Below, one piece after another: positions 1 to 64,000 of a DNA stretch of 64,000 nt; within the stretch, counting starts at the first letter, position 1; each line of letters begins with the position of its first letter. The stretch spans positions 1,302,001 through 1,366,000 of the forward strand of contig NZ_QXJC01000001.1 in the NCBI RefSeq assembly GCF_003570885.1, written 5' to 3'. The stretch is from Simplicispira hankyongi (lineage in GTDB: Bacteria > Pseudomonadota > Gammaproteobacteria > Burkholderiales > Burkholderiaceae_C). Both the position numbers and the translations under genes were made by a program. The notes beneath the pieces were generated by a model that was not told the DNA's origin, did no database searches, and worked only from the letters and a program-made list of their open reading frames with translations.

Positions 1-260
1 ACGCCGAGCGCGCCAGCGCGCTCTTGCGGGCGTACGAGGCCGTGCGGCCGCTCACCGCCGCCGAGCGCAGCCTGCTGCCCGCCATGGCGCGCGCCGGAGC
101 GCTGCGCTTCTGGATTTCGCGCCTGTGGGACTGGCATCTGCCGCGCGAAGCCGAGGTGCTGACGCCCCACGACCCGCGGCATTTCGAGCGCGTGCTGCGC
201 CAGCGCGTCGCCCACCCTCTTGTGCCCTCTGCCTGCGCCTCCACCTGCCTGTCTGCATGA
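1..260 (+). CDS. thrB: Homoserine kinase ThrB, C-terminal end (partial)
   Basis: Only the last 85 codons are in the window; the reading frame enters at base 3. ThrB phosphorylates homoserine to O-phosphohomoserine in threonine synthesis in the cytoplasm. The visible part has the typical ending of the betaproteobacterial (choline-kinase-fold) ThrB: the helical stretch [19 protein letters not shown], then [14 protein letters not shown] and [14 protein letters not shown]. After [10 protein letters not shown] comes a short, Ala/Ser-rich tail that I do not recognise as conserved. The stop codon overlaps the next gene's ATG (ATGA), so the two are probably translationally coupled. The catalytic part lies outside the window, so nothing can be said about activity. 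Confidence 0.85.
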
Positions 261-1093
261 AACTTCACATCGTCCCCGCCCGCACCGGCATCACCTGGGT
301 CAAAAGCGGCATTCGCGTCTTCTGGCGCCAGCCCATGGCGCTGTCAGCGCTGTTCTTCCTGACCATGGCGGCCATGTCGGTGGCGACCCTGCTGCCGCTC
401 GTCGGCCCGGTGCTGGCGCTGGCACTGCTGCCGTCGGCCACGCTGGCCATGATGGTCGCCTCGGCCGAAACCATGCAGGGGCGCGCTCCCACGCCTGCCG
501 TGCTGCTCACCGCGTTTCGCGCCGGGCGCCAGCGCCTGCGTGCCATGGCGGTGCTGGGCGCGCTGTATGCGGCGGGTTTTCTGCTCATCATTGGGGTCTC
601 GGCACTGTTTGACGGCGGACAGTTTGCCCAGGTGTACCTGGGCGGCGCGCCGCTGACGCAAGAGGTCGCCGAAAGCGGCGCCTTCCAGCTCGCCATGTGG
701 GTTGCGATGCTGCTGTATCTGCCGCTCTCATTGCTGTTCTGGCATGCGCCCGGCCTGGTGCACTGGCACGGCGTGCCACCGGTCAAAAGCCTGTTCTTCA
801 GCTTCGTTGCCTGCGTGCGCAACCTGGGCGCGTTCACGGTCTATGGCCTGGCCTGGCTGTTCGTGTTCGCACTCGGGGGCATCGCCATGAGCCTGATTTC
901 CGGCCTGCTTGCCGCCATGGGCCTGGTGAGCGCCCCCACCGTGCTCGGCGGCACCATGGTGGCGCTGGCGATGATGCTGGCCGCCATGTGCTTTACGTCG
1001 ATTGTGTTCACCTTTCGCGATTGCTTTGAGCCGCCCGACGCCACGCAAGCCCCCGAAGCCCCTGCGGCACTGGCAGAAACCGCGTCCGAATAG
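257..1093 (+). CDS. BPSS1780-type integral membrane protein
   Basis: A 278-residue, very hydrophobic protein with about six membrane segments. I chose the ATG at 257, which overlaps the thrB stop, because the protein then begins [18 protein letters not shown], the conserved start of a Burkholderiales membrane family usually annotated BPSS1780; an upstream in-frame start at 125 would only add a thrB-shadow tail. After the amphipathic N-terminus come hydrophobic segments near residues 28-65, 97-120, 145-170, 185-210, 210-235 and 235-255, and a soluble acidic tail. Its function is not known to me. A strong hairpin with a T run follows about 25 bases after the stop, so thrB and this gene form the end of a transcription unit. 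Confidence 0.8.
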
Positions 1094-1113
1094 AGCCAGA
1101 ACCGCGCTCGCTC

Positions 1114-1145
1114 CCAAAAAACCCGGTCTGGCCGGGTTTTTTGTT
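1114..1145 (+). terminator. Intrinsic terminator after the BPSS1780-type gene
   Basis: The sequence reads A6, then ACCCGG, a short loop and CCGGGT followed by T6, all directly after the stop codon of the membrane protein. The symmetric A and T runs mean it could work in both directions, but the only convergent transcription nearby would have to come from far away, so its main job is to end the thrB transcript before phoX. Confidence 0.85.
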
Positions 1146-1282
1146 TTTCAAATGCCTGTCACATTGCGTTTCTAGTCTCCAGGGCAGGAAACGGGCCACC
1201 CGCCCGCTCCAAAACCTCGGCGGACCTGGCCTGCCTTCTGGGCGCGCCGCCCGCCTTTCACCGCCCCTTTCTGGAAACCACC

Positions 1283-3259
1283 ATGCCCCACACGACGACG
1301 CCCACCCGCCGCAAAGCCCTGCAATTCTTGGCCGGTGTGCCCCTGCTGCCGCTGGGCGCCAGCGCCTCGGCCGCGATGCTGGCCGCCTGCGGCGGCGGCA
1401 GTGACCCCGCACCGAAGGCCAGCTACGTGTCCGCCGCCTTCACCACCATGGCCGCGCCCACGCTGGCCAACCCTGCCGCCATGGCCACCACCACGGTGGG
1501 CTCGGCGCTCAACATCACGCTGAGCGACAAGTCGGTGCTGACCTACCAACTGGCCTACCAGCCCTTCTTCGTGACCGGCGACATGGTCTCTGATGGCAAG
1601 GGTGGCACGATCCTGTCAGGCGGCTACTACGACATCCACAACCAGCCCATCATCGACGCCACGGTGCCGGGCAAAGAGCGCCAATACTTCTCCGACTCCC
1701 CCGACGGCACCTCGCTGCTGACCGTCGCCAACCCCACCGTGACCGGCATCAAGGGCAAGGCCGTATTTGCCGTGGTGCAGTTCGAATACACCACCTGGGC
1801 GCAAGACGGCAAGACAGACATGTACGGCAAGCTGCCCTCGCCGATCGCCGTGCTCACGCTCGACCAGGACCAGGCCACCGGCAAGCTCAGCCTCGTGAAG
1901 TACCACAACGTCGACACCTCCAAGGTGCACGGCCTGTGGATCACCTGCGGCGCCAGCCTCTCGCCCTGGGGCACGCACCTGTCGAGCGAGGAATATGAAC
2001 CCGATGCCTTCGGAATTGCCAGCAACACCATGTTCCAGGCCTACAGCCAGAACCTGTACGGCAATGCCGCCACGGCCAACCCCTACCACTACGGCCACAT
2101 GCCCGAAGTGACCGTGAACCCCGACGGCACGGGCAGCATCCAGAAGCATTACTGCATGGGCCGCCTCTCGCACGAGCTGGTGCAGGTCATGCCCGACAAC
2201 CGCACGACCTTCATGGGCGACGACGCCACCAACAGCGGCTACTTCGTCTTCGTCGCCGACAAGGAAAAGGACCTGTCCTCGGGCACGCTGTACGCGGCCA
2301 AGCTGGGCACGGGCTTCTCCATTGACCCCGCCGTGGGCACGGCCGCCGCGCTGACCTGGATCAAGCTCGGCTCGGCCACCAGCGCCGAGATCGAAGCCCT
2401 GGCCAACACGCTCAAGCCCACGGACATCATGACCGTGGTCAAGGCCGACCCGGCCGATGCCGCATACACCAAGATCGTCGCCAACGGCAAGACCGAGTGG
2501 ATCAAGATCAACCCCGGGATGGAAAAGGCCGCCGCCTTCCTCGAAACCCACCGCTACGCCGCCTTCAAGGGTGCCAGCATGGGCTTCAGCAAGATGGAAG
2601 GCACGACCGTCAACATCAAGGACAAGATCGCCTACTCGGCGCTGCAGAATGTGCAGGCCTCCATGGTGGCCGGCAACGCCGCCAACGTGCCGGGCAATAA
2701 CATCTCGGTGCCCAAGCAACTCGTGGCCGGAGTGGTGATGGCGCTCAACCTCAAGGGCAGCCAGAAGGACACCAGCGGCACGGCCATCAACAGCGAATGG
2801 ATGCCTGCGGACACCAAGCCCCTGCTGGCCGGCGAGGATCTGCTGGACACCGATGGCAAGACCCTCAAGGGCGACGCGCTGGGCAACACGGCCAACCCGA
2901 ACAAGGTCGCCAACCCCGACAACCTCAAATTCTCGGAAAAGCTGCGCACCCTGTTCATCGGAGAAGACAGCAGCCAGCACGTGAACAATTTCCTGTGGGC
3001 CTACAACGTCGACACCAAAATGCTCTCGCGCGTGATGTCGGTGCCGACAGGCGGTGAATCCACCGGTCTGCACGCGGTGGACGAAGTCAACGGCTGGATG
3101 TACATCATGAGCAATTTCCAGCACGCGGGCGACTGGGGCAGCATCCACAGCGTGGTCAAAGACACGCTGGATCCGCTGATCAAGGCGAACTACAAAAACA
3201 AGTTTGGCGCCGCGGTCGGCTATTTGACGGGAATGCCAACGCAGATGACGTTGGGGTGA
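1283..3259 (+). CDS. PhoX-family phosphatase (DUF839), Tat-exported
   Basis: A 658-residue protein of the PhoX/DUF839 family, calcium-dependent alkaline phosphatases that release phosphate from organic esters outside the cytoplasm. The N-terminus has a twin-arginine signal (TRRKALQFLAG, Arg9-Arg10) followed by a hydrophobic segment and LAAC at residues 33-36, which looks like a lipobox, so it may be a Tat-exported lipoprotein. The rest is the beta-propeller-like PhoX fold: segments such as SPWGTHLSSEEYE and GHMPEVTVNPDG, and near the C-terminus NNFLWAYNVDTKMLSR and STGLHAVDEVNGWMYIM. The length suits the family. It is a single-gene unit with a terminator upstream and a 22-base palindrome just downstream. 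The family is clear; the actual substrate is inference. Confidence 0.88.
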   Translation: MPHTTTPTRRKALQFLAGVPLLPLGASASAAMLAACGGGSDPAPKASYVSAAFTTMAAPTLANPAAMATTTVGSALNITLSDKSVLTYQLAYQPFFVTGDMVSDGKGGTILSGGYYDIHNQPIIDATVPGKERQYFSDSPDGTSLLTVANPTVTGIKGKAVFAVVQFEYTTWAQDGKTDMYGKLPSPIAVLTLDQDQATGKLSLVKYHNVDTSKVHGLWITCGASLSPWGTHLSSEEYEPDAFGIASNTMFQAYSQNLYGNAATANPYHYGHMPEVTVNPDGTGSIQKHYCMGRLSHELVQVMPDNRTTFMGDDATNSGYFVFVADKEKDLSSGTLYAAKLGTGFSIDPAVGTAAALTWIKLGSATSAEIEALANTLKPTDIMTVVKADPADAAYTKIVANGKTEWIKINPGMEKAAAFLETHRYAAFKGASMGFSKMEGTTVNIKDKIAYSALQNVQASMVAGNAANVPGNNISVPKQLVAGVVMALNLKGSQKDTSGTAINSEWMPADTKPLLAGEDLLDTDGKTLKGDALGNTANPNKVANPDNLKFSEKLRTLFIGEDSSQHVNNFLWAYNVDTKMLSRVMSVPTGGESTGLHAVDEVNGWMYIMSNFQHAGDWGSIHSVVKDTLDPLIKANYKNKFGAAVGYLTGMPTQMTLG

Positions 3260-3292
3260 GGCTTCGTTCGAGGCAAGAACGCCCGACTGCCG

Positions 3293-3314
3293 GCAAGCAA
3301 GCATGCTTGCTTGC
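3293..3314. repeat. Perfect 22-base palindrome after phoX
   Basis: Bases 3293-3314 are a perfect palindrome (GCAAGCAAGC, AT centre arms, GCTTGCTTGC) with no spacer, 34 bases after the phoX stop. No T run follows, so it is not a standard intrinsic terminator; it could be an RNA end-protecting cruciform or a protein site. The 3260-3478 gap otherwise holds no convincing gene. Confidence 0.7.
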
Positions 3315-3478
3315 GCGGTGTGCTTTGGCCTCGATTGGGCTTGCTTTTCGGGATGGTTTTGAGGCGCCGGATGCAACAGGCCTTGAGGCGGCATCACAGC
3401 AGCGGGCCTTGCGCGCAGGGCGCCAATTTTCACCCGCCCCTCTGCGTCCTGCAAACCGGGCCCACCGTTCAAACGCGC

Positions 3479-3946
3479 TTAAAGACCGGCTTGTGTCGGG
3501 ATGGGAAGCTCATAGACAAGGAATTGCTCATTGCACTTCCAACCGGCGGACGCGTACAGCGCCTGCGCCGTTTTGTTGGTCACCGCGGTTGACAGCGAGA
3601 GGCGCACCGCTCCCACGGCCTTTGCAAAGGCAACCGCTGCAGACATCAGGCACGCGGCCACCCCTTTTCTGCGCGCCGATGCCTCCACGAAGAGATCGTT
3701 GAGCACAAAAATGCGGGCCAGCGACACCGATGAAAAACTCGGATACAGCTGGGTGAAACCGACTGGCCGGTCGCCTTCCAACGCAATAAAGAGAACCGAC
3801 TCGCCATGATTGAAACGTGCCGACAAAAACGCCCTCGCCGCACCGGCATCACTCTCACGTCCATAGAACTGGCGATAACGGTCAAAGAGCGCCACCAGCG
3901 CATCGAGGTCGGACAGGACAGCTTGGCGAACGGTAAGGGTGTTCAT
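3479..3946 (-). CDS. GNAT-family N-acetyltransferase
   Basis: A 155-residue single-domain GNAT protein, expected to transfer an acetyl group from acetyl-CoA to an amine; the substrate cannot be read from the sequence. The acetyl-CoA-binding motif A is clear: the beta-strand IFVLNDLFVEASARRKGVA contains the R-R-K-G-V-A loop, followed by the helix CLMSAAVAFAKAVGA, and motif B is the strand LSLSTAVTN with the helix ALYASAGWK. It faces the phoX end convergently and lies 56 bases from the HD-GYP gene, which is read in the same direction. It could be co-transcribed with that gene. Confidence 0.85.
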   Translation of the reverse strand: MNTLTVRQAVLSDLDALVALFDRYRQFYGRESDAGAARAFLSARFNHGESVLFIALEGDRPVGFTQLYPSFSSVSLARIFVLNDLFVEASARRKGVAACLMSAAVAFAKAVGAVRLSLSTAVTNKTAQALYASAGWKCNEQFLVYELPIPTQAGL

Positions 3947-4002
3947 ATTTTTCCGGTGCGAGACGAATCAGGGGAAAATCAGACTTCAGTCCACGATAAG
4001 TT

Positions 4003-5280
4003 CTAAGACTTCTTCGTCTCCACTTTCGGCGTATCAAAAAAATAGCTCATCCGCTTGCGCGGGCTCAGGTAGTCGTAGGCCTCCGGGCTAAGCTGGCTGG
4101 GTTTTAAGCTGGCACTGATCTCGATATCGGTCTCTTGGCTTAGATCCAGAATGATTGCCTCATTTTTCGGCACGCCCGGATCATGAATCAAGACGCTGGG
4201 CCGCAATGGTTTGCCAGAATTAATGGAAATCACCATACCCAACGATTCATCCGATAACTTCACCAGCGTGCCCGGGGGATAGACTCCCATGCAGCGGATA
4301 AACATATTCAGCGGCACCGGGTCAAACAAGTGGCGCTGCTGCTTGAACATCATCGACAAAGCTTCAAAAGGCGTCAGAGAATCGTCCGGGTTGGTGCGGT
4401 TGCAGTGGTTATCGAAAGTGTTAACCACACAGACAATACGGGCCAAAAACGCGATTTCCTCCCCACGCAAATGATTGGGGTAGCCGCTGCCGTCCATATG
4501 CTCATGGTGCTGCTCGATGATATCTAGCGACGCTTTCGGCAAGCCAATTTTTCTCACCACATTAAGGCCATACTGGCAATGCAGTTGCAGCAAGTTCTTT
4601 TCTGCACGGTTGAGAGGAAGCGTCGAATTCACAATGCGTGCGGGAATTTCCACCTTGCCGATATCATGAAACAGGCAACCGATGCCAATGGCCTTGATAT
4701 CCTCGGCTGGCAGCGCCAGCTCTTTCGCCAGCATCATCGCCAGCACCGATACATTGAGCGAATGAAAATACACATCCTCACCGGCAATTTTGTCGTTCAT
4801 GAGGTGGATAGCGATGCTCTTGTCCGCCAGCAGGCCATCGAGCATCTGCTGTACCAATTGATCCGCATCGGCATAAGCGTCTTGCGGCCTGGAAAACACA
4901 TTGCGCTCGATATTCTTTAAAGTGCTGCCCGCCTTGGCGAAGGCTTTTTCACATTTTGAAATCGCAGCACGCTCGGCAAGGATTCTTTCGATGCGCGCTT
5001 TTTTCTCACTGATCAAGGCGTTTTCTTCTGCACTGGGGGCGACAACTTCCGCTGGTGCCGGCACTGGGGCGGTCAAAGGCAAAGGGCGGGTTGAACTACG
5101 CGCCGGTTCCACCCGAATCCGCTTGATACCCAACCGCTTGATGGCGTCGATCTGCCCGGCATTCTTTAATATGAAACTATTGCGGGCAAACGTATGATCC
5201 AGCCAACTCATGTCCAGATGCACATACAGACCAACGCATAATTGATCAACAGAAATGGTAAGCGTGGCGGGAGAATTCAT
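4003..5280 (-). CDS. HD-GYP domain protein (predicted c-di-GMP phosphodiesterase)
   Basis: A 425-residue protein with an N-terminal DUF3391-like domain (about 1-130, beginning ISVDQLCVGLYVHLDMSWL) and a C-terminal HD-GYP domain (about 150-340). The catalytic signature is complete: HD in CLFHDIGKVEIP, the HH of EQHHEHMDGSGYPNHL, and the GYP motif itself, so it should hydrolyse cyclic di-GMP to GMP. The HD-GYP/DUF3391 combination is widespread in Proteobacteria. The gene is visibly poorer in GC than its neighbours and uses many A/T-ending codons, which suggests later acquisition or relaxed selection. With the GGDEF protein at 12.3-13.8 kb it is one of two c-di-GMP genes in the window. Confidence 0.92.
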   Translation of the reverse strand: MNSPATLTISVDQLCVGLYVHLDMSWLDHTFARNSFILKNAGQIDAIKRLGIKRIRVEPARSSTRPLPLTAPVPAPAEVVAPSAEENALISEKKARIERILAERAAISKCEKAFAKAGSTLKNIERNVFSRPQDAYADADQLVQQMLDGLLADKSIAIHLMNDKIAGEDVYFHSLNVSVLAMMLAKELALPAEDIKAIGIGCLFHDIGKVEIPARIVNSTLPLNRAEKNLLQLHCQYGLNVVRKIGLPKASLDIIEQHHEHMDGSGYPNHLRGEEIAFLARIVCVVNTFDNHCNRTNPDDSLTPFEALSMMFKQQRHLFDPVPLNMFIRCMGVYPPGTLVKLSDESLGMVISINSGKPLRPSVLIHDPGVPKNEAIILDLSQETDIEISASLKPSQLSPEAYDYLSPRKRMSYFFDTPKVETKKS

Positions 5281-5372
5281 TGATCAACGGCGCAAAACAT
5301 CAGAATAGCCAGGACGGATAGGAAACTCAACCGCAAGACGCTAAGCAGAAGAGCCCCTTTACCCGCCATGAT

Positions 5373-7847
5373 TCAACCCTCCACCACCGTCAACTTCGCC
5401 ACCGCCAGCGCCAGCCACTTGGTGCCATGCCGGCCAAAACTCACCTGCGCACGCGCGTCGTCGCCCGCGCCTTCGATGGCCAGCACCTTGCCCTCGCCAA
5501 ACTTGGCGTGAAACACGTTCTTGCCCGCCGCGATGCCGTGGGCGGGCGCCTGCTTCTGCGGTGGCACCGGTGGGCTGGCGAAGCGCTCAGAATTCAAGCC
5601 AAATTGGCCTCTAGCGCTTGTCCCATAAGCGCTACAAGCTCCTGAAAAAGGAGCAGTTTTGCCAAAAGCCGATTGCTTGGGTGTGATCCACTTCAGCGCC
5701 GATTCGGGCAATTCGTCGAAGAAGCGGCTCTTGATGCCATAGCGGGTCTGGCCGTGCAGCATGCGGGTCTGCGAGTGGCTCAAGTACAGGCGCTTTCGGG
5801 CGCGGGTGATAGCCACGTACACCAGGCGGCGCTCTTCCTCGATGCCGCCCTGCTCTGAGAGCGCGTTCTCATGCGGGCACAGCCCCTCTTCCAGGCCGCC
5901 GATAAACACCACATCGAACTCCAGGCCCTTGCTGGCGTGCACCGTCATGAGCTGCACGGCGTCCTGCCCGGCCTGGGCCTGGTTGTCGCCGGCTTCGAGC
6001 GCGGCGTGGGTCAGGAAGGCGCCAAGCGGCGAGAGCGTTTCGCCAGTGTCCTGGTCTACGCCCGGCGGGCCCGCAAGCGGCGCATCCACGAGTGGCGCAT
6101 TTGGGTCCAGCCCCTGGCTGGCGGGGCTTTGCGTGAGCGGCTGGCCATGCTCGTCCAGCGGCAAGGCCACGGCGTCGCGCCCGAAGCCTTCCAGCATCAC
6201 AAAACTCTCGGCGGCGTTGACGAGTTCTTCCAGGTTTTCAATGCGGTCCTGGCCGTCGCGCTCGGCGCGGAAATGCGCCAGCAAGCCGCTGGATTCGAGC
6301 ATCTGCTCGATGATGGCGCGCAGCGGCTGGCCCTGGGTCTGCTCGCGCAGCACGTCGATCTGCGCGACAAAGGCGGTGAGGTTGCTGCCCGCCTTGCCGG
6401 TCATACTGGTGACGGCGTCGTGCAGCGAGCAGCCAGCGCCCTTGGCGGCATCCTGCAGCAGCTCCAGGCTGCGCGCGCCGATGCCGCGCGGCGGGAAGTT
6501 GACCACGCGCAAAAAGCTGGTGTCGTCCTGCGGGTTCTCGAGCAGGCGCAGGTAGGCCAGCGCGTGCTTGATTTCGGCGCGCTCGAAAAAGCGCAGGCCG
6601 CCATAGACACGGTAAGGGACGGCAGCGTTGAACAGCGCGGTTTCAATGACCCGGCTTTGCGCGTTGCTGCGGTACAAGATGGCCACCTCTTGCCGCGCCA
6701 CGCCGTCGTTTCGCACGAGCTGGCGGATTTCATCGACCATCCACTGGGCTTCCTGCAGGTCGCTCGATGCTTCGTACACGCGCACCGGCTCGCCGGGGCC
6801 ACGCTCGGTGCGCAGGTTCTTGCCCAGGCGCTTGCTGTTGTGGCTGATGAGCGCGTTGGCGCTGTCCAGAATGTTGCTGTAGCTGCGGTAGTTCTGCTCC
6901 AGCTTGATTTGCCGCTGCACATCGAATTCGCGCACGAAGTCCTGCATGTTGCCGACGCGCGCGCCGCGAAAGGCGTAGATGCTCTGGTCGTCATCGCCCA
7001 CGGCCATCACGCTGCCGTGCGGCTCGAAGTGGCCGGCCACCTCATCGCCCGCGAGCTGCTTGAGCCAGGCGTACTGCAGCTTGTTGGTGTCCTGGAATTC
7101 GTCCACCAGGATGTGCGCAAAGCGGCGCTGGTAATGCGCGCGAATCGGGTCGTTGCCCTGCAGCAATTCGAAGCTGCGCAGCATCAGCTCACCGAAATCG
7201 ACCACGCCTTCGCGCTGGCATTGCTCTTCATACAGTTGGTAAATTTCGACCTTCTTGCGCGCGTCGCTGTCGTTGGCGGGTACGTCGCCGGGGCGCAGGC
7301 CTTCTTCCTTGCAGCCGGCAATGAAATATTGCAGTTGCTTGGGGACGAAGCGCTCGGTGTCCACGTTGTACTGCTTGCACAGCCGTTTGATGGCCGAGAG
7401 CTGGTCTTGCGTATCGAGAATCTGAAACGCCTGGGGCAGTCCCGCCGCCTTGTGGTGCGCGCGCAGCAGCCGGTTGCACAGGCCGTGGAAGGTGCCTATC
7501 CACATGCCGCGCACATTCACCGGTAGCATGGCCGACAGCCGCGCGACCATCTCTTTGGCGGCCTTGTTGGTGAAGGTGACGGCCAGAATGCCACCCGGCG
7601 TGGCCAGACCGTTTTGCAGCAGCCAGGCGATGCGCGTGGTGAGCACGCGCGTCTTGCCCGAACCGGCGCCAGCGAGGATGAGCGCATGGCCCGACGGCAG
7701 CGTGACGGCAGCGAGCTGCTCGGGGTTGAGGTTCGCCAGAAGCGGCGAAGCCGCTGGGGATGGCGAAGTGGGCTGGAGCGGCGCAACGCTCTGCGCGGGG
7801 AAGGCGTCGTCCTGCGGCGCACGCGAAACCGGGTCTTGTGGGAACAT
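5373..7847 (-). CDS. uvrD: UvrD/Rep/PcrA-type DNA helicase
   Basis: An 824-residue superfamily 1A helicase that unwinds DNA 3' to 5' in excision and mismatch repair. Visible motifs in order: Q-motif region LANLNPEQLAAVTLP (about 39), Walker A AGAGSGKTRVLTTR (about 60), TFHGLCNRLLR, motif II LVDEFQDTNKLQ, motif III VGDDDQSIYAFRGAR, motif IV EQNYRSY, motif V TVHASKGLEFDVVF and motif VI VYVAITRARKRLYL. The C-terminal tail ends in a Tudor-like stretch (VFHAKFGEGKVLAIEG). It is longer than E. coli UvrD, partly because residues about 731-753 are encoded by a copy of the dispersed palindromic repeat described in the findings. The start MFPQDPVS is the only good one. The divergent neighbour starts 26 bases away. 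Confidence 0.93.
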   Translation of the reverse strand: MFPQDPVSRAPQDDAFPAQSVAPLQPTSPSPAASPLLANLNPEQLAAVTLPSGHALILAGAGSGKTRVLTTRIAWLLQNGLATPGGILAVTFTNKAAKEMVARLSAMLPVNVRGMWIGTFHGLCNRLLRAHHKAAGLPQAFQILDTQDQLSAIKRLCKQYNVDTERFVPKQLQYFIAGCKEEGLRPGDVPANDSDARKKVEIYQLYEEQCQREGVVDFGELMLRSFELLQGNDPIRAHYQRRFAHILVDEFQDTNKLQYAWLKQLAGDEVAGHFEPHGSVMAVGDDDQSIYAFRGARVGNMQDFVREFDVQRQIKLEQNYRSYSNILDSANALISHNSKRLGKNLRTERGPGEPVRVYEASSDLQEAQWMVDEIRQLVRNDGVARQEVAILYRSNAQSRVIETALFNAAVPYRVYGGLRFFERAEIKHALAYLRLLENPQDDTSFLRVVNFPPRGIGARSLELLQDAAKGAGCSLHDAVTSMTGKAGSNLTAFVAQIDVLREQTQGQPLRAIIEQMLESSGLLAHFRAERDGQDRIENLEELVNAAESFVMLEGFGRDAVALPLDEHGQPLTQSPASQGLDPNAPLVDAPLAGPPGVDQDTGETLSPLGAFLTHAALEAGDNQAQAGQDAVQLMTVHASKGLEFDVVFIGGLEEGLCPHENALSEQGGIEEERRLVYVAITRARKRLYLSHSQTRMLHGQTRYGIKSRFFDELPESALKWITPKQSAFGKTAPFSGACSAYGTSARGQFGLNSERFASPPVPPQKQAPAHGIAAGKNVFHAKFGEGKVLAIEGAGDDARAQVSFGRHGTKWLALAVAKLTVVEG
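5591..5655 (-). repeat. Dispersed palindromic repeat inside uvrD
   Basis: Read on the minus strand this is agctTGTAGCGCTTatgggacAAGCGCTAgaggcc, then aatttggcttga: a near-perfect 8-base inverted repeat with a 7-base loop followed by the family tail. It closely matches the intergenic copies at 58550 and 59928. It is read in frame as part of the C-terminal linker of the helicase. Confidence 0.75.
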
Positions 7848-7873
7848 GCGCCGATTGTAGAAAGCGAGGCCCC

Positions 7874-8596
7874 ATGAAGTGCTCCACCGCCACCCTGCCC
7901 CTGCTGCTGGCCCTGCATCTGCCGCTGGCCGTTGCGCAGAACGCCTGCAGCAGCGACGGCGCCCCCGCGCCGCAGGCGCTGTACGAGCGTTTTCTCAGCG
8001 CCGACTGCGCCGAGTGCTGGCGCAACCCTACCTTCGCGCCCGGCGCGAGCGCAGCAGTGCTCGACTGGATCGCCCCTGGGCGCGCGGGCGACGAGGCGCC
8101 GCTGTCTGCCGCCGCACGCACCGACGCCCTGACACGCCTGGACGCCATGGGCCGCCCGCTACCGACGACCACCGACGTGCATGTCGCCCCCGTGGCGCAG
8201 CGCCTTCCGGGGCGGCTGCGCGTCTCCTTCGGGCCGGCGGTGAACGACTACGTGGGCACCTCGGCCAGCTACCTCGGTGCTCTGCCAGCCGGTGCGAACG
8301 AGGGGTGGACCCTGTGGCTGGCGCTGGTGGAGCAGATTCCGGCGGGCGTGGAGGGCACGCCGGTGCGCAGAAATTTGGTTAGAAACCTGTTCCAGCGCAC
8401 ATGGAGCATGCACGATCAGCTATCAAAAAAAGAGCTCTTCAACTTGCCGCGCACGACCCGCTGGATCGAGCGCCCCGCGATGTACTTGGCGCCCGGCACC
8501 AACCCTGAGCGCCTGGCGCTCATTGGCTGGATGGAGAATTCCAAAGGCCAGGTGGTGGCAACCGCACGCGCGGAGTGCGCCGCAGCCAAACCCTGA
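7874..8596 (+). CDS. Secreted protein of unknown function
   Basis: A 240-residue protein that I do not recognise as a named family member. The ATG at 7874 gives a signal peptide (MKCSTATLPLLLALHLPLA, cleavage near AVAQ-N) so it should be exported to the periplasm. Just after it lies LYERFLSADCAECW, a CxxC pair in a context reminiscent of thioredoxin-like secreted DUF1223 proteins, but the rest lacks an obvious thioredoxin fold signature. Residues about 166-189 coincide with a degenerate copy of the dispersed palindromic repeat. It is divergent from uvrD with only 26 bases between starts and is followed by the guaC leader. Confidence 0.7.
   Translation: MKCSTATLPLLLALHLPLAVAQNACSSDGAPAPQALYERFLSADCAECWRNPTFAPGASAAVLDWIAPGRAGDEAPLSAAARTDALTRLDAMGRPLPTTTDVHVAPVAQRLPGRLRVSFGPAVNDYVGTSASYLGALPAGANEGWTLWLALVEQIPAGVEGTPVRRNLVRNLFQRTWSMHDQLSKKELFNLPRTTRWIERPAMYLAPGTNPERLALIGWMENSKGQVVATARAECAAAKP
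8367..8440 (+). repeat. Degenerate palindromic repeat inside the secreted unknown gene
   Basis: The reverse complement of this stretch reads tttgatagctgatcg, tgcatgctccatgtgcgctggaa and caggttt, matching the order of blocks in the repeat family (tttgatagctgct, agcgctt..aagcgct, gaggcc). The palindrome itself is decayed. It stays in frame. Confidence 0.5.
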
Positions 8597-8629
8597 ACCT
8601 GTGCGCCAGCGCGCCCAGCGCCACGTCGG

Positions 8630-8674
8630 TACAATCAACCACCGGGCCCAAGTTTCTTGACGCCCGGTTTTTTG
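8630..8674 (+). promoter_or_regulatory. guaC leader: TACAAT box followed by terminator-like hairpin
   Basis: TACAAT at 8630-8635 is a good -10 box (no strong -35). Five bases further starts a hairpin ACCGGGC / GCCCGGT (8641-8647 with 8661-8667 arms), whose loop contains a second small stem CAAG-TTT-CTTG, followed by T6. The predicted transcript would begin with a terminator-like structure 125 bases ahead of the guaC ATG. It could be an attenuator, a short RNA, or the terminator of the upstream gene; the sequence alone does not decide. Confidence 0.55.
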
Positions 8675-8798
8675 TGCCTGCGCAAGCAGGGGTTCGGGCC
8701 ACCTCGCTGCAGGCGCCCCGCAAAAACCGGCGCCAGGCCAAGCGCCCACCGCAGAACAGCATTTGCCTCTGCGGCCTTCTACGGAGCTTGGACACTGT

Positions 8799-9776
8799 AT
8801 GGAAATCTTCGACTACGACAACGTGCTGCTGCTGCCGCGCAAGTGCCACGTGCAAAGCCGCGCCGAGTGCGATGCCAGCGTAGAGCTGGGCGGGCGGCGC
8901 TTTCGCCTGCCCGTGGTGCCGGCAAACATGAAAACCGTGGTGAACGAGGCCATCTGCGAATGGATGGCCAGAAGCGGCTACTTCTATGTCATGCACCGTT
9001 TCGACCTCGACAATGTGCAGTTCGTGCGCGACATGACCGAGCGCGGCGTGTTCACCTCCATCTCGCTCGGCGTCAAACAGCCCGATTACGACACCGTGGC
9101 GCGCCTGGTGGCCGAGGGGCTGTCGCCCGACTACATCACCATCGATATCGCACACGGCCACGCCGACACGGTGCACGCGATGATCACGCACTTGAAGGAA
9201 AAGCTTCCGCGCTCCTTTGTGATCGCCGGCAACGTGGGTACGCCCGAAGCGGTGATCGACCTGGAAAACTGGGGCGCAGACGCCACCAAGGTGGGCGTGG
9301 GCCCGGGCAAGGTCTGCATCACCAAGCTGAAAACGGGTTTTGGCACGGGCGGCTGGCAACTCTCGGCGCTCAAGTGGTGCGCGCGCGTGGCGACCAAACC
9401 CATCATTGCCGACGGCGGCATCCGCAGCCATGGCGACATTGCCAAGAGCGTGCGCTTTGGCGCCAGCATGGTGATGATCGGCTCGCTCTTTGCCGGCCAT
9501 GAGGAATCCCCCGGCAAGACGGTGGAAGTGGACGGTCAGCTGTTCAAGGAGTACTACGGCTCGGCCAGCGACTTCAACAAGGGCGAATACCGGCACGTCG
9601 AGGGCAAGCGCATTCTCGAGCCCATCAAGGGCACGCTGGCCGACACGCTGGTCGAGATGGAGCAGGATGTGCAAAGCTCCATCAGCTATTCGGGCGGTAC
9701 GCGGCTGATGGACATCCGCAAGGTCAACTACGTCATCCTGGGCGGCGACAACGCGGGCGAGCACCTGCTCATGTGA
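8799..9776 (+). CDS. guaC: GMP reductase
   Basis: A 325-residue TIM-barrel enzyme of the IMPDH/GMPR family that reduces GMP to IMP and ammonia with NADPH, in purine salvage. The start [16 protein letters not shown] is the classical beginning of the short (GuaC type 2) enzymes of about 325 residues. The catalytic loop [10 protein letters not shown] carries the active cysteine, and [12 protein letters not shown] and [14 protein letters not shown] are the phosphate-binding segments. No CBS domain is present, which separates it from IMP dehydrogenase. The gene stands alone behind the leader hairpin at 8641, which suggests regulation at the level of early transcription. Confidence 0.93.
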
Positions 9777-9903
9777 CGATTGCGCGGTATTCACACACAA
9801 CTGCTTGAACGCTGGCGCGCGCTCGCTGCAAGCCAGATGACAGCCAAGGGCGGGAAATGCACACCATGATGGGGCTTTCCCAGCCCCTACCCGGAGGATG
9901 CCC

Positions 9904-10791
9904 ATGCCCCACACTTCGCGCTCCCGTATCGCCCTGCTGGGCGTTGGCCTCATGGGCCTGCGCGCTGGCCGGCGGCTGCTGCAGGCGGGCTACCCGGTAC
10001 TTGCCTGGAACCGTACCCCCGCCAAGGCCCAATTGCTGGCTGCCGATGGCGCTACCTTCTGCAAAACCCCAGCCGAAGCCACGGCGCAGGCCGACATCAC
10101 CATCAGCTTCCTGGAAAACGGCCCGGTGGTGGGCGATGTGCTGTTTTCCCAGGGCGCGGCGCAGGGTATGGCACGCGGCAGCCTGTTCATCGACATGGCG
10201 TCCATCCAGCCACGCGAGGCACGCGACCATGCAGCGCGCCTCGGTGAAATGGGCGTCGCCCACCTCGACGCCCCCGTCTCGGGCGGCACGGTAGGCGCTG
10301 AAGCCGGCACGCTGGCCATCATGGTCGGCGGCAAACCGGCAGACTACGAACGCGCACGCGAGGTGTTCGAAGTGCTCGGCCGAGCCACCCTGGTCGGCCC
10401 GCACGGCGCCGGCCAACTGACCAAGCTGGCCAACCAGATGATCGTTGGCATCACCATTGGCGCCGTCGCCGAGGCCCTGCTGTTTGCCGCCAAGGGCGGC
10501 GCCGACATGGCCAAGGTACGCGAAGCCATTGGCGGCGGCTTTGCCGACAGCCGTATCCTGCAACTGCATGGCGAACGCATGGTTCAGCGCGATTTCGCCC
10601 CGCGCGGCAGCATGAAAACCCAGCTCAAGGATTTGCACAATGTGCTCGCCACGGCGCGAGAAATTGGCTTCGACGCGCCCGTGACGGCGCTCTTTGAAAC
10701 GCTCTACACGCAAGGAGTCGAGCACGGACTGGGCGAGCTGGACCACAGCGGCTTGTTCGTCGAGCTCGCCAGCCGCAATGCGATGCAATAG
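9904..10791 (+). CDS. NAD(P)-dependent beta-hydroxyacid dehydrogenase (GarR/MmsB-like)
   Basis: A 295-residue member of the 3-hydroxyisobutyrate/tartronate-semialdehyde/6-phosphogluconate dehydrogenase superfamily. It shows the N-terminal Rossmann motif ALLGVGLMGLRAGRRLLQAG, the substrate-site signature DAPVSGGTVGAEAGTL and the catalytic lysine helix GQLTKLANQM. The substrate within the family is not readable; many such paralogues act on small 3-hydroxyacids or aldehydes. I chose the ATG at 9904 because GGAGG ends at 9897, giving a normal 6-base spacing; the in-frame ATG at 9898 would touch the ribosome-binding site. It ends just before the tRNA-Lys promoter. Confidence 0.88.
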   Translation: MPHTSRSRIALLGVGLMGLRAGRRLLQAGYPVLAWNRTPAKAQLLAADGATFCKTPAEATAQADITISFLENGPVVGDVLFSQGAAQGMARGSLFIDMASIQPREARDHAARLGEMGVAHLDAPVSGGTVGAEAGTLAIMVGGKPADYERAREVFEVLGRATLVGPHGAGQLTKLANQMIVGITIGAVAEALLFAAKGGADMAKVREAIGGGFADSRILQLHGERMVQRDFAPRGSMKTQLKDLHNVLATAREIGFDAPVTALFETLYTQGVEHGLGELDHSGLFVELASRNAMQ

Positions 10792-10801
10792 ATACGATTT
10801 T

Positions 10802-10832
10802 TTGCGAGACGGCCCGCTTTTCTGTATATAAT
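10802..10832 (+). promoter_or_regulatory. Promoter of the tRNA-Lys gene
   Basis: A perfect TATAAT (10827-10832) lies 19 bases after a TTGCGA -35-like element (10802-10807). It is followed by a GC-rich stretch with C/T-rich initiation sequence, as usual for stable-RNA promoters, about 38 bases ahead of the mature tRNA. Confidence 0.7.
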
Positions 10833-10869
10833 TTCGCTCTCTGCTGCGAGGCAGACAAGGTTTCAAAGT

Positions 10870-10945
10870 GGGTTCTTAGCTCAGTTGGTAGAGCAGCGGA
10901 CTCTTAATCCGTAGGTCGAGTGTTCGAGCCACTCAGGACCCACCA
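10870..10945 (+). tRNA. tRNA-Lys (anticodon CUU)
   Basis: A 76-base cloverleaf with encoded CCA. The acceptor stem GGGTTCT pairs with AGGACCC (one G-U pair), the D-arm is GCTCAGTTGGTAGAGC, and the anticodon loop CTCTTAA sits on the GCGGA/TCCGT stem, giving anticodon CUU that reads AAG. The T-loop is GTTCGAG. It has its own promoter and terminator, so it is a single-gene unit. Confidence 0.97.
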
Positions 10946-10950
10946 CTTAC

Positions 10951-10990
10951 AAAGGGAGCTGGCCATGCGCCAGTTCCCTTTTTCGTTTTT
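10951..10990 (+). terminator. Intrinsic terminator of tRNA-Lys
   Basis: The stem AAAGGGA-g-CTGG closes against CCAG-t-TCCCTTT over a small loop and is followed by T5 and a second T run. It starts six bases after the tRNA CCA end. Confidence 0.88.
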
Positions 10991-11106
10991 ATCTGACACG
11001 GGACGCGCTCCTGGGCACGCAAGCGCCGTTTCACCGGCCCTTCCATAATCGTTCGCATCGTGCCGGCGACGCCCGCACGGCTTCCTTTCAGAGAACTGCT
11101 TTTCCC

Positions 11107-12339
11107 ATGAATCCGCAAGCCAACGAATTGTGGCGTGCTCCGCGCTGGGCCCTGGCCGTCTTGCTGGCTTTGCTGGGCATGCTGGGACCGTTTTCGATCG
11201 ATACCTACCTGCCCGCCTTTTCGGGCATTGCCACCGCCTTGGGCGCGACGCCGGTGGAGATGCAGCAAACGCTGTCGGCCTATCTCTTTGGCTTCGCGTT
11301 CATGAATCTGTTTCATGGCGCGCTGGCGGACAGCTTTGGGCGGCGTCCGGTGGTGTTGTGGGGCATTGCCATCTTTACCCTGGCATCGGCGGGTTGCGCC
11401 TTGTCGCAAACCATTGGGCAACTGGTGTTTTTCCGCGCCCTGCAAGGCTTGTCGACGGGGGCTGGCATCGTCGTCTCGCGCGCCGTGATTCGCGACATGT
11501 TCGCGCCAGAACAGGCGCAGAAGGTGATGAGCCAGGTCACCATTTATTTCGGCGCGGCCCCGGCCATCGCGCCCATCGTCGGTGGCTGGCTGCTGGTGCA
11601 CACCGGCTGGCACAGCATTTTCTGGTTTCTGACCCTGGTGGGCGTGGCGCTGTGGCTGGCCAACTACCGCCTGTTGCCTGAGACGCTGCATACAGACCAC
11701 CGCCAGCCATTCAATGTGCGCCACCTGATGCGCGGCTACTGGGAACTGGGGGCGAGCCCACGCTTTCTTTTGCTGGCACTGGCCAGCGGCGTACCGTTCA
11801 ACGGCATGTTCCTTTACGTGCTGGGTGCGCCTGCCTTTCTGGGCCAGCACCTGGGCCTGGCGCCCACCCAATTCTTCTGGTTTTTCTTGCTGACTATCTC
11901 CGGCATCATGTCCGGCGCCTGGCTGAGCGGTCGGCTGGCCGGCAAAATCGCTCCCAAGCGGCAGATTCGCCATGGTTTCGTCATCATGCTGGTGACGTCG
12001 CTGCTCAACTTGCTGGCCAACCTCTTTTTCCCTGTACATGTCTCCTGGGCGCTGCTGCCCATCGCCGTATTCGCCTTCGGCTGGGCGCTGATGGTGCCCG
12101 TCGTGACACTGCTGGTGCTTGATCTTTATCCGGCGCGGCGCGGCATGGCGTCGTCGCTCCAGGCCTTCATCGGTTCGGTTGCCAACGGCACCGTCGCTGG
12201 CGTGCTGGTGCCGCTGGTGATGCATTCGACCACCTTGATGGCCTTGTCTTCGCTGCTGATGATGGGCATCGGCCTTGCTGCCTGGATTTACCTGCACCAT
12301 CGCTGGCCGGAAATCGGCGCCAACACCGCACGGGCCTAA
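11107..12339 (+). CDS. Bcr/CflA-family multidrug efflux transporter (MFS)
   Basis: A 410-residue major facilitator with about twelve membrane helices, expected to export drugs or small metabolites by proton antiport. The beginning ALLGMLGPFSIDTYLPAF and the loop-2 motif A (GALADSFGRRPVVL) are typical of the Bcr/CflA group, as is the helix-5 region GAAPAIAPIVGGWLL. The substrate is unknown. It is a single gene after the tRNA and ends only five bases from the convergent GGDEF gene, with no terminator visible between them. Confidence 0.9.
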   Translation: MNPQANELWRAPRWALAVLLALLGMLGPFSIDTYLPAFSGIATALGATPVEMQQTLSAYLFGFAFMNLFHGALADSFGRRPVVLWGIAIFTLASAGCALSQTIGQLVFFRALQGLSTGAGIVVSRAVIRDMFAPEQAQKVMSQVTIYFGAAPAIAPIVGGWLLVHTGWHSIFWFLTLVGVALWLANYRLLPETLHTDHRQPFNVRHLMRGYWELGASPRFLLLALASGVPFNGMFLYVLGAPAFLGQHLGLAPTQFFWFFLLTISGIMSGAWLSGRLAGKIAPKRQIRHGFVIMLVTSLLNLLANLFFPVHVSWALLPIAVFAFGWALMVPVVTLLVLDLYPARRGMASSLQAFIGSVANGTVAGVLVPLVMHSTTLMALSSLLMMGIGLAAWIYLHHRWPEIGANTARA

Positions 12340-12344
12340 GCCCT

Positions 12345-13808
12345 TTAGCGGCGCCGCCGATCAGCGGGGATCTCTTCGTAATACCGCGCCTTTTCGGCGT
12401 ACATGGCCTTGTCGGCGCGGTGCAGCGCAGCCTCTACCTGGTCCCCGCTGCTGCAACTGGCCACGCCAATGGCCAGACTGAGCGACTGGCCGACATAGAA
12501 CTGGTTGTTCATTTCCACCAGTGAGACGATGCGCTCGGTCAAGGCAAGTGCGCCGTGCTCGTCCGTCCCCGGCAGCAGAATAATGAATTCATCGCCCCCG
12601 ATGCGCGCCGCGCAGGACGAGGCATCCACCGCTTTGGCCAGCACCTCTCCCGCACGGCGCAGCAAGGCGTCGCCTGCCGCATGGCCTTCGTCGTCATTGA
12701 CGCGCTTGAGGCCATTGAGATCGATAGTGACAACGCTGAGCGGCCACGGTCCCTTGCGGGTGATGCGATTGAGCTCTTCCACATAGAACGCACGGTTGCG
12801 CAGTTGCGTCAGCACATCGTGTTTGCCCAGGTATTCGAGGTAGGCCTCGGCCTTCTTGCGCGCTGTGATGTCCACCAGCGACACCAGAACCAGGCCCCAA
12901 TCGTCGCGGTGGCCGTCAAGCACCGAGAATTGCATGTGGATATGGACGGCGTCGCCGGACAGGGCGTAGTTCAGCACCTCACGCTGCTGAACCAGCTTAC
13001 CGTCCCACAAATCCTGCAGTTGCTCGGCAAAGGATTCTTCCATTTCATCGCGGAAGATGCGGGGAAGGTTGTTGAGCAAGGCCTCTTTGCTCGCAGCACC
13101 CAACATCTGCAATGTCTGCTGGTTGACGTCGATGACGCGAATTTCCTGCATGCAGCGCGAGACGAACTCTGGGTGCACTTTGAGGAAGGTCTTGAAATCC
13201 CGTATGCCCTGGGCGCGCACGTCATCCAGCAAACGCTTGACGGCACTAAAGTCTTCCACCCAGAGGGAAACGGGCGAATGCTCGAAGAGATCGCGGGCGT
13301 AGCGCTCGCTGCGCTGCAGCCGCTGCGTGGCCTGTGCCTGTGCGGTCACGTCTTCCAAGGACACCAGGACCCGGCTCCAGGTGGCCTCGTGGCCGGGCAG
13401 GATGCGGGCGTGCACCACCACGTCCAGCCGCCGACCATCGAGGGCGTAGTTCACCGTCTGGTTGTCGAAACCTTGTGCCCCCGACCACAGTTCGGCCATC
13501 TCGTAGGCCACCCGATCGTGCATATCGTCTCGAAAAACGCTGTCTAGGCGCGCAAACAGTTCGTCGGCACTGCCAGCGGCAAACAGGCCCAGCGTACGCT
13601 GGTTGACGCGCAACACCTTGAGGCTTGCCGTGCACTCGCGCAGCCGCGCCGGGTTTTCATCGAAATGTGCACGGATATCGGTGACGCCTTCGGCCCGCCA
13701 GCGCTCAAACAATTGCTTGAGGGCACTGTAATCCTCCAGCCAGAGCGACACCGGCGCCAGCTCGAACATGTGCTCGAAATCAGTGTCTGTAGTGGGGGTG
13801 GACGGCAC
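12345..13808 (-). CDS. Diguanylate cyclase with two tandem PAS-like domains
   Basis: A cytoplasmic protein with two similar sensor domains (about residues 12-150 and 170-310, each starting FE-L/H-APVSLW-EDxSA and ending VLVSLxDxTA) followed by a GGDEF domain (about 325-485). The signature IGGDEFIILLPG is intact, so it should make c-di-GMP; the inhibitory RxxD site is not obvious. The duplicated sensor domains look like an internal duplication; no haem or FAD ligand motif is apparent. I prefer the GTG at 13808 because AGAGGAG lies eight bases before it; an ATG at 13847 would add 13 residues but has no ribosome-binding site. Confidence 0.88.
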   Translation of the reverse strand: MPSTPTTDTDFEHMFELAPVSLWLEDYSALKQLFERWRAEGVTDIRAHFDENPARLRECTASLKVLRVNQRTLGLFAAGSADELFARLDSVFRDDMHDRVAYEMAELWSGAQGFDNQTVNYALDGRRLDVVVHARILPGHEATWSRVLVSLEDVTAQAQATQRLQRSERYARDLFEHSPVSLWVEDFSAVKRLLDDVRAQGIRDFKTFLKVHPEFVSRCMQEIRVIDVNQQTLQMLGAASKEALLNNLPRIFRDEMEESFAEQLQDLWDGKLVQQREVLNYALSGDAVHIHMQFSVLDGHRDDWGLVLVSLVDITARKKAEAYLEYLGKHDVLTQLRNRAFYVEELNRITRKGPWPLSVVTIDLNGLKRVNDDEGHAAGDALLRRAGEVLAKAVDASSCAARIGGDEFIILLPGTDEHGALALTERIVSLVEMNNQFYVGQSLSLAIGVASCSSGDQVEAALHRADKAMYAEKARYYEEIPADRRRR

Positions 13809-13872
13809 GGCAAAGGCTCCTCTCATGCGCATTATTGACGCGTTCAAGAGTGCTGTAGCGTCTCAGAACAGC

Positions 13873-13904
13873 AAAAAGGCCGGCTCCTTGCGGAGCCGGC
13901 CTTC
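13873..13904 (-). terminator. Intrinsic terminator of the DEAD-box helicase gene
   Basis: A perfect 12-base stem, AAGGCCGGCTCC against GGAGCCGGCCTT with a four-base loop, followed on the minus strand by a T run. It lies about 20 bases after the helicase stop and upstream of the GGDEF gene. Confidence 0.92.
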
Positions 13905-13924
13905 AGATTCGATGAGGACCGCGA

Positions 13925-15706
13925 TTAGCGTGCAGGACGCGCCGGGCGCTTGCGCGCGTCGTGCGGTGTGAAGGACTTGCCGGCCGGAGCCCCCGGCTTG
14001 GCAAACGCGGGCCTGCGCGGGGCGAAATCGCCGCGTGGGGCGCCCGCATCACCGCGTGGCGCGCCATAGCTGCCACGACCAGCGTCACCAAAACCGGGCT
14101 TGCGGCCATAGCCATCACCATCACGACGGGGCGCGAAGGAGCGGCCTTCCGGCGCGCCTTGCACCCGTGGACGGTCGTTGAAACCACTACGGCCTTCGCT
14201 GCGCGACGCACCTGCGTAACCGCGATCACGCGAAGGCTGCTCACGACCACCCCGTGCACCGAAATTGCCCTGGGGCGGACGGGTGGACGGAAAGCGTTGC
14301 GTGGGCTCCAGGCCTGGGATGACTTCGTTCTTGATTTGCTGGTGCGTATAGCCTTCGATATCAAAAATCTTGCGGCGATCGCGGAATTCGGCGAAGGTGA
14401 TGGCCAGGCCATCGCGCCCGGCACGGCCGGTACGGCCAATGCGGTGCGTGTAGTCCTCGGCCTTCATGGGCAGACCGAAGTTGAATACGTGGGTGACAGT
14501 GGGCACGTCAATGCCGCGCGCCGCCACGTCGGTGGCCACCAGAATCTGCACCTGGCCCTGGCGCAGCGCCATCAGGCGGCGGTTGCGCAGGCCCTGGCTC
14601 AATGCGCCATGCAGGGCCACGGCGCTGAAGCCTTCCTGCTGCAGGTCGGCGGCCAGGCCGTCGCACTCGATCTGGGTGCTGGCAAACACGATGGCCTGGT
14701 TGATGGTGGTGTCGCGCAGCCAGTGATCGAGCATCTTGCGCTTGTGCTGCAGGTTGTCGGCCCAGTACAGGATCTGCTTGATGTTGCTGTGCTTTTCCTG
14801 CGGCGAATCGATCTGGATCTTCTGCACCGAGGAACCACCATCGTGCATGACGCGCATGGCGAGCTGCTGGATGCGGGGCGCAAACGTGGCGCTGAACATC
14901 ATGGTTTGCTTGCGCTGGCTGGTGAGCTGGTTGATCTCGGCCAGATCATCCGAAAAGCCGAGGTCCAGCATACGGTCGGCTTCGTCCACGACCAGGAACT
15001 GCACCTGGTCGAGCTTGATTTGCATGGAGCGCTGCAAGTCGAGCAGACGGCCCGGCGTGGCGACCACCAGGTCAGCATTCTGCAGCTTGGCAATTTGCAG
15101 TTGGTAGGGCATGCCGCCAACGACGTTGGCGACGCGCAGGCCGCGGGAATGCTTGACAAGGTCGATGGCGTCGTGCGCCACCTGTTGGGCCAGCTCGCGC
15201 GTTGGGCAAACAATCAGTGCACCAGGCACGGCCGGCTTGAAATTGCGGTTGTTGGTGGGGTCTTTGCGCTTGGCACGCTTAGGCGCAGCTTCGCCGCGCG
15301 CGGCGGCTTCGGCGCAGGCCTGTTCGTATGCAGCACGGGCCTGCTCAGCGGCTTCGGCCTGCTGGCGCAGCAAGGTATTCAGCACCGGCAGCAGAAATGC
15401 TGCCGTCTTGCCGCTGCCCGTCTGGCTGGAGACCATCAGGTCGATGTAGCGGCCACCCTTGGCTTCCGCGCCCATAGCCAGCGGAATGCACTTGAGCTGC
15501 ACGGCCGTGGGCTGGGTGTAGCCCAGATCGGCAACCGCCTGAACAAGCTCGGAAGCCAGGCCCAGTTCGACAAAACCGTTGGGTTCGGGCGCAGTGTCGG
15601 GAGAGGCTTCGATATTGGAAGCGGTGTGGCTTGCGCCGTGCTCGGCGGGCATGGAAAAGGATTCGGCAGGCGCAAAGTCGCCCTGCACTTCAAAAGTGTC
15701 GGTCAT
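13925..15706 (-). CDS. DEAD-box ATP-dependent RNA helicase (RhlE-like)
   Basis: A 593-residue RNA helicase with all core motifs: FVELGLASELVQAVADLGYTQ (Q-motif), SSQTGSGKTAAFLLP (motif I), CPTRELAQQ (Ia), VVDEADRMLDLGF (DEAD box), FSATF (III), VATDVAARGID and HRIGRTGRAGR (VI). The C-terminal about 110 residues are rich in Arg, Gly and Pro (DRGYAGASRSEGRSGF and similar), a typical RNA-binding tail. An extra charged insert between motifs I and Ia contains AKRKDPTNN. I chose the ATG giving MTDTFEVQGDFAP; a longer frame reaches upstream through the leader but lacks support. The 220-base leader contains two stem-loops, so autoregulation or cold-responsive control is possible. Confidence 0.9.
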   Translation of the reverse strand: MTDTFEVQGDFAPAESFSMPAEHGASHTASNIEASPDTAPEPNGFVELGLASELVQAVADLGYTQPTAVQLKCIPLAMGAEAKGGRYIDLMVSSQTGSGKTAAFLLPVLNTLLRQQAEAAEQARAAYEQACAEAAARGEAAPKRAKRKDPTNNRNFKPAVPGALIVCPTRELAQQVAHDAIDLVKHSRGLRVANVVGGMPYQLQIAKLQNADLVVATPGRLLDLQRSMQIKLDQVQFLVVDEADRMLDLGFSDDLAEINQLTSQRKQTMMFSATFAPRIQQLAMRVMHDGGSSVQKIQIDSPQEKHSNIKQILYWADNLQHKRKMLDHWLRDTTINQAIVFASTQIECDGLAADLQQEGFSAVALHGALSQGLRNRRLMALRQGQVQILVATDVAARGIDVPTVTHVFNFGLPMKAEDYTHRIGRTGRAGRDGLAITFAEFRDRRKIFDIEGYTHQQIKNEVIPGLEPTQRFPSTRPPQGNFGARGGREQPSRDRGYAGASRSEGRSGFNDRPRVQGAPEGRSFAPRRDGDGYGRKPGFGDAGRGSYGAPRGDAGAPRGDFAPRRPAFAKPGAPAGKSFTPHDARKRPARPAR

Positions 15707-15724
15707 ATTTTTTCTCACGAAAGC

Positions 15725-15781
15725 GACCGGAAGCGAAAGCTCCGGGCGGTCTCTCTGATGGTTAAAAAACATCAACCATCA
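15725..15781 (-). promoter_or_regulatory. Two stem-loops in the DEAD-box helicase leader
   Basis: The first is TGATGGTT / AACCATCA (15756-15763 with 15774-15781, 10-base loop); the second is a GAAA-capped stem CCGG-aa-GC / GC-t-CCGG extended by an outer GACC/GGTC (15725-15751). Both lie within 75 bases before the ATG of the helicase gene. Confidence 0.6.
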
Positions 15782-15927
15782 AACGAAACCTGCAGCGGCG
15801 TCGCGCTACTGCGGCTGGGTATTCATCGCAAGGGCTGTCTGGGCCTGAAATCGGCCAGACTCGTTGCGGACCCGGTGTGTGAAGGGAGATGCACAAACTT
15901 GCAGCGCTATGCGGTGCAAGTCAGCAA

Positions 15928-16548
15928 TTATGCCACGGATTCGGGTTTTCCCGCAAGTGCCTCAGCTGCGAAGAGCTGTGCGCGGTAGTGCGCCAGCTCG
16001 TCAATCGACTCATACACATCGGCCAGCGCCGTGTGTTTCTGCGCCTTTTTGAAGCTGCTGTAGGCGGCGGGCTTCCAGCGCTTGGCCAGCTCCTTGAGCG
16101 TGCTGACGTCCACATTGCGGTAGTGCAGAAAAGCTTCCAGCTTGGGCATGTAGCGGGCCAGAAAGCGCCGGTCCTGCCCGATGCTGTTACCGCACAAAGG
16201 CACGGCTCCCTTGGGCGCGTAGCGCTTGACGAATTCCAGCACCTGCGCTTCTGCTTCTGCTTCGGTCAGCGTGGAGGCGCGCACTTTGTCGATCAAGCCG
16301 CTGCGGCCGTGCGTGCCCTTGTTCCAGGCATCCATGGCTGCCAGCAATTCGTCGCTCTGGTGCACCACCAGCACCGGGCCCTCAACGCAGGGCGTGAGCT
16401 GCGGGCCGGTGACGACCACGGCAATTTCGATGATGCGTTCTTTCTCCGGGTCCAGGCCCGTCATTTCGCAATCGAGCCAGATCAGGTTTTGATCGGAGCG
16501 GCCCAGCGCAGGCGTTGCAGGGGAAAGGGAGGCGGAAGGTACAGACAT
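15928..16548 (-). CDS. orn: Oligoribonuclease
   Basis: A 206-residue DEDDh 3'-5' exonuclease that degrades two- to five-base RNA oligomers, including pGpG from c-di-GMP breakdown, which links it to the HD-GYP protein of this window. The acid residues are visible: [14 protein letters not shown] (DxE, motif I), [16 protein letters not shown] (motif II D) and [14 protein letters not shown] (motif III H and D). I chose [13 protein letters not shown] as start; a longer frame would run into the divergent promoter region. It starts about 230 bases from the divergent Ste24-like protease. Confidence 0.93.
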
Positions 16549-16778
16549 ACCGCAGATTGTCGCGCACCCAGTCTGGCGACAGCCGCGTGCTCCTTGCCCC
16601 AAGGCGATGCTGAACAAGTCACCGCGATGGCGCGCGCCGTGCATCGGGATGGGATGCAAGGCGCAAACCGCACCCATAGCCGCAGCGATGGCGAGGATTT
16701 GCAACGCGGCAGACCGCCCGAGGTACGGATGCGCGGCGCGTGAGAGACTTGTTCAGCATTGCCCTAAACTCGCGCAAC

Positions 16779-18095
16779 ATGCCTGTTTCCACCCCGTCCT
16801 TTCTGCCGCCCTCCCTGGTGCTGACCATCGCCTTCGTCATTGCGCTTGGCGGGGGCTTTCTCCTCAAATTGTGGCTTGCGAGCCGGCAGCTGCGCCATGT
16901 AGCGCGCGGCCGTGCTGCCGTGCCGGGCTCGTTTGCCAGCCGCATTTCTCTGGCAGCGCACCAGAAGGCTGCAGACTACACCCTGGCGAAACTGCGTTTT
17001 GGCACGCTAGAAGCGGCACTGGGCGCCGCCATACTGCTGGGCTGGACACTGCTGGGTGGGCTTGATGCCCTGAACCGGGCGCTGCTCGCGCTGCTCGGTG
17101 GCGGCATGCTGCAACAACTGGCCCTGCTGGTGGGTTTTGTACTGATCAGCGGCCTGATCGACCTGCCTGGCACGCTGTACCAGACCTTTGTGCTGGAGCA
17201 GCGGTTTGGTTTCAACCAGACCACGCTGCGCTTGTGGCTGAGCGACCTGGCGAAATCCACGCTGCTCAGCGCCTTGATCGGGTTGCCCGTTGCCGCGGCC
17301 ATCCTTTGGTTGATGGGGTCAGCCGGCGGCCTGTGGTGGATCTGGGCCTGGGGGCTGTGGACCGGGCTCAACCTGCTGTTCATGTGGGCCTACCCAGCCT
17401 TCATCGCGCCCTTCTTCAACAAGTTCGAGCCCCTGGCAGACGAGACGCTGACCGCGCGCGTCACGGCGCTGATGCAGCGTTGCGGCTTTTCTGCCAAGGG
17501 ATTTTTCGTCATGGATGGCAGCCGCCGCAGCGCCCACGCCAACGCCTATTTCACGGGTTTTGGGACGTCCAAGCGGGTGGTGTTTTTCGACACCCTGCTG
17601 CGCCAGTTGGCGCCCGCCGAAGTGGAAGCCGTATTGGCGCACGAACTCGGGCACTTTCACCACCGCCACGTCGCCAAGCGCATGGCGACCATGTTCGTAC
17701 TCAGCCTGGCTGGCTTTGCACTGCTGGGCTGGCTCTCAAGCCAACCCTGGTTCTATACCGGTCTGGGCGTGCAACCCAACCTCACCGCGCTGCTGCCGGG
17801 CATCGCCCACGCCCCGAGCGACGCACTGGCCTTGCTGCTGTTCGTGCTGGTGGTGCCGGTGTTCACGGTGTTTTTCTCACCGCTGTTTGCCCAGCTCTCG
17901 CGCAAGCACGAATTCGAAGCAGACGCCTACGCCGCCCGCCAGACCCATGGCGGCGACCTCGCGTCGGCACTGCTCAAACTGTACGAAGACAATGCCGCCA
18001 CGCTGACGCCGGATCCGCTCTACGTCAAGTTCTATTACTCGCACCCGCCGGCCGTAGAGCGGCTGGCGCGCATGCAAGCCGGAGCCCCCGCATGA
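16779..18095 (+). CDS. M48-family (Ste24/CAAX-type) membrane zinc metalloprotease
   Basis: A 438-residue membrane protease related to eukaryotic Ste24. The zinc site is LAHELGHFHH (HExxH), with the third ligand glutamate in KHEFEADAYA about 85 residues on. Several hydrophobic segments surround it, and the N-terminal Ste24 region with FVLEQRFGFNQTTLRLWLSD is present. In bacteria the substrates are largely unknown; prenylated proteins are not expected. I chose the ATG at 16779; a GTG at 16740 would add 13 residues. The stop overlaps the next gene's start (ATGA), so the two are coupled. Confidence 0.88.
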   Translation: MPVSTPSFLPPSLVLTIAFVIALGGGFLLKLWLASRQLRHVARGRAAVPGSFASRISLAAHQKAADYTLAKLRFGTLEAALGAAILLGWTLLGGLDALNRALLALLGGGMLQQLALLVGFVLISGLIDLPGTLYQTFVLEQRFGFNQTTLRLWLSDLAKSTLLSALIGLPVAAAILWLMGSAGGLWWIWAWGLWTGLNLLFMWAYPAFIAPFFNKFEPLADETLTARVTALMQRCGFSAKGFFVMDGSRRSAHANAYFTGFGTSKRVVFFDTLLRQLAPAEVEAVLAHELGHFHHRHVAKRMATMFVLSLAGFALLGWLSSQPWFYTGLGVQPNLTALLPGIAHAPSDALALLLFVLVVPVFTVFFSPLFAQLSRKHEFEADAYAARQTHGGDLASALLKLYEDNAATLTPDPLYVKFYYSHPPAVERLARMQAGAPA

Positions 18096-18427
18096 CAAAC
18101 GATTTGAAGCAAAAAAACTGGTCCACGCAGACGCGGCGCGCCCTTAAAGCTACGGAAATAGTAGCAGCATTGGCGCAACTGGATGGCTGGCGTTTGCAAG
18201 GCGACGGCGCCGACGTAGCCATCGAGAAAACCTACCGATTCGCCAACTACTACCAGACCATGGCCTTCGTGAATGCCCTGGCCTTCATCGCCCACGCGCA
18301 GGACCACCACCCCGACCTCTCGGTGCACTACGACCGCTGCGTCGTGCGCCTGAATACGCACGATGTGGGCGGCATCTCCAGCACCGACTTCGATTGCGCC
18401 AGCCGCTTCGACGCGCTGCTCACATGA
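18092..18427 (+). CDS. phhB: 4a-hydroxytetrahydrobiopterin dehydratase (pterin carbinolamine dehydratase)
   Basis: A 111-residue protein that recycles 4a-hydroxytetrahydropterin produced by phenylalanine hydroxylase. The core is clear: RFANYYQTMAFVNALAFIA, the AQDHHPDLSV motif with its two histidines, and NTHDVGGISSTD. The first 25 residues are unusually long and their DNA (ttaaagctacggaaatagtagca) resembles an end of the dispersed repeat, but too weakly to claim. The partner phenylalanine hydroxylase gene is not in the window. It overlaps the protease gene by four bases and is followed 15 bases later by rsgA. Confidence 0.9.
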   Translation: MTNDLKQKNWSTQTRRALKATEIVAALAQLDGWRLQGDGADVAIEKTYRFANYYQTMAFVNALAFIAHAQDHHPDLSVHYDRCVVRLNTHDVGGISSTDFDCASRFDALLT

Positions 18428-18442
18428 GCCGGTACCCGCGCC

Positions 18443-19381
18443 ATGGCTGAAGCCCAGCGCCAAGGCCTGGTGGTGGCCAGCCATGGCAGGCACTGTGTGG
18501 TGGAAACGGCGGACGGCGAGCGGCGCATCTGCCACCCGCGAGGCAAGCGCAGCCAGGTTGTCGTGGGCGACCGGGTGCTGTGGCAGCCGCCACCCACCGG
18601 CCAGGGCGAGGAAGGCACCGTCGAGAAGGTACTGGAGCGCCGCAACCTGTTTTACCGCCAGGACGAAATCCGCACCAAATCGTTTGCCGCCAATCTCGAC
18701 CAGATCCTGATTCTCATTGCCAGCGAGCCGGTGTTTTCGGAAATGCAGCTCGCGCGGGCCTTGATTGCCGCCGAAGCAGCGGGCATTGCGCCGCTGATCG
18801 CGCTCAACAAAAGCGACCTGGCCCAAGCTTTCGAGCGCGCCTGGGAGCGGCTTGCACCCTACCGGAGCATGGCCGGGCCCTCACCCTACCCGGTGCTGCC
18901 TCTTTCGCTGGGGCAGGCGCCGGACGCCGCCAAAGACATGCTGATGCCGCTGCTTGCCGGCAAGACGACGCTGGTGCTGGGGCCGTCTGGGGTTGGCAAG
19001 AGCACGCTCGTGAACCTGCTGGTGCCCGGCGCGGCCGTGCTCACCGCCGAAATCTCACAGGCACTCAATTCCGGCCGCCATACCACCACCAGCACGGCCT
19101 TGTACTGGATGGATGCCGCCCACAGCACGGCGCTCATCGACTCGCCAGGCTTTCAGGAGTTTGGCCTGCACCACATTGCGCCAACCGACCTGGCCCGCTG
19201 CATGCCCGACATTGCAGCGCACGCCACGGCGTGCCGCTTTTACAACTGCACGCATTTGCACGAACCTGGCTGCGGTGTGATTTCAGCCGTCAAAAGCGGC
19301 TCTGACGCTGAAGGCATAAGCGCCATCCGCTATTCAATCTATAGCGAATTATTCAAAGAGCTTGGGCAGACGCGCTACTGA
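18443..19381 (+). CDS. rsgA: Ribosome small subunit-dependent GTPase A
   Basis: A 312-residue circularly permuted GTPase that helps mature the 30S subunit. After an OB-fold (about 1-75) come G4 (ALNKSDLA), then G1 LGPSGVGKSTLVNLLV, G2/switch GRHTTTSTALYW and G3 DSPGFQEFGL, followed by the zinc-binding CRFYNCTHLHEPGC. The C-terminal helix is partly encoded by a degenerate repeat copy (residues about 285-308). It follows phhB closely and faces the CobD/CbiB-like gene, with 12 bases between the two stops. Confidence 0.94.
   Translation: MAEAQRQGLVVASHGRHCVVETADGERRICHPRGKRSQVVVGDRVLWQPPPTGQGEEGTVEKVLERRNLFYRQDEIRTKSFAANLDQILILIASEPVFSEMQLARALIAAEAAGIAPLIALNKSDLAQAFERAWERLAPYRSMAGPSPYPVLPLSLGQAPDAAKDMLMPLLAGKTTLVLGPSGVGKSTLVNLLVPGAAVLTAEISQALNSGRHTTTSTALYWMDAAHSTALIDSPGFQEFGLHHIAPTDLARCMPDIAAHATACRFYNCTHLHEPGCGVISAVKSGSDAEGISAIRYSIYSELFKELGQTRY
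19296..19366 (+). repeat. Degenerate palindromic repeat at the 3' end of rsgA
   Basis: On the opposite strand this reads tagcggatggcgcttatgc, cttcagcgtcagagcc and gcttttgacgg, matching the block order of the repeat family (tagctgctagcgctt.., ..aagcgctagaggcc, ..ttttgac). It encodes SDAEGISAIRYSIYSELF in frame. Confidence 0.55.
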
Positions 19382-19393
19382 TCTGCGACTGCG

Positions 19394-20380
19394 TTAGCCG
19401 AGCAGGCGCGCCAGCGTCAGCAGCGCGAGGAGCAGCATCCACACCACCACCGAGCGCCAGACCAGGCCCACCACGCTGCGCAAATGTGCCAGCTCGGGCT
19501 CACGGCCGGGGGTGCTGTCGCTGTCTGCCAAGTCGGTGTCATCGCCCAACCCCGTCGCGGTGGGGTCGCCTGCGTTGGGCTTGAGCGCCTCGCCGCCCAG
19601 GCGCACATTGATGGCGCCAGAAGTCGCCGCCAGCAGAACGCCCACGTTGTCGTTTGGAAACCGCTGGGCATAAAACCGCCAGCCGTCGATGGCCTCTTCG
19701 AAGCTGCCCACCACGGCAAAGCACAGCGCGGTCATGCGCGTGGGCAACCAATCGAGCGCCGTCCAGGCCGCCGCGCTGGCTTGCCTGAGGGCCTCGCTGG
19801 CGCGGGGTGCGCCGTCCGTGCCGGGGCGGCTCCAATAGCGGGCGACGAATTCGGCCATGCGGTAGAGCACGGCCCCCGCCGGCCCCAGGCCCAGCGCGGC
19901 AAGCACCGAATACCAGGCCAGCACGCCGAACACATGGCGATGCGCCGCGATCACGGAATATTCGAGCACGTGGCGCACCAGCTCGCTGCGCGGCAACTCG
20001 CCCACATTCACGCCCTGCCAGCGGGCCAGCCCTTCACGTGCCGAACGCTCGTCGCCCAGGTCAAGCGCGTCGCGGATGCGGGTGAAATGGTGGCTGAACT
20101 GGCGAAAGCCCAGGGTGATGTAGAGCACTGCGACATCCCATGCAACGCCCAGCGGCCAGCCTACCCATTGCATCAGCAGCAGGTACGCCCCCGCCACCAG
20201 CCCCGCTGGCAGCAGCACGGCAAGGCTCCAGGCCACCCAGGCATGGTGGGCCTTGCCTGCGTCAAAATTGCGACTGACCGAGAGCGCCCAGGCGCGCAAC
20301 CCGGCATGCACCGGGTTGCTGCGTGCGAGGGGGCGGGCCTGCTCAATCAGCAGGGCCAGCAGGATGGCGATGAAACTCAT
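19394..20380 (-). CDS. CobD/CbiB-family membrane protein
   Basis: A 328-residue protein related to CobD/CbiB, the enzyme that attaches aminopropanol to the cobalamin ring, but of the divergent Burkholderiales group found outside cobalamin operons. It has the N-terminal membrane helix SFIAILLALLIEQARPL, central motifs such as EYSVIAAHRHVFGVLAWY and GSFEEAIDGWRFY, and a C-terminal hydrophobic helix. No cobalamin gene is nearby, so a role in B12 synthesis is doubtful. I chose the ATG at 20380; an upstream TTG at 20389 is less likely. It lies 48 bases upstream of the Nudix gene stop, read in the same direction. Confidence 0.8.
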   Translation of the reverse strand: MSFIAILLALLIEQARPLARSNPVHAGLRAWALSVSRNFDAGKAHHAWVAWSLAVLLPAGLVAGAYLLLMQWVGWPLGVAWDVAVLYITLGFRQFSHHFTRIRDALDLGDERSAREGLARWQGVNVGELPRSELVRHVLEYSVIAAHRHVFGVLAWYSVLAALGLGPAGAVLYRMAEFVARYWSRPGTDGAPRASEALRQASAAAWTALDWLPTRMTALCFAVVGSFEEAIDGWRFYAQRFPNDNVGVLLAATSGAINVRLGGEALKPNAGDPTATGLGDDTDLADSDSTPGREPELAHLRSVVGLVWRSVVVWMLLLALLTLARLLG

Positions 20381-20428
20381 GGCGGGCAATGATAGCGGCG
20401 CTCCCCGGTGGCGCGCCGCACCGGTCGC

Positions 20429-21133
20429 TCAAGCGGAGAGAAACCGGTAAAAGTTGCGCAGCATGCCTGCCGTGGCGCCCCAGATGAAATGCTCATAGCC
20501 CTCGGCATCGCGGTAGGGCATGGAATACCACTCGCGCCGCTGTCCAGCGTACTCAAAAACGTGGCGGCGGTGGTGCGCCGGGTCGAGCAGGAAGGCCAAT
20601 GGCACCTCGAAGATTCGCGCCACCTCATAAGGGTTGGGGCGCAGCACGCAATCGGCCTGCACCAACGCCACCACGGGCGAGACGATGAACGAAGAACCGG
20701 TGACATAGACCGGTAGCTCGCCCAGCACCTGGGCAGAGCCGGCCTCCAGGCCGACCTCCTCATGGGCTTCGCGCAAAGCCGTTGCGGCGGCGTTGGCGTC
20801 GCCGGGATCTGCCCGCCCCCCTGGAAAAGCCACCTGGCTGGAGTGCGTGGAGAGATGTGCCGTGCGCTCGGTGAGCAGCACCGTAGGCTCAGCGCGCTGG
20901 ATGATGGGGATCAGGACGGCGGCGCGCGCCGGTGCACGGGCAGAAAAACGCGGTTCAGAGGCAATCTCTGGTTGCCAGACTGGCGGCGCCGCAAAACGTG
21001 CGCGCAGGGCCTGGGCCGTGGTACGCGCCTGCGGCACGGCGGACAGGCCGGTGTCGATACCCGACACAGGCACGGTACGTGGATCGAAATCGGGCAGCGG
21101 CGTAGGCACTGCGAAGGAAGGGGTAGCCGGCAT
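20429..21133 (-). CDS. Nudix hydrolase, coenzyme A pyrophosphatase type (NudL-like)
   Basis: A 234-residue Nudix protein expected to cleave CoA or related nucleoside diphosphates. Two signatures agree: the NuCoA motif LLTERTAHLSTHSSQVAFPGG region and the Nudix box GGRADPGDAN..ALREAHEEVG directly after it, including the metal-binding REAHEE. The first about 65 residues form a low-complexity extension before the fold. It lies between the rplS terminator and the CobD/CbiB-like gene and may be co-transcribed with the latter. Confidence 0.88.
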   Translation of the reverse strand: MPATPSFAVPTPLPDFDPRTVPVSGIDTGLSAVPQARTTAQALRARFAAPPVWQPEIASEPRFSARAPARAAVLIPIIQRAEPTVLLTERTAHLSTHSSQVAFPGGRADPGDANAAATALREAHEEVGLEAGSAQVLGELPVYVTGSSFIVSPVVALVQADCVLRPNPYEVARIFEVPLAFLLDPAHHRRHVFEYAGQRREWYSMPYRDAEGYEHFIWGATAGMLRNFYRFLSA

Positions 21134-21140
21134 GGCAATA

Positions 21141-21177
21141 AAAAAGCCGCGGCAAACAGAAGCTGCAGCGGCTTTTG
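21141..21177 (-). terminator. Intrinsic terminator of the S16 ribosomal operon
   Basis: AAAAGCCGC pairs with GCGGCTTTT around a 17-base loop, with a T6 run on the minus strand, 20 bases after the rplS stop and just before the Nudix start codon. Confidence 0.82.
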
Positions 21178-21196
21178 CGCAGGTAGCGGCGCTAGG

Positions 21197-21580
21197 TCAA
21201 GCGACCACAGCTGCCGTTTTGGCGCGTGAAGGGAGCTTTTCCTTGATACGTGCCGACTTGCCGCTGCGCTCGCGCAGGTAGTACAGCTTGGCGCGGCGGA
21301 CATCGCCACGGCGCTTGACTTCGATCTTGGCGATCAGCGGGCTGTAGGTCTGGAAGGTGCGCTCCACGCCTTCGCCGCTGGAGATCTTGCGCACGATGAA
21401 GGCGCTGTTGATACCGCGGTTGCGCTTGGCGATCACCACGCCTTCGTAGGCCTGCATCCGCTTGCGTGTGCCTTCGACCACGTTGACGCTGACGATGACG
21501 GTATCGCCAGGAGCAAATTCAGGAATGGTTTTGTCGAGGCGGGCAATTTCTTCCGCTTCAAGGGTCTGGATCAGGTTCAT
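21197..21580 (-). CDS. rplS: 50S ribosomal protein L19
   Basis: A 127-residue L19 protein at the 30S-50S interface. The start [20 protein letters not shown] is conserved, as are [20 protein letters not shown], the loop [21 protein letters not shown] and the arginine-rich [20 protein letters not shown]-type ending. It is the last gene of rpsP-rimM-trmD-rplS and is followed by a terminator. A longer frame to 21718 is excluded because it has no homologous N-terminus. Confidence 0.96.
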
Positions 21581-21692
21581 AAAGGCATCCTGCGATCGTG
21601 TCCGCGCCAAGATTGGCAGTGTCGGGATTGACGGGTGTGCCCAAGCACCAAGGAGTGCGGGCCGGCCGGGCAGAGGATCGAAAAGCCTGCCA

Positions 21693-22463
21693 TTATAGCC
21701 TGCTGTCTTGCGGAGCACGCAACTGCGCCTCGTCGGCGGGGCTCAAGCGCCCGGCGGCACGTGCGGCAGCAATCAGGTCTGGTCGGTGGCGCGCCGTGAA
21801 CAGCACCCGCTGGCTACGGCGCCACTGCTCGATCTGCGCGTGGTGCCCCGAGAGCAACTCGGCCGGCACACCCTCGCCCTGCCAGACGTCGGGCCGCGTG
21901 TAGTGCGGGCAGTCCAGCAGGCCATCGAGTGCCGGGTTAAAGCTGTCCAGGGCATGGCTGCCCGCATCGTGCAGCACGCCGGGCTGCAACCTTGCAACGG
22001 CGTCCAGCAGCGCCATGGCGGCAATCTCGCCGCCCGAAAGCACAAAATCACCCAGGCTGATCTGCGCATCGACAAAGCGGTCGATAAACCGCTGGTCAAT
22101 GCCCTCGTAGCGGCCGCACAGCAGCACGGCGCCTGCGCCCTGCCCCCATTGCTCGACGCCCGCGTGGTCCAGCCGCTGGCCGATCGGCGAGAACAGCACC
22201 AGCGGCGCCTGGGCGCCTTCGTTCTCTGCGCGCGCCGCGCGAATGGCCGCGAGGCACAGCGCGAGCGGCTCAGCCAACATCACCATGCCAGGGCCGCCGC
22301 CAAAAGGCCTGTCATCCACGCGGCGGTAATTGCCCTCGGCGAAATCGCGGGGGTTCCACAGCTGCACCGCCACCTGGCCCGAGGCGTAGGCACGCCGCGT
22401 TACGCCGCTGGCCAGAAACGGCGCAAACAGCTCGGGAAACAGGGTGATGACGTCAAAGCGCAT
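21693..22463 (-). CDS. trmD: tRNA (guanine37-N1)-methyltransferase
   Basis: A 256-residue SPOUT methyltransferase that makes m1G37 and prevents frameshifting. It begins [17 protein letters not shown], has the SAM-binding trefoil-knot motifs [14 protein letters not shown] and [16 protein letters not shown], and the C-terminal tRNA-binding part with [17 protein letters not shown]. It sits between rimM and rplS in the conserved operon, with 39 bases to rimM and 112 to rplS. Confidence 0.96.
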
Positions 22464-22502
22464 ACGCGGCGGGGCTGCGGCAGCCGTTTTACCAGCGAGG
22501 GC

Positions 22503-23075
22503 TCAGTAGTCAGGCTGCCAGTCAGCCACGATGCGCCGCCCCGCCAGATCGACCTGGTCAATGAATGCGCCGACAAAGGGAATCATGCGCTCCACGGGCT
22601 TGCCCTCCACGACTTCGCCGTCCAGCACCAGAACGGTCTGCGGGCCGGTGGTCAGCAGGTCGCGCACGGTGCCCAATGCCACGCCTTCGCGGTTTTCCAC
22701 GGCCAAGCCAATGAGGTCTACCCAGTAGTACTCACCATCTTCCGTTTGGGGGAAACCAGAGCGCGGTACAAAAATGCGCGAACCGCGCAGGGCTTCGGCG
22801 ACGCTGCGCTCGTCAATGCCTTGCGCCCAGGCGACGATGCCGCCGGCGTGCTCGCGCACCTGGCGCAGGTCGAGGCCCACGGTGCCAGAGAAGCTGCGAG
22901 GGCCGCGCTCGGTGGGTTGCAGGTACCAGCGCTTGCCAGAAAGCAGGGCCGCAGGTTCGCTGCTATGGGGCAGCACCTTGAACCAGCCCTTGACACCCCA
23001 GGCGTCGGTGATGCGGCCGATTTCCACGGCGTCGGGCGGCAGTTCAGCAGCGGGGAGCGCAAGTTCAGAGGTCAT
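22503..23075 (-). CDS. rimM: 16S rRNA processing protein RimM
   Basis: A 190-residue 30S maturation factor that binds S19. The N-terminal RimM domain (VEIGRITDAWGVKGWFKVLP-like) and the C-terminal PRC-barrel (EYYWVDLIGLAVEN, MIPFVGAFIDQVDL) are both visible. I chose MTSELALPAAELPP at 23075; an in-frame ATG at 23129 would translate straight through the terminator-like hairpin at 23088-23135. That hairpin lies 12 bases before the chosen ATG, and there is no clear ribosome-binding site. Confidence 0.93.
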   Translation of the reverse strand: MTSELALPAAELPPDAVEIGRITDAWGVKGWFKVLPHSSEPAALLSGKRWYLQPTERGPRSFSGTVGLDLRQVREHAGGIVAWAQGIDERSVAEALRGSRIFVPRSGFPQTEDGEYYWVDLIGLAVENREGVALGTVRDLLTTGPQTVLVLDGEVVEGKPVERMIPFVGAFIDQVDLAGRRIVADWQPDY

Positions 23076-23087
23076 GGCAGCGGGCAC

Positions 23088-23135
23088 AAAAAAAGAAAAA
23101 GGGCGGATCGCGTCAGTAGCTGACGCCATCCGCCC
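23088..23135 (-). promoter_or_regulatory. Terminator-like hairpin between rpsP and rimM
   Basis: On the minus strand an eight-base stem GGGCGGAT/ATCCGCCC, one mismatch, and a seven-base stem GCGTCAG/CTGACGC with a three-base loop are followed by T5-C-T7. It has all the marks of an intrinsic terminator yet lies inside the rpsP-rimM-trmD-rplS operon, 12 bases before rimM. It probably tunes the ratio of S16 to the enzymes downstream. Confidence 0.75.
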
Positions 23136-23155
23136 CGTCCGGTCAGACGCCGGGT

Positions 23156-23407
23156 TCAGGCTGCCGTTTGGGCAGCCTGTTTGACCAGGCGGTCCACTGT
23201 AGGCGAAGACTGGGCGCCCACGCTCTTCCAGTAGGTCAGGCGGTCTTGCGCAATGCGCAGACCTTCTTCGCCTTCCTTGGCCGTGGGGTTGTAGAACCCC
23301 AGACGTTCGATGAAACGGCCGTCGCGGCGCACGCGCTTGTCGGCAACGACGATGTTAAAGAAAGGACGGCCTTTGGAACCGCCGCGGGAGAGTCGAATGA
23401 CGACCAT
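23156..23407 (-). CDS. rpsP: 30S ribosomal protein S16
   Basis: An 83-residue S16 protein: [20 protein letters not shown] is the conserved start, followed by [15 protein letters not shown] and [14 protein letters not shown]. It is the first gene of the S16 operon, with a GAAGGA ribosome-binding site seven bases before the ATG. Confidence 0.97.
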
Positions 23408-23542
23408 GATTTATCCTTCGGGTGGTGGGCCGGCGCGTTAGCAACCGAAGCCCCAGATTTACAACGTAGAGACACGCGACATGGCCACCCGGCCAGCGAC
23501 ACGCTGCAAAGCCTGCAATTATATCTTTCTTTACTTTTTCCT

Positions 23543-24064
23543 ATGCCCACCATTCGACCCAGCCTGGACAGCGACCTCGACGCCATCACCGCCATCTACG
23601 CCCACCATGTGCTGCACGGCACCGGAACCTTCGAAATCGACCCCCCATCGCGGGCCGACATGGCGGCACGCCGCGCTGAAGTCCTGGCGCGCAATCTTCC
23701 CTGGCTGGTCGCCGAGCGCAGTGGTGAAATCGTGGGTTTTGCCTACACCAACTGGTTCAAACCCAGGCCCGCATACCGCTTTTCTGCCGAGGATTCGATC
23801 TACGTCGCCGATTCGGCGCGCGGCGGCGGCGTGGGTCGCGCGCTGCTCACCGCCCTGATCGCGCAGGCCGAGGCTGCCGGCGTGCGCCAGTTGATGGCCG
23901 TGGTGGGCGATTCGGCCAATGCCGGCTCCATCGGCCTGCACCGCTCCCTGGGTTTTGAACAGACCGGGCTCATGCGCTCGGTCGGCTGGAAGCACGGCGC
24001 CTGGCGCGACATCGTGCTGATGCAAAGGCCCCTCGGTAACGGCGATAGCCAATCACCCGAATAA
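23543..24064 (+). CDS. GNAT N-acetyltransferase (phosphinothricin acetyltransferase-like)
   Basis: A 173-residue GNAT enzyme similar in layout to Pat/MddA/YncA proteins, which acetylate phosphinothricin or methionine sulfoximine and sulfone. It begins MPTIRPSLDSDLDAITAIYAHHVLHGTGTFE, with the family's GTGTFEIDPPS segment, then ERSGEIVGFAYTNWFKPRPAY, motif A VADSARGGGVGRALL and motif B SIGLHRSLGFEQTGLM. The true substrate is unknown. No clear ribosome-binding site precedes the ATG. It is divergent from rpsP and is followed nine bases later by the TM2 gene. Confidence 0.88.
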   Translation: MPTIRPSLDSDLDAITAIYAHHVLHGTGTFEIDPPSRADMAARRAEVLARNLPWLVAERSGEIVGFAYTNWFKPRPAYRFSAEDSIYVADSARGGGVGRALLTALIAQAEAAGVRQLMAVVGDSANAGSIGLHRSLGFEQTGLMRSVGWKHGAWRDIVLMQRPLGNGDSQSPE

Positions 24065-24073
24065 TCCCACCCC

Positions 24074-24520
24074 ATGAAAAATAAAACTGTGGCCGCCTGG
24101 CTGGCCTTTCTGGGCGGCCCTGTCGGCCTGCACCGCTTTTATCTGCGAGGCCTGGCCGACCCACTCGGCTGGCTTTTGATGGTGCCCACTGCGCTGGGGA
24201 TCTACGGCATTCGGCGCGTACTGAATTTCGGTCAGGACGATGCGCTCAGCTGGATCTTGATTCCCATGGTGGGGTTCACCATTGCCGGCTGCTCGCTGAC
24301 CGCCATCGTCTATGGGCTGTCTTCACCCGAGAAGTGGAACGCCCGCTACAACCCGGGCGCAGCGTCGGACGCTCTGCCCGGCCGCACCAACTGGTTCACC
24401 GTAATGGCCCTGGCGACCTCACTGCTGGTGGGAACCGCGGTACTGATGGCCAGCCTGGCGTTCAGCTTTCAGCGCTATTTCGAATACCAGGTCGACGAAG
24501 CGCACAAGATTTCGGATTAG
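24074..24520 (+). CDS. TM2-domain membrane protein
   Basis: A 148-residue membrane protein. The N-terminus has the TM2 signature: hydrophobic AAWLAFLGGPVGLHRFYLRG, with the GxxGxHRFY pattern, then a second helix; two more hydrophobic helices (about 52-75 and 108-130) follow. The function of TM2 proteins in bacteria is not known. It lies nine bases after the GNAT gene and is followed immediately by a strong hairpin. Confidence 0.8.
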   Translation: MKNKTVAAWLAFLGGPVGLHRFYLRGLADPLGWLLMVPTALGIYGIRRVLNFGQDDALSWILIPMVGFTIAGCSLTAIVYGLSSPEKWNARYNPGAASDALPGRTNWFTVMALATSLLVGTAVLMASLAFSFQRYFEYQVDEAHKISD

Positions 24521-24526
24521 CGAGAA

Positions 24527-24562
24527 ACTCGATAAGGAAAGAGTCACTTTCGCTTATCGAGT
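24527..24562. repeat. Strong hairpin between the TM2 gene and pit
   Basis: ACTCGATAAG plus GAAAG pairs with CTTTC plus CTTATCGAGT around a five-base loop, with one bulged G: 15 base pairs. It starts seven bases after the TM2 stop. No T run follows on either strand, so it may act as a transcript end stabiliser rather than a terminator. Confidence 0.75.
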
Positions 24563-24601
24563 CAGCACTTTCAGCGATGAAAATAGTAGTAACCAGCGCG
24601 C

Positions 24602-25612
24602 TCAATAGAGCTGCAGGCTGATCCAGTAGGCGATGGCCGCCACGAATGCGCTGGCCGGGATGGTCAGAATCCAGGCCCACACGATATTGCCCGCCACACC
24701 CCAGCGCACGGCGCTAGCGCGCTGCGCCGATCCCACGCCAACGATGGCGCCCGTGATGGTGTGCGTGGTCGAGACGGGAATGCCCAGCAGCGTGGCCATG
24801 AACAGGGTGATCGCACCGCCGGTCTCGGCACAAAAACCGCCCACGGGCTTGAGCTTGGTGATCTTCTGCCCCATGGTCTTGACGATGCGCCAGCCTCCGA
24901 ACATGGTGCCCAGACCGATCGCCGTGTAGCAGCAGACGATGACCCACAGCGGCGGTGAAGCGCTGTCTGGAGCCGCGTAGCCAGCGGCAATCAGCAACAG
25001 CCAGATGATGCCGATGGTTTTTTGCGCATCGTTGCCGCCGTGGCCCAGGCTGTAGGCTCCGGCGGAGAGTATCTGCAAACGGCGAAACCACTTGTCGATG
25101 CGGCTTGGCCGCGCACGGCGGAAGACCCAGCTCACGGCCACCATCATCAGCGAGCCGAAAACGAAACCCAGTAGCGGCGAGAGAAAGATGAAGGTCACGG
25201 TCTTGAGAATGCCCGAAGCGATGAGTGCGCCGGCACCCGTTTTCGCCATCACGGCGCCGACGATGCCGCCAATCAGCGCGTGCGACGAGCTGCTGGGGAT
25301 GCCGTAGTACCAGGTGATCAGGTTCCAGGTGATGGCGCCCATCAACGCCCCGAACACCACATGGGTATCGACCACTCCCGGCTCGACAATCCCCTTGCCA
25401 ATGGTGGCCGCCACGCTCAGGTGAAAGACGAAGATGGCAACGATATTGAAAAAAGCAGCAAATACCACCGCCTGCCCAGGCTTGAGCACGCCGGTGGAGA
25501 CCACCGTGGCAATAGAGTTGGCGGCGTCGTGAAAGCCGTTCATAAAGTCGAACACGACGGCCATCGCGATGAGCAGCGCGACAACCCAAAAAGTGGTCTG
25601 TACGGTTTGCAT
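24602..25612 (-). CDS. Low-affinity inorganic phosphate transporter (Pit family)
   Basis: A 336-residue secondary transporter that imports metal-phosphate with protons. It has the paired Pit signatures GFHDAANSIATVVSTGVL (near residue 26) and GGNDAQKTIGIIW-type repeat (near 195), the inverted-repeat membrane fold with about ten helices, and ITWYYGIPSSSSHALIGG and IPVSTTHTITGAIVGVG, the duplicated substrate-site loops. It lies 19 bases after the DUF47 gene in the same direction, the usual pair. With PhoX it suggests attention to phosphate supply. Confidence 0.94.
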   Translation of the reverse strand: MQTVQTTFWVVALLIAMAVVFDFMNGFHDAANSIATVVSTGVLKPGQAVVFAAFFNIVAIFVFHLSVAATIGKGIVEPGVVDTHVVFGALMGAITWNLITWYYGIPSSSSHALIGGIVGAVMAKTGAGALIASGILKTVTFIFLSPLLGFVFGSLMMVAVSWVFRRARPSRIDKWFRRLQILSAGAYSLGHGGNDAQKTIGIIWLLLIAAGYAAPDSASPPLWVIVCCYTAIGLGTMFGGWRIVKTMGQKITKLKPVGGFCAETGGAITLFMATLLGIPVSTTHTITGAIVGVGSAQRASAVRWGVAGNIVWAWILTIPASAFVAAIAYWISLQLY

Positions 25613-25631
25613 CGGTCAGCTGCCCGCAACG

Positions 25632-26279
25632 TCAGGAGTTTTCGAGGACGATGCCCTCGATCAAGTTGGCCACGTCTTCGCACTTGTCGGTGATGGTTTC
25701 CAGCAGTTCGTAGATCGCCTTGAGCTTGATGAGCTCACGCACGTCGGGCTCCTCACGGAACAATTTGCTCATGGCACTGCGCAGCACGCGGTCGGCGTCG
25801 CTCTCAAGCCGATCGATCTCTTCGCAGGTTTTCAGTGCCGCCTCGGCGGTCGCCGCATCCGCCAGCTTGTTCAGCAGCTTGACCGCATCGCGCATGCGCT
25901 CGACAGATTTGACGCTCAGATCGGTCAGGCGGGTGATCTCTTCCGTCATCTCGCGGATGTCGTAGAGGCTCATGGTTTCTGCAGAATCCTGGATCAGGTC
26001 GGCCACGTCGTCCATGGTGTTGATCAGCGTGTGGATCTGCTCGCGATCAATTGGGGTGATGAAGGTTTTGTGCACGGCCTTGTTGACTTCGTGCGTAATG
26101 CGGTCTGCCGCGCGCTCCGCGTTGTCCACGTCCTGGGCGTAGCGCTCGCGCAGGTGCGGCTCGTTGTAGTGCGCAACCATCTGCGCAAAGGCCTGTGCAG
26201 CCTCCACGATGCGCTCGGCATGCTGGTTGAACATTTCAAAAAAGTTGCCTTCGCGCGGCAAGAGCTTGCCAAACAGCAT
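25632..26279 (-). CDS. DUF47 (PhoU-like) Pit accessory protein
   Basis: A 215-residue all-helical protein of the DUF47/PhoU-like family. It starts MLFGKLLPREGNFFEMFNQHAERI and contains the duplicated E/D-rich helix motifs (DNAERAADRITHEV and DRLESDADRVLRSAM) that bind metal in PhoU proteins. It is expected to modulate the Pit transporter encoded just downstream. A longer frame to 26507 has no family support. The upstream region has a single CTGTCGT Pho-box half-site, too little to claim PhoB control. Confidence 0.92.
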   Translation of the reverse strand: MLFGKLLPREGNFFEMFNQHAERIVEAAQAFAQMVAHYNEPHLRERYAQDVDNAERAADRITHEVNKAVHKTFITPIDREQIHTLINTMDDVADLIQDSAETMSLYDIREMTEEITRLTDLSVKSVERMRDAVKLLNKLADAATAEAALKTCEEIDRLESDADRVLRSAMSKLFREEPDVRELIKLKAIYELLETITDKCEDVANLIEGIVLENS

Positions 26280-26409
26280 GTGGAACTCCAGGGAAAAACA
26301 GGAAGAGGTACGACAGAGGGGACGAAACGCCAGGGTTTCGCAATGGCGCGAGTTTAACGAGGCGCGGGCCATGAGCCTGCGCCAACGCTGACAACGCCGA
26401 TGACCGAGA

Positions 26410-26772
26410 TCAAGCGCCGCGGAATACGAAGTACACCGCACCCAGCATGCACAACCCAGCCCATAGGTAATCCCACTTGAGGGGCTGGCCCAGGTAGAAC
26501 ACAGCAAAGGGCACGAACACCGAGAGCGTGATGACTTCCTGGAGAATCTTTAGCTGGCCGATGCTCATCTGGGTAAAGCCGATGCGGTTGGCGGGCACCT
26601 GAAACAGGTACTCGAACAGTGCCACGCACCAACTGACCAGAGCGGCAACGTACCAGGGCGCGCTGGAGAGGTTCTTCAGGTGCCCGTACCAGGCAAAGGT
26701 CATGAACACATTGCTGGCGAGCAGCAGCAGCACGGTTTGTACGGGAATTGGCAGAGACTGAAAAGCATTCAT
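26410..26772 (-). CDS. DUF486 small membrane protein (DMT-like)
   Basis: A 120-residue protein with four membrane helices, of the DUF486 family, half-size relatives of drug/metabolite transporters; such proteins usually act as dimers. It begins MNAFQSLPIPVQTVLLLLASN and carries the family segments FMTFAWYGHLKN, FEYLFQVPANRIG and LKILQEVITLSVFVPFA. The function is unknown. The ATG at 26772 is favoured over an upstream start at 26868. Confidence 0.85.
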   Translation of the reverse strand: MNAFQSLPIPVQTVLLLLASNVFMTFAWYGHLKNLSSAPWYVAALVSWCVALFEYLFQVPANRIGFTQMSIGQLKILQEVITLSVFVPFAVFYLGQPLKWDYLWAGLCMLGAVYFVFRGA

Positions 26773-26892
26773 GGGGCGTGAGAATATCGCGGCGGCCCGC
26801 AGGTGAGAGAGAAAAGACCGGCACTGATGGGTAGGCAAAACTGGCCTCGGCGCCTGGTATTCGGCCACTCATTGCTAGAAAAAAATTAGCAA

Positions 26893-26921
26893 AAAAAAAC
26901 CGGCATGGAGCCGGTTTTTTG
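26893..26921 (-). terminator. Terminator after livF
   Basis: ACCGGC pairs with GCCGGT around a five-base loop, flanked by A9 and T6, so it can work on both strands. It lies 13 bases after the livF stop and ends the liv operon. Confidence 0.88.
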
Positions 26922-26933
26922 GGGACCGCTGCG

Positions 26934-27662
26934 TCACTCGCCCAGATAGGCGGCGCGCACCTTGGGGTCGCTGAGGAGTTCCTTGCCCGGCCCAGACATG
27001 GTGATGAGACCCGACTCCATCACATAACCGCGGTTCGCAATCGCCAGCGCGCGGCTGGCGTTCTGCTCGACCAGCAGCACGGTAACGCCCTGGGCGTACA
27101 CGTCGCGCACCACCTCGAAAATCTTGTCCACCATGATGGGCGACAGCCCCATGGACGGCTCGTCCAGCAAAAGCAATTTGGGCTGGCTCATCAATGCGCG
27201 GGCCATGGCCAGCATCTGCTGCTCGCCGCCGGACATGGTGCCCGCGAGCTGATCACGGCGCTCCTTGAGACGAGGAAACAGCGCAAACATGCGCTCCATA
27301 TCGGCTGCGATGCCGGCCTTGTCGCGCCGCACGAAGGCGCCCATCTGCAGGTTTTCGATAATCGTCATGCGCGCAAACACGCCGCGGCCTTCGGGCACCA
27401 TGACCAGGCCCTTCTTCACCAAGTCCCAGGCACCCTGCCCACGGATGCTCTGCCCCTGGTAGCGGATATCGCCGTCCGTCAGCCCCAAGGTGCCCGTGAT
27501 GGCCTTCATGGTCGTGGTTTTGCCAGCACCGTTGGAGCCGATGAGCGACACCAGCTCGCCCGAGCGCACGTCAAAATCGATGCCTTTGACCGCCTGGATT
27601 CCGCCGTAGCCCACCTTCAGGCCACTGATTTGCAGAAGAATATTGTTGTTCTGTTCGGCCAT
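26934..27662 (-). CDS. livF: Branched-chain amino acid ABC transporter, ATPase LivF
   Basis: A 242-residue ABC ATPase. Walker A is SLIGSNGAGKTTTMKAITG, signature TMSGGEQQMLAMARALM, Walker B LLLLDEPSMGLSP; the loop KVGYGGIQAVKGIDF is typical of LivF. I chose the ATG at 27662, nine bases after GGAGG; a TTG at 27668 is too close. It is the last gene of livHMGF; the livG stop is two bases upstream of its ATG. Confidence 0.93.
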   Translation of the reverse strand: MAEQNNNILLQISGLKVGYGGIQAVKGIDFDVRSGELVSLIGSNGAGKTTTMKAITGTLGLTDGDIRYQGQSIRGQGAWDLVKKGLVMVPEGRGVFARMTIIENLQMGAFVRRDKAGIAADMERMFALFPRLKERRDQLAGTMSGGEQQMLAMARALMSQPKLLLLDEPSMGLSPIMVDKIFEVVRDVYAQGVTVLLVEQNASRALAIANRGYVMESGLITMSGPGKELLSDPKVRAAYLGE

Positions 27663-27664
27663 GC

Positions 27665-28447
27665 TCAATGTCCTCCGGCGCCCAGATAGGCCTCGATCAC
27701 TTTTTCGTTCTTCTGCACGTCAGCCGGCGTTCCCTCGGCAATCTGCTTGCCGTAGTCGAGCACGGTGACGCGATCGCACAAGCCCATGACAAGCTTGACA
27801 TCGTGCTCGATCAGCAAAATGGTGCGGTTGTCCTTGCGGATGCGGTCGATCAGTTCGCGCAGCATCACCTTCTCGGTGGCGTTCATGCCGGCAGCCGGCT
27901 CGTCAAGGGCTATCAGCTGCGGGTCGGTCGCCAGCGCGCGGGCAATCTCCAGGCGCCGCTGATCGCCGTAAGACAGCGTGCGCGCCTTGTAATCGGCGTA
28001 GCTGCCAATGCCGACATAGTCCAGCAACTCCTGGGCGCGCTTGGCAATTTCTAATTCTTCCTTTTTGAAGCCCTTGGAGCGGAACACGGCGCCAAAAAGC
28101 CCCGAATGGGTACGGATATGCCGCCCCACCATGACATTCTCGAGCGCCGTCATCTCGGCGAACAGGCGAATGTTCTGGAAGGTGCGGGCAATGCCCGCCT
28201 TGGCCACCAGGTGCACCGCTTTGGGTGCATAGGGCTTGCCTGCCAGCTCAAACGTGCCGCTGTCGGGCGTGTAGAGACCGGTGATGACGTTGAAAAAAGT
28301 CGTCTTGCCGGCGCCGTTGGGGCCGATCAGGCCATAGACCTGACCGCGTTTGATGGTGATGCCGACATCCGAGAGGGCCTGCAAGCCGCCAAATCGCTTG
28401 GAAATACCGGATACGTTGAGCACCGGCGCATTGGAATTCTCTGCCAT
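27665..28447 (-). CDS. livG: Branched-chain amino acid ABC transporter, ATPase LivG
   Basis: A 260-residue ABC ATPase with Walker A GLIGPNGAGKTTFFNVITG, the LivG-type longer helical domain (IRTHSGLFGAVFRSKGFKKE), signature LSYGDQRRLEIARALA and Walker B LIALDEPAAGMN. The C-terminus ends in EAYLGAG, as in other LivG proteins. The ATG at 28447 has AGAAGGA seven bases upstream; the TTG at 28471 does not. Confidence 0.94.
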   Translation of the reverse strand: MAENSNAPVLNVSGISKRFGGLQALSDVGITIKRGQVYGLIGPNGAGKTTFFNVITGLYTPDSGTFELAGKPYAPKAVHLVAKAGIARTFQNIRLFAEMTALENVMVGRHIRTHSGLFGAVFRSKGFKKEELEIAKRAQELLDYVGIGSYADYKARTLSYGDQRRLEIARALATDPQLIALDEPAAGMNATEKVMLRELIDRIRKDNRTILLIEHDVKLVMGLCDRVTVLDYGKQIAEGTPADVQKNEKVIEAYLGAGGH

Positions 28448-28467
28448 ATTGTGTCCTTCTGCGGTGT

Positions 28468-29547
28468 TCAAGTCTTCTGCACCAGGCTCTTGCCGTGGTC
28501 AGGCGCGGGCCACAGGCCACGGGGACGTATCAGCATGACGATGATCATAGCCAGCGCGATCAGCAGCTGGCGCAGGATGGCCGAGTCAAGCCGGCCATCT
28601 GTCATGGCCTGCAACGGCCCTGCGACATAGCGCAGCACCTCGGGCAGTGCCGAAAGCAGCACCGCGCCCAGGATCACCCCAGGAATATGGCCAATCCCAC
28701 CGAGCACCACCATGGCAACGATCATCACCGACTCCATCAGGCTGAAGGATTCCGGCGAGACGAAGCCCTGGAAGGCACCGAACATGACGCCCGAGACGCC
28801 GCCAAACGAAGCCCCCATGCCGAACGCCAGCAGCTTCATGTTGCGCGTGTTGATGCCCATGGCCTTGGCGGCGATTTCGTCTTCGCGGATGGCCATCCAG
28901 GCACGGCCAATGCGCGAGTCCTGCAGGCGGTAACAGACCAGAACCGTCACCAGCACCAAGACCAGGAACATGTAGTAGTACAGCGTCACCGAGTTGATGT
29001 CGTAACCAAAAAGCTGGTGTGTTTTGCCCAGATTCAGACCAAAAACGGACACCGAATCGATCTGCCCTATCCCTTTGGGGCCGTTGGTGATGTTCACCGG
29101 GTGGTCCAGGTTGTTCATGAAAATGCGGATGATTTCCCCGAACCCCAGCGTCACGATGGCCAGGTAGTCGCCGCGCAATTTCAGCACTGGAAGACCCAGA
29201 ATCACACCGGCTGTGGCGGCCGCGACCAGCGCCAGCGGAATCACCAGCCACATCGAAATATGCAGGCCTTCAGGAAACATCGCCGCAATGTTGGCGAAGT
29301 TGTCCGTCAGCTGGGGCGAGGCCAGCAGCCCGAACAGGTAAGCCCCCACGGCGTAGAACGCGACGTAACCCAGGTCCAGCAGACCGGCGTAGCCCACGAC
29401 GATGTTCAGGCCAAGGGCCAGCATGACGTACAGCAGGGACAGGTCGGCAATGCGCACCCAGGCGTTGCCGAAGGACTGCAGGATCAGGGGCAGCACCAGC
29501 AGCGCGATGGCGCCAGCGACCCATTTGGCAAGGTTCTTTTGGTTCAT
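28468..29547 (-). CDS. livM: Branched-chain amino acid ABC transporter permease LivM
   Basis: A 359-residue permease with about ten membrane helices. Recognisable LivM motifs are LALGLNIVVGYAGLLDLGYVAF, YLAIVTLGFGEIIRI, the cytoplasmic coupling segment RAWMAIREDEIAAKAMGIN and VMVVLGGIGHIPG-like sequence near the end. It is the second gene of the operon, ten bases after livH. The start MNQKNLAKW is preceded by GAGGAC. Confidence 0.94.
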   Translation of the reverse strand: MNQKNLAKWVAGAIALLVLPLILQSFGNAWVRIADLSLLYVMLALGLNIVVGYAGLLDLGYVAFYAVGAYLFGLLASPQLTDNFANIAAMFPEGLHISMWLVIPLALVAAATAGVILGLPVLKLRGDYLAIVTLGFGEIIRIFMNNLDHPVNITNGPKGIGQIDSVSVFGLNLGKTHQLFGYDINSVTLYYYMFLVLVLVTVLVCYRLQDSRIGRAWMAIREDEIAAKAMGINTRNMKLLAFGMGASFGGVSGVMFGAFQGFVSPESFSLMESVMIVAMVVLGGIGHIPGVILGAVLLSALPEVLRYVAGPLQAMTDGRLDSAILRQLLIALAMIIVMLIRPRGLWPAPDHGKSLVQKT

Positions 29548-29557
29548 GGTGGTGTCC

Positions 29558-30487
29558 TCAGGCCCGGTCGGCCACACGTTCGCCGAACAAACCGGATGGG
29601 CGCAGCGTCAGGATGATGATGAGCACGATGAACGCAAAAATGTCTGCGTAGTTGCTCCCGAGAATGCCGCCTGTGACCGTGCCGATGTAGCCCGAGCCAA
29701 TGGCTTCAATAAGCCCCAGCAGAATGCCACCAACCACCGCGCCGGTCAGGTTCCCGATACCGCCAAACACGGCTGCCGTGAACGCCTTCAGGCCAGGCAA
29801 AAAGCCCATGGTGTGCTGCGCCGTGCCGTAGTTCGAGGCGTACATGATGCCGGCAATGGCCGCCAGAATGGCGCCGATGATGAAGGTGGCCGAGATCACC
29901 ATATCGGGCTTGACGCCCATCAAGGCGGCCACACGCGGGTTCTCTGCCGTGGCCCGCATGGCGCGGCCCAGGTTGGTATAGCCCACCAGCCAGGTCAGCA
30001 CCGCCAGCGAGATCGCCGTGACGCCCAGAATCAGAATCTGCGTGGACGTAATCACCGCGCCTGCGACCTCGAACGGCGCGGCGGGCAGCAGCGTCGGGTA
30101 GGGCTTGTAGTTGGGCTTCCAGATGATCATGGCCAGCGTCTGCAGCAAGATGGACATGCCCAGCGCGGTGATCAGGGGAGCCAGACGCGAGGCGTTGCGC
30201 AGGGGCCGGTAGGCCACCTTCTCAATCGTGAAATTGAGCGCCGCGGCGACGATGCAGGCAATGATGGTTGCCAGCAGCAAGATCAGCCACCCAGGCGCCC
30301 AGGGCATGGACGATTGCATCATGCCGATGCAGCTCCAACTGGTGAGTGCCCCCACCATCAGCACCTCGCCGTGGGCAAAGTTGATCAATTGAATAATGCC
30401 GTACACCATGGTGTAGCCCAAGGCTATCAAGGCGTACATGCTGCCGAGAACCAGACCGTTGATGATCTGCTGCAGCAAGATGTCCAT
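29558..30487 (-). CDS. livH: Branched-chain amino acid ABC transporter permease LivH
   Basis: A 309-residue permease, first gene of livHMGF. It begins MDILLQQIINGLVLGSMYAL with AAGGA before the ATG, and shows GYTMVYGIIQLINFAHGEV and GRAMRATAENPRVAALMGV (coupling helix), both typical. No periplasmic binding protein gene (livK/livJ) lies in or next to the operon, so the receptor must be encoded elsewhere. The 5' leader carries a TACAAT box and a hairpin with T6. Confidence 0.94.
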   Translation of the reverse strand: MDILLQQIINGLVLGSMYALIALGYTMVYGIIQLINFAHGEVLMVGALTSWSCIGMMQSSMPWAPGWLILLLATIIACIVAAALNFTIEKVAYRPLRNASRLAPLITALGMSILLQTLAMIIWKPNYKPYPTLLPAAPFEVAGAVITSTQILILGVTAISLAVLTWLVGYTNLGRAMRATAENPRVAALMGVKPDMVISATFIIGAILAAIAGIMYASNYGTAQHTMGFLPGLKAFTAAVFGGIGNLTGAVVGGILLGLIEAIGSGYIGTVTGGILGSNYADIFAFIVLIIILTLRPSGLFGERVADRA

Positions 30488-30569
30488 AAAAAAGTCCTTC
30501 GTGTGTGACGGGCTCAGGGTCAGGCACCGGGAATACGGTGCGGCTTTTTGGGCCTGTCTGCCATCTAGC

Positions 30570-30618
30570 AAAAAACCCGCCAGGAAAGCTGCCGTGCGGG
30601 TTTGAAGGCGGAATTGTA
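30570..30618 (-). promoter_or_regulatory. liv operon leader: TACAAT box followed by terminator-like hairpin
   Basis: On the minus strand TACAAT (30618-30613) is followed ten bases later by AACCCGC / GCGGGTT with a 15-base loop that holds a small CAG/CTG stem, then T6 (30575-30570). It lies about 85 bases before the livH ATG. The layout matches the guaC leader: near-identical -10 box, seven-base outer stem, small inner stem and T6. Confidence 0.55.
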
Positions 30619-30741
30619 GCGAGATGCATACCCAGCACCACTGCGGCACTGGAGGGGTTTTCCCTTGGATTCGGGACGCATCAGAGGTGTGCGTAAAACA
30701 TAAGATTAGCTACTTTTCATGCACATCCAAGGTGCACGCTC

Positions 30742-32076
30742 TTATCGGCCATCTTCCGCTTTGCCATCCTGCGCCTGCGCGTTGCGTGCCCGCAGCTCGT
30801 CCAGCCGCTCGGCAATGCGTATCTCCAGCCCCCTGCGAACCGGCCGGTAAAAATCTGGCGCCTGCATGCCCTCCGGCCAATAGCTTTCGCCCGCGGCAAA
30901 ACCGCCCTCTTCGTCGTGCGCATAGCGGTAGCCCTTGCCATAGTCGAGCTGCTTCATCAACTGGGTGGGTGCATTGCGCAAGTGCATGGGCACGGGGCGC
31001 GTGCCGTCCTGTTTGATCAAGGCACGCGCGGCGTTGTAGGCCTTGTAGACCGCATTGGATTTGGGCGCCACGGCCAGATAGACCACGCACTGCGCCAGCG
31101 CCAGCTCGCCCTCGGGGCTGCCCAGGCGCTCATACACCTCGGCGGTGTCCAGCGCCAGGCGCAGCGCACGCGGGTCGGCCAGGCCGATGTCTTCGCTCGC
31201 CATGCGCACCATGCGCCGCGCCATGTAGCGCGGGTCGGCGCCGCCGTCGAGCATGCGCACCAGCCAGTACAGCGCGGCGTCGGGGTCCGAGCCGCGCACC
31301 GACTTGTGCAGCGCGCTGATGGTGTCGTAGAACTGCTCGCCGCCTTTGTCGTAGCGGCGCATGCGCTCGCCCAGCACGCTGAGCACCCAGGCGTCGGTGA
31401 TTGCCTGCAGTTGCTCCTGCGCAGCCGCCATGGTGAGCGTCTCCAGCGTGTTGAGCAGGCGGCGAGCGTCACCATCGGCATACGCCACCAAACGCTCGAT
31501 TGCTACTTGTTCAATAGCAGGAACCCCTTGCTGCGCCTGCGCCAGGGCCACTATTTTCTTTAAATCTTCGGTGGTGAGCGGCTCCAGCACATAAACCGTG
31601 GCGCGCGAGAGCAGCGCCGAATTCACCTCGAACGAAGGATTTTCCGTGGTGGCGCCGATAAAGGTGAACAACCCGCTCTCGACATGCGGCAGAAAGGCGT
31701 CTTGCTGGCTCTTGTTGAAGCGGTGCACCTCATCGACGAAGACCAGCGTCGGCTGCGGGTGCAGGCCCGATTGCACCGCCTGCGCCCGCTCGACCGCCTC
31801 GCGGATGTCCTTGACCCCACCGAGAACCGCGCTGATGCTGATGAACTGTGCGTCGAAGGCATCGGCCATCAGCCGTGCAATCGTCGTCTTGCCCACGCCC
31901 GGCGGCCCCCACAGGATGCAACTGTGCGGGCGCCCAGATTCGAATGCCAGGCGCAGCGGCATGCCCGGGCCGAGTATCTTTTGCTGGCCGACCACGTCGG
32001 CGAGTCGGCGTGGGCGCAGACGCTCGGCCAGAGGCTGGTGGGAGGAGAGTTTGGCGGCGGGCACGTTACGGGGCAA
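30742..32076 (-). CDS. rarA: Replication-associated recombination protein A (RarA/MgsA)
   Basis: A 444-residue AAA+ ATPase related to clamp-loader subunits and human WRNIP1, acting at stalled forks. Visible are [20 protein letters not shown], Walker [20 protein letters not shown], Walker [19 protein letters not shown], sensor 1 [18 protein letters not shown] and sensor 2 [11 protein letters not shown], then the MgsA C-terminal domain with [19 protein letters not shown]. Residues about 171-194 coincide with a degenerate repeat copy. The gene is alone between the liv leader and a divergent DUF1304 gene. Confidence 0.94.
31497..31565 (+). repeat. Degenerate palindromic repeat inside rarA
   Basis: The stretch reads ttcaatagcaggaacc, ccttgctgcgcctgcgcc and agggccactattttcttt, the block order of the repeat family, with the palindrome largely lost. 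It encodes the [19 protein letters not shown] region in frame. Confidence 0.5.
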
Positions 32077-32187
32077 AGTGGGCGTGGTGCATAGCGCTAT
32101 TACAACGGTTTTACAGCGACCCTCACCAACACAGTAACGCCAAGGCCGCTATGCTGCGGGACTTCTCACCCTGCACACCCGTCCGCC

Positions 32188-32544
32188 ATGCTGCTCGCCG
32201 CCAACATCGTCGTCGCCGCCATCGCCCTGCTCCATGTGTATATCCTGGTGCTGGAGATGTTTTTGTGGGACAAGCCGGCCGGGCTGCGCGCCTTTGGCCT
32301 GAACCAGGAACTGGCGACGGCCACCAAGGTCCTGGGCGCCAACCAGGGGCTGTACAACGGGTTTCTGGCCGCGGGGCTGTTCTGGGGCCTGTGGCTGGGC
32401 GATGCGGGGCTGTCGGTAAAAGTGTTCTTCCTGCTGTGCGTGGCCGTGGCGGGGCTGTTCGGCGCTGCCACCGCGAGCCGCAAGATCCTGTTCATCCAGA
32501 CCGTTCCGGCTGCCCTCGGTCTGGCGCTGTTGCTGCTGGCCTGA
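32188..32544 (+). CDS. DUF1304 small membrane protein
   Basis: A 118-residue protein with four membrane helices and the DUF1304 hallmarks: HVYILVLEMFLWDKPAG near the N-terminus and ANQGLYNGFLAAGLFWG in the middle. The function of the family is unknown. It is divergent from rarA (about 110 bases between starts) and convergent with lolA, whose stop is 12 bases away. Confidence 0.88.
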   Translation: MLLAANIVVAAIALLHVYILVLEMFLWDKPAGLRAFGLNQELATATKVLGANQGLYNGFLAAGLFWGLWLGDAGLSVKVFFLLCVAVAGLFGAATASRKILFIQTVPAALGLALLLLA

Positions 32545-32556
32545 CTGTGGACCGCA

Positions 32557-33189
32557 TTACTGCTTGAGCACATCGGCCCCCTGCGGCACCTTGAAGTCGA
32601 ACGTGGAAGCCGGCAAAGCCGCATTGGCCTGCACCTTGTCGAAACGGATCATGGAGCGCTGGCCGAAACTGTCCAAGATTTCCAGCGCTGCCAACTGCTC
32701 GCCGCGCAGGCCGACGCGCACGCTCTGCAACTGCCCATCCTTGGCCTTGGGCGTGGCGTGCACCCACTGCAAACCGTCCTGCTCGGGGGCGGATTCCAGC
32801 GTGAAATCTTTCGTCAGCGCCTGCAAATTGGGCGCCGAGGCCAGCAGCGCAGCGGGCGTGCTGCCCAGCGCTTTGGCCTGGGCGCGCTCGGTCACCTGGT
32901 TCAGGTCAGCGTCATAGAGCCACAGCGTCTTGCCATCGGCAACGATGGTCTGGACAAAAGGCTTCTTGTAATCAAAGCGAAACTGCCCGGGCCGCTCAAA
33001 GGCAAAGCTGCCACTCGACGTTTTGACGCGCGGCGCCTGCCCGTTCTTGGAGGGCGCCGTCACCTCCTGCGTGAACTCTGCCTGCGCCGAGTGCGTGTTC
33101 TGCATAAAAGTTTCAAGGCTTTTTAGGCCGTCAGCGCTTGCTGCGCTTGCGCAGACAGCTATGAAAATTGCAGTAATCGTCTTTTTCAT
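32557..33189 (-). CDS. lolA: Outer-membrane lipoprotein carrier protein LolA
   Basis: A 210-residue periplasmic chaperone that carries lipoproteins from LolCDE to LolB. It has a signal peptide (MKKTITAIFIAVCASAASA), then LKSLETFMQNTHSAQAEFTQEV, RPGQFRFDYKKPFVQTIVADG and YDADLNQVTERAQAKAL, the characteristic half-barrel segments. It lies downstream of ftsK, the usual order, with a 190-base gap holding a hairpin element. Confidence 0.94.
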   Translation of the reverse strand: MKKTITAIFIAVCASAASADGLKSLETFMQNTHSAQAEFTQEVTAPSKNGQAPRVKTSSGSFAFERPGQFRFDYKKPFVQTIVADGKTLWLYDADLNQVTERAQAKALGSTPAALLASAPNLQALTKDFTLESAPEQDGLQWVHATPKAKDGQLQSVRVGLRGEQLAALEILDSFGQRSMIRFDKVQANAALPASTFDFKVPQGADVLKQ

Positions 33190-33310
33190 TCATATCCCTT
33201 GAGAGTCGGTTCCCGTTGTATCGCAGATGGCGCCACCCCGACGTAAGACTGGGGCCGTGCCCTCTACCAGCGGACACCGCGCAAGGGCCGCCCCGCTGCG
33301 CCGGTGTCGT

Positions 33311-33364
33311 CCCCCTTCCCGAATCGCGCAGCGATTCGAGAGAAGGGGGAAGCGGCGCAGCCGC
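33311..33364. repeat. Double GCA-loop hairpin between ftsK and lolA
   Basis: A stem CCCCCTT / AAGGGGG encloses GAATCGC-GCA-GCGATTC, followed at once by GCGGC-GCA-GCCGC. Similar intergenic elements of the form (C-rich)-(palindrome with GCA loop)-(G-rich) are, to my knowledge, common in Comamonadaceae genomes, so it is probably a repeat element rather than a gene-specific site. Confidence 0.55.
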
Positions 33365-33378
33365 TCAGGGGGATGCCT

Positions 33379-35715
33379 CTACTCCCTCGCCGGCACCAGC
33401 ACCTCGCGCTGCCCGCTGGTGGTGAGGCCGCTGACCAGGCCCGCTTTTTCCATGTCTTCCAACAGACGCGCCGAGCGGTTGTAGCCGATGCGCAGCTTGC
33501 GCTGCACATAGCTGATGCTGGCCTTGCGGTCCTTGAGCACGATCTCGACCGCCTGGTCGTACATCGGGTCCTTCTCGCCGCCAGCATCACCATCTAAAGA
33601 CAGATCGCCCTCGCCGTCCACAGTTCCGCCCTCCAGCACGCCCTCGATGTAGTCGGGCTCGCCCTGGGTCTTGAGGTAGCTGACAACGCGGTGCACTTCT
33701 TCATCGGAAACGAAAGCGCCGTGCACGCGCACCGGCAAGCCGGAACCACTGGCCATATAAAGCATGTCGCCCATGCCCAGCAGGGCTTCGGCGCCCATCT
33801 GATCCAGGATGGTGCGGCTGTCGATCTTGGAGCCGACCGAGAAGGCAATACGGGTGGGGATATTGGCCTTGATGAGCCCGGTAATCACGTCCACGCTCGG
33901 GCGCTGGGTGGCCAAAATGAGGTGAATACCGGCGGCGCGCGCCTTCTGCGCCAGGCGGGCAATGAGTTCTTCGATCTTCTTGCCCACGACCATCATCAGG
34001 TCGGCCAGTTCGTCGATGATGACGACGATGTGCGGCAGGCGTTCGAGCGGCTCCGGCTCCTCGGGCGTCAGGCTGAAGGGGTTTGGAATGGACTCGCCGC
34101 GCGCCTTGGCCTCGTCAATCTTCACGTTGTAGCCGGCAAGGTTGCGCACACCGAGTTTGCTCATCAGCTTGTAGCGCCGCTCCATCTCGCCCACGCACCA
34201 GTTCAACCCGTGCGCCGCCTGCTTCATGTCGGTGACGACAGGCGCCAGCAGGTGCGGAATGCCTTCGTAGACCGACATTTCCAGCATCTTGGGGTCGATC
34301 ATCAACAGGCGCACGTCGCGCGCTTCGGCCTTGTAGAGCAGGCTCAAAATCATGGCGTTGATGCCGACCGATTTGCCCGAACCCGTGGTGCCAGCCACCA
34401 GCACGTGCGGCATCTTGGCCAAGTCGGCCACCACCGGGTTGCCGACGATGTCCTTGCCCAGGCCCATGGTGAGCAGACTCTTGCCCTCGTGGTAAATCTG
34501 CGAACCCAGAATTTCGCTCAGCTTGATGGTCTGGCGGCGTGCATTGGGCAATTCGAGGGCCATGTAGTTCTTGCCGGGAATCGTCTCGACCACGCGAATC
34601 GACACCAGACTGAGCGAGCGCGCCAGGTCTTTCGCCAGGCCGACGATCTGCGAGCCTTTCACGCCCGTGGCGGGTTCGATCTCGTAGCGCGTAATGACTG
34701 GGCCGGGCATGGCCGCCACCACCCGCACCTCGACGCCGAAGTCCTTGAGCTTCTTCTCGATCATGCGGCTGGTCATCTCCAGCGTCTCGGGCGATACGCT
34801 CTCGCGCTGCTGCTGCGCCGGGTCCAGCAAATCAACCTGCGGCAGCCGGCTGTCGGGCAGATCGGTGAACAAGGGCTTTTGCCGCTCTTTCACCACGCGG
34901 GTGCTTTGCGGCACGTCGACCAGTACCGGCTCGATGATCTGGATCGGCATCGGGTGGTGCGTCTCGATGTCGGTGCGCTCGCCGCTCACCACCTTCTCGC
35001 GGGCGCGGGCAGCGCGCCGGCCTTCCGCCAAGTCGATCGCCACTTCGCGCCGCGCGCGGGTGGACTGCAAGAGCGTGTCGATGCGTGCGCCCAGGCCTTC
35101 GGCCACCCGGCTCCAGGAGAAGCGGAACACCAGTGCCGAGCCCAGCACCACCAGCACGATGCCGACCAGGCCGGAGCCCGTAAACCCCAGCCAGCGCATG
35201 GCCAGGGGCCCCAGCACATAGCCCAGAACGCCCCCCGCATGGCCGGGCAACAAGGCTTCAAAACGGTACATGCGCGTCCATTCCAGAGCACAACTCGCCG
35301 CCAGCAGCAAGGCCAGCCCCCCCCAGAACAAGATGCGCAGCGTTGCCGGGCGCCTGGGCGAAGTGCCCTCTTCTGCCGCTGCGCCACCGCGCAGCAGGCG
35401 CGTCAGGGACGCCGCCCACGCGCCTATGGCGGCCGCCAGGCACCACCAGACGGAAAAACCAAAAACGAAATAGCTCACGTCTGCAAGCCAGGCGCCTGCC
35501 AAGCCCATGCGGTTGTGCACCACGCCGCTCGCAGAGGCTCCCGAGGTGGACCAGGCCGGGTCCTGCGGCGCGTAGCTCCACAGGGCGAGCAACCACACCA
35601 GACAGGCAAACAGCCCGGCCAGCACAAGCAGTTCATGGCCTACACGCGCGCCCACGCTGCGCGGAAGGCTCTTCCCAGGAGAAGAGGCGTTCAGGGTATT
35701 GAGCGAATACGTCAT
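33379..35715 (-). CDS. ftsK: DNA translocase FtsK
   Basis: A 778-residue septal motor that pumps chromosome dimers through the closing septum. The N-terminal 200 residues hold four membrane helices; then a short linker, the motor with Walker [18 protein letters not shown], Walker [17 protein letters not shown] and [18 protein letters not shown], and the C-terminal gamma winged helix ([20 protein letters not shown]) that reads KOPS sites. The short linker makes it an SftA/short-FtsK length as usual in Burkholderiales. It follows the Crp/Fnr gene by 34 bases. Confidence 0.95.
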
Positions 35716-35749
35716 AAGTGCATGGGAAGCTTACCGCAGCGGGATTCGA

Positions 35750-37553
<1,804 letters not shown>

Positions 37554-37560
37554 CGCGCGC

Positions 37561-37738
37561 TATAATCTGCGGCTTTGCCAAATCACGCGCCTCTTTGGGG
37601 CGCTCTTTCGAGGCCCTTTGGGCCACAGGCAAATCGGGTTACCGCCACCCTTTCTGGCGAGGTGAGGCCGCCGGCGGGCTTTCGAAAATAGTTCGAAGGC
37701 GCCAGCAGGCGGCCGTTAAAAAGTATCGGAGTGTCCAC
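37561..37738 (+). promoter_or_regulatory. rpmB-rpmG promoter and leader
   Basis: A perfect TATAAT (37561-37566) lies just after the trxB stop, without a good -35 element. The 170-base leader contains GC-rich stem-loops (GCGCC/GGGCGC near 37587 and GGCCC/GGGCC near 37613) before the rpmB ATG. Such a leader could serve ribosomal-protein autoregulation, but no known structure is recognised. Confidence 0.5.
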
Positions 37739-37972
37739 ATGGCACGCGTCTGCGAAGTCACGGGCAAGAAGCCCATGGTCGGGAACAATGTTTCCCACGC
37801 CAACAACAGAACCAAGCGCCGGTTTCTGCCAAACCTGCAATACCGCCGTTTCTGGGTCGAGAGCGAAAACCGCTGGGTGCGCCTGCGCATTTCCAACGCC
37901 GGTTTGCGTCTGATCGACAAAAACGGTATTGATTCGGTGCTCGCAGACCTGCGCGCACGTGGCCAGGCTTAA
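37739..37972 (+). CDS. rpmB: 50S ribosomal protein L28
   Basis: A 77-residue L28 protein: [20 protein letters not shown], then [14 protein letters not shown] and [20 protein letters not shown]. The start is fixed by the conserved MARVC. It is followed 11 bases later by rpmG, with AAGGAG overlapping its stop region for rpmG. Confidence 0.97.
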
Positions 37973-37983
37973 GGAGAACCACC

Positions 37984-38154
37984 ATGGCAAGCAAAGGCGG
38001 ACGCGACAAGATCAAGCTGGAATCCACTGCGGGTACCGGCCACTTCTACACCACCACCAAGAACAAGAAGACGATGCCCGAGAAGCTGCTGATCATGAAA
38101 TTTGATCCCAAGGCTCGCAAGCACGTCGAGTACAAGGAAATGAAGCTGAAGTAA
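37984..38154 (+). CDS. rpmG: 50S ribosomal protein L33
   Basis: A 56-residue L33 protein: [20 protein letters not shown], then [15 protein letters not shown] and [13 protein letters not shown]. It lacks the zinc-binding cysteine pairs seen in some L33 forms, so it is the zinc-free type. AAGGAG lies eight bases before the ATG. It forms an operon with rpmB and ends at a strong terminator. Confidence 0.97.
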
Positions 38155-38171
38155 CTCGGCCCATTCCACGT

Positions 38172-38208
38172 AAAAAAACCGCCCGGCGCGAGCCCGGCGG
38201 TTTTTTTG
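38172..38208. terminator. Bidirectional terminator between rpmG and rsmB
   Basis: A7 then CCGCC, a GC-rich loop, GGCGG and T7. It serves the rpmB-rpmG operon on the plus strand and the convergent rsmB gene on the minus strand. Confidence 0.9.
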
Positions 38209-38220
38209 TCTTTAGAAACG

Positions 38221-39540
38221 CTATTTGCGCTGCCACACCGCGGCAAAAAAGCCGTCGGTTTTGTGCCGGTGCGGCCACAGGCGCAGGTAGCGCGTGCCAG
38301 CTTCTCCGCCGCTGCACAGAGACGCGGCATCCGGCACCTTGAGTTGCGCCAGCACCTCCCCCACTTCCAGAGGAACAAACTCTGGATGCGCTGCTGAAAA
38401 CGCCTCGGCGATCTCCTCGTTTTCCTGCGGCAGCACGCTGCAGGTGGCGTACACCAGCCGGCCGCCGGGCTTGAGCAGGCGCGCGGCGCTGTCCAGGATA
38501 GCGGCCTGCTTGACCACCAGCTCTTCAATCGTCTTGGGGTTCTGGCGCCATTTCAGGTCGGGGTTGCGCCGCAGCGTGCCCAAGCCCGAACATGGCGCGT
38601 CGACCAGCACCCGGTCGATCTTGCCGGCCAGGCGCTTGATGCGGTCGTCGCGCTCATGGGCGATGGCGGCCGGGTGCACGTTCGAGAGCCCGCTGCGCGC
38701 CAGGCGCGGCTTGAGCGCGTCGAGCCTGTGGGCGGAAACATCAAAGGCGTACAACCGCCCGGTGCTGCGCATGCTGGCGCCCAGTGCCAGGGTTTTGCCG
38801 CCAGCGCCAGCGCAAAAGTCCACCACCATCTCGCCGCGCTTGGCGTCCACCAGCAGCGCCAGCAGCTGCGAACCTTCGTCCTGCACCTCGATGGCGCCGC
38901 GCACGAAAGCCGGCAGTTTGGCAAGCTGGGGCTTGCCGACCGCGCGCAGGCCCCAGGGGGAATACGGCGTTACTTCTGTTTTGATAGCTGCTTTCGCAAG
39001 CTCCTCCTGCGCTAGCTGCCGTTTTTCCTTAAAAATGTTAACGCGCAGATCGAGCGGTGCGCTTTGCGACAGAGCGGTGACTTCTGGCCAAAACTCGTCG
39101 CCCAACTGCGCCTTGAGCGGCGCCACCAGCCATTCGGGCAGGTTGTGGCGGTGGCGCTCCAGCAAATCGGCCTCATCCACCGCATCGCACTGCGCCAGCC
39201 ACTGGCGTTCGCGGTCGTTGAGCGCGCCCTGCAAGAAGTCACGCGGACCGTGCCTGGCCTGCGGGTTGGCGCGGCGGGCTTCCTCGTCCTGCCAATGCGC
39301 ATAGCCCAGGATCGCCAAACGCCGCTCGCGCGGGCCGGAGCCCGAAGGGGCCATGTGGTCGAACAGCAGCTTCTTGCGCAGCACGGTGTAGACCGTTTCG
39401 GCCAGGGCGGCGCGCTCACGCTGGCCCAGGCCACGGTTGTCGCGAAAGAAACGCGAGACCACGGCGTCGGCCGGGTGCTCGAAGGTGAGGGCCTGGCGCA
39501 CGAGTTGCGCGCAGGCTTCTATCAGGGCGTTGGGATGCAT
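38221..39540 (-). CDS. 16S rRNA (cytosine-C5)-methyltransferase, RsmB/NOP2 family
   Basis: A 439-residue SAM enzyme. The N-terminal third is a NusB-like RNA-binding region; the C-terminal Rossmann part has [17 protein letters not shown] (motif I), [20 protein letters not shown] (motif IV, catalytic Cys pair) and [15 protein letters not shown] (motif VI, second Cys). Family members methylate rRNA; the target C967 is inferred from similarity to RsmB. Residues about 170-186 are encoded by a degenerate repeat copy. The ATG giving [14 protein letters not shown] is preferred over one at 39591. It lies 25 bases after purN in the same direction. Confidence 0.88.
38983..39031 (+). repeat. Palindromic repeat copy inside the rsmB-like gene
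   Basis: Reads tttgatagctgctttcgcaa, gctcctcctgcgctagctgcc and gtttttcct: the tttgatagctgct block is perfect, and the palindrome arms are only partly kept. It encodes [20 protein letters not shown] in frame on the minus strand. Confidence 0.6.
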
Positions 39541-39565
39541 GCCCCGATTGTCCCATTCGCGTGTG

Positions 39566-40141
39566 CTATTTAAAAAATCGTCGCACCGCACGCGGGTAGA
39601 TCAGGTGCTCTTGCGTCAGCACGCGCGCGGCCAGCGCCTGTGCGGTGTCGCCGTCGAGTACCGGCACCGCAGCCTGCTCCAGAATCGGGCCGTCGTCGAG
39701 CTCGCTGGTCACCTGGTGCACCGTCGCACCGACAAAACGGCAGCCAGCCGCCAGCGCCCGCTCATGCGTGTGCAGGCCGGGGAAGGCCGGCAGCAACGAG
39801 GGGTGGATATTGAGCAAACGCCCAAGGTAGTGGTCGACGAAACCAGCGCTCAAGATGCGCATGAAACCGGCGAGCACCACCAGAGCAGGCGCATAGGCAT
39901 CGATGCACCGCACCAGCTCCGCATCAAAGGCTTCCCGCGAACCAAAGCCCTTGTGGTCCAGTACCTGCGTCGCAATGCCACGCGCCTGCGCAAAGGCCAG
40001 GCCGCCCGCATCCGCCCGGTTGCTCAGCACCGCTGCGACGCGCACGCCCAGCTTGCGTTCCCAGTCTTCCCGCTCAGCAGTGCGCACGATGGCCGCCATG
40101 TTGGAGCCGCCGCCAGAGATCAGAATCACGATGTTCTTCAT
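39566..40141 (-). CDS. purN: Phosphoribosylglycinamide formyltransferase
   Basis: A 191-residue GART enzyme for the third step of purine synthesis, using 10-formyl-THF. The start [19 protein letters not shown] is typical; [20 protein letters not shown] with [12 protein letters not shown] carries the catalytic Asn-His, and [19 protein letters not shown] the catalytic Asp loop. A much longer frame reaching 41224 exists on this strand but is antisense to yceH and the acyl-CoA dehydrogenase. The start is 18 bases from the divergent yceH start. Confidence 0.95.
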
Positions 40142-40159
40142 CTCCCAGATTATCTCGCC

Positions 40160-40828
40160 ATGCCTTTTGACGCCCAGGCCCAGCCACTGACCGACATCGA
40201 AGCCCGCGTGCTTGCCACGCTCATGGAAAAGGCCCGCACCGTGCCCGACAGCTACCCGCTCTCGCTCACCAGCCTGGTGGCGGGCTGCAACCAGAAGACC
40301 ACGCGCGAGCCAGTCATGCAATTGAGCGACGCCGAGGTGCTGGCGGCGCTGGAGCCATTGCGCAGCCACAGTCTCGTGTTCGAGAGCAGCGGCTCGCGCA
40401 CCACGCGCTACGAGCACAACTTTCAGCGCGGCATTGGCGTGCCCGAGCAGTCCGCCGTGCTGCTGGGCCTCTTGATGCTGCGCGGCCCGCAGACGGCAGC
40501 CGAGTTGCGCACCAATGCCGAGCGCTGGTACCGCTTTGCCGATGTGTCCTCCGTCGAAGCGTTCCTGGAGGAATTGCAGGAACGCTCCGAAGACAAAGGC
40601 GGGCCGCTGACCGTGCTGCTGCCGCGCGCGCCCGGCGCCCGCGAGTCGCGCTGGATGCACCTGCTGTGCGGCCCGGTGGACTTGTCGCAGCCCGCTGCCG
40701 CACCACAAGCGAGCGCGCTGGGCGAACGCGTGGCGCAGCTCGAAGCCCAGGTCGCGCAGTTGCAAGCCACGGTGGAGCGGCTGTGCAGCGAACTGGGGCT
40801 GCCCATGTCGCCGCCCGGACAGGCTTAA
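40160..40828 (+). CDS. YceH/DUF480 family protein
   Basis: A 222-residue protein with two winged-helix domains, of the YceH (UPF0502) family. Conserved segments are [40 protein letters not shown] and [22 protein letters not shown]-terminal coiled-coil ([21 protein letters not shown]) follows, as is common in the family. Function is unknown, though a DNA-binding role is plausible. It is divergent from purN and followed by the acyl-CoA dehydrogenase pair 46 bases on. Confidence 0.88.
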
Positions 40829-40874
40829 AACGAACGACCGTGCTACAAATGCAGCCTCACAGGAGACAAGCCCT

Positions 40875-42056
40875 ATGGATCTCGCATTCACCCCCGAAGA
40901 ACAAAGCTTCCGCGAAGAAGTCCGCACCTGGGTGCAGGCCAATCTGCCCAAGGACATCGCCCACAAGGTGCACCACGCCCTGCGCCTGACGCGCAGCGAC
41001 ATGCAGGGCTGGGCCAAGATTCTTGGCAAAAAAGGCTGGCTGGCCTTTGGCTGGCCCAAGGAATTTGGCGGCCCCGGCTGGACCGCCGTGCAAAAGCACC
41101 TGTTTGAAGAAGAATGCGCGCTGGCTGGCGCGCCGCGCATCGTCCCGTTTGGCCCGGTGATGGTGGCGCCCGTCATCATGGCATTTGGCAATGCGGAGCA
41201 GCAAAAGCGCTTCCTGCCCGGCATCGCCAGCGGCGAAGTCTGGTGGAGCCAGGGCTACAGCGAACCGGGCTCGGGCTCGGACCTGGCCAGCGTCAAGACC
41301 CGCGCCGAGCGCGTGGGCAACAAATACATCGTCAACGGCCAGAAGACCTGGACCACGCTCGGCCAGTATGGTGACTGGATGTTCAACCTCGTGCGCACCA
41401 GCACGGAAGGCAAGCCGCAGACCGGCATCAGCTTTCTGCTGCTGGACATGAAGTCGCCCGGCGTCACGGTGCGCCCCATCAAGCTGCTCGACGGTGAGTG
41501 CGAGGTCAACGAGGTGTTCTTCGACAACGTCGAAGTGCCGGCCGAGAACCTGGTCGGCGAAGAAAACAAGGGCTGGACCTACGCCAAGCACCTGCTCAGC
41601 CATGAGCGCACCAACATCGCCGACGTGAACCGCAGCAAGCGCGAACTGGAACGTTTGAAGCGCATCGCCAAGCGCGAAGGCGTGTGGGACGAGCAACGCT
41701 TTCGCGACCAGATTGCGCTGCTTGAAGTAGACATCGTGGCGCTGGAGATGCTGGTGCTGCGCGTGCTCTCGGCCGAAAAATCGGGCAAGAACTCGCTCGA
41801 CATTGCCGGCCTGCTCAAGATCAAGGGCAGCGAGATCCAGCAGCGCTACAGCGAGCTCATGATGCTGGCCGCAGGGCCCTTTGCCTTACCTTTCATCGAG
41901 GAAGCCATGCAGGCCGGCTGGCAAGGCGACTTCCCTGGCGGCGAGGTAGCCAATGCGCCGCTGGCATCCACCTACTTCAATCTGCGCAAAACCACCATTT
42001 ACGGCGGCAGCAACGAAGTGCAACGCAACATCGTGGCCCAGACTGTGCTCGGCTAA
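40875..42056 (+). CDS. Acyl-CoA dehydrogenase (pimeloyl-CoA dehydrogenase large-subunit type)
   Basis: A 393-residue flavoprotein that oxidises an acyl-CoA to the enoyl-CoA. Family features: GWLAFGWPKEFGGPG, the FAD/substrate loop QGYSEPGSGSDLASVKTRA, WTTLGQYGDWMFNLVRT and the C-terminal TTIYGGSNEVQRNIVAQTVLG. It matches the PimC-like large subunits found paired with a shorter second dehydrogenase, exactly the arrangement here. A dicarboxyl-CoA substrate is plausible but not proven. AGGAG precedes the ATG; 134 bases separate it from its partner. Confidence 0.88.
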   Translation: MDLAFTPEEQSFREEVRTWVQANLPKDIAHKVHHALRLTRSDMQGWAKILGKKGWLAFGWPKEFGGPGWTAVQKHLFEEECALAGAPRIVPFGPVMVAPVIMAFGNAEQQKRFLPGIASGEVWWSQGYSEPGSGSDLASVKTRAERVGNKYIVNGQKTWTTLGQYGDWMFNLVRTSTEGKPQTGISFLLLDMKSPGVTVRPIKLLDGECEVNEVFFDNVEVPAENLVGEENKGWTYAKHLLSHERTNIADVNRSKRELERLKRIAKREGVWDEQRFRDQIALLEVDIVALEMLVLRVLSAEKSGKNSLDIAGLLKIKGSEIQQRYSELMMLAAGPFALPFIEEAMQAGWQGDFPGGEVANAPLASTYFNLRKTTIYGGSNEVQRNIVAQTVLG

Positions 42057-42190
42057 AGCCTCGGGCAGTCCACGCGGTGCGCGACAGGACTGCTCCCCGT
42101 GCCCCCTCCGGGAGGGGATTCCAGCAAGAACTTCGCTGAATGTGAACGGCGCCCAGGCGCCACAGCAGGTCAGCATCAGGAGTAAAGAAC

Positions 42191-43306
42191 ATGGATTTTG
42201 ATTTCTCTGACGACCAGCAATCCCTGCGCGACGCCGTGCGCCGCTGGGTGGACAAGGGCTACACGTTCGAGCGCCGCCGCGGCATCGTGGCGGCCGGCGG
42301 CTTTGACCGCGCCGCTTACGGCGAACTGGCCGAACTGGGCTTGACCGCCCTGACCGTTCCCGAGGCGCACGACGGCCTGGGCCAGGGCGCCATCGACGTG
42401 ATGGTGGCAATGGAAGAATTGGGCCGCGGCATGGTGCTCGAACCCTTGGCGCACGCCTTTATCGCAAGCAGCGTGCTCACGCAGTACGCACCGGCCGAGT
42501 TGCAAGCAGCCTGGTTGCCGCGCATTGCCAGCGGCGAAGCCCTGGTGGTGCTGGCACAGCAAGAGCGCAAAGCGCGCTACGCGCTCCAAAAATGTGATGC
42601 AAAAGCGGCTCCAGCGCAATCTGGATATGCGCTAGAAGCTACCAAAAGCATAGTTCCTGCGGGCGACCAAGCCGACGCGTACCTCGTGCCCGCGCAGCTC
42701 GATGGCCAGATCGCCCTCTTCCTCGTGGAACGCTCGGCCAGCGGCGTCAGCGCCCAAGGCTACGTCACGCAAGACGGTAGCCGCGCCGCCGAAGTGCAGT
42801 TCGCCAGTGCGCCCGCCACCCTCATCACCCAAGACGGCCTGACCGCGTTGGAACTGGCCGTGGACACCGGCATCGCTGCCCTGTGCGCAGAAGCCGTAGG
42901 CGTGATGGACAAGGCCGTGGCGCTCACGGTGGACTACATGAACCAGCGCAAGCAGTTCGGCGTCACCATCGCCAGCTTCCAGGCGCTGCGCCACCGCGTT
43001 GCCGACATGAAGATGCAGCTCGAACTGGCCCGCTCCATGAGCTACTACGCCAGCCTCAAGCTCACCGCGCCCGCAGGCGAACGCCGCACCGCCATGGCGC
43101 GAGCCAAGGTGCAACTGGGCCAATCCATGCGCTACGTGGGCCAGCAGATGGTGCAGCTGCACGGCGGCATCGGCGTCACCGACGAATACATCGGAAGCCA
43201 CTACTTCAAGAAGCTCACGCAGATGGAAATGACGTTTGGCGACACCCTGCACCACTTGGGCGAAGTCTCCAACCGCATGCAGGACACGGCGGGTGTGTTC
43301 GCCTGA
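42191..43306 (+). CDS. Acyl-CoA dehydrogenase (pimeloyl-CoA dehydrogenase small-subunit type)
   Basis: A 371-residue partner of the preceding dehydrogenase. It begins MDFDFSDDQQSLRDAVRRWVDKGY, has the small-subunit-like EAHDGLGQGAIDVMVAMEELG and the C-terminal flavin-domain segments YMNQRKQFGVTIASFQALRH and GGIGVTDEYIGSHYFKKLTQ. It lacks the usual second catalytic loop of ordinary medium-chain enzymes, in keeping with a heteromeric role. Residues about 134-156 are encoded by a clear copy of the dispersed palindromic repeat. AGGAG precedes the ATG. Confidence 0.88.
   Translation: MDFDFSDDQQSLRDAVRRWVDKGYTFERRRGIVAAGGFDRAAYGELAELGLTALTVPEAHDGLGQGAIDVMVAMEELGRGMVLEPLAHAFIASSVLTQYAPAELQAAWLPRIASGEALVVLAQQERKARYALQKCDAKAAPAQSGYALEATKSIVPAGDQADAYLVPAQLDGQIALFLVERSASGVSAQGYVTQDGSRAAEVQFASAPATLITQDGLTALELAVDTGIAALCAEAVGVMDKAVALTVDYMNQRKQFGVTIASFQALRHRVADMKMQLELARSMSYYASLKLTAPAGERRTAMARAKVQLGQSMRYVGQQMVQLHGGIGVTDEYIGSHYFKKLTQMEMTFGDTLHHLGEVSNRMQDTAGVFA
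42591..42656 (+). repeat. Palindromic repeat copy inside the second acyl-CoA dehydrogenase gene
   Basis: The reverse complement reads tttggtagcttctagcgcat, atccagattgcgctggagcc and gcttttgcatc: the family blocks are all present and the palindrome arms CTAGCGCAT/TTGCGCTGG are recognisable. It encodes CDAKAAPAQSGYALEATKSI in frame. Confidence 0.7.
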
Positions 43307-43571
43307 GAGTTTGTAGTTCATCCATCTGGCATTCTTGGCCCTACTACTCAAAAGATTTTGAACACGTTCTGAGAGGCTCCCCGAGGTACGAACGAGCATT
43401 CGGCCCACAGCACGTGTTTTCAGGCCAACGGCACGCTTCAAACGTTGCGAAATCGCAGGCAGATTCCCATTTGCTTTCGGTATCGAGGCAGATGGGCATT
43501 GCCTCATGCGCCATCTTGGATAATGGCAAGCTTTGCACTGCGCGGTTACCTAGGCCAGCTCCGCCCAACTT

Positions 43572-44882
43572 ATGAACTCCCCTGCCCCAGAACCTATCCT
43601 CAAGCACCTGACGTTCGCACGCGATCGCATTGCAGCGGGCGACCTCCAGGGCGCGGCAGCGTCGCTCAACAAAGCCAACAAGGTCAGCCCTAACGATGCC
43701 CGCATCTTCATGCTTGCGGGTCTGATGGCAGAGAAGGCCGGGAATATTCCCGGCACGTTTGAGGCCTTGCGGCGCTCAGTGCGCGAGGCACCTGACTGGG
43801 GGCCGGGAATGCTGGAACTCGCACTCTTCCTGGCGCGCCAGAACCAGTTCCAGGAGGCGGTGGAGTGGGCGGAGAAGGTCGCGGCACTGGAACCCTCCAA
43901 CACCCTGGTGCTGGCAAGTGTCATTGACATCGCCCACCGTGCTGGCCATACCGAAATGGCAGTTCGTCATCTGCAACGTGGGTTAACCTTGGTGCCCGGG
44001 GATTTGACGCTGCGCCGCATGTTGGCGCGTGATCTCGCCACACTCGGACGCCACGACGAATCGCTGGCCGCCTGGGGGGCGCTCATTGAAGAAAACCCGG
44101 CGGATGCCCAGGCACGCATTGGGCGCGTGCAGACCTTGATTGCAATGGGGCGTGCGAAGGATGCTGCTCCAGACACCGCCTTCCTGCTCGCGGCCGCTCC
44201 AGATGACGTGGTGTATGCCTATTTCGACACCATCGCCCAGGGGCGCACGCCGCTCCAGCAACCGCCAGAGCTCCATCGCGCTCTGTTCGACGGCATGGCG
44301 CCGGTCTACGACCAGCATATGGTTCGCGGGCTCAAGTACCAACTTCCCAAGCGCGTTGCCGATACGCTCCTCACCGAGCATCCCGACAAGCACTTCAATC
44401 TGCTCGACCTCGGTTGCGGCACAGGGCTTCTGGGCGTGTGCCTTGGTCGCATCGATGGTTTCTTGATTGGGGTAGACACCTCGCTCCCCATGATTGAGCA
44501 AGCAGCACGCCATCAGGTGTACGACAAGTTTCACCACGTCAACGTGCTCGACGCGCTGCGCGAGACACCCGAGGCGCAGTACGAAATCATTACCGCGCTC
44601 GACGTGTTGATCTACGTTGGCGACCTGGCCCAAGCGGTACCAGATGCATCGCGCATCCTTACACCCGGGGGAACCTTCATTTTCTCGTGCGAGGCGGCTG
44701 GCGAGGATGGGCCAGACCTGGTGCTTCAGCCTAACAACCGTTATGCCCACAAGCTCAGTCATGTGAAAGCCTTGTGCCAACAGGCAGGCTTCATCAGCGT
44801 GGAGATCGAGCCCTTGACCCTGCGCCAGGAAGGTGGTCAACCCGTGGAAGGCTACCTGGTACGTGCCCGCAAAGCTGCGTAG
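43572..44882 (+). CDS. TPR-repeat protein with C-terminal SAM methyltransferase domain
   Basis: A 436-residue two-part protein. Residues about 10-210 are TPR-like helical repeats (ARDRIAAGDLQGAAASLNKA, AEKAGNIPGTFEALRRSVRE, ARDLATLGRHDESLAAWGAL). From about 240 follows a class I methyltransferase: FNLLDLGCGTGLLGVCLGRI is motif I, VDTSLPMIEQAARH motif II and YEIITALDVLIYVGDL motif IV. The linker FDGMAPVYDQHMVRGLKYQLP is typical of this group. The substrate is unknown. It is a lone gene with a 265-base upstream region in which I see no other gene. Confidence 0.85.
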   Translation: MNSPAPEPILKHLTFARDRIAAGDLQGAAASLNKANKVSPNDARIFMLAGLMAEKAGNIPGTFEALRRSVREAPDWGPGMLELALFLARQNQFQEAVEWAEKVAALEPSNTLVLASVIDIAHRAGHTEMAVRHLQRGLTLVPGDLTLRRMLARDLATLGRHDESLAAWGALIEENPADAQARIGRVQTLIAMGRAKDAAPDTAFLLAAAPDDVVYAYFDTIAQGRTPLQQPPELHRALFDGMAPVYDQHMVRGLKYQLPKRVADTLLTEHPDKHFNLLDLGCGTGLLGVCLGRIDGFLIGVDTSLPMIEQAARHQVYDKFHHVNVLDALRETPEAQYEIITALDVLIYVGDLAQAVPDASRILTPGGTFIFSCEAAGEDGPDLVLQPNNRYAHKLSHVKALCQQAGFISVEIEPLTLRQEGGQPVEGYLVRARKAA

Positions 44883-44897
44883 CGAAATTTTCCGAGC

Positions 44898-45455
44898 TCA
44901 GGCCGCGAGGCGCGACGTTCGCGGCACATGCGCCATCAGAAATTCCATCTGGTCGGCCAGGATACGCCGGTTGCGCAGGATGAAATCCTCCCACAGGCTC
45001 GGTACATAGGGCGTGTAGAGCAACGGCATGTGTGCCTGCTCGGGCGTGCGCGGACCTTTGCGGTGGTTGCAGGCGCGGCAGGCGGTGACGACGTTCATCC
45101 AGTGGTCAACACCCCGGCTGGCAAAGGGCACGATATGTTCGCGGGTCAGTTCGCTCTCGTGGAAGTCGCCGCCGCAATAGGCGCAGATGTTGCGGTCGCG
45201 CGCGAAAAGCTTGGCGTTGGTCAGGCCTGGGCGGCACTCAAAAGGGTTGGTGCGCGGAATCCCGCGCGTGCCGATGATGCTGTTGATGGCAATCACCGAC
45301 TGCTGGCCTGTGACCGCATTGTTGCCACCGCGAAAGCGCGCCACCTCACCCCCCACCTCCCAGCGCACGTCGCCGGCAGCGTAGTGGGTGGCGGCCTGTT
45401 CCAGCGATATCCACGACTGGGGCAGACCTTGGGCCGAGAGCTTCAACACTTTCAC
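44898..45455 (-). CDS. HNH endonuclease family protein
   Basis: A 185-residue protein with a complete HNH nuclease motif: CAYCGGDFHESELTREHIVP, then WMNVVTACRACNHRKG with the paired zinc cysteines. The family is widespread in Burkholderiales as a lone chromosomal gene; its role (repair or other) is unknown. I chose the GTG at 45455, because AAGGAGG lies six bases ahead; an ATG at 45515 would add 20 poorly supported residues. It converges on the methyltransferase gene, 15 bases away. Confidence 0.85.
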   Translation of the reverse strand: MKVLKLSAQGLPQSWISLEQAATHYAAGDVRWEVGGEVARFRGGNNAVTGQQSVIAINSIIGTRGIPRTNPFECRPGLTNAKLFARDRNICAYCGGDFHESELTREHIVPFASRGVDHWMNVVTACRACNHRKGPRTPEQAHMPLLYTPYVPSLWEDFILRNRRILADQMEFLMAHVPRTSRLAA

Positions 45456-45571
45456 GAGCAGCCTCCTTAAAAGATGCACAGGAAACGGGGCAAGCGGGCG
45501 CCTCAATGCCAACACGGGCGCAGCAAGGCCACTGCGTCACAATATACGCCAATCGTGACATATCGGTGTCC

Positions 45572-45612
45572 AGCGCTTGCCCCATGTGCGTTAAACGCTA
45601 TTAAATTCATAT
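45572..45612. repeat. Palindromic repeat copy upstream of ribF
   Basis: Reads ccagcgcttgccccatgtgc, gttaaacgctattaaattca: the reverse-complement order of the family blocks (agcgctt, loop, then the atagct-like end), with decayed arms, directly before the ribF ATG. Confidence 0.4.
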
Positions 45613-45618
45613 CGACCC

Positions 45619-46683
45619 ATGCTCGTTCTTCGCGGCTTCCATCACCCGGCCATCGCCCCGGCCTGCGCGCTCACCATTGGCAACTTCGACGGCGTGCACC
45701 GCGGCCACCAGGCCATGCTGGCGCTGCTCAATGCCGAAGCCACGCAGCGCGGCGTGCCCAGCTGCGTGCTGACCTTCGAGCCGCACCCGCGCGACTACTT
45801 TGCCGCCGCGCTGCACAAGCCTGAACTCGCGCCGGCGCGCGTCGGCACGCTGCGCGACAAACTCTCTGAACTGGCCCGTTTTGGTGTGCAGCAAACGATC
45901 GTGCTGCGCTTTGACGCTGCTCTGGCCGGGCAATCACCTGAGACCTTCATCAATGACGTGCTGGTGCGCGGCCTGGGCGTGCGCTATGTGCTGGTGGGCG
46001 ACGATTTCCGCTTCGGCCGCCAGCGCGCGGGCGACTACGCCCTGCTTAGCAGCGCCGGCCAGACGCAGGGGTTCGATGTGGCGCGCATGAATTCCTACGA
46101 AATCACCTACCCCCAGGCCAGCAGCGACAGCGCCCAGCCGGTGCGGGTGTCAAGCTCGGAAGTGCGCGCCGCCCTGGCTGCTGGCCGCATGGACGACGCC
46201 GCGCAGTTGCTGGGGCGCCCCTACGCCATATCTGGCCACGTGGTGCACGGGCGCAAGCTGGGCCGGGTGCTGGGCGAGGCCAGCCGTGGCGCAGGGGATG
46301 GCTTTCGCACGCTGAACCTGCGCTTTGCCCATTGGAAGCCAGCCGCCAGCGGTATTTTTGCCGTCTGGGTGCATGGCCTGGACGCGCAGCCGCTGCCGGG
46401 CGTGGCCAACCTGGGCATCCGCCCCTCGCTGGACCCGAGCGACGCCAACGGCGGGCGCGTGCTGCTGGAGACACACTGCCTCGAATGGCCAGCACACCTG
46501 GGGCCCGAGGGGGCCTACGGTAAAATCATCCGCGTGGAACTGATGCACAAACTGCACGACGAACTCAGGTACGACAGCCTGGGTGCGCTGACGGCCGGCA
46601 TTGCCCGCGATTGCGCCGACGCCCGGGCCTGGTTTTCGGCCCACGCAGAAACCCGGCGCCAGACCACGCGCGACCGAATTTGA
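45619..46683 (+). CDS. ribF: Bifunctional riboflavin kinase / FAD synthetase
   Basis: A 354-residue enzyme that makes FMN and then FAD. The N-terminal nucleotidyltransferase has CALTIGNFDGVHRGHQAMLAL and LVGDDFRFGRQRAGDYALL; the C-terminal flavokinase begins GHVVHGRKLGRVLGEASRG and has FRTLNLRFAHWKPAASGIFA. The kinase loop GEASRGAGDGFRTLNL is longer than the usual GFPTxN, a variant seen in this group. It begins the ribF-ileS-lspA cluster, with 105 bases before ileS. Confidence 0.93.
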   Translation: MLVLRGFHHPAIAPACALTIGNFDGVHRGHQAMLALLNAEATQRGVPSCVLTFEPHPRDYFAAALHKPELAPARVGTLRDKLSELARFGVQQTIVLRFDAALAGQSPETFINDVLVRGLGVRYVLVGDDFRFGRQRAGDYALLSSAGQTQGFDVARMNSYEITYPQASSDSAQPVRVSSSEVRAALAAGRMDDAAQLLGRPYAISGHVVHGRKLGRVLGEASRGAGDGFRTLNLRFAHWKPAASGIFAVWVHGLDAQPLPGVANLGIRPSLDPSDANGGRVLLETHCLEWPAHLGPEGAYGKIIRVELMHKLHDELRYDSLGALTAGIARDCADARAWFSAHAETRRQTTRDRI

Positions 46684-46788
46684 GGCGCCCGCGCACGGCG
46701 CTGTGCGCCTCCAAGCCCCCTCTTTCCTGGCGCCCCGGCACTCCCTCAACCACGCCCCGCCTGCCACCACCGTTCACGAGAATCCGCG

Positions 46789-49671
46789 ATGTCCGACGTC
46801 TCCTCCAGCGCTTCCACCTCTCCTGCTCCTGCACCCACGCAGGACTACCGCAAAACCCTGAACCTGCCCGATACGCCGTTCCCGATGCGCGGCGACCTGC
46901 CCAAGCGCGAGCCGGGCTGGGTCAAGGAATGGAACGACGAGGGCCTGTACAAGCGCCTGCGCGCGGCCCGCTGCGGTGCACCCAAATTCATCCTGCACGA
47001 CGGCCCGCCCTATGCCAACGGGCAGATCCACATGGGACACGCGGTCAACAAAATCCTCAAGGACATGATCGTCAAGGCGCGCCAGCTTGAAGGCTTTGAT
47101 GCGCTTTACGTCCCCGGCTGGGACTGCCACGGCCTGCCGATCGAAAACGCCATCGAAAAGAAGTTTGGCCGCAAGCTCTCGCGCGACGACATGCAGGCCA
47201 AAAGCCGGGCGTACGCCACCGAGCAGATCGCGCAGCAGATGGCGGACTTCCAGCGCCTGGGCGTGCTGGGCGAGTGGGACCACCCCTACAAGACCATGGA
47301 CCCGGAAAACGAGGCCGAAGAGATCCGCACCTTCAAGCGCGTGATCGAGCGCGGCTTCGTCTACCGGGGCCTCAAGCCCGTGTACTGGTGCTTTGACTGC
47401 GGCTCATCGCTGGCCGAATTCGAGATCGAATACCAGGACAAAAAGAGCCAGACGCTCGACGTCGCCTTCAAATCGCACGACCCGGCCCAGCTTGCCGCCG
47501 CCTTTGGCCTGAGCGCGCTCAGCAAAGACGCTTTTGCCGTCATCTGGACCACCACCGCCTGGACGATTCCGGCCAACCAGGCGCTCAACCTGAACCCGGA
47601 GCTGACCTACGCGCTGGTCGATACGGCGCGCGGTGTGCTGCTCATCGCCGAATCGCTGGTGGAAAGCTGCATGACCCGCTGGGGCCTCGAAGGCCTGGTG
47701 CTGGCCCTGGCACCAGGCAAGGCGCTTGCCGGCCTGGAGTTCGAGCACCCCTTGTACGACGTGGCCAGCGACGACGGCAGCCACGGCTACCAGCGCCTCT
47801 CGCCCGTGTACCTGGCCGACTACGCCACCGCCAGCGACGGCACCGGCATCGTGCATTCGTCGCCCGCCTACGGCGTGGAAGACTTCAACTCCTGCGTCGC
47901 GCACGGTGTCGCCACGGACGACATCCTCAACCCCGTGCAGGGCAACGGCAGCTACGCGCCGGAGCTGGCGCTGTTTGGTGGCCAGAACATCTGGAAGGCC
48001 TGCCCCGTCGTCATCGACACGCTGCAAGCCGCCGGCCGCCTGCTGGGGACCGAAACCATCAGCCACAGCTACCCGCACTGCTGGCGCCACAAAACGCCGG
48101 TGATCTACCGCGCTGCGGCGCAGTGGTTCATCCGCATGGATGAGGGCGAAGGCGTTTTCACCAAAGACAAGGCCCCAGAGACCCTGCGCCAGACCGCCCT
48201 CAAGGCCATCGAGCAAACCCACTTCTACCCCGAGAACGGCAAGGCGCGCCTGCACGACATGATTGCCGGCCGGCCCGACTGGTGCATCTCGCGCCAGCGC
48301 AGCTGGGGCGTGCCGATTCCCTTCTTCCTGCACAAGGATTCGGGCGAGCTGCACCCGCGCACCATGGAGATCCTGGACCAGGCCGCTGACATCGTGCAAA
48401 AAGGCGGCATTGAAGCCTGGAGCCGCGTCACCGCCGAAGACATACTGGGTGCCGACGATGCGCCCCACTACACCAAGAGCACCGACATCCTCGAAGTCTG
48501 GTTCGACTCGGGCTCCACCTTCCAGCACGTGCTGCGCGGATCGCACGCCGGCGCCCACCACGACAGCGGCCCCGAGGCCGACCTGTACCTCGAAGGCCAC
48601 GACCAGCACCGCGGCTGGTTCCACAGCTCGCTGCTGCTGGCCTGCGCGCTGGAGGGCCGCGCGCCCTACCGGGGCCTGCTGACGCACGGCTTCACGGTGG
48701 ACGCGCAGGGCCGCAAGATGAGCAAGTCGCTTGGCAACGGCATCGACCCGCAGGACATCAACAAGAAGCTCGGCGCGGAAATCATCCGCCTCTGGGTCGC
48801 GTCGAGCGACTATTCGGGCGACATCGCCGGCGACGAGAAAATCCTCGCCCGCGTGGTGGACGCCTACCGCCGCATCCGCAACACCCTGCGCTTCCTGCTC
48901 GCCAACACCAGCGACTTCGACCCCGTGCACGATGCCGTGCCCGAGGCGCAGTTGCTGGAGATCGACCGCTACGCCCTCTCCCGCGCCGCCCAGTTGCAAG
49001 CCGACATCCTGGCGCATTACAAGGTGTACGAATTTCACCCCGTGGTCGCCAAGCTGCAGCTCTACTGCTCGGAAGACCTGGGGGGCTTTTACCTCGACAT
49101 CCTGAAAGACCGGCTCTACACCACCGCGCCCGCCAGCCTGGCGCGGCGCAGCGCACAGACGGCGCTTTGGCAGATCGCCCAGGCCATGCTGCGCTGGATG
49201 GCCCCGTTCCTGAGCTTCACCGCCGAGGAAGCCTGGAAATTCGTCGGCGGCAGCGAATCGATCTTCATGCAGCAGTACACCGCCTTGGGCGAACCGGCCG
49301 AAGGGCTGCTGGCCAAATGGGCGCGCATTCGCGAGATCCGCGACCTGGTAAACAAGGAGATCGAGCAACTGCGCGCCGCCGGCACCGTGGGCGCATCGCT
49401 GCAGGCCACGGTGGAACTCACCGTAGGCCCCGAAGACCACGCGCTGCTGGCCAGCCTGGGCGACGATTTGAAGTTTGTGTTCATCACGTCCGCTATTGAA
49501 TTAGTAGCTGGTAGCGCAATACAGATAAGCGTTAAGGCCAGTTCTGACCAAAAATGCGAGCGCTGCTGGCATTACCGTGCCGACATCGGTCACGACGCTG
49601 AGCACCCCACGCTCTGCGGCCGCTGCACCAGCAACCTCTTTGGTACCGGCGAAACCCGGGTGCACGCCTGA
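46789..49671 (+). CDS. ileS: Isoleucyl-tRNA synthetase
   Basis: A 960-residue class I synthetase. HIGH motif: [24 protein letters not shown] motif: [17 protein letters not shown]; editing domain about 200-400 with [15 protein letters not shown]-terminal zinc site [13 protein letters not shown] plus [11 protein letters not shown] (two CxxC pairs). Residues about 902-922, just before the first zinc cysteines, are encoded by a copy of the dispersed repeat. The stop overlaps the lspA start. Confidence 0.97.
49493..49556 (+). repeat. Palindromic repeat copy inside ileS
   Basis: Reads attgaattagtagctggtag, cgcaatacagataagcgtta and aggccagttctgaccaaaaa: the family blocks in order (ttgatagctgctagcgctt, loop, aagcgctagaggcc, then a poly-A end). 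It encodes [20 protein letters not shown] in frame. Confidence 0.65.
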
Positions 49672-50174
49672 TGGCCCGCAGCCACTTTGCCCCGCGCGCA
49701 GGCGGCAGCGTCTGGCCCTGGCTCGGCTGGGCGCTGTTCGTCCTGATCATCGACCAGTTGACCAAAACGCTCATCCTCGGCGCCTACCACCTGGGCGACG
49801 CCACGCCCATCACCAGCTTTTTCAGCATCGTGCGGGCGCACAACACCGGCGCGGCGTTCTCGTTTCTGGCGCAGGCGAGTGGCTGGCAGCGCTGGCTGTT
49901 TACCGGCTTTGGCGTGGTGGCGGCGCTGTTCATCGTCTGGCAACTGCGCGCCCACCCAGGGCAACGGCTGTTTGCGTTTGCGCTCTCCAGCATCCTCGGC
50001 GGTGCCATTGGCAACGTGGTGGACCGGTTGCTGCACGGCTACGTGGTCGATTTTTTGGACTTCCACTGGGCGGGCTCGCATTTTCCGGCCTTCAATATGG
50101 CCGATTCGGCGATCACGCTGGGCGCCATTTGCCTGGTACTGGATGAGCTGCTGAGAGTGCGGCGGGCACGGTAA
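49671..50174 (+). CDS. lspA: Lipoprotein signal peptidase (signal peptidase II)
   Basis: A 167-residue inner-membrane aspartic protease that cleaves prolipoprotein signals after lipidation. Four membrane helices; catalytic aspartates in [18 protein letters not shown] and [16 protein letters not shown]; conserved [10 protein letters not shown] and [11 protein letters not shown]. Its ATG overlaps the ileS stop (ATGA), a coupled pair that is standard in Proteobacteria. Confidence 0.95.
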
Positions 50175-50319
50175 ACGGACGGCGGCAAAGTCAACATACA
50201 GCGGGGCAAACGCTGTTGCCAGCACGCCATCGGGCTACAAACTTTTCGCTGCACCCTCTCGCCACGCACCTTTTCGATGTGATATAACCTTTACCAAACC
50301 GTCACCCGGAGAGAGAGAA

Positions 50320-50808
50320 ATGAAAAAACTTGCTATTGCTGCCCTTGCCTGCTGCGCCTTTGGGGCACAAGCTGCAGCCAACGTCGGCACGCTCGACAAC
50401 GTGGTCGGCACCGTCAGTGTCGGTGGCCAGGGTTTCGTGGCCCACGCCAAGAACGGCATGCCACTGGCTGAAGGCAGCACCGTGCTGGTCGCCAGCAAGG
50501 GCATGGCCACGGTCATGCTGGCCAACGGTTGCAGCATCTCCCTCTTGGGCAGCCAGCACTACACGGTCAACTCCAAACTGAGCTGCGAGCAGTCCATTGC
50601 CTCGGTTCAGAGCTTGGCCTCCACCACGCGTCTGGCCCAAGCCAGTTTGGGTGCTGGTCTTCCTGGTCCTGGCGGTAGCGCTGGAGGAGCTGGCGGCGCC
50701 TTTGGCGGCGGCTTGGGCACTGGTGGCATGATGGGTGTAGGTTTTGGAACCCTTGGAACCCTTGGCGCCCTCAACAGCACTTCCAGCACCAAAGCCAGCG
50801 GTAGCTGA
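50320..50808 (+). CDS. Secreted FecR-like protein with Gly-rich C-terminus
   Basis: A 162-residue protein. A signal peptide (MKKLAIAALACCAFGAQA) is followed by a small beta-rich domain, VGTLDNVVGTVSVGGQGFVA then STVLVASKGMATVMLANGCS, which resembles FecR-type secreted domains, with two cysteines (near 68 and 88) that could form a disulfide. The last 60 residues are low complexity, rich in Gly and Ala (GGSAGGAGGAFGGGLGTGG). Its role is unknown; it lies directly upstream of the O-antigen ligase-like gene, with no gap, so it may belong to the polysaccharide locus. GGAGAGAG precedes the ATG. Confidence 0.7.
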   Translation: MKKLAIAALACCAFGAQAAANVGTLDNVVGTVSVGGQGFVAHAKNGMPLAEGSTVLVASKGMATVMLANGCSISLLGSQHYTVNSKLSCEQSIASVQSLASTTRLAQASLGAGLPGPGGSAGGAGGAFGGGLGTGGMMGVGFGTLGTLGALNSTSSTKASGS

Positions 50809-52266
50809 TTGTCTTCACGACCTCATTACGCCCGCTCCGACACCAACCAGCTTAGTCACTGGTTGGTGTTTTTTTTGGCCTGCGCGCTGCTTGGCCTAGC
50901 GCCTGTGCTGCGCGGCGGCAACCGGCAGATTGCGCTCGCCGGGCTGCTCTCGCTTAGCGCCGCGCTGCTGGCACTGCTTCTGGGCTCACTCAGCTTCGAC
51001 CGCCTGTTTGGCGGGCCGCCAGCCACGGGCGAACGCCGAAAGGCGGCGCGCGGCGGCCTCGGCTTTGCGCTGGCGCTGGCCTTTGTCGGCAGCAGCCCGG
51101 TATGGCTGGGCCTGCTGCAGCTCACCCCGCTGTCGGCACCATCGTGGAGCCACCTGGCAGGTCACGGCATCTACCTGGACGCCCTGGCCGCCGCTGGCGG
51201 TACGGCGCCGCAGGAGCTGGCGCTCAGCCTGAACCCGCAAGCAACCCTCACCGCCCTGCTCTCCGGCGTTCCGGCAGCGGCCACGCTTTTCGCGGCGCTG
51301 TACCTGCCGCGCCCCCTGGTGGAGAAATGCCTCCTGGTGCTGCTGGCAGCCGGCGCCTGCCAGATGCTGCTGGCGGTGCTGCAGTTCTGGATGGGCAGCG
51401 GCTCCGCACTCTATTTCGGCGTGGACAGCGCCACCGGCTTTGTCGGCAGCTTCGCCAACCGCAACCACCTGGCCGATTTTCTGGTCATGCTCATGCCGGT
51501 GTGGTTCTTCTGGTTCAGCCAGAGCGTGAGTGGGCGCGGCAGCCACAAGGGCGAAGCGCGCTTTGGCGGCACGGGGGCGCTGTGGCTGTTCTTTGGCTTT
51601 GCACTGCTGGTCGTCACCCTGGCAACACTCTCGCGCGGCGCCCTGCTGTCGGCTGCACTGGTGCTGACCGCCAGCATGCTGCTGCTCGGTGTCAAACTCA
51701 AGTCGCGCCTGGGCCGCAAGCAGCGCATCGCCCTGGGCGTGGCTGCGGGCCTGTTCGCCCTGTTCGCGATCATCGGCGTGGGCGCCGAACGCGTCGGCCA
51801 GCGGCTCGATACGACCACGCTGGAAGCGGACGCCCAGACGCGCCACAACTTCACCACCGCCACGCTGGAAGGCGCCCAGGCCTTCTGGCCCTGGGGCAGT
51901 GGCGCCGGCACCTACGAATCGGTGTTCCCACGCTTCCAGGCGGCCGACTCTCTCTATTACGTGGAATACGCACACAACGACTACGCCCAACTGCTCATGG
52001 AGCTGGGCCTGCCCGGCGTGCTGCTGGCGCTGGTGGTGGCAGGCCTGATGGCCGTCCAGGGCGTGCGCCTGTTGCGCGCCTACCGGGCCGAGCGGCGCCT
52101 CTCTGGCGAGCTGGCGCTGCGCGTCTGGTGCGGCCTGGGGGCGACCGCCCTGCTGCTGCACAGCACCGTGGAATTCAACATGCACATCCCGGCGCTGGCG
52201 CTCACGGCGGCTTTCTTACTCGGGGTCTATCTGCGGCCACTGCGCCCCACCCGGTCAAAGGCCTGA
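50809..52266 (+). CDS. O-antigen ligase / Wzy-like polymerase family membrane protein
   Basis: A 485-residue membrane protein with about twelve helices and a large periplasmic loop. The Wzy_C/WaaL-type region has GSFANRNHLADFLVMLMPVW and later WPWGSGAGTYESVFPRFQ and YVEYAHNDYAQLLMELGLPG, the usual NRN and H-N-D motifs. It should polymerise or ligate the glycan made by the neighbouring cluster, in the inner membrane. The start is uncertain: a TTG at 50809 directly follows the previous stop; no better ATG is found before the first helix. Confidence 0.85.
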   Translation: MSSRPHYARSDTNQLSHWLVFFLACALLGLAPVLRGGNRQIALAGLLSLSAALLALLLGSLSFDRLFGGPPATGERRKAARGGLGFALALAFVGSSPVWLGLLQLTPLSAPSWSHLAGHGIYLDALAAAGGTAPQELALSLNPQATLTALLSGVPAAATLFAALYLPRPLVEKCLLVLLAAGACQMLLAVLQFWMGSGSALYFGVDSATGFVGSFANRNHLADFLVMLMPVWFFWFSQSVSGRGSHKGEARFGGTGALWLFFGFALLVVTLATLSRGALLSAALVLTASMLLLGVKLKSRLGRKQRIALGVAAGLFALFAIIGVGAERVGQRLDTTTLEADAQTRHNFTTATLEGAQAFWPWGSGAGTYESVFPRFQAADSLYYVEYAHNDYAQLLMELGLPGVLLALVVAGLMAVQGVRLLRAYRAERRLSGELALRVWCGLGATALLLHSTVEFNMHIPALALTAAFLLGVYLRPLRPTRSKA

Positions 52267-52271
52267 AGCAG

Positions 52272-52628
52272 ATGCAGAGGTGGATGGGTTTCGCATCGCA
52301 ATGGGCCACTCAGGGAGTACGGCCCCGCATGCACCTGGCGGCCGCCTTGCTCACGGCAAGCCTGCTGGCCGGCTGCGCCACAGGCCCTGGTGCGGCGCCA
52401 TCGCCCAATGCACCGCAACTGTTCATGAACGCGCGCGGCCTCAAGCAATGGGACCACCCCGAAGCCTTTGGCCCGGTGCCCAAAGAGATGCTCACGACCG
52501 GACGGCAGTACTGCGCCACCCTTAACAACGGCGGAAAACGCTACACCCCAACCGGCTACCACCCGCATGCGCGCAGCGTGGAAGGCTATCCGTTCGAAGA
52601 TGGCGGGTTTTACTGCACGCTTGAATAG
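52272..52628 (+). CDS. Small lipoprotein of unknown function
   Basis: A protein of up to 118 residues. With the internal ATG at 52329 it would start MHLAAALLTASLLAGCATG, a textbook lipoprotein signal with lipobox LAGC; with the ATG at 52272 the signal has a 19-residue extension. The mature part (NARGLKQWDHPEAFGPVPKE and GRQYCATLNNGGKRYTPTGY) is short and has three cysteines including the lipid-bearing one. I do not recognise the family. It lies six bases after the ligase gene, and its stop codon is part of the large hairpin that follows. Confidence 0.7.
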   Translation: MQRWMGFASQWATQGVRPRMHLAAALLTASLLAGCATGPGAAPSPNAPQLFMNARGLKQWDHPEAFGPVPKEMLTTGRQYCATLNNGGKRYTPTGYHPHARSVEGYPFEDGGFYCTLE

Positions 52629-52714
52629 AAATTGGGGTGAGGTAGAAATTGGGGTCAGATTCCAATTATTTGAAAATAATTGGAATCTGACCCCAATTTC
52701 CACCCCAATTTCTA
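52626..52714. repeat. Compound hairpin of the 'ttggggtcagattcc' type
   Basis: Inner stem: 26 perfect pairs, 52645-52670 with 52675-52700, four-base loop. Outer stem: 14 pairs, 52626-52639 with 52701-52714, with a five-base bulge (aggta) on the left only. Both stems carry gaaattggggt, so the arms are themselves direct repeats. Its left end contains the TAG stop of the lipoprotein gene, and its right end is six bases from the stop of the convergent dehydratase gene. It resembles REP-type elements known next to RAYT transposases; here it may serve as a two-way terminator. Confidence 0.85.
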
Positions 52715-52720
52715 CAACTT

Positions 52721-54718
52721 TTAAGCGCGAACGCCGCCCTCTGCGTCTCCAAAAATCGACTTCGCGTCCTCGACCCTGATTCTTCTGGCAGCCAGCAGTG
52801 AACCCGTTTCGTCGGCCATCGGTGTATAGCCTGCAAGCCGCTGCAACATGCGGTGCACGGTGGCCATGTCGCCCGCTGCCATGGCAGTGTTCAGCGTGGC
52901 AAGCTCGTGCTCCAGGGCGGGCCAGGGGAGTGACACTTCGCTCGCCTTCATCACGCGCGGGTGGGTGGTGGGCTGCGGGTTGTTGCCGATCAGCAACTCT
53001 TCGTACAGCTTCTCGCCAGGGCGCAGGCCGGTCACCTTGATCTCGATTTCGCCGTCCGGGCAGGTCTCGTCACGCACGCGCATGCCCGAGAGCTCGACCA
53101 TGCGGTAGGCCAGATCCACAATGCGCACCGGCTCGCCCATGTCAAGCACGAACACCTCGCCCCCGCTGGCCATGGCGCCCGCCTGCACCACCAGCTCGGC
53201 GGCTTCGGGAATCGTCATGAAGTAGCGCGTGACATCGGCGTGCGTCAGTGTCACCGGCCCGCCCTGCGCGATCTGCTGGCGAAACAGCGGCACCACCGAG
53301 CCCGAAGACCCCAGCACATTGCCAAAGCGCACGATAGAGAAGCAAGTGGGCGCCGCTCCCGCAGGCCCTACTACCGGAGCGGAGGCAGCAAAAGCCTGCA
53401 CCACCAGCTCGGCCATGCGCTTGCTTGAACCCATGATGTTCGTCGGCCGCACGGCCTTGTCGGTGCTGATGAGCACAAAGCTCTGCACCCCATGGCGCGC
53501 GGCAGCGCGCGCACAGGCCAGCGTGCCCCAAACGTTGTTGCGGATGCCCTCCACCGGGTTGAATTCGACCAGCGGCACATGCTTGTAGGCAGCGGCGTGG
53601 TACACGGTATGCGGGTGCCAGGCGGCCATGATGGCGCCCATGCGCTCTTCGTTCTGCGCCGAGCCCAGCAGCGGCACCAGTTCGGGCGCCACGCCCTCAG
53701 CCGCTGCCAAGGTGTCTTCGAGTTCGCGGTGAATCTGGTACAGCGAAAACTCGTTCATCTCGACGAGCAGCAGGCAAACCGGCGCGCACTTGAGTACCTG
53801 GCGGCACAGCTCGCTGCCAATCGAGCCCCCCGCCCCAGTGACCAGCACCACCTTGCCGCGCACATTGCGGTTGAGCAGAATGCCATTGGGCAACACCGGC
53901 TCGCGCCCCAGGATGTCGGCAATGTCGAGCTCTTGCACATCCTTGAGCGTAACCTTGCCCGAGGCCAGCTCGGACACCCCCGGCAACGTGCGCACATGCA
54001 CCGGGTGCGGGCGCATGCGCTGCACAATGGCGTTGCGCTCTTTGCGTCCGATCGAGGGCATGGCCAGCAGCACATGGCCCACCTGCTGCTTGGCGATCAG
54101 CACGGTCAACTGGTGCGCCCCATGCACGCGCAGACCATCGACCGTATGGCCGTGCAGTCGCACGTCGTCGTCAATGAAACCCACCACCCGCTGCTCGCGG
54201 CCATTGCGCAGGGCCGACGCCAGTTGCCGCCCAGCCGAACCCGCGCCGTAAATCAGCACCCCCGGCAGGTTGCCCTGGCTCAGCATGCGGCGGTACAGGT
54301 CGCCCAGAAAAAAACGCACCCCCACGCGGCTGATGCCGACCATGAGGAACATGAGCAGCGGTTGCATGATGCCCACCGTGCGCGGCACACCCCGCACGCC
54401 GACCACCGTGAAGATCAGGGCGTACAGCAGGCTGTACACCGCAATGGCGCGAATCAGGCTGACCATGGCGTGCCAGCCCGCGTAGCGGAACACCGCCCGG
54501 TACAACCCGAAGTAGGCAAACAGGGGCAGTGCCAAGCCGATAGCTACCACCACTGCAGGCCAATAGCCAGAGCTCCAGACCACCCAGCGCTCCAGCCGAA
54601 GGCACAGCGCCAGCCACACCGTAAAGCCACAAAAGACCACATCGTGCAGCATGGCCACGACCTGCTTGACCGGCCTGGGAAGGGCCAGCAGTCCACGGGC
54701 CATCGAGTTGGTTTGCAT
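52721..54718 (-). CDS. CapD/WbpM/PglF-type nucleotide-sugar 4,6-dehydratase
   Basis: A 665-residue membrane-anchored enzyme that converts a UDP-HexNAc, usually UDP-GlcNAc, to the 4-keto-6-deoxy sugar. Four N-terminal membrane helices are followed by a first nucleotide-binding domain (LIYGAGSAGRQLASAL, about 153) and a second, catalytic SDR domain (VVLVTGAGGSIGSELCRQVL, about 290) with STDKAVRPTNIMGSSKRMAE, the modified SMK-type active site, and FVLDMGEPVRIVDLAYRMVE. It is the last gene of the minus-strand polysaccharide unit, 26 bases after the VanZ-like gene. Confidence 0.9.
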   Translation of the reverse strand: MQTNSMARGLLALPRPVKQVVAMLHDVVFCGFTVWLALCLRLERWVVWSSGYWPAVVVAIGLALPLFAYFGLYRAVFRYAGWHAMVSLIRAIAVYSLLYALIFTVVGVRGVPRTVGIMQPLLMFLMVGISRVGVRFFLGDLYRRMLSQGNLPGVLIYGAGSAGRQLASALRNGREQRVVGFIDDDVRLHGHTVDGLRVHGAHQLTVLIAKQQVGHVLLAMPSIGRKERNAIVQRMRPHPVHVRTLPGVSELASGKVTLKDVQELDIADILGREPVLPNGILLNRNVRGKVVLVTGAGGSIGSELCRQVLKCAPVCLLLVEMNEFSLYQIHRELEDTLAAAEGVAPELVPLLGSAQNEERMGAIMAAWHPHTVYHAAAYKHVPLVEFNPVEGIRNNVWGTLACARAAARHGVQSFVLISTDKAVRPTNIMGSSKRMAELVVQAFAASAPVVGPAGAAPTCFSIVRFGNVLGSSGSVVPLFRQQIAQGGPVTLTHADVTRYFMTIPEAAELVVQAGAMASGGEVFVLDMGEPVRIVDLAYRMVELSGMRVRDETCPDGEIEIKVTGLRPGEKLYEELLIGNNPQPTTHPRVMKASEVSLPWPALEHELATLNTAMAAGDMATVHRMLQRLAGYTPMADETGSLLAARRIRVEDAKSIFGDAEGGVRA

Positions 54719-54744
54719 GTCAGAGCCCTCCAGTTAACGCACGG

Positions 54745-55173
54745 TCACGCCTGCCAGCCGAGTGATCTGGGTCGCGGGGGCTGCACTGGCGGCACCAGCA
54801 GCAAGCTGCCCGCCAAGCCCAGTGCATCGGCCAGCCAATCGCCCAGCGATGCACTGCGGCCTGGTATGGCCGATTGCAGTACCTCGGTGAGTGCGCCCAG
54901 CAGCAGCAGGGCCGCCACCGCCCACCAGCGCTGGCGGCCCTGCTGCCAACTGCGCGCGGCCAATCCCCCCAGCACGGCAAACAGGCTGGCGTGCACCAGC
55001 TTGTCGGAATACGCCGTGGCGTCGGCCGCGTCAAGCACCGTCGCCATGGGCAACCACGACGCCGCCCACACCTTGGCAGCCAGCACGGCATTGGCCGGGG
55101 CCAGCAGGCAGACCAGGGTCACCAGCAGCGCCATGGTGAAAAGCACGCGTGCAATCAGCAGCGCCCGCCTCAT
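54745..55173 (-). CDS. VanZ-like membrane protein
   Basis: A 142-residue membrane protein with four helices and the VanZ pattern SDKLVHASLFAVLGGLAARS and LTEVLQSAIPGRSASLGDWL. VanZ-like proteins are frequent in polysaccharide loci, but their role is unclear. Its start overlaps the aminotransferase stop (ATGA), so the two are coupled. Confidence 0.85.
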   Translation of the reverse strand: MRRALLIARVLFTMALLVTLVCLLAPANAVLAAKVWAASWLPMATVLDAADATAYSDKLVHASLFAVLGGLAARSWQQGRQRWWAVAALLLLGALTEVLQSAIPGRSASLGDWLADALGLAGSLLLVPPVQPPRPRSLGWQA

Positions 55174-56372
55174 CCCCCAGCACCCCCGGCCACGCCCAGC
55201 ACCTGGCGAACCACCGCGCAGGTGCGATCCACTTCTGCCGCCGTCAGCGTCGGGTGCACCAGGAACATCAGGCTCGTTTCGCCCAGGGCGCGCGCCACGG
55301 GCAAGCGCTCGGCCGGGCGCCAGGGCGTGCCGTCAAAGGCCTTTTCCAGGTACACCTCGGAGCACGAGCCCTGGTAGCAGGGCACGCCCAGGGCGTTGAT
55401 GGCGTCCACGATGCGGTCGCGGCTCCAGCCGGGCGCCAGCGCCTCGGGCCGCACATAGGCGTAGCACTTGTACTGCGCATGCACACTGCCCGGCGCATGG
55501 GCCGTGGCTGCGGCAAAGTCGGGCACCCGCACGCAGTCGAAACCCCGGCAGGCGGCCCAAATGGCCTCGGCATGCGCCGCGCGCCGGGCCGTCCAATCCG
55601 CCATGCGGCGCAACTGAATGCGGCCCACGGCGGCCTGCACCTCAAGCATGCGCCAGTTGGTGCCAAAGCCCTCGATCACCCACCTGAAGCCCGGCGGGTG
55701 CTCGCGCTCGTACACCGCCGCGTAGCTCTTGCCGTGGTCCTTGTAGGCCCACATGGCGCGCCACAGCGCTTCGTCGTTCGTGGTGACCATGCCGCCCTCG
55801 CCCGCCGTGGTCATGATCTTGTCCTGGCAGAAGCTCCAGGCGCCCACGTGGCCGATGCTGCCCACGCTGCGGCCCCGGTAGCGCGCGCCATGCGCCTGCG
55901 CGCAGTCTTCCACCACCTTGAAGCCATGCTGCGCCGCCAGCGCCATGATCGGGTCCATATCGCAGGGCCAGCCCGCCAAGTGCACCACGATAACAGCCCT
56001 GGTTCGCGGCGTGAGCACGGCGGCAATGGTGGTCGCCGTGAGGTTGCCGCTATCAGGGTCGACATCGGCAAACACCGGTGTGGCACCCGCATTGACGACA
56101 CACGACACGCTGGCCATGAAGGTGCGCGGCGTGACCACCACCTCGTCGCCTGGGCCAATGCCCAGCGCCTTGAGCGCCACATCCAGCGCCAGCGTGCCAT
56201 TGGCGAGCGCCACGGCATGCTGCACGCCGGCCCAGGCGGCGAATTCGCGCTCGAAATCACGACATTCGGTGCCCGTCCAGTAGTTGACCTTGTTGGACAG
56301 CAGCACCGCGCGCACGGCGTCGGCTTCTTCGGAGGTAAAGCTGGGCCAGGGAGAAAACGGGGTATTCAGCAT
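55170..56372 (-). CDS. DegT/DnrJ/EryC1/StrS-family sugar aminotransferase
   Basis: A 400-residue PLP enzyme that aminates a 4-keto sugar (PglE-like role). Motifs: EFAAWAGVQHAVALANGTLA, DEVVVTPRTFMASVSCVVNA, KVVEDCAQAHGARYRGRSVG, and AWSFCQDKIMTTAGEGGMVT with the PLP lysine in DKI. I chose the ATG giving MLNTPFSPWPSFTSEEADAV; a longer frame to 56414 is unlikely. It lies between the DUF4143 ATPase and the VanZ-like gene; substrate identity (UDP-4-keto-HexNAc) follows from its neighbours. Confidence 0.92.
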   Translation of the reverse strand: MLNTPFSPWPSFTSEEADAVRAVLLSNKVNYWTGTECRDFEREFAAWAGVQHAVALANGTLALDVALKALGIGPGDEVVVTPRTFMASVSCVVNAGATPVFADVDPDSGNLTATTIAAVLTPRTRAVIVVHLAGWPCDMDPIMALAAQHGFKVVEDCAQAHGARYRGRSVGSIGHVGAWSFCQDKIMTTAGEGGMVTTNDEALWRAMWAYKDHGKSYAAVYEREHPPGFRWVIEGFGTNWRMLEVQAAVGRIQLRRMADWTARRAAHAEAIWAACRGFDCVRVPDFAAATAHAPGSVHAQYKCYAYVRPEALAPGWSRDRIVDAINALGVPCYQGSCSEVYLEKAFDGTPWRPAERLPVARALGETSLMFLVHPTLTAAEVDRTCAVVRQVLGVAGGAGG

Positions 56373-56417
56373 TTTCTTTGTGAAAGTGGTGGCAACAGGC
56401 AAGCGGCAGGGCAACTT

Positions 56418-57755
56418 TCAAGACGTGCCATCCATGGGCTGCAGCAGCCAATGGATGGCACGGTGCAGCTCGATAGGCGCAGGCACGGCAAGGGCGGGCG
56501 GAGCCGACAGGTACACCAGCATCATGCGGGCGCGCGGCCAGTCTAGCCGGGCATCTTGCAGGGCGCGCACCTCGCGCTGCAGCGTGGCGGCGTCGCTCAC
56601 ATCAAGGCAGACCTGCACCAGCCATTGCTCGCCACCCGGAAGGGCGGCATGGAAATCGACCTCATATCCCGAAGACGTGAGCACATAGCCTACTGCAGCG
56701 CCGCGCCGCTGCAGCTCGTGCAGGACGACAGTCTCAAGCGCATGGCCCAGATTGGGTTTGCCCGATGGGTCGAACACCGCCATCAAGCCAGTGTCCACGG
56801 GATAGACCTTGCGCGGATTGACCTGGCGGCGGCGCACAGAGTCGGTGGCCAGGGCAATGCTGCTCAGCAGGAAGGCATCTTCCAGATGCGCCAGCATCTG
56901 GTGCAGGCTGTCCTTGCCAACGGGCACACCGCGCGAGCGCAAATCGGCGTGGAACTTGTTGATGCTGAACGCCCCCGCCGTATTGCCCAGCAACTGCTGC
57001 ACCAGCCAGCGCAGCACCTGGGGCTGGCTCAGGTTGTGGCGCTCGATCACGTCGCGCAGCAGCACCACGTCCACATAGCCGCGCAGCAGTTCCCGGCGGC
57101 TGCGGGCGTCCATGGCGACGCCTTGCGCTTCAGGGAAACCGCCATCGCGCAGATAGGCAAGCAACAAGTGCTCCAACTGCGATTGGCCTGCCTTACCCAG
57201 GTTCGGTGCCGGCTTGTCTGGCTCCTGCCCGGCGTGGCGCAGCGCCTCGCGAAAGCTGAAGGGCGTCACCACCGCCTCCATGGCACGACCGCGCATGCTC
57301 GTGGCCACCTCGCGCGAAAGCAGCTTGGCCGACGAACCGGACAGAAACAATTCGATGTTCTCGCTGTCAAGCAAGCGGCGGGCAAACACCTCCCACCCGC
57401 TTACCACCTGAATTTCATCCAGAAAAAACGTGCAACGCCGTTGGTCACGCCATTGCGGGTGCAAGCGAAAATACTCGTCCACCAGCACATCCAGATCCGC
57501 TGCCTGGAGCCCCGCCAGGCGCTCGTCTTCAAAGCTGAAGTACAGCAAGCCCTCGCGCGGGACGCCCAGGGCGTGGCGCTCCGCCAGCAATTGCCACAAA
57601 AAACTGGTCTTGCCCGCGCGGCGCATGCCAATCACCGCCAATGCCTTGCCGGCGACTGCCGGAAGCCACACATCGCGCCGCGTCAGCGATGGCAGGGGGG
57701 CGGCCTGCGCATCGAGTATTTTTTGCCGGATGATGGGGCGAAATTGGCTCTGCAT
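56418..57755 (-). CDS. AAA/DUF4143-family ATP-binding protein
   Basis: A 445-residue protein with an N-terminal AAA_14 ATPase (Walker A VIGMRRAGKTSFLWQLLAE, Walker B RCTFFLDEIQVVSGWE, FLSGSSAKLLSREVATSMRG) and a C-terminal DUF4143 domain (about 270-420, with VYPVDTGLMAVF and VLTSSGYEVDF). Such proteins are widespread, mobile and of unknown function; the C-terminal part resembles a nuclease-like fold. It has no obvious role in glycan synthesis and separates the aminotransferase from the acetyltransferase, so it looks like an insertion. A 27-base inverted repeat (57774-57800) lies 18 bases before its ATG. Confidence 0.9.
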   Translation of the reverse strand: MQSQFRPIIRQKILDAQAAPLPSLTRRDVWLPAVAGKALAVIGMRRAGKTSFLWQLLAERHALGVPREGLLYFSFEDERLAGLQAADLDVLVDEYFRLHPQWRDQRRCTFFLDEIQVVSGWEVFARRLLDSENIELFLSGSSAKLLSREVATSMRGRAMEAVVTPFSFREALRHAGQEPDKPAPNLGKAGQSQLEHLLLAYLRDGGFPEAQGVAMDARSRRELLRGYVDVVLLRDVIERHNLSQPQVLRWLVQQLLGNTAGAFSINKFHADLRSRGVPVGKDSLHQMLAHLEDAFLLSSIALATDSVRRRQVNPRKVYPVDTGLMAVFDPSGKPNLGHALETVVLHELQRRGAAVGYVLTSSGYEVDFHAALPGGEQWLVQVCLDVSDAATLQREVRALQDARLDWPRARMMLVYLSAPPALAVPAPIELHRAIHWLLQPMDGTS

Positions 57756-57773
57756 GAGAGCTCATTTTACGTG

Positions 57774-57800
57774 AAATTATCCTTCTCAAAAGGATAATTT
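57774..57800 (-). promoter_or_regulatory. Inverted repeat upstream of the DUF4143 ATPase gene
   Basis: AAATTATCCTT (57774-57784) and AAGGATAATTT (57790-57800) are perfect arms with a five-base spacer. The right position, 18 bases before the ATG, and the AT-rich sequence suggest an operator or an RNA hairpin that controls translation. Similar ttatcc..ggataa elements precede other genes of this family in my experience. Confidence 0.65.
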
Positions 57801-57859
57801 TGGGCTCCCCTGTTGGGTACGACGCTCTTCGGGCGCAGGCCTGCGACAGCCTCTCCGGG

Positions 57860-58519
57860 TCATTTCACGAGCATCCGCGCCGGGTTGCCCACCACGGTAA
57901 CCCCAGCCGGCACGCTTTTGGTCACCACGGCGCCCATGCCCACCACGGCGCCCCGGCCGATCACCAGCGGCTTGCCTGGCTGGCCCTGCTTCAAAATGGC
58001 GCCCGTGCCAATGTAGGCATGGTCTTCAATGACGACATTGCCGTTGCAATGCACGCGCGGCGCAAAGGTGACGAAGTCGCCCAGCACGCAGTCGTGCTCG
58101 ACGTAGCTGTAAAGATTGGCGTGAAAGTGCCGGCCAATGCGGATGTTGCTGGTGAGCGTGACAAAGGGGCTGAGCACAGCGCCCACGCCCAACTGCACAT
58201 CGTCCATTTGCACGACGTTGGCTGCAGTTACAGCCCAGGGCTGCACGCCATCGGCTGCGCAGCGCTGGGCCAGCGCCTCGCGCACCGCGCTTTTAGCAAT
58301 GGCCAGCACGGCGTAGCGCGCGGCGGCGGGTTCGCCCAGAAACTGCGCATAGGTCATGAGGCGCTGGCCATTGACCTTGGCCGGCCCCGGCGCGTCATCC
58401 ACAAACACCAGGCGGCTGGCGGGCACACCAGCCAGCACGAGTTGCTGGCGCGCCAGCGGCATGATGCCGCGACCGCAACCACTGGCGCCATAGACGGCGT
58501 ACAAGTCCTGCTGCTGCAT
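57860..58519 (-). CDS. Sugar O/N-acetyltransferase, PglD/NeuD type
   Basis: A 219-residue protein. The N-terminal nucleotide-sugar-binding part begins MQQQDLYAVYGASGCGRGIM (G-A-S-G-x-G), and the C-terminal left-handed beta-helix (about 85-215) carries hexapeptide repeats such as VLSPFVTLTSNIRIGRHF and IGTGAILKQGQPGKPLVIGRGAVVG-type turns, with the active-site His in HANLYSYVEHDC. In the PglD role it acetylates the 4-amino group of the UDP-sugar. It lies downstream of the ATP-grasp gene and upstream of the DUF4143 ATPase gene. Confidence 0.88.
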   Translation of the reverse strand: MQQQDLYAVYGASGCGRGIMPLARQQLVLAGVPASRLVFVDDAPGPAKVNGQRLMTYAQFLGEPAAARYAVLAIAKSAVREALAQRCAADGVQPWAVTAANVVQMDDVQLGVGAVLSPFVTLTSNIRIGRHFHANLYSYVEHDCVLGDFVTFAPRVHCNGNVVIEDHAYIGTGAILKQGQPGKPLVIGRGAVVGMGAVVTKSVPAGVTVVGNPARMLVK

Positions 58520-58545
58520 GGTGCGGGTTCCTTCTTTGCTGGTGA

Positions 58546-58612
58546 CTTCAGTATTGATAGCTGCCTTCGCTTACTGCATAAGCGCTGGAGGCCTATTTTG
58601 CTTGATATTTTG
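58546..58612. repeat. Palindromic repeat copy, upstream of the acetyltransferase
   Basis: Reads tattgatagctgccttcgct, tactgcataagcgctggagg and cctattttgcttgatatttt: all family blocks are present. It is one of the two best intergenic copies and can serve as a reference. Confidence 0.8.
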
Positions 58613-58672
58613 AGTTGCCATGCCTGCCCTTTCGACCTCCCGGCGTCGGCGAGGCAAGGCACGCTTACCCAC

Positions 58673-58768
58673 CTACGGCTTGCTCCCCGTGAACCGCGGC
58701 ATCGTCGCCTCGCCGGCCGCGCTGATGCCATCGCGCGCCACCACCTTGCGCACAGTGGGCCATGGTCC
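58673..58768 (-). pseudogene. Orphan 3' end of a sugar transferase gene
   Basis: About 95 bases that encode LTVRK-like TVRKVVARDGISAAGEATMP, RFTGSKP and a stop, matching the last 30 codons of the intact PglC-type gene (60048-60140) with only a few substitutions. The rest of the gene is absent: the sequence 5' of it is unrelated and leads into the ATP-grasp gene's 3' side. It is a duplication remnant. Confidence 0.85.
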
Positions 58769-58830
58769 ACACACCCACGGGCTGCCACAGCTTCGCAGAA
58801 GTCATGCAGAGGGGCCCATACTTTCAACAT

Positions 58831-59808
58831 TTATTTACGGTCGTAGAAAGCAATTGGCGCAGTGAATTCAAAATATTTCGACACCAGCATGCCACTTTTA
58901 TATTTGGTAAACAACGGCTGCACAGGAATACCGCCAGTAAGCTCCGCGAAAAGATGCTTTAGCAAGTTGCACCCAAAGACATGGCTGGCTGGATAATTTC
59001 CACCAATTCTGCAATTGACATCCATCAGTTTAAAAATTCCGTCTTCTTCATAGACATCAAAATTCACGATACCTCGGAGATTAAGCCACGGCGATAGGGA
59101 TTCGACAAAATCTACAAACCTTGTTGAATCTTCCGATTGCAAAACAAATGATTCGCCCTTGCTTTTGCCAAGCACCCTCTTTACACACAGATCAATTAGA
59201 CGCGAATCATAAATTGAAAAATATGCATCTATGCAATAGTGAACGCCAAAACAGAACGGCTGGTAGACAAAATCTCCATCCATATTTCCAGCATTCCGTA
59301 ATTCTTCTGGATTCTGATAAATCTGAAAGCCACTGGCTGCCGAGCCTCGACGATCCTTTCGTATGCATGGAAAAGTATCCAACGGCAGCAATCGCGTCTC
59401 TACAATATTGACATTGTTTTCTTGCGCTGCGATCGACAGAAAATATTTGTCTTCACAAATCAAGGCCGTTTCAATCCCTGGGTGTAGAAAGCAAATCGAC
59501 GAAGGCAGTTGAAGCCTGGCAAGCGGCGCAATCTCGACGTCAATTAGCGTAAGAAACGCAGTAACGTTATTTGCATTAACTAATTTCAAATAATCGTCTG
59601 AAAAATTCTGCTGGGTTGCCGCCGGAATAATGGAAAAATTCTCAAACTCCACTCTTGCCGGGCAATAATCAGACGCGTCCGCACCAACCATGTCAAATCG
59701 ATGATTTTCTGCCTCTCCTTTAATAATTCGTATCAAAGCATTGCGTTTTCCAACTCCAGAAACCAGCAAGACATTTTGGCCCGAATTTTTTTCCTGGTGG
59801 CAGGTCAT
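58831..59808 (-). CDS. ATP-grasp domain protein (predicted carboxylate-amine ligase)
   Basis: A 325-residue ATP-grasp enzyme. After a Rossmann-like N-domain (NVLLVSGVGKRNALIRIIKG) come the ATP-binding segments GDFVYQPFCFGVHYCIDAYF and the metal-binding end NFDVYEEDGIFKLMDVNCRI with GGNYPASHVFG. Relatives in polysaccharide loci are thought to form amide bonds, for example by adding amino acids to sugars; the substrate here is unknown. Its DNA is distinctly AT-rich compared with its neighbours. The ATG at 59808 overlaps the stop (ATGA) of a truncated acetyltransferase start. A longer frame to 60363 is antisense to the sugar transferase and not used. Confidence 0.85.
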   Translation of the reverse strand: MTCHQEKNSGQNVLLVSGVGKRNALIRIIKGEAENHRFDMVGADASDYCPARVEFENFSIIPAATQQNFSDDYLKLVNANNVTAFLTLIDVEIAPLARLQLPSSICFLHPGIETALICEDKYFLSIAAQENNVNIVETRLLPLDTFPCIRKDRRGSAASGFQIYQNPEELRNAGNMDGDFVYQPFCFGVHYCIDAYFSIYDSRLIDLCVKRVLGKSKGESFVLQSEDSTRFVDFVESLSPWLNLRGIVNFDVYEEDGIFKLMDVNCRIGGNYPASHVFGCNLLKHLFAELTGGIPVQPLFTKYKSGMLVSKYFEFTAPIAFYDRK

Positions 59809-59897
59809 GACGCGCTGAATATTGAATCGGCAGGCGGGCACGCTGGCCCGCACAAGCCGCTGGCGCCAAAGACGGCATACAAGTTTCGCTTTTGCAT
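59805..59897 (-). pseudogene. Truncated second copy of the acetyltransferase start
   Basis: The ATG at 59897 opens a 30-codon frame, MQKRNLYAVFGASGLCGPAC and on to a TGA that overlaps the ATP-grasp ATG. MQxxxLYAVxGASG matches the start of the intact acetyltransferase (58519). After GASG about 37 bases are missing compared with the intact gene, and the match resumes in another frame (gtgcccgcc) before it ends. It may now act as a leader peptide coupling translation to the ATP-grasp gene. Confidence 0.82.
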
Positions 59898-59925
59898 AGA
59901 GGTTGGTACGGGTCGATTTATTTTT

Positions 59926-59990
59926 ATTGATAGCTGCTTGCGCTTGCTGCATAAGCGCTAGCAGCATATTTTGGTTAACATTTTTTGACG
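59926..59990. repeat. Palindromic repeat copy between pglC-type gene and ATP-grasp gene
   Basis: Reads ttattgatagctgcttgcgc, ttgctgcataagcgctagca and gcatattttggttaacattt. The arms GCGCTT/AAGCGC and the flanking gctg/cagc are intact. It sits at the same relative place as the copy at 58546. Confidence 0.8.
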
Positions 59991-60047
59991 ATACCGCTCG
60001 CCGGGCCCTGCGAGCGAGCCTCCCGGCACACGGCACGGTGCGCGGAA

Positions 60048-60641
60048 CTACAGCTTGCTCCCTGTAAAGCGCGGCATGGTCGCCTCGCCCGCAGCGCTGA
60101 TGCCATCGCGCACCAGCACCTTGCGCACGGTGAGCCACAGAATTTTGATGTCGAGCCACAGCGAGCGATGGTCCACGTACCACACGTCTAGCGCAAATTT
60201 CTCTTCCCAACCCAGCGCATTGCGCCCGTTGACCTGTGCCCAGCCGGTAATGCCGGGGCGCACTTCGTGCCGGCGCGCTTGCTCCGGCGAATACAGCGGC
60301 AAATACTCCACCAGCAGCGGGCGCGGGCCGACCAGGCTCATGTCGCCCTTGAGCACGTTCCACAGCTCGGGCAGTTCATCCAAGCTGCTGGCGCGCAGAA
60401 AGCGGCCAAAAGGCGTCAGCCGGTCGGCATCGGGCAGCAAGGCGCCATCGGGGCCGCGTGCGTCCGTCATGGTGCGCAGCTTGAGCATCTCGAACGGCTG
60501 GCCGTGCAGGCCTGGGCGCACTTGGCGGAAGAACGCGGGGTGGCCAAGCTTGCGGCGCACCAGCAAAACCAAGGCCAGCAGCGGCAGGGCCAGCAGCAGC
60601 AGGGCGATCGCAGAGGTGGTGATGTCGAAAAGGCGCTTCAT
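60048..60641 (-). CDS. Initiating sugar-phosphate transferase, PglC/WcaJ type
   Basis: A 197-residue monotopic phosphoglycosyl transferase that moves a sugar-1-phosphate from its UDP form to undecaprenyl phosphate at the inner face of the membrane. It has the reentrant N-terminal helix KRLFDITTSAIALLLLALPL, the catalytic DE pair in FLRASSLDELPELWNVLKGD, SLVGPRPLLVEYLPLY and RPGITGWAQVNGRNALGWEE. The size (about 200) is that of the minimal PglC form. Its 3' end is duplicated at 58673. Confidence 0.93.
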   Translation of the reverse strand: MKRLFDITTSAIALLLLALPLLALVLLVRRKLGHPAFFRQVRPGLHGQPFEMLKLRTMTDARGPDGALLPDADRLTPFGRFLRASSLDELPELWNVLKGDMSLVGPRPLLVEYLPLYSPEQARRHEVRPGITGWAQVNGRNALGWEEKFALDVWYVDHRSLWLDIKILWLTVRKVLVRDGISAAGEATMPRFTGSKL

Positions 60642-60647
60642 GGCACA

Positions 60648-60712
60648 TTAAAAATAATAGCTTGCCGCGCATATACAGCAAGCGCTAGAGGCCGAAAACA
60701 CCCTGAATATTC
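60648..60712. repeat. Palindromic repeat copy upstream of the PglC-type gene
   Basis: Reads taaaaataatagcttgccgc, gcatatacagcaagcgctag and aggccgaaaacaccctgaat: one arm (aagcgctagaggcc) is perfect and the other decayed. It lies between the GT4 gene's stop and the transferase start. Confidence 0.65.
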
Positions 60713-60713
60713 C

Positions 60714-61832
60714 TCAATCGAGTTCCATGGCCCGCAGCATCACGGCATTCACCTTGTGCACGTCGTACTTCGCTTCGGCGATCTGCCGCCCGCGCAGGCC
60801 CATGCGGCCCGCCAGCGCCGGGTCGGCAACAAACCGCAGCATCGCATGCTCCAGCGCATCGACCGACTGCACCGGCACCAAAAACCCATTGTCGCCCTCC
60901 ACCACCGTCTCGCGGCAGCCGGGGGCGTCGGTGGTGATGACGGCGCGGCCCATGGCCATGGCTTCGAGCACGGTGCGCGGTGTGCCTTCGCGGTAGCTGG
61001 GCAGCACGTACACGCTGCAGGCGGCGATGGCGGGGCGCACGTCAGACAGGCGGCCCAAAAATTCGAGCGAGCCGTCGGCCACCCAGGCGTCCAGCTCGTG
61101 CTGGGCAATGGTGTCGGGGTTGGTGTCGATCCAACCCACCAGCAGGCAGCGCACGCCCGGGTGCGCGGCCCGGATGCGGCGCGCGGCTTGGGCGTATTCG
61201 CGCACGCCCTTGTCGCCCAGCAGGCGCGCAATCAGCAGAAAGCACGGCGGGCCTAGGGGCAGCGGCGCCACGGTGAAGGCACCCACATCCACACCCGAGC
61301 CATTGACCACGCAGGTGCGTGCCCCCGCAGCCACGATGCCCCGCTGGCGAAACAGCGCCGCGTCGTCGGGATTCTGAAAAAACACCGTGTGCACCTTTGA
61401 GAGCGCCAGCGCATACAGCCGCTGCACCAGCGCCTGCAAGCGGCCCCCACTGCCCTGCGCCTGGAACGCATAGCCCAGCCCCGTGATGAGCGCACAGCGC
61501 TGGGGCACCCCTGCAAGCCAGGCGGCCAGCGAGCCATAAATGACCGGCTTGATGGTGTAGCCCAGCACGCAGTCGGGCCGCACCCGACGCATGAGCCGCC
61601 AGAGGCTCCACAGCGTCTGCATATCGGCCAATGGGTTGGTGCCGGTACGGCGCAGGGGAATGCCGTGCACCACCACCCCGGCGGCCTCAAGCTGCCGCCG
61701 CACGGGGTCGCCCGCAGGCAAATCAGGCGCCGCCACATGCACCTGCAGGCCGCGCGCCTGCAAGGCCGCGATCAACGGGCCGCGAAAGTTGATGAGCGAT
61801 CCGGCCAGGCCCGCGATCAGCAAAAACCTCAT
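60714..61832 (-). CDS. Glycosyltransferase family 4 protein
   Basis: A 372-residue GT-B glycosyltransferase. The start MRFLLIAGLAGSLINFRGPL is that of the PglA-like subgroup; LGYTIKPVIYGSLAAWLAGV and VHTVFFQNPDDAALF are the acceptor-side motifs, and PSYREGTPRTVLEAMAMGRA is the donor-binding E-x7-E region. It should add the second sugar to the lipid-linked intermediate. An ATG at 61850 would add six residues; the one at 61832 fits the family better. It is upstream of the PglC-type gene, 72 bases away. Confidence 0.9.
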   Translation of the reverse strand: MRFLLIAGLAGSLINFRGPLIAALQARGLQVHVAAPDLPAGDPVRRQLEAAGVVVHGIPLRRTGTNPLADMQTLWSLWRLMRRVRPDCVLGYTIKPVIYGSLAAWLAGVPQRCALITGLGYAFQAQGSGGRLQALVQRLYALALSKVHTVFFQNPDDAALFRQRGIVAAGARTCVVNGSGVDVGAFTVAPLPLGPPCFLLIARLLGDKGVREYAQAARRIRAAHPGVRCLLVGWIDTNPDTIAQHELDAWVADGSLEFLGRLSDVRPAIAACSVYVLPSYREGTPRTVLEAMAMGRAVITTDAPGCRETVVEGDNGFLVPVQSVDALEHAMLRFVADPALAGRMGLRGRQIAEAKYDVHKVNAVMLRAMELD

Positions 61833-61919
61833 CTGGCGTGGCAAGACCATGGCAGCCGCCCATCCAAAGCCCGATGTATCGCGCAGGCAAAATCAAGCTT
61901 CATGTTCGGCCGACTGTAA

Positions 61920-62954
61920 TCAATCAAAATAGTTATCGGAAACAGCATTCATGCCATTATCAACAATGCGGCTCTCATTGAATATGCCCTTATGAAAAAC
62001 CCTGTTCCCCCTTACCAACCCAGCCCGTGTTTTATCGTCCATGAATATCGCATTCCCTCTGTTGCCCCTCAGGGTATTGCCAATGATCCTGAAAAGCGAT
62101 GTATTGAATATTGAGATACCAGAATTATTGTTCTCAGCAACCATATTTCCATTCACCTCAATATCGAAAATAGAAACCTGCGCTGGGCCGAACGCAGCAT
62201 ACGAGGCAATTCCAGCACCGCTATTGTTCCAAAATTTTGAATTTACGATCTTCACACCCCGGACCATTTCTTTCGCATCGGGCTCGATATCAATTCCCGC
62301 TTGCGGCGCCGTTCCCTTGGTGTTTATAAACGAGGAACCCGTTACAAGAATATTTTCACCAGAAATAATGGACATCCCCTGCCGCCGATTGCCATCCGCA
62401 ACAACCGAGCAGAAGCTAACATCCTTGCTATTTCCGCCGATGTAAAACCCATCTCCCCAATTGTCCTTGGACACTACATTTTTAATAATGATATTGGTTG
62501 CCGCAGCAAGCGACACCCCCATGCCCCATTCACCTTTTGTGCCCTGGTGCTGATACCGTTCACCGAGCAGAACGCCTCCGATAATCGCCACATTTGAAGC
62601 ATTCTCTATCCGCAAAATACTGTAGTTGGTGCTTCCGTTTGGAGCAGCCTTGATGACAGCATTCTCAGACAACTTCAATACCACATCGCTTTTCAACCGG
62701 ACGCCTTTCACGGCATCCACCAGGTAAACACCATCAGGGACGACAACCACACCACCGGCAACCGAAGCCTGGTCGATAGCACCCTGCAAGGCCTTGGTGT
62801 CATCGGTTATGCCATCGCCGGCAGCCCCTTGAGCCCGTGCATCGATCATTGGCTTTGCTGCCATTTTTACCGTACAGGAGTCCTGTCCGCCGGCATTTGC
62901 CAGCAATGCGATGCTCCAGAGCGGGACTATTAAAAGAGTGTGCAGAATTTTCAT
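61920..62954 (-). CDS. Secreted right-handed beta-helix protein (pectate-lyase-like)
   Basis: A 344-residue exported protein. A signal peptide (MKILHTLLIVPLWSIALLANA) is followed by the pectate_lyase_3 start IDARAQGAAGDGITDDTKAL and then parallel beta-helix coils of about 22-25 residues (NASNVAIIGGVLL, NIIIKNVVSKDNWGDGFYIG, NILVTGSSFINT, VRGVKIVNSKFWNNSGAGIA). Such proteins bind or cleave polysaccharides, often the glycan of their own locus, though structural roles exist. The DNA is AT-rich compared with the neighbours. It precedes the GT4 gene by about 85 bases. Confidence 0.88.
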   Translation of the reverse strand: MKILHTLLIVPLWSIALLANAGGQDSCTVKMAAKPMIDARAQGAAGDGITDDTKALQGAIDQASVAGGVVVVPDGVYLVDAVKGVRLKSDVVLKLSENAVIKAAPNGSTNYSILRIENASNVAIIGGVLLGERYQHQGTKGEWGMGVSLAAATNIIIKNVVSKDNWGDGFYIGGNSKDVSFCSVVADGNRRQGMSIISGENILVTGSSFINTKGTAPQAGIDIEPDAKEMVRGVKIVNSKFWNNSGAGIASYAAFGPAQVSIFDIEVNGNMVAENNNSGISIFNTSLFRIIGNTLRGNRGNAIFMDDKTRAGLVRGNRVFHKGIFNESRIVDNGMNAVSDNYFD

Positions 62955-63005
62955 TTTAAAAATATAAAAAACGGATCGCTCAATAAAACCGAGCTACCCA
63001 TGGCC

Positions 63006-64000
63006 TTACCCGCAGGCCTCATTGGCCAGCCACGCCTGAAACATCAGCACGCACCAGAGCAAATGCTGCCAGTTGCGCTGCCCGCTCAAATGCTCGGCCC
63101 ACTTCTGCCGAATGGGCGCAGGGTTGAAGTAGCCCTCGCGCTTCAGGCGCGACTCGCTCAGCAAGTCTTCGGCCCAATGGCGCAGCGGGCCGCGCAGCCA
63201 ACTGTCAATGGGCACGCCAAAGCCCATCTTGGGGCGCTCGACCAGTGCTTTGGGCACGTACCGGTGCAAAACCTGCCGCAGTATCCACTTCGTTGTGAGG
63301 TGGCCATGCTCTTGGCGCAGCAAATAGTTCACCGGCATTTGCCACGAGAACTCAACGACGCGGTGGTCCAGGAACGGCACACGTGTCTCAAGCCCGCCCC
63401 CCATCGCTGCGCGATCTACCTTGGTCAAAATGTCGTCTGGCAGATAGGTCAGCAAGTCAAGCGCCATCATGCGTTCAACCGGGCTCAGGCCTGAGAGCGC
63501 GGGCGCCAGCCCTGTCAAAGGCGTCAGCGGCTCGGTGCCGCCACGCACGACAAGTTCGGGCTGTGGCCAGTGGGACACCATGCCCGCGTAAAGCTGATCA
63601 ACCGAGCCCGCCGCCATCACGGCAGCGCCTTTGTGCAGTTTGTCACCCACGTTGGCCCACCGCCGCGCCAGCGGGGTATGGCTGGCCAGGCGGTTCCACG
63701 CTTGCGGCGACAGGCGCATCAGCCCCCACGCGACGGCTCTGCGCACAGGCTGGGGGATTGCCGAGAGGCGGCCCCACAAGCTCGCAGTGAGCGGGTAGCG
63801 GTTGTAGCCGCAAAACAGCTCGTCGCCCGCATCGCCCGAGAGCGACACCGTGACATGCTGGCGCGCGAGCTGGCTGACAAGAAAGGTGGGGATTTGCGAC
63901 GAATCGGCAAACGGCTCGTCGTACAGCGTGGGCAGGCGTGGTATGACCGCCATGGCCTGCTCAGGCGTCACGTACAGCTCGGTGTGCTCGGTGCCCAAGT
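63006..64000 (-). CDS. Asparagine synthase (glutamine-hydrolysing), C-terminal part (partial)
   Basis: The last 331 codons of an AsnB-type amidotransferase; the glutaminase half lies beyond the window end. The synthetase domain shows [16 protein letters not shown] (SGG-like PP-loop region with DE), [40 protein letters not shown] and [19 protein letters not shown]. In polysaccharide loci AsnB-like proteins often amidate uronic acids or related sugars (WbpS-like). It is the first gene in the window of the minus-strand unit, 51 bases ahead of the beta-helix gene. Confidence 0.92.

Follow-up and report, generated by a model that had tools for sequence, protein, structure and literature searches.

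Polysaccharide operons often swap genes, but the scar that any one such event leaves can rarely be read. The locus described here raises the question of how one cargo gene, encoding an ATP-grasp protein, came to lie between two diverged copies of the same gene junction in such an operon of Simplicispira hankyongi. The window, that is, the whole stretch of 64,000 nucleotides that we analysed, keeps the resident junction, a diverged and apparently incoming junction and the cargo together, and in two relatives the site is empty.

Layout of the operon and its repeated junction

Open reading frames and matches to Pfam and NCBIfam delineate in the window a pglC-pglD-pglE-pglF-like block for an amino sugar, encoded on the minus strand, in which pglC is followed by a spacer, a broken pglD start, the ATP-grasp gene, a broken pglC end, a second spacer and pglD. 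The names pglC and pglD are used at the family level only, after Pfam Bac_transf and the NeuD/PglB/VioB family (NeuD_NnaD, 157.7 bits, just below the cut-off of 160.8), respectively. The complete pglC-like gene (60048..60641, minus strand) encodes a bacterial sugar transferase of 197 amino acids (ORF; Pfam: PF02397, E 3.5e-63) and has its nearest relative at the DNA level in genome G025 (85.5%); its 3′ end forms the left portion of the upstream copy of the junction. It is followed by the upstream, outsider spacer (59898..60047, minus strand), with one palindromic repeat at 59925-59984 (nhmmer), by a pglD 5′ remnant defined by ungapped blocks (59802..59897, minus strand; alignment score of 44.5 against a shuffle maximum of 15.3), and by the GC-poor gene of the ATP-grasp protein (58831..59808, minus strand), which is carbamoyl-phosphate-synthase-like and 325 amino acids long (Pfam: PylC-like_N, ATP-grasp_3). 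Between the stop codon of this gene and the pglC remnant lie 55 nt (58776..58830) that align to pglC no better than shuffles do, and for which we identified no source. The downstream copy then consists of a pglC 3′ remnant of 90 nt including the stop codon (58673..58762, minus strand), which is 88% identical to 60048-60137 and 85.6% identical to pglC of G025, the resident spacer (58520..58672, minus strand), with the repeat at 58552-58611, and the complete pglD-like acetyltransferase gene (57860..58519, minus strand; 219 amino acids, Hexapep), whose product shares 91% of its amino acids with that of G025. A second cargo gene, for an AAA_14/DUF4143 ATPase (56418..57755, minus strand; Pfam), lies between pglD and the pglE-like aminotransferase gene (55170..56414, minus strand; Pfam DegT_DnrJ_EryC1, E 1.9e-93), with which the stretch compared across genomes ends.

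Several further features were noted in and around the block. A near-perfect palindrome at 57774-57800, 5′ of the ATPase gene, could be an operator, and a 77% identical relative of that gene occurs in one of the ten other genomes searched, that of Serpentinimonas G203, where it and the pgl locus are on different contigs. A second GC-poor gene of the window (61920-62954, GC3 0.52), placed between an asparagine-synthase-like gene and a glycosyltransferase, encodes a right-handed β-helix protein. No RNA family reached its gathering score within 58300-60700, and a promoter and terminator scan returned sites no more numerous than in shuffled sequences.

That the order of pglC end, repeat-bearing spacer and acetyltransferase start occurs twice, with the ATP-grasp gene in between, was proposed in a first-pass annotation and is borne out by alignment. 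The two copies (60137-59837 and 58762-58458, minus strand) are identical at 226 of 283 positions of a gapped local alignment (80%), whose score of 254 compares with 59 for the best of 200 dinucleotide shuffles. The annotation had tied its proposal to similarity beyond the repeat itself, and the pairwise alignment indeed reaches far past it, with ungapped blocks in the pglC tail (90 nt, 88%), the repeat-bearing spacer (60 nt, 83%) and the pglD start (41 nt, 80%), followed by two more pglD blocks in conserved order (39 nt, 79%; 24 nt, 83%). The upstream pglD remnant retains 96 nt of what are 169 in pglD, the 73 missing ones being spread over three gaps, and ends in ATGACCT (59802); its second part alone scores above 1000 of 1000 shuffles. 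For the pglC stub, a candidate continuation upstream of 58762 is at chance level, its score being reached by 265 of 1000 shuffles. The repeats at the ends of the insert are diverged gene pieces with internal losses, not exact direct repeats, and the ATP-grasp frame is the only one between the stubs, with no integrase or transposase; a site-specific integrating element, which we considered, was rejected for want of such a gene and of direct repeats exactly at the insert ends. At the right-hand joint, no matching short homology was identified.

The cargo gene stands apart in composition, with 42.8% GC and a GC3 of 0.41 against 0.80-0.85 in pglC, pglD, pglE and pglF (65% GC in pglC and pglD, with GC3 of 0.83 and 0.80). 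Its product matches the ATP-grasp fold by PF02655 (26.5 bits, cut-off 23.2) and PF21360 (41.9 bits, cut-off 27) and is also matched by PDB 2pn1 (E 2.1e-17). NCBIfam models of PRK12767 align to residues 13-314 with a best E of 8.7e-31, at 107.2 bits against a cut-off of 271, and every PRK12767 model stays below its own cut-off; the structure predicted from the single sequence (pLDDT 42.5) was too poor for a fold search. Judging by family and position, its probable role is to ligate the amino sugar of the operon with an acyl or amino-acid group. The first codons of its gene (ATGACC) fall within the pglD remnant, with the ATG in frame with the protein, and family profiles match only from residue 12-14 onward; the remnant thus probably supplies the start codon, a start that we infer, since other in-frame start codons are present further upstream. 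In its present state the remnant is a frame of 30 codons, the TGA of which shares bases with the following ATG (ATGA), an arrangement through which translational coupling of the two frames is possible.

Empty sites and the kinship of the two copies

When 26 genomes of the genus were searched with the DNA of the region, three matched at E<=1e-30, namely the source genome, G025 and G005. In the latter two, pglC adjoins pglD across a single junction, so that the empty site suggested by the first-pass annotation as something to look for in related strains does exist. Synteny with G025 continues through pglD, pglE and pglF in one direction and breaks off in the other where pglC starts, so that the adjacent glycosyltransferase block differs too. 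With one genome sampled per species, we found no donor carrying the upstream junction or this ATP-grasp gene: the protein has relatives in none of 398 other genomes of the family at E<=1e-25 and, at E<=1e-8, in a single genome among 349 others of the class, where the match is 22%, and back-translated patterns gave no match in genome contigs. Twelve plasmid records match the protein, at 22-24%.

In a three-way alignment of the upstream copy, the downstream copy and G025, comprising 239 columns without the pglC tail, the downstream copy groups most closely with G025 in all 2000 bootstraps, both with and without that tail. Over the 147 ungapped columns of the spacer, identity is 0.83 between downstream copy and G025, compared with 0.55 between upstream and downstream copies and 0.54 between upstream copy and G025; in the pglD start, the corresponding values are 0.935, 0.685 and 0.685. 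The 90 nt of the pglC tail do not resolve the kinship (upstream-downstream 0.88, upstream-G025 0.86, downstream-G025 0.86). The downstream junction is therefore the resident copy, and the upstream spacer and pglD stub are the outsiders. As the downstream copy is nearer to G025 than to its counterpart in the window in 2000 of 2000 replicates, duplication after the split from G025 is disfavoured, and a recent tandem duplication, which would have made the two window copies each other's closest relatives (0 of 2000 bootstraps), was rejected.

The working pglC does not share this outsider signal. Its dS to G025 (0.52) shows no excess over those of pglD (0.42), pglE (0.55) and pglF (0.56), and no mosaic break appears inside it along the identity profile to G025, so the case for a foreign origin comes from the 239 columns of spacer and pglD start. 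A pglC in line with its neighbours implies that the donor, if there was one, was a near relative, or else that the upstream copy is a drifted old duplicate; as a dead stub, this copy may simply have evolved faster.

Explanations for the inserted gene

The first-pass annotation had offered three elements of a history, namely acquisition by recombination at the junction, tandem duplication of it, and the palindromic repeat as shared homology. The first of these gives the better reading, the second, as a recent event, has 2000 of 2000 bootstraps against it, and the third falls away with the evidence on the repeat given below. The annotation had also claimed that the locus shows directly how an operon receives cargo, which is too strong: what can be seen is the end product, namely the two copies with their two stubs, that of pglD with internal deletions, alongside two relatives that have the empty site and a downstream copy that is akin to G025, and from it we infer the steps.

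The account that we think probable, with considerable room for others, is that DNA was imported from a related lineage within the family and that the redundant copies then eroded, which left the ATP-grasp gene between stubs. This DNA would have brought along a pglC, a spacer and a pglD. Its pglC would have become the working copy, the redundant incoming pglD would have eroded to the 5′ stub and the redundant resident pglC to the 3′ stub, and the resident spacer, pglD and everything downstream would have been retained, while the ATP-grasp gene would have come either as part of the imported segment or as a simultaneous addition. The joints and the donor are reconstructed: the left end would have been joined by homology in pglC and the right end without homology, in a homology-anchored illegitimate recombination.

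An old duplication within the lineage, before the split of the window from G025, is a rather unlikely alternative that nevertheless accounts for part of the data. The ATP-grasp gene would then have entered between the two copies, and G025 would later have lost one of them. A dS of 0.52 between the upstream pglC and G025, similar to the 0.42-0.56 of the neighbouring genes, is as expected for a gene that never left the lineage, and the faster drift of a non-functional copy could account for the spacer identity of 55%. Of the required loss in G025, however, no trace was seen there, G005 has a single junction as well, and two junctions with a pglD stub were seen in none of the other loci measured in the flank test of 21 inserts described below.

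We give somewhat less credence still to an end-to-end joining, in which the stretch ending in pglC, spacer and pglD of one strain was placed upstream of another strain's ATP-grasp gene, pglC, spacer and pglD, with subsequent erosion of the redundant pieces. Here, the ATP-grasp gene would be an ordinary upstream tailoring gene of the second cluster. A single joint with no insertion event would account for both stubs and for their order, and the upstream region of the cluster, which holds the GC-poor gene at 61920-62954, does vary between the window and G025; yet an ATP-grasp gene upstream of pglC was found in no relative (0 of 398 genomes at E<=1e-25; 1 of 349 at E<=1e-8, at 22%).

The palindromic repeat is dispersed. 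A search of the own genome with the DNA of the region gave 40 matches at the scoring limit of the search, of which one is the region itself and 39 are short ones on the two repeat copies. Among the junctions scanned, the repeat occurs between pglC and pglD only in the window (twice), in L013 (the locus of G025) and in L044, L077 and L079; being already at the junction in relatives, it is older than the event in the window. Repeat copies also lie in the first 210 bases of two contigs of the own genome, C7 and C16 (L003, L005), and the repeat may break the assembly. Insertion through the repeat, which would have acted as a mobile unit or recombined with another of its dispersed copies, could invoke its presence in both junction copies, its dispersal and the frequency of cargo at repeat-bearing pglC-pglD junctions (4 of 5, against 6 of 83 others; Fisher p 0.0004, for five loci that are close relatives and not independent), but we consider it very improbable and reject it, as the repeat is internal to the junction copies and does not border the cargo, the homology goes beyond it to span the pglC tail and pglD start, and 6 of the 10 cargo-bearing pglC-pglD junctions have no repeat. 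The special role that the annotation had tentatively assigned to it is likewise at odds with its dispersal, its presence in the junctions of relatives and the extent of the homology.

Cargo at the same gaps in other loci, and known systems

To place the import account in a wider setting, we compared loci gathered by similarity of pglD, not by gap length, of which the search contributed the best 80 of 124; 96 were distinct after de-duplication, and 8 of these without a placed pglC and 10 without a placed pglE are left out of the respective denominators. Without cargo, the median gap is 9 bp between pglC and pglD and 13 bp between pglD and pglE, while gaps of >300 bp, taken as cargo, were found in 10 of 88 and 11 of 86 loci, respectively. 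These 21 inserts belong to 16 loci, five of which, including the window, have both gaps filled. The pglE-pglF gap varies as well (26 of 69 exceed 300 bp and nine reach at least 1.9 kb, with some loci counted twice), so an excess of cargo around pglD over other gaps of the operon is not established.

Toxin-antitoxin systems or pieces of them make up 9 of the 21 inserts: 1) a MazEF pair in L013, in the pglD-pglE gap where the window has its ATPase gene, 2) a PaaA2-like antitoxin in L044, below the cut-off, and a relative of it with a weak ParE match in L079, 3) VapBC-type inserts in L044, L045, L077 and L088 (in L077 and L088 by DNA similarity), 4) YefM-YoeB in L077, and 5) ParE on the other strand in L152. 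Two inserts carry AAA_14/DUF4143 ATPases (the window and L117) and one an NYN protein (L048). Enzymes were found in 6 of the 21 inserts, namely the ATP-grasp protein of the window, GNAT/FemAB (L118), GNAT and 3-hydroxyacyl-CoA dehydrogenase (L146), MaoC (L116) and, from our reading of the sequence, a putative acyltransferase-like pair of frames (L128), and three inserts are without assignment (L118 and L131, which are homologous, and L125). PIN genes were seen four times at the two gaps of 86 loci (two by Pfam, two by DNA similarity to those) where 0.29 were expected, an expectation derived from 65 PIN matches in 11 genomes that are not a random draw, if each genome is taken to have 3500 genes and the loci to be independent, although L044 is closely related to L077. 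The same polysaccharide loci have additional PIN-domain genes within or next to them (G277:C1:3912639-3913004, G203:C68:7735-8121 and G280:C1:131666-132052). The PglC ending ATMGKFTGN is common to L044, L077, L079 and L088, all with a toxin-antitoxin insert after pglC, and absent from the other endings compared.

Scars comparable to that of the window are few. In the flank-duplication test (21 inserts, 42 comparisons), five comparisons exceeded all 100 shuffles, two of them in the window; stubs of flanking genes outside it are a pglC end in L079 (67 against 29) and a pglE start in L128 (42 against 31). L077, marginal at 31 against 28 and with its match inside both pglD and the insert, was not counted as a stub. 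L079, a parallel that speaks for the import account, has the order full pglC, toxin-antitoxin piece and pglC 3′ stub. The last ∼100 nt of its full pglC resemble L044 (0.88) more than the window (0.72), whereas earlier blocks are about equally distant or nearer to the window, and L079 and L044 have the same cassette (83% over 625 nt); a pglC end thus seems to have come in jointly with its cassette, while the old end stayed in place. Between L044 and L077, 807 nt ending in pglD are 97.6% identical and the last 294 nt of pglC 96.6%, and the cassettes in between differ, which implies that cassettes move between alleles while the flanks are kept. The VapBC of the first gap of L077 has 76% DNA identity to that of the second gap of L044, that is, in a different gap of a close relative.

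A tentative generalization, which we consider possible but would not yet favour, is that the gaps around pglD are recurrent, integrase-free cargo slots, where entry would be by recombination anchored in the strongly conserved 3′ end of pglC, which the incoming DNA restores while the displaced end stays behind as a stub, and that two kinds of cargo use them: addiction-type modules, which would lock the sugar allele, and acyl-changing enzymes. The former would comprise VapBC, MazEF, YefM-YoeB and ParE-type systems and probably the AAA_14/DUF4143 ATPases; the latter, namely ATP-grasp, GNAT/FemAB, 3-hydroxyacyl-CoA dehydrogenase and MaoC, would act on the acyl group of the amino sugar. If the pglC end serves as such an entry point in general, ordinary recombination brings both toxin-antitoxin pairs and sugar-tailoring enzymes to the same slots, and an adjacent addiction module could penalise the loss of a sugar allele and so lock an acquired one in place. 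Our literature search found no paper whose accessible text describes toxin-antitoxin or other cargo at the pglC-pglD-pglE gaps.

The process resembles known cases of homology-anchored gene capture. In the O-antigen clusters of Salmonella, which have remnant genes and mosaic junctions, recombination between related clusters, displaced wzy remnants and a partial wzy duplication recall the locus described here, but some of the junctions there carry IS or H-repeat remnants, of which none was recognised here (PMC3715488). Homology-facilitated illegitimate recombination, in which one end is joined by homology and the other without it, was measured in conjugation of E. coli (PMC3240628); the window would share this asymmetry, and its upstream copy shares homology with the resident pglC-pglD junction, as one end does with the recipient in such events, but what was there a laboratory measurement is here read from a natural scar, whose right-hand joint could be recovered only with the donor. 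In the type VI clusters of Vibrio cholerae, the displacement of effector genes by effector-immunity modules was explained by the same process (PMC5361080), with the module anchored by a conserved upstream stretch, its other end unanchored and the old 3′ sequence orphaned downstream, as would apply here; the leftovers there are intact immunity genes, in contrast to the eroded stubs in our polysaccharide operon. The scar in the window is probably a well-preserved example of this known kind of event, with a recurrent pattern of cargo around it.
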